From Acidobacteriota bacterium (lineage in GTDB: Bacteria > Acidobacteriota > Terriglobia > Acidiferrales > UBA7541), in NCBI GenBank assembly GCA_003224055.1, contig QHYE01000013.1, positions 1-64,000 on the forward strand: a stretch of DNA of 64,000 bases, read 5' to 3'. Below the pieces are notes generated by a model. It was not told the DNA's origin and did not search any database. It worked only from the letters and a program-made list of their open reading frames with translations. Both the position numbers and the translations under genes were made by a program. Numbering within the stretch: position 1 is the first letter of the stretch; the number at the start of each line of letters is the position of its first letter. Below, piece by piece: positions 1 to 64,000 of the stretch.

Positions 1-190
1 CTAGCGCCTCGCGCTCGCGCACACTTTTCGCGCTGCTGACGGTCTGGAACTTTGAGCCATCGATGGCAATCCACTCGCCCTTCACCAAGCCCCCCGAGCG
101 CGCCAATCGCACTAACTCCGCACCCGCAGCGGTCACTCCTTCGCGATGCATGCGCCGGAACTCGGCGATCGTCTTGTGGAAGGGGCGCAA
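1..190 (-). mobile_element. IS1182-type transposase fragment (internal part, runs off the left edge)
   Basis: The minus strand is open and encodes a stretch typical of the IS1182/DDE transposase family: an FHKTIAEFRR motif (family form close to DFKTIADFR), then GEWIAIDGSKF, which contains the first catalytic Asp of the DDE triad, and then SVREREAL at the edge. No start codon or N-terminal portion is present: at about position 190 the coding signal stops and an oppositely oriented transposase tail begins. The element is therefore a broken relic. The family call rests on motif recognition only, without a database search. Confidence 0.7.
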
Positions 191-286
191 ACGGAAATCA
201 GCCTGGCCGTCGTCGTTTACAATCTGAAAAGGATGCGGAACATTCTCGGTGGGCGCAAGTTAACGGCAGTCCTGCAAACCGCCTGA
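191..286 (+). mobile_element. IS1182-type transposase C-terminal tail, opposite orientation
   Basis: Plus-strand frame beginning at 191 encodes TEISLAVVVYNLKRMRNILG and ends with TGA at 284-286. The form LAVVVYNLKR-x-x-NILG is the usual C-terminus of IS1182-like transposases. It lies head to head against the minus-strand internal fragment with nothing between them, so the two pieces cannot belong to one intact copy. Inference: inversion or recombination between two oppositely oriented copies, followed by decay. Confidence 0.65.
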
Positions 287-345
287 AACCGTCCCCATCC
301 ACCGTCACGCGGCTACCGCGACGGTCCAGCTCCTCCAAAAGACAA

Positions 346-378
346 AAAGCGATGCTCCGGAACCCGGAACATCGCTTT
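346..378. terminator. Long hairpin downstream of the transposase relic
   Basis: Fifteen-base arms (346-360 and 364-378) form an inverted repeat with one mismatch around a 3-base loop (AAC). The arms begin with AAAGCGATG and close with CATCGCTTT, so on either strand the stem is followed by a few T/U residues. It lies between the transposase tail and the protease gene stop at 465, and may be the terminator carried by the insertion element or the convergent terminator of the protease gene. Confidence 0.5.
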
Positions 379-464
379 CATCTGCCTATCGCCTCTTGTT
401 TCGTAACAGTCTGCAAACTCGGGGCCTTTCCTGTCCGCTCACGAATGAATGCCAGCGAGCATTT

Positions 465-3400
465 CTATTGCGGCGCCACGGGGTACTTCGGCCGCTGCGG
501 AATGGGCTTGTAGTTCTTCAGCGCTTCCTTCGCCAACTCAATCGCCTTTTCGAGCTGCGGGTCATGGCCCCTGACGACGAGATCAGGCCGCTGCGGTACG
601 ACATAATCAGGATCGACGCCGTGCTGTTCGACGACCCACTCGCCGCCATTGTCCGTGCTCCAGAAACCAAACCCCGGTGCGGTAACAAAGCCGCCATCCC
701 GTAGCGGCTGAGAGTTGCCAATGCCGATCAATCCGCCCCAGGTGCGCGTGCCGACGATCGGTCCGATTTTCTCGCGCCGGAAAAACCACGGGAACGCGTC
801 GCCGCCGGAGCCTGCGAGCTCATTCACGATCATGATCTTCGGTCCATAAATCGCCACCGGAGGCCAGGGAACGTCCTTGGTGTCGCGGGGAGCTACCAAG
901 GCGAGAAGCTGGCGCTTGAGTTTTTCCGTATAAAAATCCGGAATCTGACCGCCCCGATTGTAGCGCTCGTCGATGATGATGCCGTCCTTGTCGAGCTGCG
1001 CGTTGAGCGCTTTGTCGAACTGGATGATTCCCTCGATCGAAGTATCCGGCACGTACATGTAGCCGATGCGCCCGCCGGTGGCTTCTTCGACTTTCTTGCA
1101 ATTCGCCGCAAACCAGTCGATATAGCGCGCGCCGGATTCATTGGCCACGGGCTTGACCACGATCTCCCACGCGCCGTCCGCCGAAGGCTTGCTGTTGATT
1201 TTCAGCGTCACGAGCTTGCCGGCGAGGTTCTGGAAGTAGTAGTAGACCTCTTGCGCCGATTTTGCTTCCTGTCCGTTTACGGCGATCAGATAGTCGCCGG
1301 ATTTTACCTTGATCCCCGGCTCGGTGAGCGGCGAGCGCGTCGCTTCGACCCAGTTCTCTCCCGGGTAAATTTTCGCGAAGCGATAGTAGCCGCCATCGGC
1401 TTCGAAATCGGCGCCCAGCATGCCGACGCTGATGCGCGCTTTCTTGGGGCTGTCGCCGCCGCCGACATAAGTGTGCGAAGTGCTCAGCTCGGCGATCAAC
1501 TCGCCGATGAGGTAGGTCAAATCGCTCCGGTGAGCGACCCAGGGAAGAAGCGCCTCGTAACGCGCACCAATCTTTTTCCAATCGTGGCCGGTCATCGCCG
1601 GATCCCAGTAAAAATCCCGCTCGATGCGCCAGGCCTCGCGGAAAGTCTGCTTCCATTCCTCGCGCGGATCGATTCTCACCTGCAGGCCGGAAAGATCGAG
1701 CTTGCCTTCCCCGACTTTTTTGCCGGGAGCGGCGTCGACCACGCCGAGCACCGCCCCGGCCTTGTAGAGGACCTTCTTGCCCTCTTTATCGAGAAAGTAG
1801 CCCTCAATACCTGAAAGAACTTCTTTGTCTTCGCGTTTCTCGAGGTCGTAAACGTGCAGCACGACCTTGGGCGCTCCGTCCTGCTCCGGACTGAACGACC
1901 GCGATTCTTGCGGCTGCGCAACGTAGAAGAGCTTGCCCTTCCGCGCGTCCAGGCTGCCGTAAATTCCCGAAGGGATCGGCAGGGGCGCCACGCGCGTCGC
2001 AATGCCGTTCAAATCGACCTGCACGGGCTTGGGAGGCTCTTCCTTCTTCTCCTCTTTCTTGGCTTCTTCTTTCTTCTGCTCGTCTTTCGACTTGGCATCA
2101 GCTTTCTTGTCGTCGCTCTTCTTGTCTTTTTCGTCTTTCTTATCCTTATCTTTATCTTTGTCGGCTTTTTCTTCGTCGCTTTCCGGCTTGAAGGGAGAAG
2201 CCTCGTCGGCTTTCAACGTCAATGCGAAGATGCCGTCGGTGCTGTAGTAGTTGAAGCGCTGGTCGAGCTGGCCAATGCTGGGGAAGAAGTAGCGCTGCGA
2301 GAAGAAGAAAAGATACTTGCCTTCGCGGTCGAAGACGGGATTCGTGTCGTTGTAAAAACCATCAGAGACCTTGGTCGTCTTTTTCTGATCGAGAGAATAG
2401 AGGAACAGTTGGCCGGCGCCGCGGCGGTCGGCTTTCGAGTAAGCGATCCACTGGCTGTCCGGTGCCCAACTGCCATCGGTGATGTCTCCGTAATCGCCTT
2501 GATCGACCTGGACGGGCCTTTTTTCTTCCGTTGAGATCCACCAGAGCCGGTGCATTTTGTCCCAATAAAGTAGTTTCTTGCTGTCGGGCGACCAGGTCGG
2601 CCCGTAGCGGTACATGCTGCCGTCCGTTGTGACGCGGATATCGTCGCCACCCATCTGCGGGCGCAAATAAACTTCGTATTCACCGATCTTGTCCGAGAGG
2701 TAAGCGATCCACTTGCCGTCCGGCGACCAGGCCGGATTCAGTTCGTGAACGCTGGAATTGTCCGTCGTGAGCGTGCGTACACTGCCGTGCTCCGCCGGTA
2801 CGGTGAAAATGTTGCCTCGAGCCTCTACAACGACGCGTGCTGCGGAAGGAGAAATTCCGTAACCGCCGATATTTTCGGCAACGCTTTTGAATTCCGGCCG
2901 CGCTTCGATATCTTCGGCGTGGACCTGGATGGGGATGTTGCTCGCTTTGCCGCTTGCCAGGTTGTATTCGTAAAGTACGCCGCCGTTTTCGTACACGATC
3001 GCGTCGGGACCGAGGCTGGGCCACTTGATGTCGTACTCTTTGTAATCCGTCAGCTTTTTCGTTTGCTTCGAGCCCAGGTCGTAGCTGTAGAGGTTCATCA
3101 CGCCGTCGCGGTCGCTGATGAAATAGACCGCGTTGCCGTGCCACATGGGGAAAAGATCCATGCCCTCTGTTTTCGGCAGCTCTTCATACGAATTGTTCTT
3201 CAAGTCGAAGATGGCGATGGGCAGGCTCCAGCCGCCGCGGTAGCGCTTCCAGGTGCGAAACTCCTGTGAGGTTTCGAGGTACGCGATCTTATTGCCGTCT
3301 GGCGAGAAACTCGTGAGGTCCGCGCGCGGCACTTGCAGCATTTTCGGCGTGCCGCCTTGCGGAGAAACTAGAAAGAGCTTGGTGTAGCGGCCCGGAGGCG

Positions 3401-3848
3401 CGCTGAAGCGGTCCGAGCGGAAGAGGATATTTTTGCCGTCGGGCGTCCAGCCAAGCACGATGTCATTCGACGGATGAAAGGTCAGACGCTTCGGCTCGCC
3501 GCCTTCGGCGGACATGACGTATACGTCCGGGTTGCCGTCGTACTCGCCCGTGAAGGCAATCCATTTTCCGTCCGGAGAGAATTTGGGAAAAACTTCGTCG
3601 CCCACATGGGAGGTCAGCCGTCGTGCCGCGCCGCCTTCGCGCGAGGAGATCCACAGGTCGCCCGCGTAGGCAAAGACCACCCTGTCCTTCGAGATATCGG
3701 CGAACCGCAGGAGCCGGGTGGGCCCTTCAGGCGCGCTGTCGGTCGCTGCGACTTTCGCCGGGGCTTTCGTTGGTATGGCCGCGAGGCAGGCCACGGCTGC
3801 CAGACTGAGCCACAACAAGACATTCAACCGCATGGGTATGGGCTTCAT
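465..3848 (-). CDS. Secreted tricorn-like S41 peptidase with beta-propeller
   Basis: A 1,127-residue exported protease of the tricorn/S41 (C-terminal processing peptidase) superfamily, predicted to degrade peptides in the periplasm. The start at 3848 is supported by AGGAG about 10 bases upstream and by a signal peptide (about residues 1-31); a longer frame to 4076 adds 76 residues without such support. Residues about 45-540 carry repeated SPDGKWIAF/SPDSKKLLY-type blades (WD40-like propeller). Residues about 553-607 are an extreme Lys/Asp/Glu linker. Then follow a tricorn core-like region, a PDZ domain (about 790-870) and the S41 domain with ELAGSGGDAF, placing the nucleophile at Ser1014. It is divergent from the sensor kinase at 4164. 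The function is confident, the substrate unknown. Confidence 0.93.
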   Translation of the reverse strand: MKPIPMRLNVLLWLSLAAVACLAAIPTKAPAKVAATDSAPEGPTRLLRFADISKDRVVFAYAGDLWISSREGGAARRLTSHVGDEVFPKFSPDGKWIAFTGEYDGNPDVYVMSAEGGEPKRLTFHPSNDIVLGWTPDGKNILFRSDRFSAPPGRYTKLFLVSPQGGTPKMLQVPRADLTSFSPDGNKIAYLETSQEFRTWKRYRGGWSLPIAIFDLKNNSYEELPKTEGMDLFPMWHGNAVYFISDRDGVMNLYSYDLGSKQTKKLTDYKEYDIKWPSLGPDAIVYENGGVLYEYNLASGKASNIPIQVHAEDIEARPEFKSVAENIGGYGISPSAARVVVEARGNIFTVPAEHGSVRTLTTDNSSVHELNPAWSPDGKWIAYLSDKIGEYEVYLRPQMGGDDIRVTTDGSMYRYGPTWSPDSKKLLYWDKMHRLWWISTEEKRPVQVDQGDYGDITDGSWAPDSQWIAYSKADRRGAGQLFLYSLDQKKTTKVSDGFYNDTNPVFDREGKYLFFFSQRYFFPSIGQLDQRFNYYSTDGIFALTLKADEASPFKPESDEEKADKDKDKDKKDEKDKKSDDKKADAKSKDEQKKEEAKKEEKKEEPPKPVQVDLNGIATRVAPLPIPSGIYGSLDARKGKLFYVAQPQESRSFSPEQDGAPKVVLHVYDLEKREDKEVLSGIEGYFLDKEGKKVLYKAGAVLGVVDAAPGKKVGEGKLDLSGLQVRIDPREEWKQTFREAWRIERDFYWDPAMTGHDWKKIGARYEALLPWVAHRSDLTYLIGELIAELSTSHTYVGGGDSPKKARISVGMLGADFEADGGYYRFAKIYPGENWVEATRSPLTEPGIKVKSGDYLIAVNGQEAKSAQEVYYYFQNLAGKLVTLKINSKPSADGAWEIVVKPVANESGARYIDWFAANCKKVEEATGGRIGYMYVPDTSIEGIIQFDKALNAQLDKDGIIIDERYNRGGQIPDFYTEKLKRQLLALVAPRDTKDVPWPPVAIYGPKIMIVNELAGSGGDAFPWFFRREKIGPIVGTRTWGGLIGIGNSQPLRDGGFVTAPGFGFWSTDNGGEWVVEQHGVDPDYVVPQRPDLVVRGHDPQLEKAIELAKEALKNYKPIPQRPKYPVAPQ

Positions 3849-4163
3849 TAACGTCGCTCCTGAAGGCTGAAATGGATGGAACCAGGGTCCCCGGCTTCTT
3901 AGATGGACGGCTGACACCATACGTTCGTTTCTAAGGAGATAGATACTTTCGGGGGTTCGAGAAAGTTCCGTGGCCCCGAAATGACTCGGCCGCATCGCTC
4001 TGGCAACGCCTGGATCGCCACCCAATTTCTGTTTTGCAGCCGTGATATCATCAACCCGTAACCCCGTGTACGCCAAGCTAAAATTGTCCGTACCAAGTCA
4101 TGTTCCGGAGCCCAGCGCGGAACTGCGCGGCAATTCGAACGCCGCCTCTCCCGGAGCCAAACC
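3849..4163. other. Divergent intergenic region
   Basis: 315 bases between the start codons of the S41 peptidase (minus) and the sensor kinase (plus). It must hold both promoters. I see no convincing -35/-10 pair, no sigma-54 -24/-12 element and no tandem repeat. A short imperfect dyad CTTTCGGGGG...GAGAAAG lies near 3943-3964. Confidence 0.4.
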
Positions 4164-6026
4164 ATGAGCTTCCGAGCAAAATTATTGCTGATCGTCCTGC
4201 TCACCATTTTTGCCTCCGTCACCGTCGTGGCGTATGGCGTGACTCACTACACCCAGGCTGCGTTCGAAGAGATGGACGCCGAACGCACCGAAGCGCTGGT
4301 GGCGCAATTCAACAAGGAGTTTGTGCAGCGCGGCGAGGAAATCGCCCGCCAGGTAGAGAACATCACCAATGCCGAAGTGACGCTCCGCATGGCCATAGAC
4401 CTGCAACGCTCGAACGCCGACCAATCTCTCTACGTTCGTGATGCCAACGGCGCCGCGCAGGATCACGGACTGGATTTTGTCGAATTCGTGAATACCGATG
4501 GAACGTTGATTTCTTCGGCGCAATACTCTGCGCGCGTCGGCTACAAGAATGACTGGCTCCCTTCGGCGACCAACTGGAACGAGTCCACTGCGTTCCTGAG
4601 GCGCGAAGAGTTGCCGACCGATGTGGCGCTTTCTCTCTCTGTCGTTCGAACGCAGCCCAATGTCCCCAAACCCTTTTACATCATCGGCGGGCGGCGGCTG
4701 GACAAGAAATTTCTGGAATCGCTCGTCTTGCCCGCCGGAATGCGCGCGCTCATCTACAGCAATCTCGAACCATCCTTTGTGCCTGGAGCGCTTATCGTGG
4801 CGAAAGGCGAAGTCGAACAGCCGGAGCGATTTGCTCCCTTGATAGAACAAATTCAGAAGCAGGCTCACCCGCTCGTTCGCACGTTCGAATGGACCAGGGA
4901 CCCCGCGGATGCGGAAACATTTCACGCCATCCCGCTCGCAGGCCGGAACAATGAGTTGCTTGGCGTTTTTCTAGTTGGCAGCTCGCGCAAAGAGCTCGTC
5001 CTGCTGACGGACAAAATTGTGAAGATTGCTGCCGCCGTCGGTGCGGGCGCTTTATTCATCGGACTGCTGATCGCGCTCTGGATTTCCGCGCGAATCACCA
5101 GGCCGGTCGAGGAACTTGCCGCGGCCGCGCGCGAAGTTGCCGGCGGAAGATGGAATACGCGCATCGACGTGCACGGACGTGATGAAATCGGCCAGCTTGC
5201 CGCAGCTTTCAATGAAATGACGCAGACGCTGGCGGCGCAGAAAGAAAGCTTGGTGCAAACCGAGCGCGTTGCCGCCTGGCGCGAACTGGCGCGACGGCTC
5301 GCGCATGAGCTGCGCAATCCGCTTTTCCCGATGCAGATCACCATCGAAAATCTGCAAAAGGCGAGGAAATTGGACGCGAAACAATTTCTGGAAGTCTTTC
5401 ACGAGTCCACGGCCACGCTGAAAGCGGAGCTTGCCAATCTCAATACCATTGTTAGCCGCTTCAGCGATTTCTCGAAGATGCCCGCGCCGCAATTTGTTCG
5501 CGTGAACGTGAATGAAGCTATTCGAAACGCCGTACGCCTGTTCGAACCGCAATTCAACGAAGTGGGCAAACCGACCATCACGCCGGAATTGTTTCTGACC
5601 GATCCTCTGCCCGAAATCGATGCAGATCCGGACCTCCTCCACCGTGCCTTTCAAAATCTGGTCTTGAATTCACTCGACGCCATGCCCGCCGGCGGAACGC
5701 TTACACTCAAAACCTCTGAGCACGAGGGTTGCGTTCGAATCGACGTGGCCGACACGGGTAAGGGCTTGACGCCTGAAGAATGTTCGCGCCTGTTCACGCC
5801 GTATTACACGACGAGACTTCAAGGCACAGGGCTGGGACTCGCCATCGTGCAGTCGGTGGTCAGCGATCATCACGGCAGCATTTCCGTCACGAGCCATGAA
5901 GGCCGCGGCACCGCGTTTCGAATCGAATTGCCGCAGCGCCAGGCTGGCGTCACAACGGCGCCGCGCGAACCGGCTCGCGAACCAAAGAGTAGTGCGCCCT
6001 CGACTATGGCCGCGGCTTCGGATTAG
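4164..6026 (+). CDS. HAMP sensor histidine kinase (NtrY-like)
   Basis: A 620-residue membrane sensor kinase. Transmembrane segments lie at about 7-29 and 285-307, enclosing a roughly 255-residue extracytoplasmic sensor region with no family I recognise. HAMP follows (about 305-360), then HisKA with LAHELRNPLF (phospho-accepting His381), then HATPase_c with an N box NLVLNSLDAM, DTGKGL and GTGLGLAIV. Start ATG has GGAG 8 bases upstream. The HELRNPL form and the sigma-54 regulator 21 bases downstream fit the NtrY/AtoS group, so the pair probably controls sigma-54 promoters. The signal cannot be told from sequence. Confidence 0.92.
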   Translation: MSFRAKLLLIVLLTIFASVTVVAYGVTHYTQAAFEEMDAERTEALVAQFNKEFVQRGEEIARQVENITNAEVTLRMAIDLQRSNADQSLYVRDANGAAQDHGLDFVEFVNTDGTLISSAQYSARVGYKNDWLPSATNWNESTAFLRREELPTDVALSLSVVRTQPNVPKPFYIIGGRRLDKKFLESLVLPAGMRALIYSNLEPSFVPGALIVAKGEVEQPERFAPLIEQIQKQAHPLVRTFEWTRDPADAETFHAIPLAGRNNELLGVFLVGSSRKELVLLTDKIVKIAAAVGAGALFIGLLIALWISARITRPVEELAAAAREVAGGRWNTRIDVHGRDEIGQLAAAFNEMTQTLAAQKESLVQTERVAAWRELARRLAHELRNPLFPMQITIENLQKARKLDAKQFLEVFHESTATLKAELANLNTIVSRFSDFSKMPAPQFVRVNVNEAIRNAVRLFEPQFNEVGKPTITPELFLTDPLPEIDADPDLLHRAFQNLVLNSLDAMPAGGTLTLKTSEHEGCVRIDVADTGKGLTPEECSRLFTPYYTTRLQGTGLGLAIVQSVVSDHHGSISVTSHEGRGTAFRIELPQRQAGVTTAPREPAREPKSSAPSTMAAASD

Positions 6027-6047
6027 CCCTTCGCAAAGGAACCACGC

Positions 6048-7439
6048 TTGCCGCGCAAAGCTCACCTCCTTCTTGTCGACGACGATCCGAACACGCTGGC
6101 TTCGCTTGCGCGCGCCTTCCGCCTCGCGGGACATGAAGCAACGGTCTGCGACAACGCGGCTCGCGCCGTTGAACTCATTCGAACGGAATCCTTTGACCTG
6201 ATTCTTTCCGATGTTGTGATGCCCGGCCGCAACGGGCTGGAGTTGCTGGAGGATTTGAAAAAGGCCGGCGTGAAAGCTCCGATCGTACTGATTTCAGGCC
6301 AGGCCAATATTGAAATGGCGGTGAAGGCCACCAAACTCGGCGCGCTGGATTTTCTGGAAAAACCGCTCTCGACAGACAAATTACTCGTCACCGTTGAAAA
6401 TGCTTTGCACCTCTCGCGGCTTGAAGAAGAAAACCGCGAGTTGCGTCACCGGTTGGGAAAGCATGAACTTGTGGGCTCCGGCCGAGCGATAAAAAAACTC
6501 ATCGCGCAAATTGAACGCGTAGCGGCGAGTGAAACGCGCGTTTGCATTCTTGGCGAGACCGGCACCGGCAAGGAACTCGTTGCGCGCGCCATCCATGAGA
6601 AATCGCCGCGCCACGAGCATCCATTCATCACGCTGAATTGCGCGGCTGTTCCCGCGGAATTGATCGAATCGGAACTCTTTGGCCACGAAAAGGGAGCGTT
6701 CACCGGCGCGGCCGTCAAGCGCGTAGGCAAATTCGAACAAGCTGAAGGCGGCACGCTGTTTCTCGATGAAATCGGCGACATGCCCGTGGCGATGCAGGCA
6801 AAGTTGCTCCGCGTATTGGAAGAAGGCGAAGTCGAGCGCGTCGGCGGTGACAAGCCCATCAAGGTGAACGTTCGCGTCGTTGTGGCAACTCATCGCAACT
6901 TAGAAGACTTGGTGAAACAAAATGCTTTTCGCCGCGATCTTTTTCACCGCGTTTATGTTTTTCCGCTGACGCTGCCGCCTCTGCGTGAACGCTCGGAGGA
7001 TTTTCCGGAATTGACATCGCATTTCGCGCGGCAGGTGGCCGCGCAGAACGGCTGGAAAGAAAATCTTTTTGCCGAAGATGCCATCGCCGAATTGCGAAAA
7101 TACGGCTGGCCGGGAAATGTGCGCGAATTGCGCAACGTTGTCGAGCGCCTCATTCTGCTTGCCGCGAACGAAAACATAACTGCTGCTGATGTTCGTTTGA
7201 TTCTTCCGACTTCGGATTCGGCGTCGAGCGGATCCGCGAGCTCCGCCGCCGGCGCAGCAACCGGCACGCTGGCGGAGCGTACCGAAGCGTTCGAACGGGA
7301 AGCGATGCTCGCGGAAATACGGCGCCACAATTTTCATATGACGAATGTGGCGCGGGCGCTGGGTTTAGAACGTAGCCACTTATATAAAAAGTGCCAGCAG
7401 TTGAGAATCGATCTGCAGTCACTGCGCAAACCGGATTAG
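6048..7439 (+). CDS. Sigma-54-dependent response regulator (NtrC family)
   Basis: A 463-residue regulator: receiver domain (about 5-117, phospho-acceptor Asp55 in ILSDVVMPG), AAA+ sigma-54 activation domain with Walker A GETGTGKE, the RNA-polymerase-contact loop GAFTGA (near residue 217) and Walker B GTLFLDEIGD, then a Fis-type helix-turn-helix at the C-terminus (NVARALGLERSHLYKK). The start is TTG, chosen because AAAGGA lies 8 bases upstream and no ATG is near. It is the partner of the kinase upstream (21-base gap). An intact GAFTGA loop indicates a true sigma-54 activator. Confidence 0.94.
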   Translation: MPRKAHLLLVDDDPNTLASLARAFRLAGHEATVCDNAARAVELIRTESFDLILSDVVMPGRNGLELLEDLKKAGVKAPIVLISGQANIEMAVKATKLGALDFLEKPLSTDKLLVTVENALHLSRLEEENRELRHRLGKHELVGSGRAIKKLIAQIERVAASETRVCILGETGTGKELVARAIHEKSPRHEHPFITLNCAAVPAELIESELFGHEKGAFTGAAVKRVGKFEQAEGGTLFLDEIGDMPVAMQAKLLRVLEEGEVERVGGDKPIKVNVRVVVATHRNLEDLVKQNAFRRDLFHRVYVFPLTLPPLRERSEDFPELTSHFARQVAAQNGWKENLFAEDAIAELRKYGWPGNVRELRNVVERLILLAANENITAADVRLILPTSDSASSGSASSAAGAATGTLAERTEAFEREAMLAEIRRHNFHMTNVARALGLERSHLYKKCQQLRIDLQSLRKPD

Positions 7440-7447
7440 GTTTGCGA

Positions 7448-7463
7448 CGCAAACTAGTTTGCG
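7448..7463. repeat. 16-bp perfect palindrome after the NtrC-type gene
   Basis: CGCAAACTAGTTTGCG, a perfect 8+8 palindrome 8 bases after the regulator stop; a second short palindrome CTCCGCGGAG follows at 7474-7483. There is no following T-run, so it is a poor intrinsic terminator. It may be a protein-binding site or a transcript end. Confidence 0.4.
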
Positions 7464-7556
7464 GCTCTCCCGTCTCCGCGGAGGGCTCCCCAAAAGTCAG
7501 CTAACCTACTTAATTTGTTTGAGTTACAGAAAACAAGGAGGCTTGTCCGATTTCGC

Positions 7557-7585
7557 TTGACAAATCGCGGATTGCAATATATGAT
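7557..7585 (+). promoter_or_regulatory. Near-consensus sigma-70 promoter of the XRE gene
   Basis: TTGACA at 7557-7562, a 17-base spacer, and TATGAT at 7580-7585: a perfect -35 and a -10 with one mismatch (TATAAT) at ideal spacing. Transcription would start near 7592, 23 bases before the ATG at 7615. The surrounding 40 bases are AT-rich in an otherwise GC-rich region. Confidence 0.8.
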
Positions 7586-7599
7586 TAGCATATTGCAAT
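7571..7599. promoter_or_regulatory. Operator-like inverted repeat over the -10 element
   Basis: Perfect 10-bp arms ATTGCAATAT (7571-7580) and ATATTGCAAT (7590-7599) around a 9-base spacer that contains most of the -10 hexamer and the likely start point. Binding of a dimeric repressor here would block RNA polymerase. The adjacent XRE gene makes autorepression the simplest reading (inference). Confidence 0.7.
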
Positions 7600-7614
7600 A
7601 TTCGAGAGGCGGCC

Positions 7615-8142
7615 ATGAAACTAGGCGACAAACTTCGCTCCCTCCGCGCCGTGGAAGGCTCGCTCCGGGGTCTGGGCCGTACGATGACCCAGCAGGAGCT
7701 GGCCGCCGCGATGAAGCGGGAGATTGGCCGTGGCTTGAGCCAGGCGTATCTCTCGCAGATCGAGAGCGGCGCGCGCCCGCACCTGACGCATACGACGCGG
7801 GAGCTACTGGCCCGGTTCTTCCGGGTGTATCCGGGGTTCCTGGTGGACGATCCGGAGGGATATACGCCGGAGTTGCAATCAGAATTGAGGGCGATCGACG
7901 CGAAGATCGATTCGTGGCTCTATGCAGGCGCCGAGCAATTCACGGCGGATCCGGAGCTGCAACGCGCACTGCTGGCCGTTGCCGAGGTGGAGGATTCACG
8001 CAAGGCCGTGCTGCTGCTGGCGGAGATTCTCCGCACACCAGGCCTGGCTGACCAGCTTGGAGAAGTTTTGAGTTCTGGGCAACAGCGCAGCGAGGGCCAA
8101 GAAGGGAACGGGCTTCCGCCGCCGGCGCCGCTGCAAAACTGA
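7615..8142 (+). CDS. XRE-family transcriptional regulator
   Basis: A 175-residue protein with an N-terminal Cro/CI-type helix-turn-helix (about residues 20-70: MTQQELAAAM, then LSQAYLSQIESGARP as the recognition helix), followed by a predicted helical region (about 90-150) with no recognised domain and a polar, disordered tail. Start ATG is preceded by AGAGGCGG. It stands under a strong promoter whose -10 is embedded in a perfect dyad, so it probably represses itself. The three membrane-associated genes that follow in the same direction (OB-fold protein, flotillin, PspA) are plausible further targets. Confidence 0.88.
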   Translation: MKLGDKLRSLRAVEGSLRGLGRTMTQQELAAAMKREIGRGLSQAYLSQIESGARPHLTHTTRELLARFFRVYPGFLVDDPEGYTPELQSELRAIDAKIDSWLYAGAEQFTADPELQRALLAVAEVEDSRKAVLLLAEILRTPGLADQLGEVLSSGQQRSEGQEGNGLPPPAPLQN

Positions 8143-8200
8143 GTTGTAGGGTCTGCGTCTCGAATTCCAGCTCGCGCACGGGGTGCGCTCGAGGTGTCCT

Positions 8201-8806
8201 ATGACCTGGACTGATTTTTATCTTCTCTGTTTCATCGTGGGCTTCACGCTCAGCGTGCTGTCTTTCCTTGGCGGTGCGGCTCACGTCCATCTGCCATTCA
8301 AATGGCACCTGCCGTTTCATGGGTGGCACCACGCCAGCGGGCTGGCCGGCCGTGGCATGTCCGGTCACGGAATGCCCCATGTTCGGGGCGGCCTCTCATG
8401 GTTCAACGCCATGACGATCATGACGTTTCTGGCCTGGTTTGGCGGAATTGGCTACATCCTCTCCACGCATTCACGACTGGTCGCGATTGCCGCATTGCTC
8501 ATCGCGGCTTCTGCCGGAATCTTTGCCGCAGGAGTGGTTTTCAAATTCATGGCAAAGATTGTGAAGGTGAGCGACGCCCACATGTTGGATTGGGATTACC
8601 GCATCGAGGGGACCGTCGGCACGGTCAGCTCGCCGATCCGCGAGAACGGCACGGGAGAAATGATTTTTGAGCAAAAGGGAGTGCGCAAAAGCGTCGGGGC
8701 GAGGAGCGAAGATGGCAACCCGCTTCCCAACGGCACGGAAGTGGCGATCACGCGCTACGAGAATGGAATCGCCTACCTGAAGAAATGGGAAGACTTCACG
8801 AAGTAG
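8201..8806 (+). CDS. Membrane protein with C-terminal NfeD/YqiJ-like OB fold
   Basis: A 201-residue inner-membrane protein. Hydrophobic segments at about 5-23, 68-86 and 92-116; a His/Gly-rich loop at about 30-62 (HVHLPFKWHLPFHGWHH); a C-terminal soluble domain from about 126 (RIEGTVGTVSSPI... GTEVAITRYENGIAYLKK) that resembles the OB fold of YqiJ/NfeD proteins. Start at 8201 has GAGGTG 5 bases upstream, preferred over an ATG 18 bases earlier. YqiJ/NfeD proteins are normally encoded beside a flotillin, as here. The His-rich loop might bind metal (inference). Confidence 0.82.
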   Translation: MTWTDFYLLCFIVGFTLSVLSFLGGAAHVHLPFKWHLPFHGWHHASGLAGRGMSGHGMPHVRGGLSWFNAMTIMTFLAWFGGIGYILSTHSRLVAIAALLIAASAGIFAAGVVFKFMAKIVKVSDAHMLDWDYRIEGTVGTVSSPIRENGTGEMIFEQKGVRKSVGARSEDGNPLPNGTEVAITRYENGIAYLKKWEDFTK

Positions 8807-8878
8807 CGGGCGGTAAAAGTTTCCCGGACTGATGAACGACGCAAACAGTCCGGAGCAGAGTGGAAAAGGGAGGTCTTT

Positions 8879-10312
8879 ATGTTCGGTCTGTCTGTGCCCG
8901 TGATTGCCGGGCTGCTGGTACTCGCAATTCTCTTTGCGATGGCAGGATTTGCCACGCTTTTGCGAAAAGTCGGGCCGCACGAAGCGCTCATCGTATACGG
9001 AATACGCGGTCCAAGAACGGTAACCAATGGCGGCACGATTCTCATTCCAATGCTGGAGCAGTGCCGCGAGCTCTCGCTGGAGCTGATGTCATTCGACGTG
9101 GCTCCACAGCAGAGCCTGTACAGTAACCAGGGCGTCGCCGTCACGGTCGAAGCGGTGGCGCAACTTAAAGTGAAGTCCGACCCCGTGTCCATTCGAACGG
9201 CGGCGGAGCAATTCCTCACCAAGCGGCCGGAGCAGCGCGAAGGCTTGATCCGGCTGGTCATGGAAGGGCACCTGCGCGGCATCATCGGCCAGCTCACGGT
9301 GGAACAGATCGTGAAGGAGCCGGAAATGGTGGGCGACCGCATGCGTTCCACGTGCGCGGCGGACATGAACAAGATGGGGCTCGACGTGGTGAGCTTCACA
9401 CTGAAGGAAGTGCGCGACAAGAACGAGTACATCACCAACATGGGCCGGCCGGACATCGCGCGAATCAAGCGCGACGCGGAAGTAGCCGCAGCCGAAGCGG
9501 ACCGCGACATCGCCATCAAGCGGGCTGAGTCCCAGCGTGCCGCGGCCGTGGCGAAGGCGCAAGCCGACCAGGAGCGGGTGGCCGCCGAAACGGCTTCGCT
9601 GGCCAAGCAAGCCGAGGCCGAGCGCGACCTGGACATCAAGAAAGCCAGTTATCTGGAGATGACCAAGAAGGCGCAGGCCACCGCGGACAAGGCCTATGAA
9701 ATCGAAACCAACGTCATGCAACAGAGAGTGGTGGAGGAGGCGGTACGCGTCCAGCAAGTCGAGCGCGAGGCGCAAGTGAAGGTACAGGAAGCGGAAATCG
9801 AGCGCCGCGAACGCGAACTCATCGCCACGGTGCTCAAGCAGGCGGAAATCGAGCGGCAGCGCATCGAAACGATCGCCAGCGCCGAACGTCAGCGCCTGAT
9901 GAGCGAAGCGGAAGGCCGCGCCTCTGCCATTCGCGCGCAAGGTGAAGCCGAAGCGGAGATCATCTTCAAGAAAGGCGAAGCGGAAGCCAAGGCCATGAAC
10001 GTCAAGGCGGAAGCCTTCCAGGAATACAACCAGGCCGCCGTCCTCGACAAACTCATCAGCGGACTGCCGGAAGTGGTGCGCGCCCTCAGCGAGCCGCTCG
10101 GCAAAGTGGACAAAGTGACCATCGTTTCCACCGGCAACGGCGATGCGGCCGGCGCTTACAAGCTGACCGGGGACATCACCAAGATTGCCGCGCAAGTTCC
10201 AGCGCTGTTTGAAGCGCTCTCGGGAATGCAAATGTCGGACTTGCTCAGCAAAGTGCGCCTGATCGGCGACAAAGCGCCAAAGCCGGAGCAGCCGGCTGCC
10301 AGCAAGTCATAA
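8879..10312 (+). CDS. Flotillin / YqiK-like SPFH protein
   Basis: A 477-residue flotillin. N-terminal membrane segment (about 5-26), SPFH/band-7 domain (about 28-200), then a long Glu/Ala/Arg-rich coiled coil (about 195-375, with repeated AEAE, KGEAEAK), and a C-terminal oligomerisation-like part. Bacterial flotillins scaffold membrane microdomains and affect protein secretion, fluidity and signalling. GGGAGG lies 7 bases before the ATG. The gene follows its usual OB-fold partner and precedes a small membrane protein and PspA; in Bacillus, FloT and PspA are functionally connected, which fits the order here. Confidence 0.93.
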   Translation: MFGLSVPVIAGLLVLAILFAMAGFATLLRKVGPHEALIVYGIRGPRTVTNGGTILIPMLEQCRELSLELMSFDVAPQQSLYSNQGVAVTVEAVAQLKVKSDPVSIRTAAEQFLTKRPEQREGLIRLVMEGHLRGIIGQLTVEQIVKEPEMVGDRMRSTCAADMNKMGLDVVSFTLKEVRDKNEYITNMGRPDIARIKRDAEVAAAEADRDIAIKRAESQRAAAVAKAQADQERVAAETASLAKQAEAERDLDIKKASYLEMTKKAQATADKAYEIETNVMQQRVVEEAVRVQQVEREAQVKVQEAEIERRERELIATVLKQAEIERQRIETIASAERQRLMSEAEGRASAIRAQGEAEAEIIFKKGEAEAKAMNVKAEAFQEYNQAAVLDKLISGLPEVVRALSEPLGKVDKVTIVSTGNGDAAGAYKLTGDITKIAAQVPALFEALSGMQMSDLLSKVRLIGDKAPKPEQPAASKS

Positions 10313-10325
10313 CGATCGCTTCCGC

Positions 10326-10353
10326 CCCGGTGGGTCATAGCTGGCCCACCGGG
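10326..10353 (+). terminator. Stem-loop between flotillin and the small membrane gene
   Basis: Perfect 9-bp arms CCCGGTGGG and CCCACCGGG around a 10-base loop, 14 bases after the flotillin stop. No T-run follows, so it may attenuate, stabilise the upstream mRNA 3' end, or terminate inefficiently. Confidence 0.5.
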
Positions 10354-10379
10354 ACGCCTGATGGTTTGGGGGGATGGCA

Positions 10380-10565
10380 ATGACCAGGAAAGAAAAACTT
10401 CTCGTTGCTTGGATTCTCGTGGTGGTGGCGATCGGATTCCTGTTTCACAACTTCTTGAGCTGGACGGTCTACGCGTTTCAAAAGGTGGTTGCGTTCAGCT
10501 TGATTCCGCTGCCGGGGCTGGTGAAATTTGCGGTGGGTGTTTGCTGCGTGAATCTTTTGCTGTGA
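10380..10565 (+). CDS. Small membrane protein of the flotillin-PspA locus
   Basis: A 61-residue peptide (63 if the ATG at 10374 is used). A run of six G ends directly before the first ATG and is 6 bases before the second, so the second start (MTRKEKLLVAW) is preferred. A basic N-terminus is followed by one hydrophobic helix (about 8-24), an amphipathic middle and a second hydrophobic stretch ending in VCCVNLLL. I do not recognise the family. Being in line with flotillin and PspA, it may be a membrane anchor or partner of one of them (inference). Confidence 0.6.
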   Translation: MTRKEKLLVAWILVVVAIGFLFHNFLSWTVYAFQKVVAFSLIPLPGLVKFAVGVCCVNLLL

Positions 10566-10852
10566 GCCAGAAGAGCGGCCCATTCGCCTGGAGAGGCAAG
10601 AAAGGCAAGAAAGGCAAGAAAGGCAAGGAGCGCAGCCAGGTTGGCTGTGCCACAGGGAAGAAGAAACGCACTGGTCTGAAGACCGGCCACTACAGGGAGG
10701 GGAGCCGGCAGGGAAGCCCTTCGCGCCTCAGGACAAGCCGGCGCTACGGGGAGAAGAGCGGCCCGCCTCAGAAGGCGGCCCCTACGGGGACGTGTGGGCA
10801 AGCGCAGTTTGCTTTCGAGGTTTCGAGTGGTTCGCAGTATTTGGTTTTTGAA
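10566..10852 (+). repeat. Spacer with 9-bp tandem repeat before pspA
   Basis: About 290 bases without a convincing gene. It opens with four tandem 9-bp units of AGGCAAGAA (10594-10629, the last unit AGGCAAGGA), then has three loosely repeated pieces related to GGCGCTACGGGGA (near 10688, 10739 and 10779) of the kind seen as dispersed intergenic repeats in acidobacteria. A long frame reads through the region into pspA but its composition is not protein-like. Confidence 0.5.
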
Positions 10853-10864
10853 AGGAGATTCATC

Positions 10865-11533
10865 ATGGGACTTTTGGAACGAGTAACCACGTTGATTCGC
10901 GCGAATCTGAACGACATGGTGGACCGCGCGGAAGATCCGGAAAAAATGATCAAGCAGGTGATCCTGGACATGGAGAATCAGTACCTGCAGGTGAAGACGC
11001 AGGTGGCCGTTTCCATCGCCGACCAGCACATGCTGGAGAAGAAATGGCGGGAGAACGAGGACTCCGGCAAGGACTGGATGCGCAAAGCGGAAATTGCCGT
11101 GGACAAAAGCGAGGACGACCTGGCGCGCGCGGCGCTGGACCGTTTTCAGACCTCGCAGAGGCTGGCGCTGAGTTACCGCGAACAGGTGGACGACCAGAAG
11201 GCTCAGGTGGAAACGCTGAAGGGAGCGCTTGTGAAGCTCGAACAGAAACTGGACGAAGCGAAGGCCAAGCACGACCTACTGCTTGCCCGGCACCGCCGGA
11301 GCATTGCCCTTAGCAAAGCGGCGCGCGCGCAGACGGCCATCGGTGACAATTCAAACACCGCCACGTTCGACCGTCTGAAAGACCGCGTGCATCACACCGA
11401 GGCGGTTGCCAGCGCGGAAGTCGAACTCCTCACGGACGATACCGTGGAACGTCTCACACGATTGGACCGCGACGTCGAGGTCGATCGGCTACTCGCAGAC
11501 TTGAAGACGCGGCGTGGGCTGCCGCCAGCGTGA
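10865..11533 (+). CDS. pspA: PspA/IM30 (phage shock protein A) family
   Basis: A 222-residue PspA/IM30 protein, predicted almost wholly helical coiled coil. The N-terminus MGLLERVTTLIRANLNDMVD is the family's amphipathic membrane-binding helix, followed by EDPEKMIKQVILDMENQY, a family hallmark. Start 10865 has AAGGAG 7 bases upstream. PspA forms ESCRT-III-like assemblies that bind damaged inner membrane and limit proton leakage. No PspF/PspB/PspC genes are adjacent; the nearby flotillin and the XRE regulator suggest different control from the enterobacterial psp system. Confidence 0.93.
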   Translation: MGLLERVTTLIRANLNDMVDRAEDPEKMIKQVILDMENQYLQVKTQVAVSIADQHMLEKKWRENEDSGKDWMRKAEIAVDKSEDDLARAALDRFQTSQRLALSYREQVDDQKAQVETLKGALVKLEQKLDEAKAKHDLLLARHRRSIALSKAARAQTAIGDNSNTATFDRLKDRVHHTEAVASAEVELLTDDTVERLTRLDRDVEVDRLLADLKTRRGLPPA

Positions 11534-11546
11534 TCCTGGCCGCCGT

Positions 11547-12200
11547 TCAAAGGTGCCGCGTCACAGGTGTCATCATGAACTGCAATACCAGAAAGCAGAA
11601 GTTTATCCCGGCGGAAATCCCAAAGGCCTGCAGCCGGCCGATCCCGTCGACTTCTTCGAAAACCATCATTAACACGGCGGTCCAGGCGATCGCAGCAGCC
11701 AGCGTTCCTGCAACCGGAATTAGAATCAGGCAGTTTACGAACCAACCGAGAAGCAAGGGGCGCATCACCCCCATATAGCTCCCACTGCCGCCAAAAAACC
11801 ATTTTGCCATGAGGTGGCACAAGCCGAGCTGGATGAATGTGAGAAGGGCCATTAAAGCGAGGCCAAAGCTCATTCCTATCACGACTGTAATAACCATCGC
11901 CGGGCCGGAGAGCCGGGAGACGCGACTAGCGGCCAACGTTCGTGAAAGAGCAGTTGCAATCAGAACAATCGTTGCGGCGGCGATCCAAAAGAAGGCGGCA
12001 TAATAGATCGCGTTGGAATCACGAGAAGCCCGGCGGATGGCAATGTGGTCCCAGCGCGCGATGTTGAACGCGAGGCCCAAATAATAGCCTGGCGAAAAAC
12101 CAGTAGGCGGGGGAGCCGCTTCTTCGGCTGTCATGAGCGGCGCGATCCCCGAACAATTGTGTGACAAGCCGTAGTCCATTCCACACACATTGCACTTCAT
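11547..12200 (-). CDS. Yip1-like integral membrane protein with N-terminal CxxC
   Basis: A 217-residue protein starting MKCNVCGMDYG, with a short Cys-containing N-terminal tag (CNVCG) and about five hydrophobic segments between residues 60 and 217, arranged like the Yip1/YIF1 domain (GYYLGLAFNIARWDH... MVFEEVDGIGRLQAF). Start 12200 is backed by AGAGGTG upstream; a longer frame begins 39 bases earlier. It is convergent with pspA (stop codons 13 bases apart). Function unknown. Confidence 0.78.
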   Translation of the reverse strand: MKCNVCGMDYGLSHNCSGIAPLMTAEEAAPPPTGFSPGYYLGLAFNIARWDHIAIRRASRDSNAIYYAAFFWIAAATIVLIATALSRTLAASRVSRLSGPAMVITVVIGMSFGLALMALLTFIQLGLCHLMAKWFFGGSGSYMGVMRPLLLGWFVNCLILIPVAGTLAAAIAWTAVLMMVFEEVDGIGRLQAFGISAGINFCFLVLQFMMTPVTRHL

Positions 12201-12281
12201 AGCGGCACCTCTGAGTACAAATCCGCCAAACTCTAGCACAGATTAAGTAGGCGATAAGCAAACCCACGTTCCGGATAGGCG

Positions 12282-13076
12282 GTGCGCGCCGCGCCGTGCG
12301 AGAATGGGCGCGTGAATCCCTTGCTCATCGAAGCGCCTGCCGCGGCGCTGCTGGCAGCGGCAGGAATTACCGCGTACGGCGCGGTTTATCCGCGATCACA
12401 AATTTTCGGGCCGGCGATCTGGTGCACGAACTCTCCGCGCAAGCTGGCGCTCACGTTTGATGACGGGCCGAATCCGGCGATCACGCCAAAGCTCCTCGAT
12501 CTTCTGGACCGCTACAAGGCGAAAGCCACTTTTTTTCTGATTGGAAGCTTTGTGCGCGAATGTCCCGACCTTGTCAAAGAAACGACCGCGCGGGGCCACG
12601 CGATTGGGAATCACACGGAGTTGCATCCGAATCTTTTGTGGCGGAATCCGACGCACGTGCGGGTGGAACTGCGTCTTTGTCATAACGCCATCCGGGACGC
12701 GATTGGAGCGCCGCCGAAATGGTTTCGCCCGCCCTACGGGATGAGGAATCCATGGGTGGTTCCCGCGGCTCGCGAATTGGGATACCGCACGGTGATGTGG
12801 ACGCTACTTCCTGGAGACTGGCGGGAGAAGCCGGCGGAGTGGCTGATTCCACGCCTGCAGCCTATCGCGGAGCGTGCCCAGCGGAGTGCAATGAGTGGTT
12901 CGAATCCGGCCGCTGGCTGGGGAGATGTCTTGTGCCTGCACGACGGCTCGCATCGCGGACTCAACGGCGACCGCACGCGAACGCTCGCCGCTCTCGAGCA
13001 CTGGCTGCCGCGCTGGCGTGACCTCGGGCTCGAATTTGTTACAATTGATGAAGCGGTGCGCACACCCGCATCTTGA
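12282..13076 (+). CDS. Polysaccharide deacetylase (NodB family)
   Basis: A 264-residue carbohydrate esterase family 4 protein. Catalytic motifs are intact: LTFDDGPNPA (motif 1, general base and metal Asp), GNHTELHP (motif 2, metal His pair), FRPPYG (motif 3) and LCLHDG near the end. A single N-terminal hydrophobic segment (APAAALLAAAGITAYGAVY) suggests membrane anchoring. The start is uncertain: GTG at 12282 or GTG at 12312 (VNPLLIE), neither with a strong ribosome site. The likely substrate is N-acetylated cell-wall or exopolysaccharide. It overlaps the region just before the zinc-ribbon gene. Confidence 0.9.
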   Translation: MRAAPCENGRVNPLLIEAPAAALLAAAGITAYGAVYPRSQIFGPAIWCTNSPRKLALTFDDGPNPAITPKLLDLLDRYKAKATFFLIGSFVRECPDLVKETTARGHAIGNHTELHPNLLWRNPTHVRVELRLCHNAIRDAIGAPPKWFRPPYGMRNPWVVPAARELGYRTVMWTLLPGDWREKPAEWLIPRLQPIAERAQRSAMSGSNPAAGWGDVLCLHDGSHRGLNGDRTRTLAALEHWLPRWRDLGLEFVTIDEAVRTPAS

Positions 13077-13078
13077 TT

Positions 13079-13393
13079 ATGGACGAGCGCCAGTTTTATA
13101 CGGAAAAAGAAGAGAGCCGGAAGGTCAAGCTCATCTGCCCGAGCTGCCGCGGCGAATTCGAGGCTCCCGTGCGCTGGAAAGTCTGCCGGAAGAAGAAAGA
13201 ACTGCCGCGCGGCGTCGGCGAGGAAGACAAGAAAAAATTCGCAAAGGCTTCGTCGTATATGGTGCGGCTGGACGACCTGGTGGCCTGCTATAAGTGCCGG
13301 AAGCGTTTCGAACTGACCGGGCAGTCCACCGTTCTGATCAACGACAATCTCGGCGATCCTAACGCTGATCCGGAAAACTTTGGCAACCGCTGA
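13079..13393 (+). CDS. Small zinc-ribbon-like protein
   Basis: A 104-residue protein beginning 2 bases after the deacetylase stop, so probably co-transcribed. Two Cys pairs, CPSC (residues 21-24) and CYKC (near 74-77), plus a basic middle (VCRKKKELPRG), suggest a zinc ribbon. I do not recognise a named family. Similar tiny zinc-ribbon proteins are common and mostly uncharacterised. Confidence 0.72.
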   Translation: MDERQFYTEKEESRKVKLICPSCRGEFEAPVRWKVCRKKKELPRGVGEEDKKKFAKASSYMVRLDDLVACYKCRKRFELTGQSTVLINDNLGDPNADPENFGNR

Positions 13394-13402
13394 TCTCTTC
13401 TC

Positions 13403-13603
13403 TCAAATCTCCGGATACATCTCAAAAAAAGCTTCGATGGACTGGTGAAAGGTCGATTCGATTTCTTCCTTTGTGCCTTCAATCAGGTGCATCGTTACGC
13501 GCGCCGTGCGGCCGTTCTTCAGGACGACCGTTGCGTCCTTGACTTCGCCCAGGTCCTCCTCGGGCAACAAGCGCATCCCGTAAATCAAAGCCAGCTTGGC
13601 CAT
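13403..13603 (-). CDS. Conserved-looking small protein, 66 residues
   Basis: Starts MAKLALIYGM with GAGGAG 7 bases upstream of the ATG, which strongly supports translation. Predicted beta strands (ATVVLKNGRTARVTMHLIEG) followed by a helix (TKEEIESTFHQSIEAFFEMY). No known family recognised. It ends 9 bases from the convergent zinc-ribbon gene. Confidence 0.68.
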   Translation of the reverse strand: MAKLALIYGMRLLPEEDLGEVKDATVVLKNGRTARVTMHLIEGTKEEIESTFHQSIEAFFEMYPEI

Positions 13604-13778
13604 GAGATTCTCCTCACTCTTCCCCTAGCGTAGCTTTCGAATTGCCACTGGTCAAATCAGGCAGCGGAGCAGTCACTTCTTCCACGTCACTACGTCTGTT
13701 GTCCTTGACGGGGCTCCTGTAACAGAGCATCTTTGGGCGAGAGAATCGCATCGGAGTTTCTATGCCAGGGAGCACGCG

Positions 13779-14579
13779 ATGAAAACAAGACCGAACGCCG
13801 TTGCAGTTGCCACCGCATTGCTTGGCGCGAGCGTAATTCTGTTATCAGCGAGCTTGTACGCTCAGCAGCCGGAGGGGCCGCAGACGTCCGCGCCGCCGCC
13901 GGTTGCTACAACTCCCCCTCCCACAACGGCGCAGGGGGCCGGTTCGAACGAGAAGATTTTGGTTCCGGCGGGGACGCGCATCGGCGTCGTGCTGGAGAAC
14001 GGGATCTCCACGCGGAGCGCCAAGCCGGGCGACTCGGTGTACATGCAAACTTCGTTTCCGATTACGCAGAACAATCGCATCGTGATTCCCGTGGGCTCGT
14101 ACCTTCGCGGAGAATTAATCGATTCCAAGCGGCCGGGAAAGATCAAGGGGAAGGGCGAATTCCGGCTGCGATTGAATACGCTGATTCTCCCCAACGGTTA
14201 CACCGTGAATTTGAATGCGGCGCCGCGCAGCGCGGATTCCGGCGGAAAAGAAACCATGGATTCCGAAGGCAAGGTCACCGGCCCAGGTGGAAAAGGGAAG
14301 GACGCCGGTACGATCGCGCAGACGACGGCGGCGGGCGCAGGGATCGGAGCCATCGCCAGCCGGACCGCCAAGGGCGCCGGGATTGGGGGCGGTATCGGGG
14401 CGGCGGCCGGGCTCGCTGCGGTGTTGTTGTCGCGCGGGCCCGAAGCGGAACTTCCGCGTGGCTCGACGATGGACATCGTTCTCGAGCGCGAACTCAGTCT
14501 CGACGCCAGCCAGATTCAGTTCACGAACCTAGGGCAGGCGCCGGGGGTGGTCCAACCGCCGATGCGTCCGCCGGATTAG
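13779..14579 (+). CDS. Exported glycine-zipper protein (TrbI/VirB10-like beta domain)
   Basis: A 266-residue exported protein with a signal peptide (about 1-28, cut after ASLYAQ), a Pro/Thr-rich linker, a beta-rich domain (VPAGTRIGVVLENGISTRSA... IPVGSYLRGELIDSKRPGK), and a C-terminal glycine zipper (TTAAGAGIGAIASRTAKGAG) before a final ELPRGSTMDIVLERELSLD segment. The PAGT..L....ST and IP.GS.. pattern recalls the periplasmic part of TrbI/VirB10, but no secretion genes are nearby. The gene at 19929 has the same architecture, so the two are probably paralogues. Role unknown, perhaps envelope. Confidence 0.8.
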   Translation: MKTRPNAVAVATALLGASVILLSASLYAQQPEGPQTSAPPPVATTPPPTTAQGAGSNEKILVPAGTRIGVVLENGISTRSAKPGDSVYMQTSFPITQNNRIVIPVGSYLRGELIDSKRPGKIKGKGEFRLRLNTLILPNGYTVNLNAAPRSADSGGKETMDSEGKVTGPGGKGKDAGTIAQTTAAGAGIGAIASRTAKGAGIGGGIGAAAGLAAVLLSRGPEAELPRGSTMDIVLERELSLDASQIQFTNLGQAPGVVQPPMRPPD

Positions 14580-14599
14580 GCGCGGTTCTAGACGCCAGT

Positions 14600-15739
14600 T
14601 CAGGCTGGCATTTTCTTCGACGCTTCTGCTGTTTGCGTTCGAAAGCGCATAGGGCTGAAGCGATCCCAATCCATGCTGACTTTTTGTTCGGTAATCCATT
14701 CGCGGATTAGGCGCGCGGTGATAGGAGTGAGCAGAATTCCGCTGCGAAAGTGGCCGGTGGCCATCAACAGACCATCCAGATCGGCGGGACCGAGAATGGG
14801 AAGATGATCGGGTGAATCCGGGCGAAGGCCGGCCCACGTTTCTTCAATCCGGGCGTTCGCGAGACGCGGCGCGAGCTCGATGGCCGCCGAAAGTATCTTT
14901 TCGACGCCCCCGGCGGTCGTTCTCTTGTCAAAGCCAACGTACTCGACGGTGGCTCCCGCGAGAATCCTACCGTCATTTCGCGGCACAAGATAAATGTGTT
15001 CCGACCAGAGTACGCGCTCGATCTCCAGGTCTTCCGCACGGAGAGCAACCATCTGGCCTTTTGCAGGCCGCACGGGCGCGTACACTGCGACTCCCTCGAT
15101 CGCCGCGGAAAAGGAACCCGCGGCGATGATCGTCCATTTCGCTTCCAATTTTTCGTTTTGCAGAATCAGTCCTCTGCAGCGGTCACCTTCACGCCAGATC
15201 GCCTTTGCTCCATGGCCGGGAAAAACTTCAGCGCCGCTGTGTTGGGCTGCATCGAGTACCGCGCTTGTCAGGGCCCGATTGTCCACCGAGCATTCGTCAG
15301 GCCGGAGTACAGCCGCTTCCACATCCTCGCTCAATGCCGGTTCGAGTTCGCGCGCATCCTCAGCGCGAAGCGGCTCGGCCTTCAAGCCGAGGCCATGATG
15401 CAATGCAATGATGGTGCTGAGCTCCGCCTTGGTATCGTGCGAAAAAAGAGCCTCGAGCGTGCCCTTTGCGCGGAAGCCGGCGCTCTTCCCGGAAATTTCC
15501 TCGACTCGCGCGATAAATTCGGGATAGAGCGAGAGGCTCGCTTTTCCGAGTGGAACCATGGCCACCGTCGCGGGGTTTTCCGGCGCGGGAGACAAAATCC
15601 CGGCGCTGGCCCACGACGCTTCCTGACCCGGTTGTTGGCGGTCGAAGAGACCCACACACATCCCCGCGCGCGAAAGATCGAGCGCGATTGCGGCGCCGAT
15701 CACTCCACCGCCCGCGATGGCGACGTCAAATTTCTTCAC
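14600..15739 (-). CDS. thiO: FAD-dependent glycine/D-amino-acid oxidase (ThiO-like)
   Basis: A 379-residue DAO-superfamily flavoprotein. N-terminal Rossmann fold VAIAGGGVIGAAIALDLSRA binds FAD; an EASWASAGILSP loop follows; the C-terminal half carries WAGLRPDSPDHLPILG and ATGHFRSGILLTPITA, the pattern typical of ThiO glycine oxidase, which makes dehydroglycine for the thiazole ring of thiamine. The start is GTG. No other thiamine genes are here, so a general amino-acid oxidase role is possible; the ThiO call is from motif order and length. Confidence 0.82.
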   Translation of the reverse strand: MKKFDVAIAGGGVIGAAIALDLSRAGMCVGLFDRQQPGQEASWASAGILSPAPENPATVAMVPLGKASLSLYPEFIARVEEISGKSAGFRAKGTLEALFSHDTKAELSTIIALHHGLGLKAEPLRAEDARELEPALSEDVEAAVLRPDECSVDNRALTSAVLDAAQHSGAEVFPGHGAKAIWREGDRCRGLILQNEKLEAKWTIIAAGSFSAAIEGVAVYAPVRPAKGQMVALRAEDLEIERVLWSEHIYLVPRNDGRILAGATVEYVGFDKRTTAGGVEKILSAAIELAPRLANARIEETWAGLRPDSPDHLPILGPADLDGLLMATGHFRSGILLTPITARLIREWITEQKVSMDWDRFSPMRFRTQTAEASKKMPA

Positions 15740-15837
15740 GGGGCTATCTTATCGCATCCAATCGCACGCATGACCAGGGCCGCAGGGCCTTTGGCGGTAA
15801 CGCGAGTAGACGTGGAAGACTGTCAGGAAAGAACAAG

Positions 15838-16425
15838 CTAGAGTGAAGTAACAAGCTCTTCGGACAACACCTGAGCTTTTTTGGACAGGCTGCGTGCGCG
15901 GGCCCAATCCGCGACTTTTGCTGCTTCATGCGCATCCTTGAGGAAGCCTCGGATCTTGGAGACGAGATCCGCTTGGGCCGCGTTCAATCGCCTTCCGCGC
16001 GCGGACTGGAGATTTCTCTCCGCGATGCTCAGACTCTGGTTCGTCTGCTGTTGCGCGGCGGCCGTTTCCTCCCCCGAGAGTTGCGGCGTAATCAGCGAAG
16101 ACTCGGACCTCTCGCTTTCGGCCCCTGCGCCGGCGGAGGTTGCTGCCGGCACGCGTGGGCGCACCGGCCCGTTATGCGTCGTCACACGGGTGGGCAATGC
16201 TGGAAATTCCAAACGCAACTCAGGAATGGGATCCTCCGGGATCTCCGTCGCCGTTTGCGGCTGAATTACCGGTCTCACCTGTATTGCTGTGGCCCACGGG
16301 ATGCTCGGCCGCCTCCGTATGCTGCATCCGCCCAGCAGCGCACCGGCACAACAGATGAGAACGACGCATGAATTGAAAAAGCGATGTGGCAATGAAGTCC
16401 TGGACCGGGGGCGATTTTCCGTCAT
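15838..16425 (-). CDS. Lipoprotein coupled to a sensor kinase
   Basis: A 195-residue predicted lipoprotein: basic start, hydrophobic helix and lipobox LLGGC with Cys34. The mature part is Pro-rich and low-complexity to about residue 120, then helical (NAAQADLVSKIRGFLKDAHE... RARSLSKKAQVLSEELV). The ATG is 2 bases after the kinase stop, so it is the last gene of the regulator-kinase-lipoprotein operon. It could be an envelope partner of the sensor; the family is not recognised. Confidence 0.75.
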   Translation of the reverse strand: MTENRPRSRTSLPHRFFNSCVVLICCAGALLGGCSIRRRPSIPWATAIQVRPVIQPQTATEIPEDPIPELRLEFPALPTRVTTHNGPVRPRVPAATSAGAGAESERSESSLITPQLSGEETAAAQQQTNQSLSIAERNLQSARGRRLNAAQADLVSKIRGFLKDAHEAAKVADWARARSLSKKAQVLSEELVTSL

Positions 16426-16427
16426 GT

Positions 16428-18287
16428 CTAGGCCGCGAGGGGGAGCTCGATTCGAAACGTCGTGCCCCGGCCAACCTCCGAAGTAAAGTCTATCGAACCG
16501 TTATGAAGCTGGATAATTCGGAATGCGCTCGCGAGTCCGATGCCGCTCCCGCCAGGCCGCGTCGTAAAAAACAATTGAAAAATTCTCTGCCGGTGTTCCA
16601 GTGGAATTCCTTTCCCGGTATCGCCCACGGTAATTTCCGCCATTTCGCCGCGCCGGCTCAGGACAAGCCGCATCTGTCCGCCGTTGGGCATGGCCTCCGC
16701 CGCGTTCAACACCAGATTCAGCACTGCCTGCTTAAGCAGCGCACGGTCCACGTAGACTTCCGGCACGTCAATCGGCAGCAATTGCGCCAGTTGAATATTG
16801 GACTTTTGCAATTGCGGCTGCGCAATCTCCAGAACTTCCTTCAGCAGATGGGCGAGTTGCGTGGCTTCCAGACGGATGTCCATGGGCCGCGTGAAATCGA
16901 GGAAACGCTTGACGACCGCGTCGAGCCGATCAATCTCTTTGTCCAGGACTTGAACCGCCTGTTGCGAAGCGCTGTCTGGCTCGGCAGGAAGCGATTCCTT
17001 CAAATTCTCGAGCCACAGGCGCATCGAGTTTAGGGGATTCTTCACTTCGTGCGCGACGCCCGCGGTGATCCGGCCAAGCGCGGCTAGGCGTTCGCTGACT
17101 TGGAGCTGCGTGTTGATGCTCTCCAGCGAATCGAGGTCCCGCAAGGTGACCAGCGCGCCCATGCGCTCGCCGTCTTCCTGAATGGCTTGCACGCTAACGC
17201 TGACGCGCCTCGGCCCCTCGCTGGTCTCCAACTCGGTCTCCGCTGCGATTTCGCTTAGCTCATCGCTTTCAATGCGCAGCGCATCGCGCAGGGGGTGTCC
17301 AGGAGGAAATATCTCCGTGACGCGCCGCCCCAGAAAATGCCCCGCGGGAGCGCCAAGAAATTTCTCCGCCGCCGGGCTGATCATCACGGCGCGCGCATCG
17401 CGCGTGAACAGGAGCAAGCCATCTTCAAGCCCCGCCATCACCGAGTTCATATTCTCCCGCATGGTGCTGAAAATTTCGTGCACGCCACGCAGTTGCTGAC
17501 CAACCTGCGTAATCTTCCGGCTCACGAGTCCGAGTTCGTCGGCGCTCTCGGCGATGCCCTTGGCGTCGGAAGCCGGGGAATCATATTGGCCAGCGGAGAT
17601 GCGATCCAATTGTTTGGCGATGTCGCGCAGCGGAGCCAGCGTTGCGCCGCTCACGATCGCAGCAAGCAGTGTCGAAACCACCACCGCCAGCAGCGCGATC
17701 GTCCCGGAAGTCCAGAGACTGGGAGAGATTTCATTCAGCAGCAAGCCGGCGTTGAGCACCACGCGCACCTCTCCGAACGGCTTACTGCCTTTGTTGAAGG
17801 GGTAATCGAGTTCAAAAAGTTTCGACGGTCCCGCCAGGACTTTCACCTGGTGCAGAAAATTGCGCTGCACCAGTTGCGAGAGAGGCGTTCTTCGCGGAAG
17901 AGATTTTCCGGGCAAACCTTCATCCGTGGAAACCAGAACCATGCCATCTTGATCCGTGATGGAGACTTCGTAAATCAGCGGATTCTCTTTCGCCGCTTTC
18001 AATTGGGTATGAAGGCCTTCGTCGATTTCGAAGGCGTGGCGCACGAAATCGTGAATTTCCTGTGGTGAGTCCGAAGCCGGCCGCAAGCCCTGTTGCGCTG
18101 CATCGGTTAATGCGTGCTGCGCCTGCACGAAGACTTGGTTCGCAAGGTCACTCGCGCGGTCTTTTGTGGCTTGCAGTAATTGGTCCAGCAGCTGCGCGGC
18201 GAAAACGCCAGACAGCACAGCCGCAACAAGCAATACCAGGCCCGTCATCACGAGCGTGAGCTTAGTTCGCAGCCGGAGCTGCATCAC
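16428..18287 (-). CDS. PAS/HAMP sensor histidine kinase
   Basis: A 619-residue membrane kinase: transmembrane helices at about 8-30 and 193-216 around a dCACHE/CHASE-like sensor (residues 35-190, YEVSITDQDGMVLVSTDEG), HAMP (about 215-270), PAS (about 285-390), HisKA with GVAHEVKNPLNSMR (His413), and HATPase_c with NLVLNAAEAMPNGG, DTGKGIP and GSGIGLASAF. Start is GTG 18287 or the next ATG 18284. It follows its NtrC-type regulator by 6-9 bases and precedes a lipoprotein. The VxHEVxNPL box is the ZraS/AtoS type. Confidence 0.92.
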   Translation of the reverse strand: MMQLRLRTKLTLVMTGLVLLVAAVLSGVFAAQLLDQLLQATKDRASDLANQVFVQAQHALTDAAQQGLRPASDSPQEIHDFVRHAFEIDEGLHTQLKAAKENPLIYEVSITDQDGMVLVSTDEGLPGKSLPRRTPLSQLVQRNFLHQVKVLAGPSKLFELDYPFNKGSKPFGEVRVVLNAGLLLNEISPSLWTSGTIALLAVVVSTLLAAIVSGATLAPLRDIAKQLDRISAGQYDSPASDAKGIAESADELGLVSRKITQVGQQLRGVHEIFSTMRENMNSVMAGLEDGLLLFTRDARAVMISPAAEKFLGAPAGHFLGRRVTEIFPPGHPLRDALRIESDELSEIAAETELETSEGPRRVSVSVQAIQEDGERMGALVTLRDLDSLESINTQLQVSERLAALGRITAGVAHEVKNPLNSMRLWLENLKESLPAEPDSASQQAVQVLDKEIDRLDAVVKRFLDFTRPMDIRLEATQLAHLLKEVLEIAQPQLQKSNIQLAQLLPIDVPEVYVDRALLKQAVLNLVLNAAEAMPNGGQMRLVLSRRGEMAEITVGDTGKGIPLEHRQRIFQLFFTTRPGGSGIGLASAFRIIQLHNGSIDFTSEVGRGTTFRIELPLAA

Positions 18288-18293
18288 GCGACC

Positions 18294-19718
18294 CTACTCC
18301 GCCTCGGCGCGATCGCCGCCGTATTCTTTGAGTTTGTTGTGAAGCGTCTTCAGGCTGATGCCCAGCAATTCCGCGGCGCGCGTCTTGTTGTTTCCCGTAG
18401 CGCCGAGCGTCTGCAGGATCAGCTCGCGCTCCATCGCATCCACTGTGGTTCCCACCGGAAACTTGATCGTGGACAGATCGCTAGGGCCTTTCCCCGCGGA
18501 CTTGCCAAATTCTCCCGGCAGGCAGGCGCGCGTGATCAGGTCCTTCTCGCACATGATCGAGGCGCGCTCCAAAACATTGCGCAATTCGCGGATATTTCCC
18601 GGCCAGGTGTGCCCCATGAAGATGTCCAGAACTTCCGCGCCAATGCCGCGAACGTGCTTGCCGTGCTTCGCGTTCACATCCCGCAGAATATGCTCGACGA
18701 GAAGCGGAATATCGTCCTTATGTTCGCGCAGGGGGGGCAGGTTGATGTGAAATACGTTTAAGCGGAAATACAAATCCTGGCGCAACTGGCCGTTGCCCAC
18801 TGCCTGTTCCGCATCTTTGTTCGTCGCTGCCAGCACGCGCACGTCGACGGGTGTTTCGCTCTTGCTGCCCAGGCGGCGGACCTTGCGATCCTCGAGGACA
18901 CGCAGCAGTTTCGCCTGGGTCGGCGCCGGCATCTCACCGATTTCATCAAGCAACAGCGTTCCAGCGTCGGCAAGCTCGAAGCAGCCGATCCGGCGTTCCG
19001 CCGCGCCGGTGAAAGCGCCGCGCTCGTGTCCGAAAATTTCGCTCTCCATCAAAGTTTCGGGGATCGCGGAGCAATTGATTGCCACGAACGGCCCGCCGGC
19101 CCGCGGCGAGAGCTTGTGAATCGTGCGAGCCACAATCTCTTTGCCCGACCCGGTTTCGCCGGTGATAAGCACGGACGCCGAGCTCGGCGCCGCCATTTCC
19201 ACGATACGCATCACTTCCTGCATGGGCTTCGACGCGCCAACCAGGTCACCCAGCCGGCCCGCTTCCCGCAGTTGCCGCTGCAGCACGGCGAGTTGCCGCG
19301 CATCTCGCGCGCGGCTCAAGGCGCGGTCCAGCAGCGCGCGCAGCACCGGGCCCTTCATCGGTTTTTCGATATACCAGAAGGCTCCGGCTTCGATGGCTGC
19401 AACGGCGCGCTCTTCGCTCCCTTTGCCGGTGATGACGATGGCGGGAACATCCAGCAGTTCCTGGCCAAGTTGCTTCAGCAGGTCCAGCCCGTTCATGCCG
19501 GGCAATTCGACGTCGGCGATGAGCGCGTCCGGCTGGTAGCTGGCAAATTTCGCCAGCGCATCTTCCGCAGTGCCCACGCCCATAACGTCGCAACCCCATC
19601 GTTGCAGGAGCTGTTCGTAGCCCTTCCGCGCGTTGTCTTCGTCTTCAACAATCAGCACGCGGTCTTTTCGCTCCGCCGTTTCGACGGCACGCACCGCAGC
19701 CCGTGTCTCTTCCCCCAT
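18294..19718 (-). CDS. Sigma-54-dependent response regulator (NtrC family)
   Basis: A 474-residue regulator: receiver domain with Asp69 (LIADVELPG) and Lys in YIEKP, AAA+ domain with Walker A GETGSGKE, GAFTGA loop (GHERGAFTGAAERR), Walker B GTLLLDEIGEM, and Fis-type helix-turn-helix NKTRAAELLGISLKTLHNKL. GAGG lies about 10 bases upstream of the ATG. It heads the operon with the kinase and lipoprotein. The paralogue at 6048 has the same domains but belongs to a separate locus. Confidence 0.94.
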   Translation of the reverse strand: MGEETRAAVRAVETAERKDRVLIVEDEDNARKGYEQLLQRWGCDVMGVGTAEDALAKFASYQPDALIADVELPGMNGLDLLKQLGQELLDVPAIVITGKGSEERAVAAIEAGAFWYIEKPMKGPVLRALLDRALSRARDARQLAVLQRQLREAGRLGDLVGASKPMQEVMRIVEMAAPSSASVLITGETGSGKEIVARTIHKLSPRAGGPFVAINCSAIPETLMESEIFGHERGAFTGAAERRIGCFELADAGTLLLDEIGEMPAPTQAKLLRVLEDRKVRRLGSKSETPVDVRVLAATNKDAEQAVGNGQLRQDLYFRLNVFHINLPPLREHKDDIPLLVEHILRDVNAKHGKHVRGIGAEVLDIFMGHTWPGNIRELRNVLERASIMCEKDLITRACLPGEFGKSAGKGPSDLSTIKFPVGTTVDAMERELILQTLGATGNNKTRAAELLGISLKTLHNKLKEYGGDRAEAE

Positions 19719-19855
19719 GGGTCTCAGCCTCTTTTCGGCCTTCGCTTGCTGAATGGCTTGCTCACTGATTTGCTGGACACTTCGACTCTAACAATCTGCC
19801 GCGCTGTTGCCAAGTTGTCCCTTCGCGCACCGGCTTCTCATCTGCCGTAAAATAA

Positions 19856-19889
19856 GGGGCCGGCACAGTCCTGCGGCTGCACCGGCCTT
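19856..19889 (-). terminator. Intrinsic terminator of the glycine-zipper gene at 19929
   Basis: On the minus strand, arms GGCCGG (19887-19882) and CCGGCC (19863-19858) with inner CTG/CAG pairing form a strong stem that is followed by CCTTATTTTA. It stands 40 bases after the stop of the gene at 19929-20669 and upstream of the divergent start region of the NtrC-type gene. Confidence 0.6.
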
Positions 19890-19928
19890 CAACAATTTTC
19901 CACTATTACCTTGCTCTCGTATTCCGCT

Positions 19929-20669
19929 TCACTCCTTCACGAGATAAAGCGCCCGCTCGAGCTCCAGTTCCAGCTTTGCACCCTTCGGCAAATTCAACTC
20001 GTGCCCGCGGCCGGATTCCATCAAATATGCTGTGATCGCGCCCAAGGCCGCTCCCTCGGCGGCTTCCTTCTTGTTTTTATCCTTCACGCCTTTTACCGCG
20101 CCGATCGCCGCGCCTGCTGCAGCGGCTTGCGCTGCGTCGCGCTGGTTGCTGGAACGCCCTTCAATCAGCCCTTCTTGCGTTGTGGCGGATTTCACGCTGT
20201 GGTCGCCCGGCACGCTCACCACTTCGGCCACGATGGGCAGCTTGCCAAATTTCGTGCGAATCTCATCGAACGTAAGCCATAGTTTCGCCCGGCCCGCCAC
20301 TCCCGCCGGTTCCACATGGCTGATGTGGCCGCGGATTTCCGCTCCCGAAGGCAGGTAAATTCCGCTGCCCGCTTCCAAGGGCTCCAGCGTTTTCACCTTA
20401 AATTTTGTGTTTTCTCGCGTGTCTTTGGTGCTCAGCTCGTCTTCGAGCTTCACCAGGAACTTGGTTCCCGGCGTGACCGCATAAGCTTCGATCGGCAGCC
20501 CGCGCCGCTCCCCGTCGGCCTTCTGACGCTGTGGTTCGGGCGCTCGCACGGGCGCCTGCCTCTCCGGCTCCTGCGCTGTTTCTTGCGCAAAGCACGGGAT
20601 CCCAGACGACAAGATCATCACGAGAATTGCCGTCGGTGCCAGTGCATTCCTAACCTTTGAAAGCTTCAT
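19929..20669 (-). CDS. Exported glycine-zipper protein, paralogue of 13779
   Basis: A 246-residue exported protein. Start 20669 is chosen for GGGAGGAAATT directly before the ATG and for the signal peptide (MKLSKVRNALAPTAILVMIL, cleavage near CFAQ). A Gln/Arg/Pro-rich linker leads to a beta domain (VTPGTKFLVKLEDELSTKD... YLPSGAEIRGHISHVEPAG), then an Ala/Gly zipper (AAAAGAAIGAVKGVKDKNKK... GAALGAITAYL) and a final LPKGAKLELELERALYL strand pair. Same architecture as the protein at 13779, so a family-specific envelope role is likely but unproven. Confidence 0.8.
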   Translation of the reverse strand: MKLSKVRNALAPTAILVMILSSGIPCFAQETAQEPERQAPVRAPEPQRQKADGERRGLPIEAYAVTPGTKFLVKLEDELSTKDTRENTKFKVKTLEPLEAGSGIYLPSGAEIRGHISHVEPAGVAGRAKLWLTFDEIRTKFGKLPIVAEVVSVPGDHSVKSATTQEGLIEGRSSNQRDAAQAAAAGAAIGAVKGVKDKNKKEAAEGAALGAITAYLMESGRGHELNLPKGAKLELELERALYLVKE

Positions 20670-20882
20670 AATTTCCTCCCTCGAATAGCTGAGCATGGGA
20701 AAGATGCATTTCAGCAGCCAGAATGGCCTGGCGGAAAACTTCGCAAGTGACTGAAACTAAATACATTTGGAGGGGTCCTCAGACGGTCGTGGACCTGCGT
20801 CGTCCAGTCTGTCGGCCATTCGCCTCAACGCTGCAAGACTTTGCCGACATTCTCAATCCGCCGTCCTGACTGTTTCTACGGA

Positions 20883-21578
20883 TTACAGCTCAAGGAAGGA
20901 ACGGACTCGCCGCAGAACAATGGCGTACATCCCAGGCGTCACGCGGCCGGTCTGTGTATTTTGTTGGCTCGGGTGGTACACGCCGAATAGGCGGGGCGCG
21001 CCCTTTGCAACTTCCGCTTCCGCGCCATGCGCGAATTTGAAGAGTGCCCGCGATGCGATCACGCCGCGCCGCTTCAAGATTTCGAGGAACGCATCCCAGG
21101 CAATCTTCCCGAGCGCCAGGACAGCTTTTGGCTTCAAGATCTCCATCTCGCGCTCGAGGTAGCCGCGGCAGTTCGCAATTTCTTCGGGGAGCGGCTTATT
21201 GTCGGGCGGGGCGCATCGGCATGTCGCGCTGATATACGCGTCTTTCAGCCGCAATCCATCGTCGCGGTCCAGGGAAGTGGACTGATTCGCGAAGCCGGCA
21301 TTGTGCAGCGCCGCGTACAAGAAATCGCCCGAGCGATCTCCAGTAAACATGCGCCCCGTGCGGTTTGCTCCGTGCGCTGCTGGTGCAAGACCCAGAATGA
21401 GCAGTTGCGCGTGCGCATCTCCAAATCCAGGTACTGGCTTCCCCCAGTACGTCCACTCGCGATAGGCACGCCGCTTTTCTTGGGCCACTTTTTCGCGATG
21501 GCGCACGAGCCGCGGACATTTCCGGCAAGTTATGATTTCTTCGTTCAGAATGCGAAGCAAATCTAGGTTGTCCGGCAT
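20883..21578 (-). CDS. Uracil-DNA glycosylase family 5 (UdgB-like)
   Basis: A 231-residue Fe-S uracil-DNA glycosylase. Cysteines C18 and C21 (CRKC) with C120/C122 and C137 can bind a [4Fe-4S] cluster. The active-site motif GLAPAAHGANRTGRMFTGD has Ala-Pro-Ala in place of the Asp of other families, which is the mark of family 5 (UDGb); the second motif is VYHPSQQNTQTGR. It removes uracil and some other deaminated bases in base-excision repair. The ATG is 4 bases after the stop of the PEP-mutase-family gene, so they are co-transcribed. Confidence 0.88.
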   Translation of the reverse strand: MPDNLDLLRILNEEIITCRKCPRLVRHREKVAQEKRRAYREWTYWGKPVPGFGDAHAQLLILGLAPAAHGANRTGRMFTGDRSGDFLYAALHNAGFANQSTSLDRDDGLRLKDAYISATCRCAPPDNKPLPEEIANCRGYLEREMEILKPKAVLALGKIAWDAFLEILKRRGVIASRALFKFAHGAEAEVAKGAPRLFGVYHPSQQNTQTGRVTPGMYAIVLRRVRSFLEL

Positions 21579-21582
21579 CGCG

Positions 21583-22431
21583 CTACGGCTTCTTGCGAGC
21601 CAGGATTTGGTTCACTTCGGCGAAGGGCACGGCTCCGTCCTGCAAGCACGAATACGTTCCCGCTTCCATCAATTCCTTTCCGATACGGCGCAGCAGGCCG
21701 AGAGTTGCTCGCATCGCCGAGGAGCCGGCGCTGGCCCGCGCCACGCCCAATTTTTCCAACTCGCGGAGCGGAGGACATCCCGGGCTCAAGAGAATGTTCA
21801 GTGGTGCCTCGAATGCGCGCACCAGCTTTGCAATTGTTTCACTGTCCTGTACGCCCGGCGCGAAAAGGCAGTCCGCGCCGGCTTGACGATAGGCACGCAG
21901 CCGCTCCACGGTTCGATCGAAGCGCGTTTCAGCCGGTCCGATAGGCATCAGATAGATATCCGTGCGCGCATTCAAGACGAGGGGAAGGCCTAACGAGGAG
22001 GCAGTCTCCCGTATCGCTTGGATCTTCTGCACTTGGAGCGCCACGTTGACCTGCGAGCTCTCGTCCTCGCCAGTCACATCTTCGAGGTTCAGGCCGATAG
22101 CACCCGCAGCGATCAGCGCCTTTGCAGTTTCGCTCATGTCTTTGACGGTTGTGCCGTAGCCGGCTTCCATATCAGCGGTCACCGGAACGCGAACGGCGCG
22201 CGCGATTCGTGCCACGACTTCCAGCATCTGCACTCTCGAGACGCGCTGGCCATCCGGATATCCGAGCGAGAAAGCAACCCCGGCGCTGGTGGTCGCAATG
22301 GCGGGATAACCCAGCTCTTCTAAAATTCTCGCGCTGGCCACATCCCAGGCATTGGGGAGCACCAGGATACGCGGTCCGCGATGCAGCTTCCGGAATTGCT
22401 CGGCCTTCTCGGCTTGCACTCGCGCGTCCAT
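21583..22431 (-). CDS. Isocitrate lyase/PEP mutase family protein
   Basis: A 282-residue TIM-barrel enzyme of the isocitrate lyase/phosphoenolpyruvate mutase superfamily. Metal-site and barrel motifs: LPNAWDVASARILEELG, TADMEAGYG, GLNLEDVTGED and VLNARTDIYL. The catalytic KKCGH loop of true isocitrate lyase and methylisocitrate lyase is not present, so it more likely acts on a small oxo-acid or phosphonate, or as an oxaloacetate decarboxylase-like enzyme; substrate uncertain. It sits in a minus-strand run with a phosphatase, a LysE exporter and uracil-DNA glycosylase. Confidence 0.85.
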   Translation of the reverse strand: MDARVQAEKAEQFRKLHRGPRILVLPNAWDVASARILEELGYPAIATTSAGVAFSLGYPDGQRVSRVQMLEVVARIARAVRVPVTADMEAGYGTTVKDMSETAKALIAAGAIGLNLEDVTGEDESSQVNVALQVQKIQAIRETASSLGLPLVLNARTDIYLMPIGPAETRFDRTVERLRAYRQAGADCLFAPGVQDSETIAKLVRAFEAPLNILLSPGCPPLRELEKLGVARASAGSSAMRATLGLLRRIGKELMEAGTYSCLQDGAVPFAEVNQILARKKP

Positions 22432-22564
22432 CGGGAACCTCCACTGAAAACAGTTTCACCCTGCAAGAAGCAAAGCCTAGGCCTTGTCCAAGCTGGTGCC
22501 AACGTCCAAATTGGAGAGCGAAATTTTCTTGAAATCGTGCATTGCTTGAAACCGCTTGGATATT

Positions 22565-23202
22565 CTAGCGCCTCGCGAATACAAGCTTCGCGCCGAGCGC
22601 CATAAGCAGCCCCCGGTTACCGCTTCAATGCCGCAGCGCACGCGCCCACACGCCAGTTTCGTGTTCAGCTGATGCAGCGCTCTGCTGTAGATCCTGAGCC
22701 AGACGAGTCCCATGGCCACGTGAAGGCTTGTCAGGAACAGCGAAACTCGCAACACCTGATCATCGGGCGCGATGAATTGCGGCAAAAAGGTCAGGTAGAA
22801 CAACGCAACTTTGGGATTCAAAATATTCGTTAGCATTCCCTCCGAAAACGCGCCCCACCATCCTGCACGCTGTTTTGCTAAATTGTCCGGCGCCCACGGG
22901 CCTGGAGGCGCTTCGCCCCGTATGGCACGCCGCAAAGCCATCACGCCAAGGTAGAAAAGATAAGCGGCGCCCATCCATTTCACGATTTCGAACGCTCGCG
23001 CCGATTTCGCCAGAATTGCTGACAGGCCGAGCGCTGACGCCGTCGCGTGTACGAAAAGTCCGGAACAGATTCCCAAGATCGTCGCGAACGATCCTCTCCG
23101 CCCGCGCGTGAATACGTTCTTGGCCACCAGCGCCATATCCGCGCCCGGCGTGACTGTCAGAACCGCGGCGATTCCCGCAAATGCCAGATACCTCGCATCC
23201 AT
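22565..23202 (-). pseudogene. LysE/RhtB-family exporter with a C-terminal frameshift
   Basis: N-terminal 190 residues are a normal LysE/RhtB amino-acid exporter: AAVLTVTPGADMALVAKNV, GAAYLFYLGVMALR and NPKVALFYLTFLPQF. At the five-C run 22610-22614 the frame breaks: in the frame as given the protein runs on to 22477 with a non-family tail, whereas adding one base restores VTGGLLMALGAKLVFARR and a stop at 22565, giving 212 residues, the family norm. Either a real single-base deletion or a homopolymer sequencing error. Only the last helix is affected. Confidence 0.8.
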
Positions 23203-23210
23203 CGCACCCC

Positions 23211-23993
23211 TCAGGCCAAGAGTTTCAGCACCTCGTCATGGATCTTGCCGTTCGTGCCCAGGAGCTGGCCGGAATAAATCGTTCTCTCGCCGCGAAGATT
23301 CGTCGAGCGCCCGCCGGCTTCTTCCACAATAATACCCAGTGGAGCCAGGTCCCACGGCTTCGACGTCCAATCGAGTGCCGCTTCAATCGCTCCCTCGGCG
23401 ACCAGCATGTGTTGCCAGAAACCTCCAAACGATCGCGTGTTTCGCGCGGCGTCCAGCAGTCGCCGAATTCTCGTTTGGTCCTCGGCGTTCTTGCTGGGGC
23501 CCGTTCCGGTAGTGAACACCATGGCTTTGCTCAGGCTCGACACTTCCGAAACCCGCAGACGTCTTCCATCGCGGTACGCACCCTCCCCTCGATACGCCCA
23601 CCAGCGCGTGCCTAGAGCGGGGGCGCTGGCGAATCCCGCCACGATCTCGCCGTTCGATTCGATCCCCATCAGCGTGCCGAATGTCGGGATGCCGCGCGAA
23701 AACTCTTCCGTCCCATCAATCGGATCAATGATCATCCGTGCCCGCCCGGAACTGTTCGCGGAGTTTGCACTAACGCCGCCCATCTCTTCGCCCAGTACAT
23801 CCAGCGCCAGTCCGCTCACCGCCACCTTTGCGCGAGCCATCTCTTCCACCGCGCGATCCGCTTGCGTCACTGCTGTTCCGTCGCCTTTTCTGTCAATCCG
23901 CAAATCGCCCGTCCGAAAATATCGCATGGCAATCGCATCCGCCTCCTCCGCGATCGCTTTCAGCAAAGCCCCGTACATTTCTCCGTATCCCAT
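23211..23993 (-). CDS. Inositol monophosphatase family phosphatase (HisN-like)
   Basis: A 260-residue Mg2+-dependent phosphatase. Motifs: GDGTAVTQADRAVEE, the metal-binding DPIDGTEEFSRG and WTSKPWDLAPLGIIVEEAGG. The form resembles bacterial histidinol-phosphatase HisN or other IMPase-family enzymes, so the substrate is not fixed by sequence. Start 23993 (MGYGEMYG) has GGAG 6 bases upstream; a longer frame reaches 24035 but would invade the trpC promoter. It is divergent from trpC (56-base gap) and heads the minus-strand run with the LysE gene 8 bases downstream. Confidence 0.86.
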   Translation of the reverse strand: MGYGEMYGALLKAIAEEADAIAMRYFRTGDLRIDRKGDGTAVTQADRAVEEMARAKVAVSGLALDVLGEEMGGVSANSANSSGRARMIIDPIDGTEEFSRGIPTFGTLMGIESNGEIVAGFASAPALGTRWWAYRGEGAYRDGRRLRVSEVSSLSKAMVFTTGTGPSKNAEDQTRIRRLLDAARNTRSFGGFWQHMLVAEGAIEAALDWTSKPWDLAPLGIIVEEAGGRSTNLRGERTIYSGQLLGTNGKIHDEVLKLLA

Positions 23994-24006
23994 CGCTTCT
24001 CCGGAT

Positions 24007-24035
24007 TTGACTCTCTTACCCCACACCCCTAGCAT
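24007..24035 (+). promoter_or_regulatory. Candidate promoter of the trp-aro cluster
   Basis: TTGACT (24007-24012), 17-base spacer, TAGCAT (24030-24035). The predicted start near 24042 leaves only about 8 bases before the trpC ATG at 24050, and no purine-rich ribosome site is present there, so the message may be almost leaderless. No leader peptide or T-box/TRAP-like structure fits in this 56-base gap. Confidence 0.45.
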
Positions 24036-24049
24036 ACAAAGTTATCGAA

Positions 24050-24862
24050 ATGTCTGCTCAGGCCAACACCGGAACCGTGCTCGACCGCATTCTCGAAGCG
24101 CGGCGCGCCGAGGTGGACCATCGCAAACGCGTCCTTCCAGAAACGGCCCTGAAGTATGGGGTGAAAGCCGCCACACCGCTCCGCAAATTCTCGGCTGCTC
24201 TCGAGCGCGATGGCCTGAATATCATTGCCGAACTCAAGCCGGCCTCGCCTTCACGCGGTGTGATTCGCGATCCCTTCGATCCCATTGCCCTGGCGCAGTC
24301 CCTTGAAGCGGCGGGCGCTTCCGCGCTCTCCGTACTCACCGAAGCGGAATTCTTTCGCGGCTCGTTGAAGAATCTCCGCGATGCTCGCAAAGCCATCCAA
24401 CTCCCCGTACTCCGCAAAGACTTCATCTTCGACCCCTGGCAAGTCTGGGAAACGCGGGCCAACGACGCCGACAGTTTTCTTCTCATAGTCGCTGTGCTTG
24501 AGGATGACCTTCTTCGCGATCTCATCGCTCTTGGGCGAGAACTTGGAATGGAACCTTTGGTCGAAGTGCACACGAAAGCCGAACTCGATCGGGCCCTCGC
24601 CGCTGGCGCGCGCATCATTGGCGTGAACAATCGCGATCTCAAAACTCTCACGACTCGCGCCGAGACTTCGTTCGAACTGATCGGCCGCATCCCGGACCAT
24701 TGCATCGCCGTCAGCGAATCCGGCCTGCGCACGAACGACGATCTCGTCAAACTTCGCGCCGCCGGTTTCGACGCCTTTCTCATCGGCACGCATCTGATGC
24801 TTTCTCCCGACCCCGCCGCCGCGCTCACTGCACTTCTGATCGCCACCCCGGAAGCCAAGTAG
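24050..24862 (+). CDS. trpC: Indole-3-glycerol phosphate synthase
   Basis: A 270-residue TIM barrel catalysing ring closure of CdRP to indole-3-glycerol phosphate in tryptophan synthesis. Motifs: AELKPASPSRG (catalytic Lys), VLTEAEFFRGS, PVLRKDFIFDPWQVWE, IGVNNRDLKTL and ISESGL-like AVSESGLRT. Length is normal. First gene of a seven-gene plus-strand aromatic cluster, with trpF 6 bases downstream. Confidence 0.97.
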   Translation: MSAQANTGTVLDRILEARRAEVDHRKRVLPETALKYGVKAATPLRKFSAALERDGLNIIAELKPASPSRGVIRDPFDPIALAQSLEAAGASALSVLTEAEFFRGSLKNLRDARKAIQLPVLRKDFIFDPWQVWETRANDADSFLLIVAVLEDDLLRDLIALGRELGMEPLVEVHTKAELDRALAAGARIIGVNNRDLKTLTTRAETSFELIGRIPDHCIAVSESGLRTNDDLVKLRAAGFDAFLIGTHLMLSPDPAAALTALLIATPEAK

Positions 24863-24868
24863 CCAGCC

Positions 24869-25498
24869 ATGGTCCGCATCAAAATCTGCGGTATCACGAA
24901 CGCGGCCGACGCTCTCGCCGCTGTGGATGCCGGGGCCAACCTCCTCGGCTTCAATTTCTATGAAAAGAGCGCGCGCTTCCTCACCCAGAGCGCAGCCGCA
25001 AAAATCCTCGCGCAGCTTCCGAAGAACGTCGAAACCGTTGGCATCTTCGTGAACAAACCGGCGGCGGACGTCGCCGCGCTGTGCCGTTTGTTGAGGCTCT
25101 ACGCAGCGCAGCTTCACGGCGACGAACCCCCCGAAGCCGTCGCAGAACTCGGTCGCAGCGTCCCAGTCATCAAAGCTTTCCGCGTCGAGCCGGACTTTCC
25201 CCTGAAGACCCTCGACGAATATCGCAACGTTTTTGCTTTCTTGTTTGACGCCGCCTATACCGGCCAATATGGTGGTACGGGTCGCACCACGGATTGGGAC
25301 GTTACCCGACGTGCCGCTAAGGATCACCGTATTATTCTCGCCGGTGGCTTGAAGGTCGAAAACGTGGCCGCGGCCGTCCGCATCGTGCGTCCTTACGGAA
25401 TTGACGTCGCCAGCGGTGTAGAATCGAAACCCGGGAAAAAAGATCACGGGCGGCTGCGCGAATTCATTCAGGAAGTGCGCCGCGGCGAAAGAAAGTAG
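24869..25498 (+). CDS. trpF: Phosphoribosylanthranilate isomerase
   Basis: A 209-residue TIM barrel that isomerises PRA to CdRP, the step before TrpC. It shows KICGITNAADALAAV with the catalytic Cys, LQLHG-like AAQLHGDE, the catalytic Asp in FDAAYTGQYGGTG, and ILAGGLKVENV with DVASGVESKPGKKD. It lies 6 bases after trpC, and 30 bases before trpB. Confidence 0.97.
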   Translation: MVRIKICGITNAADALAAVDAGANLLGFNFYEKSARFLTQSAAAKILAQLPKNVETVGIFVNKPAADVAALCRLLRLYAAQLHGDEPPEAVAELGRSVPVIKAFRVEPDFPLKTLDEYRNVFAFLFDAAYTGQYGGTGRTTDWDVTRRAAKDHRIILAGGLKVENVAAAVRIVRPYGIDVASGVESKPGKKDHGRLREFIQEVRRGERK

Positions 25499-25528
25499 AG
25501 CATTCGAATCGAAGGTTTAGGTTAGAAC

Positions 25529-26740
25529 ATGAGCTCCATTCTTCAATCAGCGACGACAGCGCCGGGCCGTTTCGGCCCCTACGGCGGCCGGTACGTTCCG
25601 GAAACGCTGATGGTGCCGCTCTTCGAGCTCGAACGCGCGTACGAAGAAGCGAAATCAGATCCAAAGTTTCAGGCCCAGCTTCAGGACCTTCTCAAAAATT
25701 TCGCCGGCCGCCCCACGCCGCTGCAATTCGCCTCGCGCCTTACCGAAAAACTGGGCGGCCTCCGCATCTACCTCAAGCGCGAAGATCTGCTGCACACCGG
25801 CGCGCACAAAATCAACAACGCCATCGGCCAGGGCTTGCTCGCGAAGAAAATGGGCAAGCCGCGCATCGTCGCGGAAACCGGCGCGGGCCAGCACGGCGTC
25901 GCGTCCGCCACGGTCGCCGCGCACCTTGGCCTCGACTGCGTCGTGTACATGGGCACGGAAGACATGGCCCGCCAGGCGCTCAACGTCTCCCGCATGCGCA
26001 TGCTCGGCGCGCAAGTCGTCGGCGTGGATTCCGGCAGCCGCACTCTAAAGGATGCCATCAACGAGGCCATGCGCGACTGGGTTACCAATGTCCGCAGCAC
26101 TCACTATCTCCTCGGCTCCGTTCTCGGCGCGCATCCTTACCCGACGATGGTTCGCGATTTTCAGTCCGTCATCGGCCGCGAAGCCCGCGAACAGATTCTC
26201 GCTGCGGAAAAGCGCCTCCCCACGCATCTTTTCGCCTGCGTTGGCGGCGGTTCGAACGCCATCGGCCTCTTCCACCAATTCCTTCGCGACGCGGAAGTGA
26301 AAATGATCGGCATCGAAGCCGGCGGACGAGGCGGCCAGCTCGGCGAACACGCCGCACGCCTAGCCGCGCACCAGGGCTTCACCGGCGCGCGCCCCGGCGT
26401 TCTCCAGGGCACCTACACCTACGTTCTGCAGAACGAGGACGGCCAGATCGCCGCAACGCATTCCATCTCCGCTGGCCTCGATTATCCCGCCATCGGCCCC
26501 GAGCACGCCTGGCTCGCCGACCAGCACCGCGCCGAGTACTCCGCCGTCTCCGATCAAGCCGCACTCGATGCCGCGCGCCTCCTCTCGCGGACCGAAGGCA
26601 TTATCCCTGCGCTCGAATCCGCCCATGCCATCGCCGGCCTCATCGAACGCATTCCCAAAATGAGCAAAGCTGACCTCGTCATCCTCAACCTTTCCGGCCG
26701 CGGCGACAAGGACATGGACACTTACTCCCGCCTGCTCTAA
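25529..26740 (+). CDS. trpB: Tryptophan synthase beta subunit
   Basis: A 403-residue PLP enzyme, joining indole with serine. It shows [17 protein letters not shown] at the N-terminus, PLP-binding Lys94 in [10 protein letters not shown], the Glu in [11 protein letters not shown], phosphate loop GGGSNAIG and [12 protein letters not shown] at the end. Forms the alpha2beta2 complex with the product of the next gene, 23 bases downstream. Confidence 0.98.
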
Positions 26741-26763
26741 GCTCTAGTCTTTCTCAAAAACTC

Positions 26764-27621
26764 ATGTCCGGCGAAACCTCCAGTTCGACCCGCATCTCCA
26801 AACGCTTCGCCGACCTGCGTGCCTCCGGCGAACTCGGCATCGTCGCCTACATCACGGCGGGCGATCCCTCGCTCGATGCCACGCTGCAATTCGTCCTCGC
26901 GCTTGCCGAAGCCGGCGCCGACGTCATCGAACTCGGCGTGCCCTTCAGCGATCCCCTCGCTGACGGTCCCACTATTCAACGCGCCTCTGAGCGCGCTTTG
27001 AAATCCGGCACGACGCTGGTCGGCGTCCTCGATCTCGTTCGCAGCATTCACCAATCGAGCCCGCCCGCGAACGAAGTCCCTCTCATCCTCTTCAGCTACT
27101 ACAATCCCATCCTCCAAATGGGCCTCGAAAAATTTGCTTCCGCCGCCGCATCCGTCGGCGCCGACGGCGTCCTCGCCACCGATCTCACTCCCGAAGAATC
27201 CGTCGACTATCGCCGTATTCTCACCGCGCAGCATCTTGACACCATCTTCCTCGGTGCGCCTACTTCCACTGACGAACGCCTCGCAAAAATTGCTGCCTGC
27301 TCCTCCGGCTTTCTCTATCTCATTTCTCGAACCGGCGTTACCGGCGCAAAGGATGCGCTTCCCGACGATCTTCCATCGCTCCTGCGCCGCGCGCGTGCCG
27401 TCACACATCTTCCGATCGCGGTGGGCTTTGGAATTTCGCTGCCCGGACACGTCTCCCTTCTCGGCGGCCTCGCCGACGCCGCCGTCATCGGCTCCGCCCT
27501 CGTCTCCGAAATCGAAAAAGCGTCATCCATCGCCGCTGCTGCTTCTGCCCTCGCCGCAAAAATTCGCCCCCTCAAGGAAGCCGCCCGCCACGGCCTCTCC
27601 CGACGCGAGGTCGCCCCATGA
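26764..27621 (+). CDS. trpA: Tryptophan synthase alpha subunit
   Basis: A 285-residue TIM barrel that cleaves indole-3-glycerol phosphate and channels indole to TrpB. Catalytic Glu and Asp are in VIELGVPFSDPLADGPTIQ; also YITAGDPS, LATDLTPEES and YLISRTGVTGA. No clear ribosome site before the ATG, suggesting coupling to trpB 23 bases upstream. Confidence 0.97.
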   Translation: MSGETSSSTRISKRFADLRASGELGIVAYITAGDPSLDATLQFVLALAEAGADVIELGVPFSDPLADGPTIQRASERALKSGTTLVGVLDLVRSIHQSSPPANEVPLILFSYYNPILQMGLEKFASAAASVGADGVLATDLTPEESVDYRRILTAQHLDTIFLGAPTSTDERLAKIAACSSGFLYLISRTGVTGAKDALPDDLPSLLRRARAVTHLPIAVGFGISLPGHVSLLGGLADAAVIGSALVSEIEKASSIAAAASALAAKIRPLKEAARHGLSRREVAP

Positions 27622-27655
27622 AGACCATGCCCCACCTTCACCACCAATTGGTTTT

Positions 27656-27683
27656 CTTTCGACTTTCAACTTTCAACTTTCAA
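27656..27683 (+). repeat. Heptamer tandem repeat between trpA and the mutase gene
   Basis: Four tandem 7-bp units: CTTTCGA followed by three CTTTCAA. It lies in the 100-base trpA-aroQ spacer within the operon. One of several short-period arrays in the window. Confidence 0.75.
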
Positions 27684-27721
27684 CTGTTGGTTGCCGACCG
27701 TCGATGGCGAGGAACTCTGCC

Positions 27722-28018
27722 ATGAATCTCAGCGACTGGCGCCGCCGCATCGACGAAATCGACAAGAAACTAGTCGAACTCTTGAACGCGCGCTCACAGT
27801 GCGCGCTTGAAATCGGCAAACTGAAGCAAGCGGCGAAAATTCCGCTCTATCAGCCCGACCGCGAAAACGAAGTCCTCGCGAACGCCGAGACCAACAATTC
27901 CGGCCCGCTGACCGATGCCGCAATTCGCCGCTTGTTCGAACGCATCATTGACGAAGCCCGCGCCGCGGAACGCGACGCCATGCATTCCAGCAGCGGCACG
28001 GAGAAAAACGAGAAATAA
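27722..28018 (+). CDS. aroQ: Chorismate mutase, AroQ class
   Basis: A 98-residue all-helical chorismate mutase converting chorismate to prephenate. Typical motif order: [39 protein letters not shown] and [16 protein letters not shown]. The ATG at 27722 has GAGGA upstream; a frame open to 27134 is the shadow of trpA. Free-standing (no prephenate dehydratase or dehydrogenase fused), it feeds the TyrA three genes on. The symbol aroQ denotes the class of mutase. Confidence 0.92.
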
Positions 28019-28071
28019 AACCGGCCATTTGCCGGTCATTACCGGAAGGTCCAGGAGAGCAGGAAACGCCC

Positions 28072-29091
28072 ATGGTCATCGTGATGCAAGAAGGCGCCAC
28101 TGACGCCCAAATCCAGCATGTCATCGACCGCCTCGTCGCCAGCGGCTTCAACGTGCATCGTTCCACCGGCGAATCGCACACCGTCCTCGGCGCTGTCGGC
28201 GTTCACCGGGACTTCGATCATCGCGATTTCGAATTGCTAGAGGGCGTGCGCGAAGTCATGCGCATCACGCAACCCTTCAAGCTCGCCAGCCGCCAGTTCA
28301 AGCCCGAAGGCACCATCGTCGATCTCGGCCGCGGTGTAAAAATGGGCGGCCCGGAAGTTGTGGTCGCCGCCGGTCCTTGCTCCGTCGAATCCCGCGAACA
28401 AATCTTTTCCATCGCCGAAAGCGTTGCCAAAGCCGGGGCAAAAATCCTGCGCGGCGGTGCCTTCAAACCCCGCACATCTCCCTACGCGTTCCAGGGCATG
28501 GGCGAGCCCGGCCTCAAGCTCATGCGCGAAGCGGCCGACAAGTTCGGCCTCTTCACCATTAGTGAAGTGATGGACGCCTCGCAGATTCAGATGATGCTGG
28601 GTTACGTGGACATCTTCCAGGTCGGCGCACGCAACATGCAAAACTACTTTCTCCTCCGCGCCCTCGGCGAAGTCCGCAAACCCATTCTTTTAAAGCGCGG
28701 CATGTCCGCCACGATGGAAGAGCTGCTGATGAGCGCTGAATACATCCTTGCCGGAGGCAATTTCAACGTCATTCTCTGCGAGCGCGGCATCCGCACTTTC
28801 GAAACCTACACCCGCAACACCTTCGATATTGCCGCTATCCCGGTCATCAAGAAACTTTCGCATCTTCCGATGCTTGCAGATCCTTCGCACGGCACTGGAC
28901 GCCGCGACAAAGTGCCGCCCATGGCCCGCGCCGCTGTCGCTGCCGGCGCCGATGGCCTCCTCATCGAGGTCCACAACGATCCCGATCACGCGCTCTCCGA
29001 TGGCGCGCAATCCCTCGAGCCCAACTCTTTCACTCAACTCATGGCCGAGCTCCGCATCATCGCCCCCGCCATCGGCCGTCGCATCGCCTGA
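28072..29091 (+). CDS. aroF: DAHP synthase (class Ibeta, with N-terminal FL domain)
   Basis: A 339-residue 3-deoxy-7-phosphoheptulonate synthase, the entry step of the shikimate pathway. An N-terminal ferredoxin-like regulatory domain (about 1-70, [20 protein letters not shown]) precedes the barrel with [37 protein letters not shown] and [11 protein letters not shown]. The extra N-terminal domain is what allows feedback control by aromatic products in this class. Overlaps no gene; tyrA starts 2 bases after its stop. Confidence 0.96.
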
Positions 29092-29093
29092 GC

Positions 29094-29969
29094 ATGCCGG
29101 CCGGCCACCTCATCTCGCGCGCCACCATCCTCGGCACCGGCCTCATCGGCGGCTCCTTCGCTCTCGCGCTCCGCAAATACGCCACCGACATGCACATCTC
29201 CGGCTGGGACCGCGCCGAAGTCGTTCGTGAAGCGCACACTCGCGGCGCACTTGACGAAACGTTCTCCGCAGAACTCGCTCCTGCTCTGCAAAATGCTGAC
29301 TTGATTTACATCGCACTTCCCATCGCCGCGACCCTCGATCTTCTTCCGGAAGTCGCGCGCCACGCCCCAGCTCACGCGCTCGTCACCGATGCCTGCAGCA
29401 CCAAAGTTCGCATCGTCGAATCCGCCGCGAAACTTTATCCCGCAGCGAACGGACCGCTTTTCCTCGGCGGCCATCCCATGGCTGGCCGGGAACTCTCCGG
29501 AATCGCACATGCCGACGCCGATCTTTTTCGTGGCAACACCTACGCTCTCATCGGCACGTCTTCTGCTAAAGACGATCCGCGCGTCTTCGCCTTCGTGAAG
29601 ATTCTCGAAAAAATCGGCGCGCGTCCGCTCTGGCTCGGCGCGCAGCAACACGACTACGCCGTCGGCCTGGCCTCGCATCTCCCGCAGCTCGCGGCGGTCG
29701 CTCTTGCCGGCTTCCTGTACGACCATCTCGACGAAAACGGCCTTCCCATCACCCTCGCCGGTCCCGGCCTCCGCGATTCCCTTCGCCTTGCCGGAAGCCC
29801 CTATTCCACTTGGCGCGACATCGTTCTCACCAATCAGGAAGTCCTCTCCGCCGCCCTCGATCTCTTCGCCCGCCGCCTCGACGATCTCCGCGAAAAACTT
29901 GCCTCCCGCGAACTCGAAGCCGACTTCGACGCCGCCAACGAACTCTACAAACTCCTCCGCAGCCTGTAG
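29094..29969 (+). CDS. tyrA: Prephenate dehydrogenase
   Basis: A 291-residue NAD(P)-dependent dehydrogenase converting prephenate to 4-hydroxyphenylpyruvate for tyrosine. N-terminal Rossmann ATILGTGLIGGSFALALRK, then LGGHPMAGRE (substrate His), WLGAQQHDYAVGLASHLPQ and LRDSLRLAGS. Monofunctional; no ACT domain. Last gene of the cluster, followed by a GC-rich hairpin. Confidence 0.95.
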   Translation: MPAGHLISRATILGTGLIGGSFALALRKYATDMHISGWDRAEVVREAHTRGALDETFSAELAPALQNADLIYIALPIAATLDLLPEVARHAPAHALVTDACSTKVRIVESAAKLYPAANGPLFLGGHPMAGRELSGIAHADADLFRGNTYALIGTSSAKDDPRVFAFVKILEKIGARPLWLGAQQHDYAVGLASHLPQLAAVALAGFLYDHLDENGLPITLAGPGLRDSLRLAGSPYSTWRDIVLTNQEVLSAALDLFARRLDDLREKLASRELEADFDAANELYKLLRSL

Positions 29970-29997
29970 GGGCGCCCACGGCGGCGAGCCGCGCCCC
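29969..29997 (+). terminator. GC-rich hairpin after tyrA
   Basis: Outer arms GGGGCGC (29969-29975) and GCGCCCC (29991-29997) with an inner GGC/GCC stem, starting inside the tyrA stop region. No T-run, so termination may be weak or factor-assisted. Similar GC-rich units occur as dispersed repeats in related genomes (inference). Confidence 0.45.
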
Positions 29998-30192
29998 ATT
30001 CGCGCCCGTCAGCGGCTCGAAAACCTTCTAACTTCAAGGAACAGTTTTGTTTCGTTTTCATCGATACAGACTTGTCGTTTTGTGCATACCTGTACCTCGC
30101 CAGCCATGGACACCCTCTCTCTCACAGTAGCCTAGATAAAGAGGCAAGCCCGGTGCGCCCGGACCAACCGCTCTTGGAGAGGCTCTTAACTC

Positions 30193-31803
30193 ATGACCAA
30201 GGTGGCTGAAAAAAACGTCTGGAGGATATTGGCTGGTCGCGCAATCTCATTCGTTCTCCTCTCCTTACTTCTCATAATTCTCTTGGGTGCAAAAATCGCA
30301 TCAGCCCAATCGGCGAGCTCTTCTTCTCTAATCGTCGCGCCAAGCACTTTGGTACTCCTTGTCGGCGAGGACTATGCGCTGTCGGCACTCGACGCAACCG
30401 GGCGGCCTGTTTCAGGTGCTGAATGGGCCCTCAGCACACCCATAGCTGACTTCCACGTCGAGAATGGAGAGGCTCACCTCGATGCATTGAGCGCGGGCCG
30501 GGCCACCCTCACAGCCACCTTCGATGGCCAGTCCGCCTCGGCGACCATCTCCATCCTTTCGGGCTCGGCCCTTCCGCCAGCTACCGTTCGGTGGTCACTC
30601 GAACCCACTCCAGGCTACGAGACGCCTTGAGTGCTCCCGGTCTTCCTTCGGACGGGAATAGCATTCTCTTGCGTGGTTCGGGCGACCGCTTTGGCGGTCT
30701 GCTCCTCTTGGAGCGCGGGCGGTTCCGCGATTCTCTTTTGGATCTTCGTGCGGCGGATGGCACCGAATCCTGGCGTTATCGCTCGGCAGGCCGGCTATCC
30801 AAGAATTGGACCGTGAATCAATCTGGCGACGTCGGCATTGTAGAGACTCTCACAAAGCCCATCTCCGCTGCCCTTCTTGTCCTTAACGGGAAAACCGGCG
30901 AAGTGCGTTACCGAATCCCTTTTCCCGTTTCTTCCAGTACCATCAACGGATTCAAATGTACGAACACCAATATTCTCTCGAACCTCCGCCCTTCCCCGGC
31001 GGGCTCCGTCTTCACTTCAGATGATGGCAACATGTATCTCCAGGTCGAAATCCACGTCGAGTCCTTGGTCATGGACAACTGCAAGGACAAACAGTACACA
31101 GTCGACAACTCCCTCGCTTTGCTGCGAGTTACCCCCACGGGCGAGACGGAGTGGAAAACGTTTCAGCACATCCACTCGGACGCTACCGGATCTTTCGTCC
31201 CTCAGCCCCGGGTCTTCGCCGGCGAATCCATCCCCGATGGCTTTGGCGGCGTTCTCGCCGCATGGACCTATGCCTTTCCCGGTGCTGCGGGCGGCCAAAA
31301 GCCATACCTCGAGGCGCGCCTGACTCGCTTTAGTCCGTCCGGTCAGCGGGATTTCAGTCTTCCCATGCCTTCCTGGACTGAGGGTCTCGCTGGCCTCTTT
31401 GACCAGAACATGATTCTCGGCGAAGGCAACGCGCTCTATGCCACCAATGGCCCTATACTTCTCCGCTTTGACATTCAGGCAGGTGAACTCAGCTGGGCCC
31501 GCCATCCTCCCACCGCCGGAGTCAAGCTTCAACACTCCACGTCCGGTGGCGGCCTCCTCGTCTCCAATGCCGGTCGCCTCGTCTACTTTGACGCCAACGG
31601 AAACGGCATTGACCTTCCTTGGACCGTACCCACCAGTTTTGGGAGACGTTGGCCTTGCCCAATCCGATTTATTCGATCACAGCCCCGCAGCTCCGCTTCT
31701 GCTCCGGGACGCACAACTCTGCTGGACCGGCAACTTCGTTGCAGTCGAAGACGGCGCTCCCAACGGGCGCGGTGCTTTGGTCTTCTTTGTAGTCCAATAC
31801 TAG
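30193..31803 (+). pseudogene. Exported Ig-like/beta-propeller protein with two frameshifts
   Basis: An exported protein of about 536 residues split over frames. Residues 1-140 (frame of 30193) hold a signal peptide and a bacterial Ig-like domain (LIVAPSTLVLLVGEDYALSA... GRATLTATFDGQSASATI). That frame stops at 30630, but the coding continues in another frame from about 30620 (ALSAPGLPSDGNSILLRG), needing one missing base. At the TTTTGGG run near 31637-31643 it returns to the first frame (FGDVGLAQSDLFDHSPAA), needing one extra base, and ends FVVQY at 31803. The middle has repeated strand pairs like a PQQ-type propeller. Either decayed or a sequencing artefact. Confidence 0.7.
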
Positions 31804-32040
31804 CCCTACCCTGCTTCACCCAGGATGCGGCTAGGCGCTGGTAGGAAATCCGGCGCTAGCCAACTCTGCGTTCGCCTGTTCCCCGGAAAATGGACCTTGA
31901 TTCTTATAACGGATGTGCTATTTTAGGAGTAGGAAATACTGGATTTCGAGCCCCCTTCCGCCTCCGAAACCGTCGCCCTATTTGAAATTGGACTTGCTAA
32001 AGCCAGCCCCTTCCGCCCAATTCTGGTGCGATACAAGTCT

Positions 32041-32126
32041 TTTAGAATCAACACTTGTGAACTCTCTTGTATGTGTTGAAAACAAATGACTTATAGAAAC
32101 ACTAACTCCCTTTAGAATCAACACTT
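32041..32126 (+). repeat. Pair of 16-bp direct repeats
   Basis: TTTAGAATCAACACTT occurs at 32041-32056 and again, exactly, at 32111-32126, starts 70 bases apart. The second copy runs into ACAAAAAATAGGGGGG. The intervening 54 bases are AT-rich. Confidence 0.85.
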
Positions 32127-32220
32127 ACAAAAAATAGGGGGGTGGGGGTGTTACGGTTAACCAGATTTCTGGTAAGGAATCTGTCCTGGGTAGCATCGCG
32201 CGACCCCGGGATCTCTCTTC

Positions 32221-32248
32221 CACGAGTCACCAGCCACGAGTCGCGAGT
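32221..32248 (+). repeat. Degenerate heptamer tandem repeat
   Basis: Four 7-bp units: CACGAGT, CACCAGC, CACGAGT, CGCGAGT, ending in CGCC. Intergenic, 80 bases before the CoA-transferase alpha gene. Confidence 0.65.
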
Positions 32249-32327
32249 CGCCTTGCTCCGGAATAGTGGCGTCTTCCTGCTTCTCTCCCGGATGAAGTAA
32301 ACTCCCCCTTGCACCCCGGGACACCGC

Positions 32328-33020
32328 ATGGACAAACGCATCGCCTCTGCCGACGCCGCCGTCGCCAACCTCACCGACGGCGCCACCATCCTCATGGGCG
32401 GCTTTGGCCTCTGCGGCATCCCGGAGAACCTCATCGCCGCCGTCCGCCGCAAAGGCACGAAAGGCCTCACCATCGTCAGCAACAACGCCGGCGTCGACGA
32501 TTTCGGCATCGGCCTTCTGCTCCAGCAGCGCCAGGTCAAGAAGATGATCTCCACCTACGTTGGCGAAAACAAACTCTTCGAGCAGCTGGTTCTCAGCGGA
32601 GAATTACAAGTCGAATTAAATCCGCAAGGCACGCTGAGCGAGCGCCTCCGCGCCGGAGGCGCGGGCATCCCCGCCTTCTACACGCCCACCGGCTACGGCA
32701 CCATGGTGGCCGACAACAAAGAAACGCGCGAATTCGATGGCCGCCAGTACGTCCTCGAACGAGCCCTCCGCGGCAATTTCGCGTTCATCAAAGCGTGGAA
32801 GGGCGACCGCTGGGGCAATCTCATCTATCGCAAGACCGCGCGCAACTTCAATCCCATGATGGCCACCGCCGCCGATTACGTCATCGCCGAAGTCGAAGAA
32901 CTCGTCGAACTGGGCGAACTCGACGCAAATCAAGTTCATACGCCCGGCATTTTCATCGACGCCATTTTCCAAGGCCAAAACTATGTCAAGCGCATCGAGC
33001 GCCGCACCACGCGAAAGTAG
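32328..33020 (+). CDS. scoA: 3-oxoacid CoA-transferase subunit A
   Basis: A 230-residue class I CoA-transferase alpha subunit (SCOT/AtoD type), moving CoA between succinyl-CoA and a 3-oxoacid such as acetoacetate. Motifs: DGATILMGGFGLCGIPENLI and GAGIPAFYTPTGYGT, FDGRQYVLERAL, and NFAFIKAWKGDRWGNL. Its beta subunit follows after 73 bases. The two together allow use of ketone bodies or branched degradation products. Confidence 0.94.
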   Translation: MDKRIASADAAVANLTDGATILMGGFGLCGIPENLIAAVRRKGTKGLTIVSNNAGVDDFGIGLLLQQRQVKKMISTYVGENKLFEQLVLSGELQVELNPQGTLSERLRAGGAGIPAFYTPTGYGTMVADNKETREFDGRQYVLERALRGNFAFIKAWKGDRWGNLIYRKTARNFNPMMATAADYVIAEVEELVELGELDANQVHTPGIFIDAIFQGQNYVKRIERRTTRK

Positions 33021-33093
33021 TGGCCGGCCTTTAGACCGGTGTTTTTGCCTTTGGGTTGACTTGAAATTGAAAACTTACAACTGAGATCTCTTT

Positions 33094-33765
33094 ATGCCGC
33101 TGACCGAAGACCAAAAACGCGAACGCATCGCCCGCCGCATCGCACTCGAACTCCGCGACGGCTACTATGTCAATCTCGGCATCGGCATGCCCACGCTCGT
33201 CGCCAACTACGTCCCGAAAGGTATGGACGTCATCCTGCAATCGGAAAACGGTATGCTCGGCGTCGGCCCCTATCCACTCGAATCCGAAGTCGATCCCGAT
33301 CTCATCAACGCCGGAAAAGAAACCGTCACTGAACTTCCCGGCAGCTCCTATTTTTCCTCCGCCGATTCTTTCGCCATGATTCGCGGCGGCCACGTGGACC
33401 TCACCGTTCTCGGCGCCCTGCAAGTGGATGAAAAGGGAACGCTCGCCAACTGGGCCATTCCCGGCAAAATGCTGAAGGGCATGGGCGGCGCCATGGACCT
33501 CGTCGCCGGAGCCAAACGCGTTTTCATCGCCATGGAGCACGCCACCCGCGACAACAAACCCAAAATCCTCAAAAAATGCACCCTCCCGCTCACCGGCGTC
33601 GCCGTCGTCGATCACATCGTCACCGAACTCGCCGTCATCGACGTCACGCCTGACGGTCTGCTCCTCCGCGAGCTCGCTCCCGACGCCACCCTCGAACAAG
33701 TTCAATCCCTTACCGAGCCCAAGCTCCTTCTTCCGCCCACCGGCCCCAAACCCATGCCCACATAG
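33094..33765 (+). CDS. scoB: 3-oxoacid CoA-transferase subunit B
   Basis: A 223-residue beta subunit. The catalytic Glu that carries CoA is in [12 protein letters not shown]; also [35 protein letters not shown] and [18 protein letters not shown]. Partner of the upstream alpha subunit. GAGATC lies before the ATG. Confidence 0.95.
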
Positions 33766-33836
33766 CTTGTAGCGCAGTCCTTTAAGTGTGAGGCGCAGCT
33801 TTTCGAGATTCGTCAATCCGTGGGGAAGAGAAAACG

Positions 33837-34241
33837 ATGCGAAAAAGTTCGCCGGTCAAAGGCAAAAGGACGAAGCGTAAGCGCCCGAAACTCCCGCCCA
33901 TCAGCGAAGAAATGAGGCAGTTCTCGGCGATGCTGAGGCAGGAGCTGATCACTTGGCCCAATACTACGTCGCGGCCAATGTTTGGTTTTCTCGGTTTCTA
34001 TCGCCGAGCCAAAATTTTTGCCGCATTACCCGTCACGCGCGGCAGTAAAACCCCCAATTCGCTTATGTTTAAGATCAAGGCGATGCCACCCAATTTGATG
34101 CGGCGTGCCGTCAAAGAGCCACGCATTGATGCGCAAGACAAATTGCCCGGCGGCCAGTGGTACTCGTTTGAGGTGAATTCAGAAGAGGATCTGCGCGGCG
34201 CGCTGTGGTGGCTGAATCAGGCTTACGAGCGCGCGAAATAG
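33837..34241 (+). CDS. Conserved-looking hypothetical protein (possible TfoX/YjbR-like fold)
   Basis: A 134-residue protein: a Lys/Arg-rich N-terminus (GKRTKRKRPKL), then ELITWPNTTSRPMFGFLGFY, LPVTRGSKTPNSLMFKIKAM and a C-terminal SFEVNSEEDLRGALWWLNQA. The P-x-FG-x-x-x-F/LMFK pattern is reminiscent of TfoX N-terminal or YjbR-like proteins, but this is a guess from motif shape. GGGGAAG lies before the ATG. No operon partner. Confidence 0.65.
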   Translation: MRKSSPVKGKRTKRKRPKLPPISEEMRQFSAMLRQELITWPNTTSRPMFGFLGFYRRAKIFAALPVTRGSKTPNSLMFKIKAMPPNLMRRAVKEPRIDAQDKLPGGQWYSFEVNSEEDLRGALWWLNQAYERAK

Positions 34242-34412
34242 CGGTCACTCTTCCCGCACCTGCACTTGCTCAGACATTTGTTGTTTTCTCCGCAGTGCCG
34301 CAGCCTGTTTGCCCGAGCCTATTATAATCGAAGGGCCGCTGCTTTTTCCTGTACGCTGCGCTCTTCACCGGCTGAGGTCTGTCGACTGCGAACTGTCGAG
34401 TGTTGCGTGACT

Positions 34413-34964
34413 TTAGGGAGAGCTGAGGCGGCGGGCCATCGAAAACGAGTAGTGAAATCCGGAAAGGAGCGTGATCGCCGTTACGGCATAGACCAGCAGG
34501 TGATTGAGGTACGTCAGACTGTCATTGGGATACGCGGCGGCAAGAACAAGAGTAAAAACAAAAATAATCTGGGAAGCGGTTGTCAGCTTGCCGAGAAAGC
34601 TCGGGGGAAACGGCCGATAACCGGAGACAAGCAAGATCACCGCTGCCACCGTCAGAATCAAGATATCGCGGCTGAGCACCAGAATCGTCAACCACCACGC
34701 GAGCTGCTGCTTGAAGGCGAGAATGATAAAGGAAGAGGAGAGCAGGAGCTTGTCTGCAAGCGGATCAAGATAAGCGCCGAGAGCGGAGCGCTGGTTCAGG
34801 CTGCGCGCGAGGAGGCCGTCGATTCCGTCGGAAAGGCCCGCGATGACCAGCACGAGCAGAGCCCACCGGTATTTCTCGTACGACATTAGTATGAGAAACA
34901 GCGGCAGAAAGCCGAGCCGGAGAAACGTAATTTGATTGGGTACTGTCCAGATGCGGCCTTGCAT
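34413..34964 (-). CDS. pgsA: CDP-diacylglycerol-glycerol-3-phosphate 3-phosphatidyltransferase
   Basis: A 183-residue integral membrane enzyme making phosphatidylglycerol phosphate. The CDP-alcohol phosphatidyltransferase signature is complete: SDGIDGLLARSLNQRS followed by GAYLDPLADKL, with the metal-binding Asp residues spaced as in the family. Four to five membrane helices and the usual start PNQITFLRL. Weak ribosome site. Length normal for PgsA. Confidence 0.93.
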   Translation of the reverse strand: MQGRIWTVPNQITFLRLGFLPLFLILMSYEKYRWALLVLVIAGLSDGIDGLLARSLNQRSALGAYLDPLADKLLLSSSFIILAFKQQLAWWLTILVLSRDILILTVAAVILLVSGYRPFPPSFLGKLTTASQIIFVFTLVLAAAYPNDSLTYLNHLLVYAVTAITLLSGFHYSFSMARRLSSP

Positions 34965-34999
34965 TGTGATTCAGGATAACGCAGTTCCGGAAAACTCCG

Positions 35000-35308
35000 T
35001 CACGCAAATTGCGCGAGATAGTCGGTGAGCGAACGCCCGATCTTACGAGCGAAAAGTTCGTCCATTGATGGAATCGATCCCGAGGGTTCGTCGAGGGAGA
35101 TGCGCTCAAGGCGGTTCATTGGGAAGAAAATCGTGGGGAGGCCCATGCGCTCACCATCGGGCTCGTTAATCTGGCGGATGAAATGATCGAACGAGTTGAG
35201 GTCGACGCCGCGCACCGTGATTCCGGATGGATTGATCGCGAGGAGCTCGCCCCAAATTTTTTCTTTGGGCGAGTGCAAGCTGACGATCACAATGGAGTGT
35301 AGTTCCAT
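35000..35308 (-). CDS. Hypothetical protein, 102 residues
   Basis: Begins MELHSIVIVSLHSPKEKIWG, with a predicted small beta barrel (ELLAINPSGITVRGVDLNSF) then IFFPMNRLERISLDEPSG and a helical tail. The fold prediction resembles Sm-like or Hfq-like barrels only loosely. Codon use is like that of neighbours. No family recognised; conserved-looking but the start lacks a strong ribosome site. Confidence 0.6.
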   Translation of the reverse strand: MELHSIVIVSLHSPKEKIWGELLAINPSGITVRGVDLNSFDHFIRQINEPDGERMGLPTIFFPMNRLERISLDEPSGSIPSMDELFARKIGRSLTDYLAQFA

Positions 35309-35446
35309 GAGAAATGACGGCGACGATTCAAAGACAGAGTACAGGATTTTCCACAGCAGCGGTGCAAAAGTTTTCCCCGCGAGTCGATCGGACTATTCCG
35401 CGAGTGGCGAACTGAGAATCCCTGCCCGCGCACGTCACGGCGATTG

Positions 35447-36364
35447 TTACGGCAGTTGGTCGTGGAAGTGCAGCATCATCATGACGAAGCTCGCCAAGAC
35501 AACAACCCCCGCCAGCCAGCCAAGCGCCTGCGCCCTTTGCCTCTCGCGCGAATTCATGGGCTGGCGATCGGCGTAAATCTTGCCGAAGACAAATCCTGCG
35601 GCAAAGCCTGCGATGTGCGCGGTGTTGTCAATGCCGAAGCCGCCCCACTGCCCGATGACAAACAGGATAACCACTGAGGTGATCAACCGGGACTGCAAAT
35701 CGCGCATAAACGCGCCGCCGCGCTTCGTCGTGACAGCCAGCATCGCGCCGACCAGTCCCAAGAGCGCGCCGCTTGCACCCAGAGAAAAGTGGCCCGTGTA
35801 AGCGCTCACGAGAAATCCGAAAGCCCCTGTAACGACATACAGGAAAAAATAGCGTGCGGATCCATACAACTCCTCCAGCGCCGGACCCAACTGAAGAAGC
35901 GACATCATATTGAACCCAATGTGGATGAGTCCGCCGTGAAGAAACATTGCAGTAACCAGGCGCCACCACTGATGCTGGACAAATATGCCGTACGGATGAC
36001 TGGCTCCGAGCCGGTAGGATGCTTCCCCGCTCATGCCGAAAAGAGTATGCAGGCCGCCTGCTTCGCCTGCCTGCATGGTCAGAACCAAGCTGACGCCTAA
36101 CATCAAAATATTTGCGACCAGCAGCGCTGAAGTCACCGGCGTTTCGCTTTCGCCAAACACGCCGGATAGTTTCTTGCTCAACGCCACCAGCGAGAATCGC
36201 AAACTGGTGCCGCATTCATGGCAACGCGTTGCGCTGATTCCCACCAGCGCTCCGCAGGCGGGACAAATTTTCGGACGCGGCTGCTGTTCGCCGCCGCCGA
36301 AAAATCCGAGCATAGCGCTCTTCCATTTTTCCACGCGCATCTGCCATTGATAGGGAAGGGGCAA
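35447..36364 (-). CDS. Rhomboid intramembrane serine protease with zinc ribbon
   Basis: A 305-residue rhomboid. N-terminal zinc ribbon (CPACG and CHECG, about residues 35-52), then six or seven membrane helices with LHGGLIHIGFNM (loop 1/TM2), the nucleophile in GASGALLG, and the partner His in NTAHIAGFAAG. Rhomboids cut transmembrane helices of substrates. The start may be MPLPYQW or MRVEKW eight residues later. Substrate unknown; zinc ribbon-rhomboid fusions occur in soil bacteria. Confidence 0.92.
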   Translation of the reverse strand: MPLPYQWQMRVEKWKSAMLGFFGGGEQQPRPKICPACGALVGISATRCHECGTSLRFSLVALSKKLSGVFGESETPVTSALLVANILMLGVSLVLTMQAGEAGGLHTLFGMSGEASYRLGASHPYGIFVQHQWWRLVTAMFLHGGLIHIGFNMMSLLQLGPALEELYGSARYFFLYVVTGAFGFLVSAYTGHFSLGASGALLGLVGAMLAVTTKRGGAFMRDLQSRLITSVVILFVIGQWGGFGIDNTAHIAGFAAGFVFGKIYADRQPMNSRERQRAQALGWLAGVVVLASFVMMMLHFHDQLP

Positions 36365-36458
36365 TTCTCCTCCTTGCGACCTGCGAACGGCGTTCCTATA
36401 ATACAGAAGTCGCCGCTGTTCTTCTCAGCGCGGCGAATTTACCAAGGACACCCCACCC

Positions 36459-36749
36459 ATGGACAAATTCGAAGAGTTCGGCAAACGCATCGACGAGGAA
36501 TTCTCGCGTATAAAGAGCATCCACAACTTCGAGGATTTTGGGAAGCGCGTTGACGAAGAGCTCACGCGGGTGAAGAGCTTCGTGAAGGAAGAGGTCGCGC
36601 CAGAAACCGAGAAGCGCACGGCGAAGTTTTTGCGCGAAGTATCCGAAAAACTCACCGAGGCGGCGGCGTGGATCGAAGCGCGCAACGCCGCGCGGAACGA
36701 CCGGAATCCACCGGCCGCGCAGTCGCCGCAGAATCCGCCAACTTCATGA
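36459..36749 (+). CDS. Small helical protein with an internal duplication
   Basis: A 96-residue protein. Residues 4-20 (FEEFGKRIDEEFSRIKS) and 24-40 (FEDFGKRVDEELTRVKS) are near-identical, so it has arisen by internal duplication. The rest is a charged helix and a Pro/Asn-rich tail. AAGGA before the ATG. Likely a coiled-coil protein; no family recognised. It precedes rlpA in the same direction. Confidence 0.7.
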   Translation: MDKFEEFGKRIDEEFSRIKSIHNFEDFGKRVDEELTRVKSFVKEEVAPETEKRTAKFLREVSEKLTEAAAWIEARNAARNDRNPPAAQSPQNPPTS

Positions 36750-36849
36750 CGCGGGCCCACCCTTGAGGATTTTGACCGAACCGATACCTGCACAGTCACC
36801 TCCCGCGAACTCGGCCTTTTTTTCCGGACTTCGTGGCAGCCAGCAGCCG

Positions 36850-37656
36850 TTGCGTGCGGCTTCTTTTTTTCGCTGTGAACTCTGTGTTCTCTGTGTTCTT
36901 TGCGTTTGTTTTTCCGGGTGCGGTTCGCGCAGGCCCGTAATCAGCCGCCGCCAGCCGCCTCCGGCGCAGCCTACAGACACGCCGCCGGCAACGGAAGCGG
37001 CCGCGAAACGCTCGACCGATGTGCCGGAAACTCCGGCGACTGCCGCCGCTCGGAGACGCAACACGCCGGGGCCTGCTCCCGTCGGCTACACGGAAGAAGG
37101 AAATGCGTCCTGGTATGGAGCGCCGTTTCACGGGAGGCGCGCTTCCAACGGCGAGGTCTACAACATGTATAAACTCACGGCGGCGCATCGCACGTTGCCG
37201 TTCGAGACGATGGTGCGGGTCACCAATGTGGGCAACGGCAAATCCACCGTTGTTCGCATCACGGACCGCGGACCTTTTGTGGACAATCGCATTATCGATC
37301 TTTCTCTTGCCGCCGCCCGCGAAATAGAATCGGTTGGACCGGGCGTTGTGCCCGTCCGCGTGGAAGTGCTTTCGCCTGGAGTTGATCCCACTTCGGGATT
37401 CTTTACCGTACAGGTTGGCGCGTTCCGCGACCGCGACAACGCCGAACGGCTTCGCGAGCGGCTCAACGCATCCTATTCGCCGATTTTCATTCAGCAGTAT
37501 GATTCTCCCGACGGCATTTTCTACCGCGTGCGCGTCGGAAAGATTTCCGGCGAGGACGCCGCCCAACAATTCGGCCAACAACTCCGCGACCGCGAGGGAT
37601 TCACGCCGATGGTTCTGCGGCTGGATGAAGGCACGCCCGCAGGAGGAACCCAATGA
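36850..37656 (+). CDS. rlpA: RlpA-like septal lipoprotein (DPBB plus SPOR)
   Basis: Lytic-transglycosylase-like lipoprotein. Lipobox FSGC (Cys24 with a TTG start at 36850; a longer TTG frame begins at 36763 and the start is uncertain). A Pro/Thr-rich linker precedes the double-psi beta-barrel domain (EEGNASWYGAPFHGRRASNG... AHRTLPFETMVRVTN... DRGPFVDNRIIDLSLAAA) and a C-terminal SPOR domain (FTVQVGAFRDRDNAERLRER) that binds denuded septal glycan. The signal peptide core is encoded by a 9-bp tandem repeat. It overlaps the HIT gene by 4 bases. Confidence 0.88.
   Translation: MRAASFFRCELCVLCVLCVCFSGCGSRRPVISRRQPPPAQPTDTPPATEAAAKRSTDVPETPATAAARRRNTPGPAPVGYTEEGNASWYGAPFHGRRASNGEVYNMYKLTAAHRTLPFETMVRVTNVGNGKSTVVRITDRGPFVDNRIIDLSLAAAREIESVGPGVVPVRVEVLSPGVDPTSGFFTVQVGAFRDRDNAERLRERLNASYSPIFIQQYDSPDGIFYRVRVGKISGEDAAQQFGQQLRDREGFTPMVLRLDEGTPAGGTQ
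36871..36906 (+). repeat. In-frame 9-bp tandem repeat in the rlpA signal peptide
   Basis: Four 9-bp units: CGCTGTGAA, CTCTGTGTT, CTCTGTGTT, CTTTGCGTT. In the rlpA frame they read RCE, LCV, LCV, LCV, forming the hydrophobic core of the lipoprotein signal. Confidence 0.8.
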
Positions 37657-37997
37657 GCGCGAACTGCCTTTTCTGCAAGATCGCTGCGAAACAGATCCCA
37701 TCGAAGATTGTGTACGAAGATCCCGATCTTTTTGCCTTCGAAGACATCAACCCGCAGGCTCCCACGCACATCCTGATTTGTCCGCGCAAACATTTCAAAT
37801 CTCTGGCCCACGCCGCGCCCGAAGATCAAGCGATCCTGGGAAAACTGCAGCTTGTAGCGGCGCAACTCGCCCGCGAACGGAATCTTCTCGATGGGTACCG
37901 AACCGTTTTGAACAGCGGCGAGGGCGCCGGCCAGACCGTATTCCATTTGCACTTGCATCTGCTCGGCGGCCGCCATTTCCGCTGGCCTCCGGGTTAG
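37653..37997 (+). CDS. HIT-family nucleotide hydrolase (HINT-like)
   Basis: A 114-residue histidine-triad protein. N-terminal CLFCKIAAKQIPSKIVYEDP, and the HIT motif HLHLHLLGGR with the catalytic His. Such proteins hydrolyse AMP-linked substrates. The start overlaps the rlpA stop (ATGA), so it is translationally coupled to it, though no functional link is known. Confidence 0.94.
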   Translation: MSANCLFCKIAAKQIPSKIVYEDPDLFAFEDINPQAPTHILICPRKHFKSLAHAAPEDQAILGKLQLVAAQLARERNLLDGYRTVLNSGEGAGQTVFHLHLHLLGGRHFRWPPG

Positions 37998-38066
37998 GTT
38001 CTTCTCAAGAGTTTTGTTCTTCTCGGCGCTCCGGCTTAGACTAGCGTCCGTTCTCAGGAGGATCGC

Positions 38067-40301
38067 ATGCACCTGTGGCGCCGCATTTGTTTTTCGCCAG
38101 CATTTCTGACCGCTCTTTTTCTTTTCGGGTTCTTCGCGTCTCCTTCTGCGGCGCAACAACCGGCCACATCCGGAAAAGCTCTCACCGTAGAGCGCATCTA
38201 CTCCATGCCGAGCCTGAGTGGAAGATTGACGCGCGGGCTCACCTGGACTCCCGACGGGAAGCAGCTCAGCTACTTCGAAACGAAGGGGGCAGGGAAGGAA
38301 GCGAAAACAGAACTCTGGACCATGAATGCTGCTTCTGGAGAGCGCCGGCTTCTTGTTGCGGCGGACAAACTGGAATCGATCCTTCCTGCGGATAGTTCGA
38401 AACCCACGCAGGCGACTGGTCTCGGCCGCCGCGCTCCGGCGCAGTATCAGTGGGTGCCGGACGGAGCCGCGATCTTGTTTCAAGGTCCAACGGCGTTGGC
38501 GTGGCTGGATCTGAAATCACAAGTCGCGCGCACGCTGGTTTCGGGCAAAGCGGCACTTGCTGATCCCAAGATTTCTCCCGATGGAAAGTTTGTAAGCTTT
38601 GTACGGAACCACAATCTTTGGCTCGTGAATCTTGCTGACGGCAAAGAACGCGCGATTACGCAAGGCGGCACCGAAGAGATTCGCAAAGGCGAACTGGACT
38701 GGGTATACCCCGAAGAGCTGGAGATCAAGACCGCGTACTGGTGGTCGCCGGATTCCTCGGCGATTGCTTATCTGGAGATGGACGAGCGCAGAGTCTCGCA
38801 ATATCCGCTGGTCGATTTCTCTTCTCCCAGGGGGGAAGAGGAGCTGGAGCGCTATCCCGTGGCGGGCGGCGCGAATCCTGTTGTTCGCGTCCTCGTTGTT
38901 TTCGTGCAGGGGGGCGAGCCTCGCGCCATGGATATCGGGGCCGAGACCGATATTTACATTCCGCGCGTGAATTGGCTGAACGATTCAAAACACATCGCGA
39001 TTCAGCACCTCAATCGTGAACAAAACACACTCGATCTCTTGATTGCCGATGCCGCCACGGGCAAGACACGAACAGCGCTCAGCGAACAGGATCCCAATTG
39101 GGTCAATGTCAGCGACGATCTTTATTTCTTCAAGGACGGCAAGCGCTTCCTCTGGTCCAGCGAACGCACCGGATACCGGCACTTGTATCTCTACAATCTC
39201 GACGGCAAGTTGCTCGCGCAGCTCACCAAAGGAGAATGGGAAGTCACTTCACTCAACGCCGTAGAGGAATCGAAGGGCGTAGTGTATTTCACGGCGACGG
39301 AAAAGTCCCCGCTCGAGCGGCATCTGTATCGCGTAGGTGTCGATGGTTCTGGGTTCACACGCATCACCAAGGAAGAAGGCACGCATGACGGCGTCTTGGC
39401 GCCGAACGCGGCCACTTTCTATGACACCCACTCGAATACCGCAGCTCCACCGCGCCAGGACCTCTATCGCACGGATGGCTCACGCATTGCGGTGATCAAC
39501 GAGAACCAAGTGGCGGAGCTTGCGGACTACCATCTCTCACCGGTGGAATTTCTCACTGTCAAGTCCCGTGACGGTGTGCTGCTCAATGCCAGCATCATCA
39601 AGCCGCCGAATTTTGATGCGCAGAGAAAATATCCCGTACTTGTCAGCACGTACGGCGGCCCGCACGCGCAAGTGGTCCGCAACGCGTGGGGCGGGTCCAG
39701 CTTCCTGTGGCATGAACTCATGGCGCAGAAGGGATACATCATCTTCTTGCTGGACAATCGCGGGTCCGCGGGCCGCGGCCATGTTTTCGAAACGCCACTG
39801 CATTTGCGCCTCGGCGCGCAAGAGCTATCCGATCAGCGCGATGGCGTGCAATATCTGAAGTCGCTTCCGTATGTCGATGCGAGCCGCATCGGCATCTGGG
39901 GATGGAGCTACGGCGGCCACATGACGCTGCACGCCATGTTCGAAGCGGGTGATGATTTCAAGGCGGGCTTCGCCGGCGGCCCGGTGACCGACTGGCGCTA
40001 CTACGATTCCATTTACACCGAGCGCTACCTGGGGCTGCCTCAGAAAAACGAGAAGGGCTACCGGGATTCATCACCGGTGAAATATGCCGCGCAGCTGAAA
40101 GGTAAACTGCTCATTGCCCACGGCACCGGCGACGACAACGTGCACTTCGCGAACACGCTCACGGTCATCAACGAGCTCATCGAGGCAGGGACGTATGTTG
40201 AAGTTCTGGCCTTCCCCGGCCGCGGCCACGGGGTGAGCGACCCGCCTGCGCGCCGCGTCCTGATGCAACGGGTGACGCAATTTTTTCTTGACAACTTGTA
40301 G
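38067..40301 (+). CDS. Dipeptidyl peptidase IV-like S9 peptidase
   Basis: A 744-residue exported prolyl oligopeptidase-family enzyme. Signal peptide (about 1-29, ASPSAAQ), N-terminal eight-bladed propeller (DPPIV_N, with LTWTPDGKQLSYF and DWVYPEELEIKTAYWWSPD), then the alpha/beta hydrolase with GWSYGGHMT (Ser614), Asp689 in GTGDDNVH and His721 in RGHGV. DVYPEE-like WVYPEELEI carries the double-Glu motif that binds the substrate N-terminus in DPP-IV. It would release X-Pro dipeptides in the periplasm. Confidence 0.95.
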   Translation: MHLWRRICFSPAFLTALFLFGFFASPSAAQQPATSGKALTVERIYSMPSLSGRLTRGLTWTPDGKQLSYFETKGAGKEAKTELWTMNAASGERRLLVAADKLESILPADSSKPTQATGLGRRAPAQYQWVPDGAAILFQGPTALAWLDLKSQVARTLVSGKAALADPKISPDGKFVSFVRNHNLWLVNLADGKERAITQGGTEEIRKGELDWVYPEELEIKTAYWWSPDSSAIAYLEMDERRVSQYPLVDFSSPRGEEELERYPVAGGANPVVRVLVVFVQGGEPRAMDIGAETDIYIPRVNWLNDSKHIAIQHLNREQNTLDLLIADAATGKTRTALSEQDPNWVNVSDDLYFFKDGKRFLWSSERTGYRHLYLYNLDGKLLAQLTKGEWEVTSLNAVEESKGVVYFTATEKSPLERHLYRVGVDGSGFTRITKEEGTHDGVLAPNAATFYDTHSNTAAPPRQDLYRTDGSRIAVINENQVAELADYHLSPVEFLTVKSRDGVLLNASIIKPPNFDAQRKYPVLVSTYGGPHAQVVRNAWGGSSFLWHELMAQKGYIIFLLDNRGSAGRGHVFETPLHLRLGAQELSDQRDGVQYLKSLPYVDASRIGIWGWSYGGHMTLHAMFEAGDDFKAGFAGGPVTDWRYYDSIYTERYLGLPQKNEKGYRDSSPVKYAAQLKGKLLIAHGTGDDNVHFANTLTVINELIEAGTYVEVLAFPGRGHGVSDPPARRVLMQRVTQFFLDNL

Positions 40302-40348
40302 AATCTATTAGAGATAGCTCTGGCATCGGTAGACAACCAAAATTCATC

Positions 40349-40377
40349 TTGACGGCGACTTGGAATCAATTGTAACA
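40349..40377 (+). promoter_or_regulatory. Weak promoter candidate before the PIN module
   Basis: TTGACG (40349-40354), 17 bases, GTAACA (40372-40377). The -10 is poor. It would start transcription about 30 bases before the ATG at 40415. Confidence 0.3.
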
Positions 40378-40414
40378 CTTAGTTGTGATGTAGGAACATC
40401 GCAAATAGGAATTT

Positions 40415-40912
40415 ATGAAGAGCCAGACTCTCACCAAGTTAAAGGTCGCCGATGAAGTTTGGATTGCCACAGCCCTGCTTCATCGCGAGCACCCTGCGGC
40501 TCCCGACTTTTCCATTGATGAAATCGTTGACCGTGCTCGGCGTGAAGGCCTCCACGAGCCGCTTCGTCCTGGGGTCTACGTTCACGTCGTCTTGCATTGC
40601 GTAGCCAATCGCGCACCGAACCCGGGCCGCTACTGTATGCTTGTCGAAACCTCGGAGGGCCGCCGACGCCTCTTTCGCAGAGGAGATGCCTATCATCCGG
40701 CCCGCGCAGACTCAAAAATCAGTCCGGACCCGAGGGATATGCCCTCTGGATATGCCGATCTCCTGGATTGGTACCGCGATTGGAGCATCGCAGCGTCCCG
40801 GAAACTTATTGAAACTGATCCCTTGCTACAGGCCCGAGGATCCGGCAAACATCTTTGGGCGGATGAGCACGCGGATGAGTATGTGCGGCGACTGCGGGAA
40901 GGATGGGAATGA
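40415..40912 (+). CDS. Unrecognised partner (possible antitoxin) of a PIN toxin
   Basis: A 165-residue soluble protein. The N-terminal half (DEVWIATALLHREHPAAPDF, IVDRARREGLHEPLRPGVYV) could be a winged-helix DNA-binding domain; the C-terminal half is Trp/Tyr-rich and acidic-to-basic mixed. Its stop overlaps the start of a PIN-domain gene (ATGA), an order and coupling typical of VapBC toxin-antitoxin operons. It is far longer than normal VapB (60-90 residues) and is not a family I know. AGGA is 7 bases before the ATG. Confidence 0.6.
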   Translation: MKSQTLTKLKVADEVWIATALLHREHPAAPDFSIDEIVDRARREGLHEPLRPGVYVHVVLHCVANRAPNPGRYCMLVETSEGRRRLFRRGDAYHPARADSKISPDPRDMPSGYADLLDWYRDWSIAASRKLIETDPLLQARGSGKHLWADEHADEYVRRLREGWE

Positions 40913-41331
40913 GCCGGGTATTCTGGGACACAAATCTGTTCATCTACTTATTCGAAGACTTCGGCGGATTCACCAGCCAAGTAGCAACTCTGCGAAGCCG
41001 GATGCTCACTCGCGGGGATGAACTGTTCACGTCTGCAGTCACGCTCGGTGAAATTCTGGTCAAACCGATGCAGATGGGCGATACAAAAGCCGTGGCCTAT
41101 TATCAAAAGCTGCTAACTACGGCGGCGACGGTCCTTCCCTTTGAAGAGAAGGCGGCTGTGGTTTGCGCGCGGCTTCGAGGAGATCGCTCGTTGCGTCCGC
41201 CTGACGCAATGCAATTGGCTTGCGCGGCTTCGGCAGGCGTGGACCTGTTTATCACCAACGAAGCTCGACTGCATTCGAAGCAAATTCCCGGCATCCAATT
41301 CATTGTGCCGCTGGACCGAGTACCGATTTAG
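40909..41331 (+). CDS. PIN-domain ribonuclease toxin (VapC-like)
   Basis: A 140-residue PIN-domain protein. Acidic active-site residues: Asp7 (VFWDTNLFIY), Glu48 (LGEIL), Asp99 (PPDAMQLA) and Glu118 in ITNEARL where most VapC have Asp. Start 40909 overlaps the upstream stop and has GAAGG at good spacing. Predicted Mg2+-dependent RNase toxin, neutralised by the upstream protein (inference from coupling). Confidence 0.82.
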   Translation: MSRVFWDTNLFIYLFEDFGGFTSQVATLRSRMLTRGDELFTSAVTLGEILVKPMQMGDTKAVAYYQKLLTTAATVLPFEEKAAVVCARLRGDRSLRPPDAMQLACAASAGVDLFITNEARLHSKQIPGIQFIVPLDRVPI

Positions 41332-41356
41332 GCGGCGTTCCGCAAATTATTCCGAA

Positions 41357-41848
41357 TCATTGAACGCCGAAATATTCCACGTGCACAGTGCGCCCTAGCC
41401 GCGCGTTGAACAGCAAATACCATCCCGGGTGATGATCGTCGTCATAGACGTACACGCGATCGCGATCCCATTCCCAATCGCGGCAGCGATTCAGGTCGTA
41501 CGAAGCAACTACCCAATTGGAGTTGTCGTAGAGTATGACGCGCCGCGTCCGGTAATCGATCCGGCGTGCGACAAAGACTTCTCGCACATGCCCGTAGCGG
41601 CCGCGCGGATAGGCCCGACCGGGCTGTATGCGGTCGTGATCGTAGTCCCAGTCGCGATAATGCGGATTCTTTGGATTGTCCCATCCTTTGTGTTTCCCAT
41701 TGTCGTGGCGGTCGTCGCGGTCTTCGTGTTTGTCCTGGCCTTTGTGTTTCCCCTTATCGCCATGGTCGTCCCGGCCCTGCCCGGGTGCCGCGACCGCCAA
41801 AGACCCGGCCAACGCCATGAACAGTGTCCCAGCTATGATTTTGCGCAT
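41357..41848 (-). CDS. Secreted Asp/His/Lys-rich protein
   Basis: A 163-residue exported protein with a signal peptide (cleavage near AVAAPGQ). The mature N-terminal 50 residues are highly charged (HGDKGKHKGQDKHEDRDDRH), and the rest is a Tyr/Arg/Asp-rich beta region (REVFVARRIDYRTRRVILYD). Start 41848 has GGAGAG upstream. The repeated D/H/K composition suggests metal or polyanion binding. Similar proteins are common in acidobacteria; function unknown. Confidence 0.72.
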   Translation of the reverse strand: MRKIIAGTLFMALAGSLAVAAPGQGRDDHGDKGKHKGQDKHEDRDDRHDNGKHKGWDNPKNPHYRDWDYDHDRIQPGRAYPRGRYGHVREVFVARRIDYRTRRVILYDNSNWVVASYDLNRCRDWEWDRDRVYVYDDDHHPGWYLLFNARLGRTVHVEYFGVQ

Positions 41849-42084
41849 AAGTATTCTCTCCAAAGATTGCGTTGCCGACCGACCTTTTCACACTGCGTTA
41901 TCCCATCATCACCGGTGCGGCTTACCGCAGGGTATGCGGGCGTCTTTTTCTATTGTCGTGCTTACAAGCTCGTTCAAGCCAGGATTGAGAGGTCTGTGTT
42001 CCAAACTAGGTACGGCTGTCCGGCGGAACAGGAGACGCTACAAGTTTCTTGCAGTTGAAATGCGTTCTTGCCGCTCTTACGCCT

Positions 42085-42090
42085 TATAAT
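42085..42090 (+). promoter_or_regulatory. Consensus -10 (TATAAT) before the beta-lactamase-like gene
   Basis: TATAAT stands 22 bases before the GTG start at 42112. No good -35 was found at normal spacing. A GGAGG ribosome site lies between it and the start. Confidence 0.4.
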
Positions 42091-42111
42091 CGCGCCGACC
42101 CGGAGGTCAAC

Positions 42112-43068
42112 GTGATCAAACGAATGTTTTATTTCGCCCTGCTTGCCGCTATATGCGCTTTCTTGCCGAGGGCGTCCCAGGCGCAACAGGTTTCGCAAGA
42201 CAGGGCTCCTCGAGAAAAAGAGCAGATTTTGTGGCAAAAGCTGGAAGCGACTATCAATGATGTGGACCACAATCTTGACGGCGTGCTTGCGGCGGCCATC
42301 ATGGACCTTTCCACCGGGCAAAAATATTTGTTTCACGCGGATGAAGTGCTTCCCACGGCCAGTTCGATCAAGATTGCGATCCTGGCCGAGCTGTACCGAC
42401 AGGCACAGCAAGGCAAAGTAAAACTCACGGATCTCTACATTTTGCAACAGAGCGACCTCGTCGGTGGCAGCGGTATTGCCGAAGCGCTGACTCCCGGCAC
42501 TACGCGCCTCACAATTCGCGACGTCGCGGCACTAATGATCTCCGTGAGCGACAATTCCGCCACCAACATCATTATTGACCGCGTTGGGATGGAAAACGTG
42601 AACGCGCTGCTAGATTCTCTCGGGCTCACGCACATGCGATTGCGGCGGAAGATGATGGATTTGAAAGCGGCCGGAGAAGGGCGCGAAAATGTCGCCTCGC
42701 CTCGCGAGTTCATGCTGCTGCTGGAAGCTCTCTATCGCGGCAGAGTGTTGAACAAACAATTTACCGAGGACTTTTTCAAATTACTCAGCGTTCATAAGGA
42801 AAGCTATATCCCGCGGGAATTGCCCGAGGATCTTCGTGTTGCGAACAAACCCGGCGAACTGGAAGGCGTTCGCAATGATTCGGGGATCGTGTTTACTGGT
42901 AGCCGGCCGTTTGTCATCAGCGTGATGACGACTTATCTTCGCCGCGAACGGGATGGCGGGGATGCCATCGTTCGAATCTCGACCGCAGCCTACCGCATGT
43001 TTGACCGCTTGAGCCGCGCTTCTGAATACGGGCGGGTGATCTCACCGCATGACACGGGGAATCCCTGA
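42112..43068 (+). CDS. Class A beta-lactamase-fold serine hydrolase
   Basis: A 318-residue exported protein of the class A beta-lactamase superfamily. GTG start chosen for GGAGG 6 bases upstream; signal peptide ends near SQAQQ. Motif 1 is TASSIKIAIL (Ser84, Lys87), motif 2 SDN (146-148), and motif 3 is NKPGE (246-248) in place of the usual KTG/KSG. The altered third motif, and lack of an obvious omega-loop ExxLN, make a penicillin-interacting or non-beta-lactam hydrolase role as likely as a true beta-lactamase. Not evidence of drug resistance by itself. Confidence 0.85.
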   Translation: MIKRMFYFALLAAICAFLPRASQAQQVSQDRAPREKEQILWQKLEATINDVDHNLDGVLAAAIMDLSTGQKYLFHADEVLPTASSIKIAILAELYRQAQQGKVKLTDLYILQQSDLVGGSGIAEALTPGTTRLTIRDVAALMISVSDNSATNIIIDRVGMENVNALLDSLGLTHMRLRRKMMDLKAAGEGRENVASPREFMLLLEALYRGRVLNKQFTEDFFKLLSVHKESYIPRELPEDLRVANKPGELEGVRNDSGIVFTGSRPFVISVMTTYLRRERDGGDAIVRISTAAYRMFDRLSRASEYGRVISPHDTGNP

Positions 43069-43162
43069 GTCTCTTTTTTGTTCCCGGATCGGCACATGAC
43101 ACCAGTCGCGCCACGTTCCAGAAAGAGGCGTCAGCCAGCCAATCTAAATTGTGAGAGACGTT

Positions 43163-43519
43163 CTAGGCGGTAGCCGCTCGAGCCGCGGGACGCACCCGTT
43201 TGGTTTCCCATGCGTGGCGCATTTCCTCGCGCTGAGCGAGGACATATTTTCTTGCCTCGTCGAAATTCGCGTACACGCGGGTGCGCTTGATCATGTTGCA
43301 GGGGCGGCAGCATGCCACCAGGTTGCCCGGATCCTTTTTGCCCTTGCGCGCTCGCGGCACCACGAAATCAACGGACATGACCAGCGCGTTTTCGAAGCTG
43401 GCCTTTCCGTCCAATCCGCAGTACTGGCAGCAGAATTGATCGCGTTCCAGGATCTTCAGGCCTTCTGCTCGACTTATCGGCCGGTCCACCAACGACAGGG
43501 TCATGATGTTGAATGGCAT
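43163..43519 (-). CDS. Small HNH-like protein with an altered first His
   Basis: A 118-residue HNH-type protein. Zinc cysteines CCQYCG (C31, C34) and CCRPCN (C71, C74) frame the fold, but the normal DH pair of the active site is Asp51-Phe52 (SVDFVVPRARKG), so the general base His is missing. Start 43519 has GGAGG 7 bases upstream. It may be an inactive nuclease-fold DNA-binding protein. The long frame upstream to 43708 is not part of the gene. Confidence 0.8.
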   Translation of the reverse strand: MPFNIMTLSLVDRPISRAEGLKILERDQFCCQYCGLDGKASFENALVMSVDFVVPRARKGKKDPGNLVACCRPCNMIKRTRVYANFDEARKYVLAQREEMRHAWETKRVRPAARAATA

Positions 43520-43739
43520 CGAACACCTCCGAATCGGAAATCCTCTTTCATGGAGGGGATTTGCAACTATCTGAGCGCAGACCATACGGCAGCGTTTGGG
43601 GCAAGTCAAGACCGCGGTGCGGATCGGCGGACCGCCTCGCACGAAGGCACCGCGGATCATCCGGCGCTGGAGGTCGTGCTTGAAGAAAAGTGAGCGGGTC
43701 TTGAACAAAAAGATACCAGATGTTGGTTGCGCCTTGCCT

Positions 43740-45218
43740 TTAGGGCGCCACGATATCTTTTAACTTCGGTTTGACCTGCACCGCAGAGAGGCTTGATGCA
43801 TCCCAGCCGCCGCCTAGCGCTTTGATCAGCAGCACACTCGTCACGAGTTTCTGGCCTTGAACGACGGCCAGCTCCTGCTCGTTGTTCAGCAAATTCTGCT
43901 GGGCGTTCACGACGTCCAAATAACTCACCAGCCCACCGGTATACCGGTTGCTGGCAATGTCCAGGGTGCGCCGCGCGGCGTCGACGGCCTGCTGCTGCGA
44001 TTGCTTGGCTTGATTGAGTACGGTCAGGCCAGTGATGTCGTCCTGCACCTCGCGGAACGCGTTGAGCACCGTGTCGCGGTAGGAAGCCACGCTTGCGTCA
44101 TAGCCGGCTTTGGCGAATTGCACCTGCGCGCGGCGCGAGCCGCCCGAGAAAATCGTCTCGGCCACATTCGCGCCCACCGCCCAGAAAGTACTCTGCACGT
44201 TTGCGAGCTTGGCGATGTCCGCCGCTTGCCAGCCGCCATTTCCGAATAGATTCAGCGACGGATAATACGCTGCCTTCGCAATTCCGATCTGCGCGTTCGC
44301 GACAGCCATTTGACGCTCGGCTTCAGCAATGTCCGGCCGGCGCTCCAGCAAATCGGACGGCAGCCCGGCGTCCAGCGCGGGAGGCTCGGCGTTCAATTCT
44401 TTGTTGGCAATGTGAAAATCCGGCGCAGGTTTTCCGACCAGCACCGCAATGGCGTCTTCGAATTGCTTTCTCTGTTGCTGCAGCAGGATGGCTTGCGTTC
44501 GAGTCGTATTCAAGAGCGTTTCTTCCTGAGCGACATCCAGCCCGGAGGCCACGCCGCCTTTGTGACGCGAATCCACCAACTGCAAGGCCTTTTGCAGCGT
44601 TTCCACGGTACGGTTCAAGATTCCCATCTCGGTGTCGAGCTGCCGCAGCGTGAAGTAATCGCCCGCGAGCTCCGCGGTGATCACCAGACGGACATTTTCC
44701 AGAGCGGCCGCAGTCCCTTGGTAAGACGCCTGAGCAGCTTCGATATTTCGCCGCCGCCGCCCAAACAAGTCCACTTCGTATGCCACTGTGAAGGGTAGAA
44801 CGTTATTGGTCTGCGACACCGGCGACCTCACCGGGAAATTGCTGCTCGCAGGACGATTACCGGAGAGCCGTTGGCGTTGTACGCTGGGAGAAGTCGAGAG
44901 AGTAGGGAATTGCGTTGCGATTTGCACTGCGGCGGAGGCCCGTGCCTGCTCCAGCCGGGCCGCCGCGACTTTGATTGTTTGGTTTGCATCGAGCGCCTGC
45001 TTTTCCAGCGCGCTCAAATCGTCGTCGCGGAAAACGGCCCACCATTCGCCCTTGGCCACGCCATCTTTCGGTGCACTCTCGCGCCAAGGCTCCGCAACGT
45101 CCCATTTGGCGGGCACGGGCGCGGTTGCACGCTGGTACTTCGGACCCACGGTGCAGCCGCACGCAACGATGTACGCGGCGAGTCCGAATAGTGCAGGGAA
45201 TCGCATCGAATGCGCCAT
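43740..45218 (-). CDS. RND efflux outer-membrane lipoprotein (NodT/OprM family)
   Basis: A 492-residue TolC-like channel with a lipoprotein signal (VACGCTVGP; Cys20 or Cys22), two OEP repeats (QTIKVAAARLEQARASAAVQ in the first, LGIAKAAYYPSLNLFGNGGW in the second) and the LLERRPDIAEAERQM region. Start overlaps the adaptor stop (TAATG). Third gene of the efflux operon; it spans the outer membrane and docks to the adaptor. Confidence 0.95.
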   Translation of the reverse strand: MAHSMRFPALFGLAAYIVACGCTVGPKYQRATAPVPAKWDVAEPWRESAPKDGVAKGEWWAVFRDDDLSALEKQALDANQTIKVAAARLEQARASAAVQIATQFPTLSTSPSVQRQRLSGNRPASSNFPVRSPVSQTNNVLPFTVAYEVDLFGRRRRNIEAAQASYQGTAAALENVRLVITAELAGDYFTLRQLDTEMGILNRTVETLQKALQLVDSRHKGGVASGLDVAQEETLLNTTRTQAILLQQQRKQFEDAIAVLVGKPAPDFHIANKELNAEPPALDAGLPSDLLERRPDIAEAERQMAVANAQIGIAKAAYYPSLNLFGNGGWQAADIAKLANVQSTFWAVGANVAETIFSGGSRRAQVQFAKAGYDASVASYRDTVLNAFREVQDDITGLTVLNQAKQSQQQAVDAARRTLDIASNRYTGGLVSYLDVVNAQQNLLNNEQELAVVQGQKLVTSVLLIKALGGGWDASSLSAVQVKPKLKDIVAP

Positions 45219-46441
45219 TATTGTTTTCTTGTCCCCGGTGCAGCGCCGGGAGCCGGACGTGCCTGACCTGGCGCAGCCGTCATGACGGTTTCCTTCACGC
45301 GAACTTCCTGGCCCTCCTCGAGGGAGTCCGCGGGATTCAGCACGATCCAGTCGCTTGCGTCGAGGCCCTGCAGAACCTCGAGTGTGGTGCCGTAATCGCG
45401 GCCGATCGTAAGCTGCTTGAGGTGCGTTCTGTGATTGGCATCCACGGCCACGGCGCGAAGTCCTTCCGACCGAAACAGCAAAGCATTCACAGGCACGACA
45501 AGCCGCGCTCCAGTCACCTTTACCTGCAAGTGCGCCTGTGCGTAACCGCCGGGAAGCAACGCGCCATCGTGATTCGGCACGTCCACCTCGGTGAGCAAGG
45601 TTCGCGTGCCTGGGTCGATGGCCTCGGCGGTGCGCACGACCTTGCCCTGGAATTTTTGCCCGGGATATTGCGTGAGCTCCAAGTACGCGCTGAGTCCCGC
45701 GTGAATCGAGGGAGCATAGGTTTCAGGGACGCTTACATAAACGCGGAGGGGATCCGTTTGCGCCAGAAAAAAGAGCTGTTGCGAAGCGCCGCCATTGCCG
45801 GCGTTGATCAGTGTTCCGGTATCCACGTTGCGCCGCGTGATGACGCCGCTGAACGGCGCGTAAATATGCTTGAACGATTCGAGTTCTTCGAGCCGCCGCA
45901 CGTTGGCTTCTGAAGATTGCACGGTGGCCTTTTTGGCCTCGAAATCGCCGGTGGCGTTGTCTACTTCCTGTTTGCTGACACCATCCGTCTTGATGAGCTC
46001 GGCATAGCGAGTCGCCGTGATTTCAGAGAGGCGGGAGTTCGCCTTTGCGGTGTTAAGATCGGCGCGCGCTTGCATAAGCTGCTGATCCACTTCGGGAGTG
46101 TCAATGTCCGCAAGCGATTCCCCTTGCCGGACGCGGCTGCCAATGTCGCGGTACCATTTTTTCAAATAGCCGCTTGTGCGCGCGTAGATCGGCGACTCGA
46201 CGTACGCCTGCATCGTGCCGGGAAGGACGAGATCCTCCTCTCCCGATTCGATTGCCGGATGAAATACGGCTACGGTAGGGATCGCCAGCGCTTCCGTTTC
46301 CTTCGCGAGGGCCTGATACTGCGTTCGGCGCTGGAACAACGTCAATGCGCCAAGGATCACCAGCACGATGACTCCGAGGAAAAGAATTATGAAGAGCCGG
46401 CCGCCCTTCCTGTGCGAATGCTCGTGAGACTCAGATTCCAT
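45218..46441 (-). CDS. RND efflux membrane-fusion adaptor (HlyD/AcrA family)
   Basis: A 407-residue periplasmic adaptor. N-terminal anchor helix (about 15-37), then GTMQAYVESPIYARTSGYLK, the alpha-hairpin (QQLMQARADLNTAKANSRLS), and the beta barrel with TGTLINAGNGGASQQLFFLA, GYAQAHLQV and VPVNALLF. It links the inner-membrane pump to the outer channel. Confidence 0.95.
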   Translation of the reverse strand: MESESHEHSHRKGGRLFIILFLGVIVLVILGALTLFQRRTQYQALAKETEALAIPTVAVFHPAIESGEEDLVLPGTMQAYVESPIYARTSGYLKKWYRDIGSRVRQGESLADIDTPEVDQQLMQARADLNTAKANSRLSEITATRYAELIKTDGVSKQEVDNATGDFEAKKATVQSSEANVRRLEELESFKHIYAPFSGVITRRNVDTGTLINAGNGGASQQLFFLAQTDPLRVYVSVPETYAPSIHAGLSAYLELTQYPGQKFQGKVVRTAEAIDPGTRTLLTEVDVPNHDGALLPGGYAQAHLQVKVTGARLVVPVNALLFRSEGLRAVAVDANHRTHLKQLTIGRDYGTTLEVLQGLDASDWIVLNPADSLEEGQEVRVKETVMTAAPGQARPAPGAAPGTRKQ

Positions 46442-46499
46442 CTAGACTCCGCCTTCCGTCATCGCCTAATCTTGCTCTTTGCTTCCACGTAGAACAATC

Positions 46500-49400
46500 T
46501 CAAATCGTTGCAGCCGCTGGTGAACCGCCTTGTGCTGCTTTCCGCTGCCGCCGTCCGTGAATCAATGAAAAAACGCAAGGCACAAAGAAGAGCGTCGCAA
46601 AGGTGGCAAAAATCAAGCCGCCGATTACGGCGCGTCCAAGAGGCGCGTTTTGTTCACCGCCTTCTCCGAGGCCCACGGCCATCGGCACCATACCGATGAT
46701 CATGGCCAGAGCCGTCATGAGCACCGGGCGAATGCGCACGAAGCCCGCTTCGATGGCGGCATCGCGGGCGTTTTTGCCTTCATCCATCTGCTCGCGAGCG
46801 AACGAAACCATTAGGATGCTGTTGGCGGTCGCCACGCCCATGCACATGATCGCGCCCGTCAGCGAGGGCACATTCAGCGTGGTGTGGGTAAGCAGCAGCG
46901 TCCAGCAAATTCCCGCAAGGGCGCCGGGCAATGCCGTAATAATGATGAAGGGATCAAGCCACGACTGGAAGTTCACGACAATCAGCAGGTACGCGAGCAC
47001 GATGGCTCCGAGCAATCCAATGGCGAGACCTGCGAAGGAACTCTTCATGGTTTGGACCTGGCCACGAGTGACGATGTGGCTGCCTTTTGGCAAATCCTTT
47101 TCGATGGATTGCACGCGCTTTTCCACTTCGTCAGCGACGCCGCCGAGGTCGCGGCCTTCCACCGCTGCGTACACATTGATCATCGGCTGCGTCGTGTAAT
47201 GCGAGATTTCGGCCGGCCGTGCCGTTGTGCGTGTTTGTACAAGATTCCCGAGTATTTGAGGTGCGGCGCCGGGAGCACTTCCGTTGATCGGAGTGTTCTG
47301 GAGCGCCTGGTAGGAATCCACTCGATACTGTGGCATCTGCACAGCAACGCTGTATTCCACGCCGTTTTTGGGGTCGAGCCAGAAAGCAGGATTAGTCTGA
47401 AAGCTGGAGCTGAGAGAAACGAGAACGTTCTGCGCAACGTCACGAGACTGCATGCCAATCGATTGGGCGCGTGCCCGATCGATTTCCATAAACAGCGTGG
47501 GATTGTCAAAGGCCTGCTGAACGTGCACGTCCACGGCACCGGGAATATGGCGGAACTGGTTGGCGAGCCTTTCGCCGATCAAATAATTTCCGCGCTGGTT
47601 CATGCCGGTCACTTGCACATCAATGGGTGCGGGAGTTCCGAAATTCAGAATTTGCGTGACGATATCGGCCGGCTGGAAGAAAAATTGCACGCCGGGGAAA
47701 CGCTGGGGGAGTTTTTGGCGCAAGTCGTTGATGTACATGCTGGTCGGCTTGCCGCGGACTTCTTTCAGTTGAACCAGGATTTCCGCATCGGAGCTCCCGA
47801 TCGTGCCCGCGTTGCTGTAGGTAAGATTTATGCCGCTGTAGGGCAAGCCGATGTTGTCGAGGACCGTGGTCAGTTCGTCTTTCGGAATGGTTTCGCGGAT
47901 AACGCCATTGACTTGGTCGGCGAGACGCGCCGTTTCTTCGATACGCAGACCCGTGCGAGCTCTCATATGCAAACGGATCTGGCCGGCATCGACTTTGGGA
48001 AAGAAATCGCGGCCAAGAACGCCGATAAGCAAGAGTGAAAAACCGCAAAACGCAAGAAAACATACGGCGAAGAGCCTGGGCGAATGGAGCGCAGTGCGCA
48101 AAGCCCTCCGATATCCCTCGCGGAAACTTTCAAAGCCCTTTTCAAAACCCTGCTGATAGCGCCGGAAAAAGCCCATCTTCTCCCCGATGTGATCTTCGGA
48201 CTGATATTCGTCCTCGGAGCTCAGGAGATACATTGCCAGCGTCGGCACGATCGTCCGCGACCACATATAGGAAGCCAGCATGGCAAAGCTCACCGCTTCC
48301 GCAAGCGGCACAAACAGAAACCGTGCAACTCCCGACAGGAAAAACATGGGGATGAAAACAATACAAATGCAGAGCGTGGAAACAAAAGCAGGCACGGCGA
48401 TCTGCTGGGCGCCATCCAGGATTGCTTGAACGGTTTCCTTGCCCATCGCCAGGTTGCGGTTGATGTTTTCAATCTCGACGGTAGCGTCATCCACCAGAAT
48501 GCCGACGGCGAGCGCGAGACCGCCCAGCGTCATGATGTTGATGGTCTGGCCGAGTGCGCTGAGGCAGAGAATGCTGACAAGAATCGACAAAGGAATCGAA
48601 ATGGCAATGATCAGAGTGCTCTTCCAATTCCCGAGGAAGAGCAAAATCATGATCGCCGTGAGGCACGCAGCGATGATCGCCTCGCGGATGACGCCCAGGA
48701 TGGAAGCGCGAACGTAGAGCGACTGGTCGAAAAAGGTGGAGATGTGCAGCCCTTCGGGGAGTGAACCCTTGTTGTAGTCGAGCATCTTCTTTACGCGGTC
48801 GACGATATCAAGGGTCGAAGCGCCGCCAGTTTTGTAGATGCTCATGAGCACGCCGCGCTGGCCATTGGACAAAACGACGTTTGTCTGCGGAGAGAAGCCG
48901 TCGCGAACGTGAGCAACATCCTTCATGTAAATCGTCGCGCCGTTGACGGTCTTTACCGGCAAATCATTGAGTTCGTCAACGGTCTGCGGACTGCCATTCA
49001 TTTCGACCATGTACTCAAGTGGGCCCAGTTTCGCCGTTCCCGTCGGCAGGATCAGGTTTTGGGCATTCACGGCGTTGACGACGTCAACCGCAGAAAGTCC
49101 CTTCGACTGGAGGGCCTTGGTATCAATATCGACGCTGACGACGCGCTGCTTGCCGCCGTAGGGAAAAGGCGTTGCCGCGCCGGGAACTGTGGCGAGCTGG
49201 GTGCGGATGAAATTGTTGCCGTAATCGAAGAGCTGCTGCTCGCTGAGGGTGTCGCTGGTCAGGCCAATCTGAATGACCGGCACGGTCGAAGCTGAATAGA
49301 TAATCACCAGGGGCGGAGTGGTGCCCGGCGGCAGGAATCGCAGAAATGTTTGCGAGATGGCTCCTGCCTGTGCGAGCGCCGTCTGGATGTTTGCGCCGGG

Positions 49401-49691
49401 CTGGAAGTAGACCTTGATGACGGCAATCCCGTTCAGCGATTGCGATTCGATGTGCTCAACGTCGTTGACCAGCGTGGTGATACCGCGCTCGACGTTGGAA
49501 GTGATGCGCTGCTCCATTTCCTGGGGCTGCAGGCCGTTGTAGGTCCAGACGAGACTGATGACCGGAATGTTGATATCGGGAAAAATGTCGACCGGGGTTC
49601 GGAGGAGCACAACTGGCGTGAGCAGAATAATCACGAGCGCCATCACGACAAACGTGTATGGCCTCGCCAGCGCTAATCGAACAATCCACAT
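46500..49691 (-). CDS. RND efflux pump, inner-membrane transporter (AcrB-like)
   Basis: A 1,063-residue RND transporter with 12 membrane helices and two large periplasmic loops. N-terminus RPYTFVVMALVIILL and RTPVDIFPDINIPV; proton relay Asp pair in GILVDDATVEIENINRN; C-terminal GLGEGGEQNAPLGRAVIGG. This belongs to the HAE-like/hydrophobe group, but the substrate cannot be told. First gene of the pump operon (pump, adaptor, channel); no regulator gene is adjacent. Confidence 0.97.
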   Translation of the reverse strand: MWIVRLALARPYTFVVMALVIILLTPVVLLRTPVDIFPDINIPVISLVWTYNGLQPQEMEQRITSNVERGITTLVNDVEHIESQSLNGIAVIKVYFQPGANIQTALAQAGAISQTFLRFLPPGTTPPLVIIYSASTVPVIQIGLTSDTLSEQQLFDYGNNFIRTQLATVPGAATPFPYGGKQRVVSVDIDTKALQSKGLSAVDVVNAVNAQNLILPTGTAKLGPLEYMVEMNGSPQTVDELNDLPVKTVNGATIYMKDVAHVRDGFSPQTNVVLSNGQRGVLMSIYKTGGASTLDIVDRVKKMLDYNKGSLPEGLHISTFFDQSLYVRASILGVIREAIIAACLTAIMILLFLGNWKSTLIIAISIPLSILVSILCLSALGQTINIMTLGGLALAVGILVDDATVEIENINRNLAMGKETVQAILDGAQQIAVPAFVSTLCICIVFIPMFFLSGVARFLFVPLAEAVSFAMLASYMWSRTIVPTLAMYLLSSEDEYQSEDHIGEKMGFFRRYQQGFEKGFESFREGYRRALRTALHSPRLFAVCFLAFCGFSLLLIGVLGRDFFPKVDAGQIRLHMRARTGLRIEETARLADQVNGVIRETIPKDELTTVLDNIGLPYSGINLTYSNAGTIGSSDAEILVQLKEVRGKPTSMYINDLRQKLPQRFPGVQFFFQPADIVTQILNFGTPAPIDVQVTGMNQRGNYLIGERLANQFRHIPGAVDVHVQQAFDNPTLFMEIDRARAQSIGMQSRDVAQNVLVSLSSSFQTNPAFWLDPKNGVEYSVAVQMPQYRVDSYQALQNTPINGSAPGAAPQILGNLVQTRTTARPAEISHYTTQPMINVYAAVEGRDLGGVADEVEKRVQSIEKDLPKGSHIVTRGQVQTMKSSFAGLAIGLLGAIVLAYLLIVVNFQSWLDPFIIITALPGALAGICWTLLLTHTTLNVPSLTGAIMCMGVATANSILMVSFAREQMDEGKNARDAAIEAGFVRIRPVLMTALAMIIGMVPMAVGLGEGGEQNAPLGRAVIGGLIFATFATLFFVPCVFSLIHGRRQRKAAQGGSPAAATI

Positions 49692-50099
49692 TGGGTGTTA
49701 CTTTATTCCTTTGAGCCGGCTCGGCGATCTGCGATGCGCGAGGGCATACCGGCGGGGCCCCGCGTCGGGATTCTACTTAGATTCGCGATGGCGTTTCTTT
49801 GGGTACGGTCATGGTTTGAATGCAAAGCCTCCTGGAGCGCTTGCCCGCACGTCCTGCTTCTTGACTTCGCACGCGAGCATTCCGCATCTGAAAAAAACTC
49901 AGATGCACACCAGAACCTAAATCTCGCAAATTGTATCGGTTAGGGAGCGCCATCGGAAGGTGCCTCTCATTTCCAAACCGATTGGATGCCGCCATTCTGG
50001 CGCAGGGTACTGGCATAGCTCCATCCAATTTGGACTCTGAATCGGCATGGATGCAGGTCGAAGAAGCGGGGGAATTGGGAACGAACTTCGAGGTCGTCG
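49692..50099. other. Intergenic region upstream of the efflux operon
   Basis: 408 bases between the cyclase stop and the pump start (both minus strand). It should hold the efflux promoter. I found no clear promoter, operator dyad, terminator or small gene. The few short frames (for example on minus near 49777-50169) look like chance openings. Confidence 0.4.
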
Positions 50100-52529
50100 C
50101 TACTTGTGCGTTATGGTGAAGACGCCGTCCCATCCTGAGGATGGCTCGTCGAAGAGATAGTCCTGGCAACGTTTCCAGTAGGTGCGTGAAGGGCCTTCAT
50201 CGGGCCACTTGTCGAGAATAATCTGAAACGTTTTCTGCGCTTCGGCCCACTCGCGCTTGCGGTAGAGCTCGCGAGCATGCTGGAAGAGAGAAATGCGCGC
50301 GCGCACATCTTCCGGGGTGCCGTAGACGGAATTCTGGCCCGCGCGGCCGATGAGCTCGTAAATTGTCACCGGTTGCAATTTGCCTTTTACGCGGATCAGG
50401 TCCAGCTCGCGAAAAACGAAGCCATCATCCTTGGTCGCAGCATAGGTCGTTTCATTGACCAGGATGTGCGTGCCGTAATCTTTGTTGAGCCCTTCGAGGC
50501 GGGAGGAGAGATTCACGGTGTCGCCGAGAGCCGTGTAGCCGTAGCGCAAGACCGAGCCCATGTTGCCGACGCTGGCCACTCCGGTGTTCAGGCCGATGCC
50601 GATGTCGAGGTGCGGCTTGCCTTCGGCTTCCCACTTCTTTTGCATCTCGCGCACGCGGTCCATCATTTGCAAGCCCGTATTGCAGCCCCCGGCGGCGTGC
50701 CCCGGCTCTTCGAACGGCGCGCCCCAGAAAGCCATCACCGCATCGCCGATGTATTTATCGAGCGTGCCGTGGTGTTCGAAAACGAGGCCGGTCATGTCCG
50801 AGAGATATTGGTTGAGAAAGAGCGCCAGCTCCTGGGCGTCTAATTTTTCTGAAATAGTGGTGAAGCCGCGGATGTCGCTGAACATCACGGTAATGTCGGT
50901 TTTTTTCGGCTCGACAAGCTGAGGATTAACAAGCAGGCGCCGGATCACTTCGGGGCTGAGGTATTGACCGAAGGCGGTGCGTACACGGCGCTTTTCTTTT
51001 TCTTCAAAAAGCGAGCGGTACAAGGAGACGAGGAGAACGTTAGTTGAGAGCGTGAGCGCTGGGACGAGCAGATTGAGCCACCAGCCGTGAAGGAAAGCCC
51101 AGAAGTTTACGGCAACTATGGGCAGAAGCAGCGACACGCCAAACCACATCCAGCGCGGTGAAACCAGGGCCATCCAGATCCCCAGCGGAATGCCAAAAAA
51201 CAGTATTAGAAGCACGTCTGCAAGTGCCTGGCGGAAGCCGTGCTTCAGAAACCGCTGATTCAAAATGTTGTCAATCACATTGGCGTGAATCTCCACTCCC
51301 GGGTAGTTTGTTCCGCCGTAAGGGGTGCCGCGAAGATCGCCGATTCCGGTAGCGGTGGCTCCAACCAAAATGATTTTTCCTTGAAAAGCGCCGGGAGGGA
51401 AAGTTTTCTGGAGAACATCGACGATGGAATAGTGCGTGAACGTGCTGGCGGGCCCCTGATAGTTGATCATCATCTGGCCGCGGCCGTCGGGATGAAGAAG
51501 CAGCGCTTTGCCGAAGCGAATCTCGACGATTCCCTGCGGGCCATAGATCAGATTCATGTCTTGCGCCGGAGGGCCGAGGTACGCGCGAGCCGTCATGAGA
51601 TCCAGTGAGGGGTAAATGTCCCATTCGTCGGGATTCTTAGTGCGTCCATAGGGGAGGACCAAGGAGGCCCTTCGCACGATTCCATCCGCATCCGGCGGTG
51701 CGTTGAAGAAACCCGTCCAGGAATAATCGCCGTTGAGGGCCGAGGTCAGTTGATCAAGATTGGCCTCGGCGCCCTGGGGCAAGAGATTCGTATTCGCGAA
51801 GGCTTCCAGCATTCCGGCCTTTTCCTGTTTTTGAGATTCGAGGTGAAGTGGATGCGCCGGCGGGTACGCGAAAAAACCAATCTGGTTGGCGTAGGCGTCG
51901 AGGGCGGAAGCTTCCATTCCCCGGAGGTCGGCGTCCGTGAAGAGAAAATAGTTGCCGAGGACGACAGGGCCAAATCTTTGGATTGCAGTCGCGAATTGCT
52001 TGTCCGCATCAAATGACGCGGCGAAGCGCTGAACTTCCGCAGAAAGTTTGGCGTCGACCGGTTCTCCCCGTTTCCGCCGGGCCTCCAATTCGGCCCAGAG
52101 AGCGCGAATTGGCGCCGCGGACCGATCCGGTTTGCTGAACGTGATATCGAATCCCACTACTTTTGCGCCGTCGTCATGCAAAACGTCGAGCGTCCTGGCG
52201 AAGTTTGTACGTGAGAAGGGCCAGCGGCCGAGGACTTCCTGCGCGCGCTGGTCTATGTCAATAACGACGATCCGCGGATCCGGATGCGAATAACGCTGAG
52301 GTCGGTATCGAAAGCGGGTATCCAGCGTGGCGAGCTCAAGCCGCTGTATGAATTCGAAAATCGGCGTGGGGCGCTCGCCGACAAATGTGAAAACATATAA
52401 GAAGAGGGCGAAGATGGTAATCGAGAGGCTGAGGAGAAAGGAAACACGATGCCGCCACCACGATTGCAGGAGTTCGTAGAGGCCGAAAACGCCCCGCCGT
52501 TGCCAGAACCCCTCTGACGGAGCTGCCAT
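50100..52529 (-). CDS. CHASE2-domain adenylate/guanylate cyclase
   Basis: An 809-residue class III cyclase. Transmembrane helix at about 30-52, an extracytoplasmic CHASE2 domain (about 55-395, FDITFSKPDRS), three helices (about 405-485), then the catalytic domain (about 540-720): FSDIRGFTTISE with the first metal Asp, LDKYIGDAVMAFWG with substrate Lys and second Asp, and GIGLNTG. The Lys predicts ATP over GTP. A C-terminal TPR-like helix ends near 790. It is the third gene of the PP2C-FHA-cyclase operon (13-base gap), so it may be tied to protein phosphorylation. Confidence 0.93.
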   Translation of the reverse strand: MAAPSEGFWQRRGVFGLYELLQSWWRHRVSFLLSLSITIFALFLYVFTFVGERPTPIFEFIQRLELATLDTRFRYRPQRYSHPDPRIVVIDIDQRAQEVLGRWPFSRTNFARTLDVLHDDGAKVVGFDITFSKPDRSAAPIRALWAELEARRKRGEPVDAKLSAEVQRFAASFDADKQFATAIQRFGPVVLGNYFLFTDADLRGMEASALDAYANQIGFFAYPPAHPLHLESQKQEKAGMLEAFANTNLLPQGAEANLDQLTSALNGDYSWTGFFNAPPDADGIVRRASLVLPYGRTKNPDEWDIYPSLDLMTARAYLGPPAQDMNLIYGPQGIVEIRFGKALLLHPDGRGQMMINYQGPASTFTHYSIVDVLQKTFPPGAFQGKIILVGATATGIGDLRGTPYGGTNYPGVEIHANVIDNILNQRFLKHGFRQALADVLLILFFGIPLGIWMALVSPRWMWFGVSLLLPIVAVNFWAFLHGWWLNLLVPALTLSTNVLLVSLYRSLFEEKEKRRVRTAFGQYLSPEVIRRLLVNPQLVEPKKTDITVMFSDIRGFTTISEKLDAQELALFLNQYLSDMTGLVFEHHGTLDKYIGDAVMAFWGAPFEEPGHAAGGCNTGLQMMDRVREMQKKWEAEGKPHLDIGIGLNTGVASVGNMGSVLRYGYTALGDTVNLSSRLEGLNKDYGTHILVNETTYAATKDDGFVFRELDLIRVKGKLQPVTIYELIGRAGQNSVYGTPEDVRARISLFQHARELYRKREWAEAQKTFQIILDKWPDEGPSRTYWKRCQDYLFDEPSSGWDGVFTITHK

Positions 52530-52542
52530 CGCGCGTCGAGTG

Positions 52543-53268
52543 CTACTCGCGGAAGATGAAGTTCAGCCGCACGCCGGAGACTTCGATGAGATCGCCGTCG
52601 TTGAGCCGCACCGGGCCTTGAATGGGGGTGCCGTTCACATTGGGCACTTTGTCGCCGGGACCGAGGTAGTAGCCGTCATCGCGCTGATTGATCTGTGCGG
52701 CCATCTGCGGCTTGAACCGCCCTTTCACCCGAACCGTGGCCATGGCGGATTTTCCGATGACCGTGAGTTTGTTGGTTAAAACGTATTCTTTTTGATCCGT
52801 TTTTCCATTCAATACGACGAGAGTGGGAACCTTCATGCGAGTCCCGGCAAATTGCATGGATTCGCCCATGGCGGCAGCCTGCGACAACATTTGGCGGCGC
52901 TCTTTCGTGTCCAGAACCATCGTTTCGTTGATGCGCGGAGCAGCGGTCTTGCGCCCGGTGTCCCAGGGCACGGGCGCGTCGCCGCTGGTGTCCACCTTGA
53001 TGTGGTGCTTGCCGATATGAATCTTGTCTCCGTCGTGCAATGTGGCGCGCTCGATGCGCAGATCATTCACGAACGTGCCGTTCAGGCTGTCGAGGTCTTC
53101 GACGACCAGCCGGCCGGCTTCAAAATAGATCTTTGCGTGGTGATTTGACACGGCGAGGTTATCGACGGACAAATCGTTGTCCGGCGAGCGGCCGATGGTT
53201 ACCGGCCGGCTGCCAACGGGCAGCTCTTGCACGATTTTATTTTCAAACATGAGGCTGAGCTTCGGCAT
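52543..53268 (-). CDS. Double-FHA-domain protein
   Basis: A 241-residue protein with two FHA domains: residues 1-95 (RPVTIGRSPDNDLSVDN, NHHAKIYFEAGRLVVEDLDS, NGTFVNDLRIERATL) and 150-241 (LTVIGKSAMATVRVKG... DLIEVSGVRLNFIF). The first has the canonical Gly-Arg-Ser-Asn/His pattern for phosphothreonine binding; the second looks degenerate. Start 53268 has GAGGG upstream and is 1 base after the phosphatase stop (TGAGATG), a tight coupling. Confidence 0.9.
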   Translation of the reverse strand: MPKLSLMFENKIVQELPVGSRPVTIGRSPDNDLSVDNLAVSNHHAKIYFEAGRLVVEDLDSLNGTFVNDLRIERATLHDGDKIHIGKHHIKVDTSGDAPVPWDTGRKTAAPRINETMVLDTKERRQMLSQAAAMGESMQFAGTRMKVPTLVVLNGKTDQKEYVLTNKLTVIGKSAMATVRVKGRFKPQMAAQINQRDDGYYLGPGDKVPNVNGTPIQGPVRLNDGDLIEVSGVRLNFIFRE

Positions 53269-53269
53269 C

Positions 53270-54121
53270 TCAATTCCCTCCAGCGGAACCGTTTCCGCTT
53301 GCTTCTTTCGGCGCCCCGCGGCGCAGCCACGAAAACCACCCCTTGGAATCCGATTCGAGGCGCACAACAACTACGGTGATGTTGTCCCCGCCACCGCGTT
53401 CGTTAGCGAGCGCTATCAGCTTCTCCGACGCCTTGGTCGGATCCATTTCAGATTGCAGCGTGCCGGCGATCTCCGGCTCGGTCACCATGCGCGTCAGACC
53501 GTCGGAGCACAGCAACAAGACATCGCGCGGCATAAGCATCTGCTCTTCGGCGTCCACTTCGATTTCCGGCTGTGCGCCCAGCGCGCGCAGCAGCACGCTC
53601 TGCATATCGCTCTCTTCCGCTTCAGCCGCGGTCAGGATGCCGCGCCGCACTTGTTCGGCGACGAGAGAATGATCCTGGGTGAGCTGCAGCAGGCTGCCAA
53701 CACGCAGAAGATAGGCGCGGCTGTCACCAACATGAGCAATGCTTACTTTCGAGCCGTCAATCCACACGGCAGTCATCGTCGCACCCATGCCTTGCTGTTC
53801 CGGATGTTCTTCCGCCGACTTGAAGATGCTCCTGTTGGCCAGGTGGACGGCGCTCGCAAGCCGTCTCGTTTTGCCGCTTAAGCCAGGCTGCTCTTGACCG
53901 TAAAATGGAGCGGCTGGATTATTCTCCGCGTCGGTGCAATGCTTCACTACGGTTTCCACCGCGAGAGCGCTGGCGATTTCACCATGCGCTTCGCCGCCCA
54001 TGCCATCGGAAAGCACAAAAAGGTTTAGCGGCGTAACGATGCGGAAGCAGTCTTCGTTGTTTGTGCGTACGCGGCCCACATCGCTCACGCCGCCGCTCAC
54101 GATTCTCACACTAGCTCCCAT
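53270..54121 (-). CDS. PP2C-family Ser/Thr protein phosphatase
   Basis: A 283-residue PPM phosphatase (Stp/PrpC type). Metal-binding Asp residues are in RTNNEDCFRI, LSDGMGGEAHGE, SDGLTRMV and RGGGDNITVVVVRL; the chain ends in a short low-complexity tail. Start at 54121 (MGASVRIV) is preferred; a GTG at 54151 adds 10 residues. It would reverse Ser/Thr phosphorylation read by the FHA protein. No kinase gene lies in the window. Confidence 0.92.
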   Translation of the reverse strand: MGASVRIVSGGVSDVGRVRTNNEDCFRIVTPLNLFVLSDGMGGEAHGEIASALAVETVVKHCTDAENNPAAPFYGQEQPGLSGKTRRLASAVHLANRSIFKSAEEHPEQQGMGATMTAVWIDGSKVSIAHVGDSRAYLLRVGSLLQLTQDHSLVAEQVRRGILTAAEAEESDMQSVLLRALGAQPEIEVDAEEQMLMPRDVLLLCSDGLTRMVTEPEIAGTLQSEMDPTKASEKLIALANERGGGDNITVVVVRLESDSKGWFSWLRRGAPKEASGNGSAGGN

Positions 54122-54390
54122 AGCTGCTGGCAGAATACACCCCGCCCACACCTATCCCGGGCATTCCTCTTCCCAACGTAACAGAGCCGCAAGAGCGGCG
54201 AAAGGCTCTGAACCCTACTAATTACTCGCTAATTCGCTACATTCCCGCAGTGAAGCTAGCCATCCCCTTTGGTTTCTGGATGTTACGGACGTCCTGGCCT
54301 TTTATGCTTTCCGTGCCTAGCTGACCCGCTTCCGCTATACTCTCGGTTCGCGCGGAGCGCCCCGTCTCTGCTGCCCAACACCCGTCCTTT

Positions 54391-56034
54391 ATGAGTGGAA
54401 TCGAGAAACCGCTGCTCCCGCGCAACCCGCGCCCCAGTCGCGCAGCGCTCAGCGCTAACCAGGCCACCCGTGAATTGGAAGAGCTGAACCGTATTGGAAT
54501 TGCGCTTTCCGAAACGCGAGATGTCGCGCTGCTTCTCAATCTCATCCTCAGAAAAGCACGGGAGATTACCGCGGCGGATGCTGGCTCGCTCTATCTGGTC
54601 GAGAGGGATTCGGAAACGGCGAACCGCGCCTTGCGACCGCCGCGGCTGCGCTTCAAGCTGATCCAGAACGACAGCGCGCAATTTCCATTTAGCGAGCACA
54701 CCCTTCCGCTGACGGAAGAATCCATCGCAGGATATTGCGCGCTGCATGCCGAGGTGATTGAACTCGCCGATGCCTATCGGATTCCCAAGTCGCGGCCCTT
54801 TCATTTCAATTCGTCGTTCGATCAGGAGGCCGGTTACCGCACGCGTTCGCTGATCGCGCTGCCGATGAAAAATGGCAAGGGCGAAGTTCTGGGCGTGCTG
54901 CAGCTGATCAACTGCAAGCGCAACCCAAGGGCGCGGCTGACGGGCGCCCCGACGGTGCGCCGGTGGGTGCGCGCATTTCCAGAGCGAGGCGCGCGGCTGG
55001 CGCTTTCGCTGGCATCGCAGGCCGCCGTAGCTTACGAGAATTCGCGTTTGTACCAGGACATCGAAAACCTGTTCGATGGTTTCGTGAACGCGGCGGTGAA
55101 GGCCATTGAACAGCGTGATCCCACGACTTCCGGCCATTCCCATCGCGTATGCGAGATGACTGTGGCGCTGGCGGAGGCCATCGATCGCGAGGCGCGCGGG
55201 CCTTACGGCGATCTGCGCTTTTCCCGCGAACAAATGAAAGAAATCCGCTACGCTTCGCTCCTACACGATTTCGGCAAAGTCGGCGTGCGCGAAGAAGTGC
55301 TGGTCAAAGCGAAAAAACTCTATCCGCTGCAGTTCGTCCGCGTGCTGGATCGCTTCGATTACATCCGCCGCGATATTGAAGCGCGCGTCTCGCAGCAAAA
55401 GGTGGAAGCGCTGCTCTCCCTCTCACGCAAAGAAGCCGAGAAGCGCTTGCGTATTCTCGACGAGGAAGCCCGGCGTTTGCTGGGGGAACTCGATCGTTAT
55501 GGGGAGTTCATCGCCAGAGCCAACGAGCCGACGCTCCTTCCTACGAGCGACTTTGACATGTTGAACGAAATCGCCCACAAGACCTACCGTGATCCCCGCG
55601 GAACGGAGCGCCCGTACTTGTCCTCCGAGGAAGTGCGCTTTCTGTCCATCCCGCGCGGCAGCCTGGACGCCGACGAGCGCCGCCAGATCGAATCGCATGT
55701 GCTGCACAGCTTCAATTTTCTCGCGCAAATCCCGTGGACCGAAGAATTCCGCGGCATCCCCGAAATTGCCCGCGCACATCACGAGAAACTCAACGGCAAG
55801 GGGTATCCTTTCGGATTGAATTCGAACCAGATTCCCATCCAGGCCAAGATGATGACCATTTGCGATATTTACGACGCGCTATCCGCTTCGGACCGCCCCT
55901 ATAAACGAGCGATTCCCACCGACCGCGCCCTCGATATTCTGAAGCTCTGCGTACGCGACGATGAGATCGATCCCGAGCTGTTCCGCGTTTTTCTGGATGC
56001 CCAGGTGTACCGCCTGGCTGGCAAGTCGTCATGA
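54391..56034 (+). CDS. GAF-HD-GYP cyclic-di-GMP phosphodiesterase-like protein
   Basis: A 547-residue cytoplasmic protein: GAF domain (about 30-215), then an HD-GYP domain with GHSHRV, LLHDFGKVGVREEVL (HD pair), and HHEKLNGKGYPFGL (GYP). Between the HD and GYP parts lies an extra stretch of about 105 residues (about 300-420) not present in the minimal domain. Expected to hydrolyse c-di-GMP. It is divergent from the PP2C operon and overlaps the next gene by 4 bases (ATGA). Confidence 0.92.
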   Translation: MSGIEKPLLPRNPRPSRAALSANQATRELEELNRIGIALSETRDVALLLNLILRKAREITAADAGSLYLVERDSETANRALRPPRLRFKLIQNDSAQFPFSEHTLPLTEESIAGYCALHAEVIELADAYRIPKSRPFHFNSSFDQEAGYRTRSLIALPMKNGKGEVLGVLQLINCKRNPRARLTGAPTVRRWVRAFPERGARLALSLASQAAVAYENSRLYQDIENLFDGFVNAAVKAIEQRDPTTSGHSHRVCEMTVALAEAIDREARGPYGDLRFSREQMKEIRYASLLHDFGKVGVREEVLVKAKKLYPLQFVRVLDRFDYIRRDIEARVSQQKVEALLSLSRKEAEKRLRILDEEARRLLGELDRYGEFIARANEPTLLPTSDFDMLNEIAHKTYRDPRGTERPYLSSEEVRFLSIPRGSLDADERRQIESHVLHSFNFLAQIPWTEEFRGIPEIARAHHEKLNGKGYPFGLNSNQIPIQAKMMTICDIYDALSASDRPYKRAIPTDRALDILKLCVRDDEIDPELFRVFLDAQVYRLAGKSS

Positions 56035-56933
56035 CGTTCTCCACTACAATCCCACGCATGCCCTTGCGGCGCTTCTTTCGGTTCGGCTTGTTTCTTGGAA
56101 TTGTTTGTGCGGTTGCACAACTTTGTTCGTTTGCGCGGCCGCAACAACAGGCGCCCGCGGCATCCGGCGCGCGAATCCTCCTGCTTCCGCGGCAAATCGT
56201 TTCCGGCGAGCGCGCGACGCTGGCCGTACTCGATGTAAGCGGGCGGCTGACGCCCGGCGTAACCGTCAATTTTTCCAACGGAGACAAACTCGCAACCGAT
56301 GCCACGGGTAGAGCTCTGTTCGTCGCTCCGTTGACTCCGGGAGTTCTTTTCGCTTCCATTGTGGGACGCACTGGCCGCGTAACCACCGCCGTTATCCCGC
56401 CTTCCGAGGCCGCGTCGCCCTCGCTGGAAATAGCCTCCGTGCCGCGCGTTGCTTCGTTAACAGATCGCTTTGAACTCCTCGGACGCGGTTTCTGCGGCGA
56501 CGCGGACTCCAACCAAGTCTCGGTGTCGAGCCATCCAGCGCTGGTCCTCGCGTCCTCGCCAGTTTCTCTCGTCGTTCTTCCGCCGATGGATTTGGGCCCT
56601 GGGCTCGCAGCAGTTAACGTTTCCTGTGCAAATCATCAAGCGCCTTCTTTTTCTGTGGCGTTCGCCGCACTTGACCTCGAGGCGGATTCGTCGCCGCTCA
56701 AGCCGGGAGAGCATCGGGCGCTCACCGTGCGCGTTCGCGGCAGCACGGCGAAGATCGCGCTGGAAGCCCGAAATCTTGCCCCGGGAATCGCGGAGCTCTC
56801 CGGCGGGAATCCGACCCGACTATTGAGCAGCGGCGGCCCGGAAAATTTCGCGCGCTTCGACCTGATTGGCAGGAAGAACGGCAGCTTCCTGATTTCAATA
56901 CGTCTCGTTCCATCCTTCGCGCGCCCGCAGTGA
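56031..56933 (+). CDS. Exported Ig-like protein coupled to the HD-GYP gene
   Basis: A 300-residue exported protein starting inside the HD-GYP stop (ATGA). Signal sequence (FRFGLFLGIVCAVAQLCSFA), followed by beta-rich segments (RILLLPRQIVSGERATLAVL, PGVTVNFSNGDKLATDATGR... LRVRG-like domains) of the transglutaminase-like/Ig-like type. No catalytic motif seen. An alternative start at 56058 (MPLRRFF) is possible. The coupling to a c-di-GMP enzyme is worth note. Confidence 0.78.
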   Translation: MTFSTTIPRMPLRRFFRFGLFLGIVCAVAQLCSFARPQQQAPAASGARILLLPRQIVSGERATLAVLDVSGRLTPGVTVNFSNGDKLATDATGRALFVAPLTPGVLFASIVGRTGRVTTAVIPPSEAASPSLEIASVPRVASLTDRFELLGRGFCGDADSNQVSVSSHPALVLASSPVSLVVLPPMDLGPGLAAVNVSCANHQAPSFSVAFAALDLEADSSPLKPGEHRALTVRVRGSTAKIALEARNLAPGIAELSGGNPTRLLSSGGPENFARFDLIGRKNGSFLISIRLVPSFARPQ

Positions 56934-57002
56934 CTCCGCCCCCCTGAACAGAGGGAAATCGACTCAGCGAACTTTCGGTGAATTCCCTTCTTGAGAGAAG
57001 AA

Positions 57003-58148
57003 CTAAGCGCTTTTCTTGACACTCGCCTCAGCCGGAAGAGCAAGGTTGCCCTGCGCATTTTCCAGGGTTGCGTCGTCGGTACCGCCACCTAGCATCCCTT
57101 CCAGGGTACTTTGTGCTCTTTCGAACAGCTTGTCGGATTCGCTGTAACTCTGCTGTGCGTTTTTCAAGTGCGTACCCAAGACTCCAAATTTATCCGTAAA
57201 CTTCGCCATCTGTATTTCCATGCCGGAAAGACTAGCCAGGAGCCGTTTGGCATTCTCCTCCATCTGCATGCCGCGCAGCCCCATGGCAATGACGCACAAA
57301 TGCGCGTAGAGCGTATTCGGCGAAACCGCAATGACCTTTTTGTCGCGGCAATAGCCGTCCAAAGGCTGGCCTTTGTTGTCTTGCGTCATGAGGAGTTCGT
57401 AGTAGACGCTCTCCGAAGGAACAAATATCAATGCGATATCGAGCGTACCTTCATCCGGCACGATGTATTTCTTGGCGATAGCGTCCGCGTGGCCCTTCAC
57501 TGCGAGTGTAAACGCCCGGCGCGCTTCATCGCCCTCGGCTGCAATTCTGCGGTAGGCGTCGAGCGGAAACTTTGAATCGATGGCCAGCAATTTCTTGTCG
57601 CGAAGCTTGACCACGGCGTCGGCTGCCTCGCCACTCGAGAAGCGGTACTGCATTTCGTACTGTGTTGGTGGAAGGGAGTCTTCCAGCAGCCGCTCCAGAG
57701 TGACTTCCCCCAAGGATCCACGCGATTTCGCGCCGCCCAAAATGCCTTCGAGGGTCTGCGCCGTTTGCGACATCTGCTGTCCCGCAAGCTGCACCGCTCC
57801 GAGTTGTTTTTGGATCTCGCCGATCTGATCGCGAGTGTTCTTCAGCTCGTCAGCCATCTTCGCTTGCGCGTCGGAAGTCATTTGGCCGGTGATCTGAGCC
57901 GAATTGCGAATGGCATCCTGCAGGGCAGGCGTGACGCTATCGAGGCGTTGCGCGACGCCCTTGGCGATAGTTTCCAGTTGGCCGGTGCTTTTGGCCTGCG
58001 CCGTCGCAACCGATTGCAAGTCACGGCGCAATTCGTTCATTTGCGATTCGATTGCTTCGCTCTTCTGGCGGCTCTGTGAACTCTGCAAAATCAGCCAGAG
58101 AACCAGGACCGCCACAAAAATCACCACGCCGATCAGGGCCACGTTCAT
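57003..58148 (-). CDS. rmuC: DNA recombination protein RmuC
   Basis: A 381-residue RmuC-family protein. N-terminal membrane helix (VALIGVVIFVAVLVLWLILQ), a long coiled coil (about 30-150), then the PD-(D/E)XK-like core: SRGSLGEVTLERLLED, LLAIDSKFPLDAYRR, VPDEGTLDIALIFVPSESVY and SPNTLYAHLCVI. Role in limiting recombination at inverted repeats is known for E. coli RmuC. Monocistronic on minus strand. Confidence 0.94.
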   Translation of the reverse strand: MNVALIGVVIFVAVLVLWLILQSSQSRQKSEAIESQMNELRRDLQSVATAQAKSTGQLETIAKGVAQRLDSVTPALQDAIRNSAQITGQMTSDAQAKMADELKNTRDQIGEIQKQLGAVQLAGQQMSQTAQTLEGILGGAKSRGSLGEVTLERLLEDSLPPTQYEMQYRFSSGEAADAVVKLRDKKLLAIDSKFPLDAYRRIAAEGDEARRAFTLAVKGHADAIAKKYIVPDEGTLDIALIFVPSESVYYELLMTQDNKGQPLDGYCRDKKVIAVSPNTLYAHLCVIAMGLRGMQMEENAKRLLASLSGMEIQMAKFTDKFGVLGTHLKNAQQSYSESDKLFERAQSTLEGMLGGGTDDATLENAQGNLALPAEASVKKSA

Positions 58149-58226
58149 TCGTTCTCCAATGCGTCCACGAAAAACCGTCTCCTTACTTTACTCGCAATAC
58201 TTTGCTCTTCAAACTACCACCAAAAC

Positions 58227-58256
58227 AAAGAGGGCCCCCCGGGAGGGGCCCTCTTT
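58227..58256 (-). terminator. Perfect hairpin terminator after the TonB-dependent receptor
   Basis: Perfect 12-bp arms AAAGAGGGCCCC and GGGGCCCTCTTT around a 6-base loop. On the minus strand it is followed by GTTTTGG, a short U-rich run, 40 bases after the receptor stop at 58297. It could also end the divergent-side transcription, but rmuC reads away from it. Confidence 0.85.
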
Positions 58257-58296
58257 AGTTTGAATTTTCAACTGGCGACTTGGATTTTCGTCCTTC

Positions 58297-61200
58297 CTAC
58301 CAAGCTAACTTGAGCGCGAACTGGAACTGCCTAGGATCCAATGCCGCCGTTGGCTGACCGGCATTGCATCCCGCCGGGTCCGTTGGGCTGCATAGGGGGC
58401 TGACATCGGCGACGTTGTTGCGATTGAACAGATTGAACATATCGGCGATAAGGTCTAGCCTGAGCCGTTCGCCGAGCGGAATGCGCCTGGCGACACGCAT
58501 ATCCCATTGGAAGAAGCCCGGACGAACAAACGCGTTACGTCCCAGGTTTCCTGTGCAGCCCACCGGGGGGGTGAGTGAGACCGCCGGGGGGATCGGCACA
58601 GGGGCGGGGGGAATCTGGACCGCGAAGGGCGCGCCACTGTTATCCACGCAGACGTTCGGTAGAACAAAGGACTTACCAGGGATGTATTGTGAAGAGACGC
58701 CGCCTGCGCCTACAGACGGACGGCCTCCATTAGACGAAAAATCGAATCGGAAATCCGTGCCTGTCAGGACGGTGAACGGGCGGCCCGAGGCTAGTTCAAC
58801 GATTGGGGAGACGGTGAAGTTGCCGAAGAACTTCCTGGCAAAGCCGTCGCCCGAATGCGATTCCGGAGTCTGGAAAACGCCGCTGGTGACCCAGCGGTGG
58901 CGCTGATCGAAGCTGGAGTTCGCGCGCTCGAGGTTCGGGAAGCGGTTATCTTGCGGCTCGAGCAGAGTCTGCAAGTCGGTGGAATCGTCGATCGCATGCG
59001 ACCAGGTGTAGCTCGACAGGAATTCGAAGTGGCTCGTAAAACGCTTGGAGAAATTTGCCGTGAGTCCGTGATAAATGGAGTTTCCGGAAGACTCTTGCTG
59101 GTCCACGCTGGCCCAAGGTACTTGTACTCCTGGGAAGCCAGTGGGATAGCCCGCCAGAGCGGCAAGAGCCACCTCGTTGGGATACCCGCCTGCGAGGCCT
59201 GCGAACGAGGGGTTGGGGCCAGATGGCTTGAAGAAGTTGAACAAGGCGGCGGTGCCGACAAACTGGCCATTCAGAGGGGCGAGACCGGCGAGGGCAGGAC
59301 AATTGACGAGAACCCCCAGCGCCCTAGGCGCAATCACGTTAACGCCGCAGGTGCTCGATGTAGCACCAGTATTGCCAAGAGGTGCGACCACGCCAAAAGG
59401 ATTATTGCCCGGGATGCCCGCAGCCAGTGCATTGCGGAGGTTCTGGGCCAGAAGCTTTGGATCGGTGGAATCAATGTTTCGGGGCCGGTTCAAGTGCACG
59501 GCGTGGGTATAGGAATAGCCGATGCTGAACTTGTAGTCGTGACCGAGTTGACGCTCAATCGTCAAGTTACCTTGCTGGGCGTAGGCATATTGGAAGTTCC
59601 TTGCTATGGGCAGCGTAAAAGGCAGAAGGGCCACCGGGAAGCCGGTTTGGAGGAAGTTCTGGTTGTTGAAGAAGGGGCTGTTCTTTGGATCGAAGCGCTG
59701 CTCATTCGGCAGGTAAGTGATGCCGGGGATGCCCGTAGTGTTCAGGACTCCCTGAAAGATGGATGCACCGTTGGCAGCCGTTGGATTGGTGGCCATAAGA
59801 GCCCGAGTGGGCGTGCCACCGAAGATCAGGAGTTGTGAGGAAAGCGCGCCATCGGAGGTGGTGGAGAGAAAAGCAGAGGCAAATGAGGGGTGATCATAAA
59901 AAAGTCCGTAACCCGCGCGGATGGCTGTCTTGCCGTTACCCATGGGATCCCAGGAGAGGCCAAACCTTGGCGACACGTTATTGAAATCGCGAGGATATCC
60001 CTCGGTCACTTTGAACGCTGCTTCTGCCGCAGCGTTGAGATCCGTGGCTGGCTTGAATTGCGCCGTCAACTCCAGGTCATAGCGCACGCCATAGTTCAAA
60101 GTGAGTCGTGGACTGATCTTCCAGCTATCCTGGATGAAGAATCCCATGAGAGGGTCGTTGAACAGTCGGTTGGAATTCCCGATGCCCTGGATGAATGTAG
60201 TCGGCAGGCCTAATCCGTAAGCCTGCACACCGGTGAAACCTGGGACGGTCACGCCATTGAACGTAGTGGGCAACGACAAGTTCGACGCGGTAAGCCCGCC
60301 GAAGTTCATCACGCCGCCAAAATTCAGTTCAAAGACTTGCGCCTTCTTGGAACGCAACTGGATGTAATTGATGTCCGCGCCCATCTTAAAAGTATGGTGT
60401 CCCTTGACCCAGGCGAGATTGTCCGTCCACTCAAAGCGCCGTTCGATGCGGTCCTCTGTCGAGAAAGGCTCGCGGCCGAAGAAAGCAAAGCCGGGAATAT
60501 TTACGCCGAGGCCGCCGCCGCCCGGGAGTTGGGAGAAGCCATAGTGCAAGCCGCGGCGCGCATACTGGAAGCGGGCGGTGTTCACGAGCGATGGACTGAA
60601 GACGGTGTCGTGCTGGAAAACACCGGCAACATCGCGGGTTTGTTGCAAGGAGGTACGTGAACCGGCGTTCTGACCAAAGTTTTGATTCTGCGCGTTGACC
60701 TGAATCCCCGTGATCAGGGATGGCGATACGCTAACGCGAAGGAAGGAGTTGTTATTTGAACTCCAATGCTGATCCAGGCGGGCGGACCATAGGCTGGTTC
60801 CCTCCTTAATGGGGTAGTTTCCCCTCAGGGAATTCAGCCGAACGAAGGAACCTGGCAGCGGGACGAGATTGCTGGCCGTGCAATTGCCCGGAATACTTGG
60901 ATTGCAATCGATGGGAATAGGAAAGCGCGGGCCCGGGGGCGCGCCAGAAAGCGCTCCCGGATCAATCCCGGTTAGCGCGACGCTCGATGATGACCCGGCC
61001 AGCGCGAAAATCTTCCCTGCCAACTGTGGGCCGCCAAGGGCGCCGAGTACCGCCGGGTTGTTGACAAAATCTCGCTGAGCAGGCGTCATAAGTAAAGTGA
61101 CCCCGGGGATCACCGGTGTCGTCGCCGGCACGAAGTTGAAGTTATTCTGGCCAATGTTCGTGAATCCCGTTTCTTGCCTCCGAGTGGTCTCGTACGAAAA

Positions 61201-62157
61201 AAAGTAAAATGTCTTGTCTTTCACAATGGGCCCGCCGATAGTCGCTCCAGCCTGCACGCGGGTGTACGCCTGTTTCACCGGATTTACCGCTCCGGTCACC
61301 GGATCGACTTCCACTGAAAACGAGTTTCGCGCTTGGAACGCCTTATTCCGCAGAAATCCAAAGACGTTGCCATGGACATCATTTGAGCCACCTTTCGTGA
61401 CGATATTGATGACGCCGCCCATGGCTCTGCCGTATTCCGCGTTGTAGTTACTTAGAATGAGCTGGAATTCCTGTACGGCTTCCTGTGATACCGTTGCCCG
61501 GATGCCGTTCACGGAGTTATCCACAGCGTCCGCTCCATCCACCGATACCATGTTCGACCGTGCACGCTGCCCACCGACATTCAGCCCGCTCGTGGGCGCA
61601 GCTCCGATCGAAGGGGCGGCATCGCGGTGCGTCTGCGAATTCGTCAACGTGAAGTTGATATAGCCTCGCCCATTGATTGGCAGGTTGTCTATCCGCCGCT
61701 CGTCCACCGTCTGCGAGACCTCGGTTTTCTGTGTCTCGACTAGTGCCGTCGAATCGCTAATCACAATGGACTGGGATTGCGTGCGCAATTGGAGGTGCGC
61801 ATCGTAGATGAAGGGAGTGCCAACCGTTAAAACCAAATCGGAAATTTCCAGCGTGGCAAAGCCTGCTCCGGCATCCACAGACAGTTTGTAACCCCCCGGA
61901 GGAAGCTGCACAAAGCTATAATGGCCGGAATCATCGGTCGTTGTGGTCCGCGAGGCTCCGGTGGAGACAGAGGTTACTGTGACCTTTGTCCCTTTTAGTA
62001 CCCCGCCGGACGGATCGGTGACGGTACCAGAGAGATCAGCCGTATTCGCTTGCGCCGAGGCCATCGCGGCGCACGCCAGCACCAGAATGCACAAAATCAT
62101 TACGCTTATGACTGACCGCGAAGCGATCAGCGCACACACACCCTGTCGGCGTTCCAT
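58297..62157 (-). CDS. Oar-like TonB-dependent receptor with carboxypeptidase-regulatory domain
   Basis: A 1,286-residue outer-membrane protein. Signal peptide (about 1-36, ACAAMASAQ), an N-terminal CarboxypepD_reg-like beta domain (DLSGTVTDPSGGVLKGTKVT, about 42-120), a plug (about 130-270, VSVDGADAVDNSVNG), and a large beta barrel ending ALDPRQFQFALKLAW with the C-terminal aromatic residue of outer-membrane barrels. Such Oar-like receptors are hugely expanded in acidobacteria and are thought to import polymer fragments. AGGAGG lies 6 bases before the ATG. No SusD-like partner is here. Confidence 0.95.
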   Translation of the reverse strand: MERRQGVCALIASRSVISVMILCILVLACAAMASAQANTADLSGTVTDPSGGVLKGTKVTVTSVSTGASRTTTTDDSGHYSFVQLPPGGYKLSVDAGAGFATLEISDLVLTVGTPFIYDAHLQLRTQSQSIVISDSTALVETQKTEVSQTVDERRIDNLPINGRGYINFTLTNSQTHRDAAPSIGAAPTSGLNVGGQRARSNMVSVDGADAVDNSVNGIRATVSQEAVQEFQLILSNYNAEYGRAMGGVINIVTKGGSNDVHGNVFGFLRNKAFQARNSFSVEVDPVTGAVNPVKQAYTRVQAGATIGGPIVKDKTFYFFSYETTRRQETGFTNIGQNNFNFVPATTPVIPGVTLLMTPAQRDFVNNPAVLGALGGPQLAGKIFALAGSSSSVALTGIDPGALSGAPPGPRFPIPIDCNPSIPGNCTASNLVPLPGSFVRLNSLRGNYPIKEGTSLWSARLDQHWSSNNNSFLRVSVSPSLITGIQVNAQNQNFGQNAGSRTSLQQTRDVAGVFQHDTVFSPSLVNTARFQYARRGLHYGFSQLPGGGGLGVNIPGFAFFGREPFSTEDRIERRFEWTDNLAWVKGHHTFKMGADINYIQLRSKKAQVFELNFGGVMNFGGLTASNLSLPTTFNGVTVPGFTGVQAYGLGLPTTFIQGIGNSNRLFNDPLMGFFIQDSWKISPRLTLNYGVRYDLELTAQFKPATDLNAAAEAAFKVTEGYPRDFNNVSPRFGLSWDPMGNGKTAIRAGYGLFYDHPSFASAFLSTTSDGALSSQLLIFGGTPTRALMATNPTAANGASIFQGVLNTTGIPGITYLPNEQRFDPKNSPFFNNQNFLQTGFPVALLPFTLPIARNFQYAYAQQGNLTIERQLGHDYKFSIGYSYTHAVHLNRPRNIDSTDPKLLAQNLRNALAAGIPGNNPFGVVAPLGNTGATSSTCGVNVIAPRALGVLVNCPALAGLAPLNGQFVGTAALFNFFKPSGPNPSFAGLAGGYPNEVALAALAGYPTGFPGVQVPWASVDQQESSGNSIYHGLTANFSKRFTSHFEFLSSYTWSHAIDDSTDLQTLLEPQDNRFPNLERANSSFDQRHRWVTSGVFQTPESHSGDGFARKFFGNFTVSPIVELASGRPFTVLTGTDFRFDFSSNGGRPSVGAGGVSSQYIPGKSFVLPNVCVDNSGAPFAVQIPPAPVPIPPAVSLTPPVGCTGNLGRNAFVRPGFFQWDMRVARRIPLGERLRLDLIADMFNLFNRNNVADVSPLCSPTDPAGCNAGQPTAALDPRQFQFALKLAW

Positions 62158-62187
62158 TAGTCCTCCTAGTTTGGCACCCGCGAATCT

Positions 62188-62221
62188 CCGCTACCCCTAG
62201 CGGTGGCGGGTCACCCCCGCC
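62188..62221 (-). promoter_or_regulatory. Two tandem stem-loops in the receptor mRNA leader
   Basis: On the minus strand, a stem of GGCGGG/CCCGCC (62205-62221, 5-base loop) is followed by a perfect CCGCTA/TAGCGG stem with a 4-base loop (62188-62203), separated by one base, and then by about 15 bases before the AGGAGG ribosome site. The arrangement could control translation. It matches no riboswitch class I recognise. Confidence 0.55.
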
Positions 62222-62579
62222 GCTTCCCTGCGTACGCAATTGAATACTGGGCTTTTACTGCAATACACCGTTGCTTTCAACTGAAAACTTCCAAGCCGGG
62301 GTCGCGAAGCAACTACTCCCGCGAACGCCCACGGTTTACACCGTCAGATGCATCAAATTCCCCCAGGGATCTTCTGACTTCCCCCGCAGCATCACCCAAG
62401 TTTGAAGAACTGGCAAGAGACAAGGAGCGAAACAGAAGGGAGAAAATGGAATGTCGCTACTTGTCGTGATGCCGGTGCCCCCCTCTTGGTGCAAGAATTG
62501 GAAAGGAAAACAGCTTGGTGTGCTGAAGGATAGCGGTCCCCTGGTTCCTATGCTTTTCTGGATTTTAGAGCAGCTTGGT
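62222..62579. other. Intergenic region between the receptor and the HEAT-PilZ gene
   Basis: About 360 bases of mixed composition. It must hold the receptor promoter and the 3' end of the HEAT-PilZ gene. I see no small gene, hairpin terminator or repeat of note. A frame at 62203-62469 (plus) looks like a chance opening. Confidence 0.4.
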
Positions 62580-63968
62580 CTAGACGTGGAGATTACGTTG
62601 CACAAGCTTGCGCAGTTTTTCGCGGTCTTCGTCGCGCATGTGCACAAATTCCACGCCGCTGCCGTTCGGGCCGATGTTTCGGACCACGGCTGTAAAACTG
62701 ATCTTGCGCAGGCCGGAGCGAACCTCAAGCTTGATCGAATCGCCAACGCTCAGTTTCTTCGGCGATTCCAGATAGGCGCCGCCTAGGCTGATGGTCTTCA
62801 CTCGCACCAGACCCTCTTGTGAGCCTTCAATGTGGGCCCGGAGCGGTGATTCTAATGGCACACGAGTGTAGCGCCGCGGTACCACATAGCTGGCACTCGG
62901 CTGCGCCGCGGATTCGTACGCAGCACGCGCCCGCGCGGACGCCGGACGATTCTCGATCATCCCCAGCGCATCCTCCGCTGCGGCGCGCAACCCGGATGGT
63001 TCGGCATACGTCAGCCCTTCGCGGCTTTCCGCCAGGTTGCGAAGAAGTTCCCCCGCCTCCGTTGCCCGCATGCGTCCCAGCGCTTCGATGGCTTTAATGC
63101 GCACAAACTGATCGCGCAGAATCTCGTGTTCGCCCGCAGCGATCTCCATCAGTTGCGCCACCGCCGTGGTTTCCTGCGCCAGGCCGATCTGATCGATCAT
63201 CATGGGCACGACCAGCGGATGGGCATCCGCGAGGATCGCCGAAAACACGAAGGCAACGCTGTGTATCGATGCGGAATTGGCAGGACGCGAAAGTTCGCTC
63301 ACCGCCAAATCCTGCAAGTTCCATTCCCAGCTTGCCATCGCGCGCGCCAACCCGCGCAGCAGACGCTCCGGGTCCGCCGCTGCGAGCAGTTTGATCGCCG
63401 CAGTTACGCGCTGGCGGCGTGCTTCATATAGCCGAGCCTCGAGCAGATTCAAAACCGGCACGCCAATCGCGCGCAATAACCGCGCCATCGGCGGCACCAG
63501 CTCCGCGCCTCGGGGATCGGTGAGGAGTAACGTCAAGCGATCCAGCAGCCGTTCTGGATCGCGCTGCAACAATCGAGGCAGCACAGGATCCAACGCCCGG
63601 TTTGCCAGCGCTGCATCCGCCAGCAAAAGCCAGCGGTCTTGCGCGACGAGTCGGCTCCCCAGCGCGGCCATATGGTCGTGCTCTTTGTCCCGCGGCGCAT
63701 TTTCCAGGCTCGTCAGGATCGCTTCGAATCCCCCATAGTCCGCGCGGTTCACGGCAATGCGGCCAAGCGATTCCACAAATGCTGCGAGCAATCCTGCCGT
63801 TTCGGGAGTCGTTTCTTTGTCCAAAGCTTTCAGAGCCCCGCGGCTCAAATCTTCGGGCACTTGATTGGGCCAGAGCGATTCGATAGTGGACGTCAGTTCG
63901 TTCAGTCCTGCGGCGACGCAGCGCCGCGCGGATGCTTCCACATGTTCGAGGCGTCGCGCGTAATTCAT
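62580..63968 (-). CDS. HEAT-repeat protein with C-terminal PilZ domain
   Basis: A 462-residue protein. Helical HEAT/ARM-like repeats occupy residues 1-345 (RIKAIEALGRMRATEAGELL near the end is the clearest). A C-terminal PilZ domain starts near 365: PRRYTRVPLE carries the RR of the c-di-GMP-binding RxxxR motif, and SLGGAYLES gives the D/N-x-S-x-x-G-like second motif with Ser-Leu-Gly-Gly. It is a likely c-di-GMP effector. The start overlaps a possible upstream stop (TAATG) at the window edge. Confidence 0.86.
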   Translation of the reverse strand: MNYARRLEHVEASARRCVAAGLNELTSTIESLWPNQVPEDLSRGALKALDKETTPETAGLLAAFVESLGRIAVNRADYGGFEAILTSLENAPRDKEHDHMAALGSRLVAQDRWLLLADAALANRALDPVLPRLLQRDPERLLDRLTLLLTDPRGAELVPPMARLLRAIGVPVLNLLEARLYEARRQRVTAAIKLLAAADPERLLRGLARAMASWEWNLQDLAVSELSRPANSASIHSVAFVFSAILADAHPLVVPMMIDQIGLAQETTAVAQLMEIAAGEHEILRDQFVRIKAIEALGRMRATEAGELLRNLAESREGLTYAEPSGLRAAAEDALGMIENRPASARARAAYESAAQPSASYVVPRRYTRVPLESPLRAHIEGSQEGLVRVKTISLGGAYLESPKKLSVGDSIKLEVRSGLRKISFTAVVRNIGPNGSGVEFVHMRDEDREKLRKLVQRNLHV

Positions 63969-64000
63969 TACGATGTTGCGCGCTTCGCGGCGCGGCGCAT
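63968..64000 (-). CDS. Possible 3' end of an upstream gene
   Basis: The last 33 bases are open on the minus strand and end in TAA at 63970-63968, overlapping the ATG of the HEAT-PilZ gene (TAATG). The ten residues read RRAAKRATS-like. This may be the tail of an upstream co-transcribed gene; the window is too short to tell. Confidence 0.3.
   Translation of the reverse strand: MRRAAKRATS

Follow-up and report, generated by a model that had tools for sequence, protein, structure and literature searches.

The yuaF-floT pair of Bacillus subtilis serves as a comparison system for the locus considered here, and ClgR, to which we return below, is an activator. In Acidobacteriota, PspA was found with Band7/FloT proteins (11 of 19 PspAs), NfeD and HTH regulators, the latter being proposed as operon regulators (Popp et al. 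2022, PMC9239133). The cassette described here shares PspA, Band7/FloT, NfeD and HTH regulators with that neighbourhood, which is given in the main-text passages as a consensus of domains only, without regulator family, operator, borders, small peptide or RNA hairpin. Operons combining PspA, flotillin and a YqiJ/YuaF membrane protein, as the present one does, were reported by Ravi et al. 2024 (PMC11237479); that group adds a CesT/Tir chaperone and an AAA+ ATPase and has shorter flotillin-YqiJ/YuaF operons without PspA, and the main text of the paper contains 0 occurrences of XRE, Acidobacter or NfeD. Thus, the suggestion of a preliminary description that the gene set is new has to be given up in view of both papers.

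The actinobacterial ClgR-PspA-PspM-PspN operon likewise joins a Cro-type HTH regulator, termed a repressor in PMC11237479, with PspA, but as described there it has neither flotillin nor NfeD, unlike the present cassette. In pspA-ydjGHI of B. subtilis, as outlined in PMC8581546, PspA is likewise accompanied by an SPFH protein and membrane partners, and a terminator inside that operon is another likeness; its control by sigma-W rather than by an XRE repressor, its gene order and its partners are different. The following look unreported within the text of these sources: an operator dedicated to the cassette, the borders of the cassette, the covarying hairpin that follows flotillin, and a changeable slot for a small membrane peptide. 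Titles and abstract openings among the matches listed gave no report of the XRE regulator or its operator, subscription papers, preprints and supplements lying outside this scope.

The analysed DNA (the window) is a stretch of 64,000 nucleotides from an Acidobacteriota bacterium (assembly GCA_003224055.1, contig QHYE01000013.1). The listing of open reading frames bore out the earlier claim of five same-strand genes in position and strand, in the order XRE, NfeD-like, flotillin, small ORF and PspA, with intergenic gaps of 58-299 nt. The features are as follows.

7557-7585, + strand: sigma-70-type promoter TTGACA-17-TATGAT, 11 of 12 consensus positions; -35 conserved in alignment A4 (25 loci)
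7571-7599, + strand: candidate operator, an inverted repeat (ATTGCAATAT-9 nt-ATATTGCAAT) that overlaps the -10; XRE genes elsewhere in the phylum are also preceded by half-sites
7615-8142, + strand: XRE-family regulator, 175 aa, HTH and helical C-terminal domain, predicted autorepressor
8168-8196, + strand: possible, weakly supported hairpin over the Shine-Dalgarno of the NfeD-like gene
8201-8806, + strand: NfeD/YuaF (YqiJ)-like membrane protein, C-terminal OB fold, 201 aa
8824-8853, + strand: leader hairpin CGGACTG...CAGTCCG before the flotillin gene, sequence-conserved, without covariation
8879-10312, + strand: flotillin (Band_7 and Flot), 477 aa
10323-10356, + strand: covarying hairpin directly 3' of the flotillin stop codon, without U-tract
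10380-10565, + strand: small membrane peptide, 61 aa (63 aa from ATG 10374), fast-evolving
10865-11533, + strand: PspA/IM30 family (bacterial ESCRT-III), 222 aa

The regulator matched Pfam HTH_3 at 2.4e-4 with 21.5 bits, slightly under the 23-bit cut-off, and EspR was its best match in both searches (profile E 2.6e-7, positions 24-92 only; Foldseek 3.0e-4). The predicted model (mean pLDDT 78, pTM 0.50) aligned with EspR at a Foldseek probability of 1.00 and a TM of 0.42 by query length, and points to an EspR/SinR-like fold with an N-terminal HTH and a helical C-terminal domain, putatively for dimerisation. Both domains are found in EspR/SinR-type regulators, but the profile likeness does not extend beyond the part mentioned and the predicted operator is a single local site. 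The PDB profile search at E <= 1 returned EspR and not ClgR, which presumably is represented in that database.

The second gene encodes 201 aa from ATG 8201, a longer GTG start at 8183 being also listed. Its Pfam NfeD match (0.039) is under the cut-off, and a weak NfeD match was obtained in 7 of 16 members; the earlier OB-fold call was nevertheless strengthened by matches to B. subtilis YuaF 2k14, the nearest solved relative, in a profile search (E 6.5e-5) and in Foldseek (3.6e-6). The third product gave Band_7 at 2.2e-27 and Flot at 1.2e-8 in Pfam, and 320.8 bits on NCBIfam FloT, below its 700-bit cut-off. An SPFH/Band_7 plus Flot protein and an adjacent NfeD OB-fold membrane protein, the two marks of the flotillin-NfeD (YuaF/YqiJ-FloT/YqiK) pair, are therefore both present. 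The last product, the only PspA_IM30 (PF04012) match in its own genome (3.3e-38), had Vipp1/PspA structures as best profile matches (E 3.5e-48), and so the PspA/IM30 protein of the classical pspF-pspABC system is present here. Pfam revealed no PspB or PspC domains among the five operon products up to E 0.1; these partners, as well as a dedicated PspF with a sigma-54 promoter, belong to the classical system and were not found in the operon.

The small ORF (10374-10565) gave no Pfam match up to E 0.1. It encodes 63 aa from the first ATG and 61 aa from ATG 10380, which is better spaced from GGGGGG at 10368-10373 and agrees with the length proposed earlier. Its median pN/pS was 0.52 in frame and 0.90 and 1.15 in the other two frames (36 pairs, 9 loci), and it evolves as coding sequence. 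The inclusion of this peptide in the module, as first described, holds for a part of the lineages; in many loci it is absent or of another type.

A near-consensus sigma-70 promoter precedes the five genes and is overlapped by the inverted repeat, so that the operator proposed earlier over the first promoter was found in place, and it is conserved elsewhere. One promoter-like site was found in 7000-12000, as many as may arise by chance (1.3 in shuffles); the site at 7557-7585 is, however, conserved. In the own genome (about 96% complete) there is a single exact copy of the operator pattern, and one further place matches it with 3 mismatches. Of 53 regions upstream of regulator genes, 35 contained at least two TTGCAA-type half-sites, against 0.04 expected from shuffles; the remaining 18 had fewer than two at the chosen stringency, and L124 and L139 had none. 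Such pairs were absent from the next 80 nt after these regions (0/53) and from the regions before NfeD-like (0/55), flotillin (0/40) and PspA (0/52) genes. Only loci with a match starting at one of residues 1 to 5 entered these counts (53, 55, 40 and 52 of up to 56), including L051, L053, L056 and L060, which the 25-row operator alignment A4 dropped together with L047 and L061. The spacing of the genes and the lack of further promoter-like sites suggest co-transcription of all five; for pspA this is not certain, because a 299-nt gap with a dispersed repeat separates it from the peptide gene in the own genome.

Three hairpins were considered. In the one directly behind flotillin, 9 of the 11 pairs had changed on both sides, a level reached by 0 of 500 shuffles (alignment A2 of 22 rows, without L039, L045, L046, L051 and L056-L060). 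Of 50 loci (L039, L046, L047, L056 and L060 left out), 37 showed it at z < -2 and 13 did not, as compared with 4/56 after XRE, 6/55 after NfeD-like and 8/52 after PspA genes. Its action as an intrinsic terminator was ruled out, at least 5 T in the next 8 nt being present in 1 of 51 loci (without L039, L046, L056 and L060). The leader hairpin before flotillin was 98.3% paired in alignment A1 (25 rows, without L046, L051 and L056-L059), but 0 pairs had changed on both sides and it did no better than shuffles, so it represents a conserved sequence rather than a proven structure; it was the only match in the own genome among the 150 scored of 1428 first-look candidates. The hairpin over the Shine-Dalgarno of the NfeD-like gene could pair in two alternative ways, neither of which stood clearly above both controls, and it is kept as possible only (alignment A3 of 21 rows, without L044, L045, L049, L051, L053 and L056-L060). 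A comparison of 7400-11700 with known RNA families gave a single match at E 0.15, whose 17.9 bits fall under the gathering score of 38; it was put down to chance.

The block was found in 30 of 61 genomes, the own one included, and the other 31 are without close homologues of all four large genes; two single-gene absences both lie at contig ends. The order XRE-NfeD-flotillin-PspA on one strand was kept in 28 of the 30 longer loci, the remaining two being cut by contig ends. The neighbourhood survey proposed in the preliminary description has thus shown that the five-gene neighbourhood is not limited to one genome, and its order is conserved across the phylum. At E <= 1e-15 the regulator was detected in 27 of 396 acidobacterial genomes and not shown in 369. 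NfeD-like and flotillin genes follow it in 24 of 25 newly fetched loci, and PspA in 23. In the own class, the 22 genomes with XRE are exactly the 22 with PspA at E <= 1e-10. PspA is missing at L138 and was not found at L139 and is therefore not obligatory in the module; L139 itself was not confirmed as a full member, since Pfam matched neither neighbour. In the phylum, 106 of 396 genomes bear PspA, most of them without the module. The module is absent from 10 of 36 genus genomes, and in three of these (L145, L148 and L151) the flanking genes adjoin directly, which gives the cassette sharp borders at the gene level.

These data are, in our opinion, best explained by a self-contained, XRE-autorepressed, Psp-like envelope-maintenance operon, a reading to which we give a probability of about 0.7 on the strength of sequence comparison. 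It is unlikely that XRE is instead an activator, or represses itself alone with the remaining genes constitutive: ClgR, the Cro-type HTH regulator joined with PspA and called a repressor in PMC11237479, offers a precedent, and the gaps of 58-299 nt could hold unseen promoters, but the near-consensus promoter has its -10 covered by the operator and is the single promoter-like site in the interval searched, and half-site pairs are absent before the other genes. That gene families, each common by itself, became neighbours by chance and function independently is scarcely conceivable, being contradicted by their all-or-none presence in 61 genomes and by the conserved order.

The same sharp borders, empty sites within the genus and a patchy presence across families would suit a mobile or horizontally transferred cassette that serves mainly another purpose, such as phage defence, and whose membrane genes merely resemble stress genes; this appears improbable, since in genus loci with flank the module keeps a constant place behind a kinase/regulator pair, which fits loss from an ancestral locus. 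The idea that this pair, a histidine kinase and an NtrC-type sigma-54 regulator (4164-7439), drives the operon as a two-component version of PspF control was rejected as highly improbable on account of the empty sites and chance-level sigma-54 matches. In its favour, the pair lies directly upstream on the same strand, the AAA+ part of the regulator scores 296 bits on the PspF model (under the 443.55 cut-off), and all long known-genus loci with upstream flank have the pair in front of the module, or the regulator as far as the contig permits. On the other hand, both genes also occur in genus genomes without the module (L145-L153), they were not seen before it in L050, L051, L056, L057 and L058 nor in the 1 kb before L059, no sigma-54-type promoter lies between 7440 and 7615, and the 34 matches across the window correspond to chance (31.7 expected). 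Since the flanking genes adjoin in cassette-less genomes, the kinase and regulator are not part of the cassette; the earlier statement that PspF, PspB and PspC are lacking stands, the NtrC-type neighbour being backbone.

According to the autorepressed-operon reading, in unstressed cells the strong sigma-70 promoter of the XRE gene would carry an XRE dimer or higher oligomer on the tandem TTGCAA-type half-sites that cover its -10; judging from the position and conservation of the operator, this would keep the whole operon low. Membrane damage would release the repressor, and the NfeD/YuaF-like protein, flotillin, the small peptide and PspA would be co-produced. NfeD and flotillin may form a membrane-bound platform, PspA an ESCRT-III-like polymer coating and repairing the membrane, and the small peptide may act as a replaceable membrane accessory. 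It is reasonable to suspect that the arrangement acts as an on-off switch responding to membrane state. We speculate that the most likely signal would arise when PspA, or else the NfeD/flotillin platform, is drawn away from the repressor, which would follow the logic of PspA-PspF titration but through a repressor. The post-flotillin hairpin probably makes the upstream messenger more stable or sets it apart, and would thereby determine the flotillin:PspA ratio. More tentatively, the locus may represent a further wiring of the Psp response, in which an XRE autorepressor senses the state of the membrane by way of PspA or the NfeD-flotillin platform and switches one operon, the operator is kept wherever the regulator occurs, the covarying hairpin fixes the flotillin:PspA ratio, and the peptide slot is refilled with unrelated membrane peptides by lineage.

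Flotillins and PspA are both membrane guardians, and here they belong to one present-or-absent unit with its own regulator and a recognisable DNA site, so the link between them can be tested in culturable acidobacteria. The operator may also serve as a marker for finding this switch in many uncultured members of the soil phylum Acidobacteriota.

The five genes of the module were found in the order and with the sizes given in the preliminary description, all on the plus strand, and its promoter-overlapping operator was likewise recovered as described.

7557-7585, promoter, TTGACA-17-TATGAT
7571-7599, operator, an inverted repeat across the -10 of this promoter
7615-8142, + strand, XRE, putative regulator gene
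8201-8806, + strand, NfeD-like gene, start ATG 8201, product of 201 aa
8879-10312, + strand, flotillin gene
10323-10356, hairpin behind the flotillin gene
10380-10565, + strand, small ORF
10865-11533, + strand, pspA gene

Flotillin and PspA were strongly confirmed by domain searches, the helix-turn-helix of the XRE protein lies slightly below the Pfam cut-off, and a single-sequence domain search gave only a weak match to NfeD. The putative NfeD assignment finds support in a 16-member profile, whose best solved match is Bacillus subtilis YuaF (E 6.5e-5), and in the predicted structure (mean pLDDT 71, good outside residues 26-65 only), which matches YuaF with a Foldseek E of 3.6e-6. Two starts are possible for the small ORF, and 10380 is preferred because of its spacing from GGGGGG; the resulting 61 aa agree with the size proposed earlier. 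The predicted structure of the XRE protein combines a helix-turn-helix with a helical C-terminal domain (mean pLDDT 78, pTM 0.50); EspR ranks first in both the profile and the fold search, ahead of DdrO and SinR. Across 16 sequences many residues of the C-terminal part do not vary, as would be expected for oligomerisation or protein contact.

The same 61 genomes (G numbers, own genome included) were queried with four proteins, and XRE was present in 29, the NfeD-like protein in 30, flotillin (>240 bits) in 30 and PspA (>240 bits) in 29 of them. These sets are concordant save for G022, which has no XRE match and whose contig begins 113 nt before the NfeD-like match, and G001, which has no PspA match and whose contig ends within the flotillin gene. 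The contig of G002 carries just the end of the XRE gene, and G053 gave partial matches for the NfeD-like protein and flotillin. Weaker, remote PspA matches were found elsewhere in G048, G051 and G056, with a second PspA in G003, and other SPFH proteins gave weaker matches in many genomes, e.g., a flotillin piece in G036. Within the genus (36 genomes, own included), 26 genomes have the block and 10 have none of it, some of the latter being incomplete assemblies (63-99%). The order XRE-NfeD-flotillin-PspA on a single strand was found in 28 of the 30 longer loci (L numbers denote fetched loci), mostly on contigs already in the 61-genome XRE search, and contig ends cut the other two. Frame breaks affect flotillin in L039, the NfeD-like gene and flotillin in L056 and XRE in L060. 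The record of L040 is titled Betaproteobacteria, and its contig with an acidobacterial module (XRE 79% identical) is probably a mislabelled MAG.

A 16-row XRE profile was used to survey 396 acidobacterial genomes, with at most eight candidates scored per genome. XRE at E <= 1e-15 was found in 27 of the 396 genomes, in 26 of 338 good genomes and in 15 of 211 genera. Two of the 27 were already known (own genome, G058) and the remaining 25 loci were fetched; by tblastn, NfeD-like and flotillin genes lie next to XRE in 24 of these and PspA is also present in 23. No PspA match was found behind flotillin in L138; in L139 the genes behind XRE encode a membrane protein and then a large one that is flotillin-like by eye, and a Pfam search of both neighbours of this XRE was without match. 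PspA was found in 106 genomes of a sample that, going by handles and size, is the same 396, and the majority of the phylum's PspA genes lie outside the module. In the window's class, the 22 PspA genomes of the phylum sample are identical to the 22 XRE genomes; this class-wide rule is broken by the remote PspA of G048, G051 and G056, which lack this XRE.

The borders are marked by module-free relatives. The upstream histidine kinase (first 301 residues) has a match with E <= 1e-50 in 35 of 61 genomes, including 9 of the 10 module-free genus genomes, and the NtrC-type regulator follows it in all ten stretches studied (these nine and G036). In L148 this regulator runs to 3342, with the start of a homologue of window 11547-12239 at 3453; in L145 the same homologue lies at most 40 nt behind the regulator, and in L151 a polysaccharide deacetylase gene follows immediately. 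In L146, L147, L150, L152 and L153 the downstream genes are kept, set apart from the regulator by other sequence of 1 to 4 kb, and in L149 and L154 no downstream genes were found between the regulator and the contig end. At gene level the unit therefore extends from the end of the NtrC-type regulator to the end of pspA, which matches the coordinates first proposed, with the promoter added. The kinase and NtrC-type response regulator pair (4164-7439) is common in the genus; it adjoins the module and is independent of it.

Alignment of 25 upstream regions reveals a TTGACA-like -35 and, downstream of it, TTGCAA-type half-sites that are conserved around the -10, and conservation of the DNA further upstream is far lower. 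When ATTGCAAT was counted with at most one mismatch in the 80 nt upstream of each gene, at least two half-sites were found before 35 of 53 XRE genes (0.04 expected from shuffles), and in none of the controls: next 80 nt (0/53; 5 single half-sites), NfeD-like (0/55; 0), flotillin (0/40; 0) and PspA (0/52; 1). The other 18 XRE genes have fewer than two, L124 and L139 having none. The 27-nt operator pattern, with up to three mismatches, occurs in the own genome as one exact site and one with three mismatches. Such a distribution marks out a regulator that is local and dedicated, and the position of the operator over a strong promoter argues for XRE acting there by repression.

The first 60 nt after the flotillin stop fold far more stably than shuffles (median z -3.47), and 37 of 50 loci have z < -2, vs 4/56 after XRE, 6/55 after NfeD-like and 8/52 after PspA genes. 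This stem covaries: in 22 loci both-side changes occur in 9 of 11 pairs with 95% paired, a level reached by 0 of 500 shuffles, and slid controls are 24-54% paired. A T-rich tail follows the hairpin in only 1 of 51 loci, and the hairpin belongs with the flotillin gene, because it is kept in the peptide-less L050 and L061. A second hairpin, preceding the flotillin gene, has a conserved sequence, and no covariation was found in it. Of the 1428 first-look candidates for its model in the own genome 150 were scored, none of them a further match. Before the NfeD-like gene (8150-8197) lies the conserved intergenic CTCGAATTCCAGCTCGCG...CGAGGTG; it contains two segments, either of which could base-pair with the Shine-Dalgarno.

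The small-peptide frame shows purifying selection, pN/pS in nine genus loci being 0.52 vs 0.90 and 1.15 in the other frames; eight of these loci have their most hydrophobic 19-residue stretch beginning at residue 7 or 9, and L032, the ninth, has it at 36. The peptide was detected by tblastn in 13 of the 30 longer loci. Judging by eye, its slot is occupied by other short hydrophobic ORFs in L120, L121, L123, L129 and L130 and in L135 and L136. In 13 of 23 fetched loci having both flanking genes the slot leaves hardly any space, the gaps being 9-77 nt. Between the peptide and pspA genes, 10566-10830 is a dispersed repeat with pieces at 21 further places in the own genome. The slot of L051 holds an ORF of 143 aa that is hydrophobic in its N-terminal part and for which a Pfam search gave no family above noise. 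Read by eye, the XRE-NfeD-like gap of L057 and L058 holds a hydrophobic ORF of 24 residues that may have a ribosome-binding site and is similar in both loci.

In the parts of the literature consulted, Acidobacteriota PspA was reported to be accompanied by Band 7/FloT (11/19), NfeD and HTH regulators, which may control the operon (Popp et al. 2022, PMC9239133). PspA-flotillin-YqiJ/YuaF operons with other partners and a ClgR-PspA operon were described (Ravi et al. 2024, PMC11237479). In B. subtilis, PspA focus formation requires the SPFH protein YdjI and membrane partners, and an internal terminator is mentioned in the YdjI operon (Scholz et al. 2021, PMC8581546). In outline, then, the gene combination was already known. 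Neither the XRE family and its operator nor the borders or the hairpin turned up in the literature searched, including the sections of these three papers that were consulted. The module as first proposed is real, conserved and sensibly interpreted, and less new than was thought. In our opinion, it is best read, with a probability of roughly two in three, as an XRE-autorepressed flotillin-PspA operon that would serve membrane maintenance.
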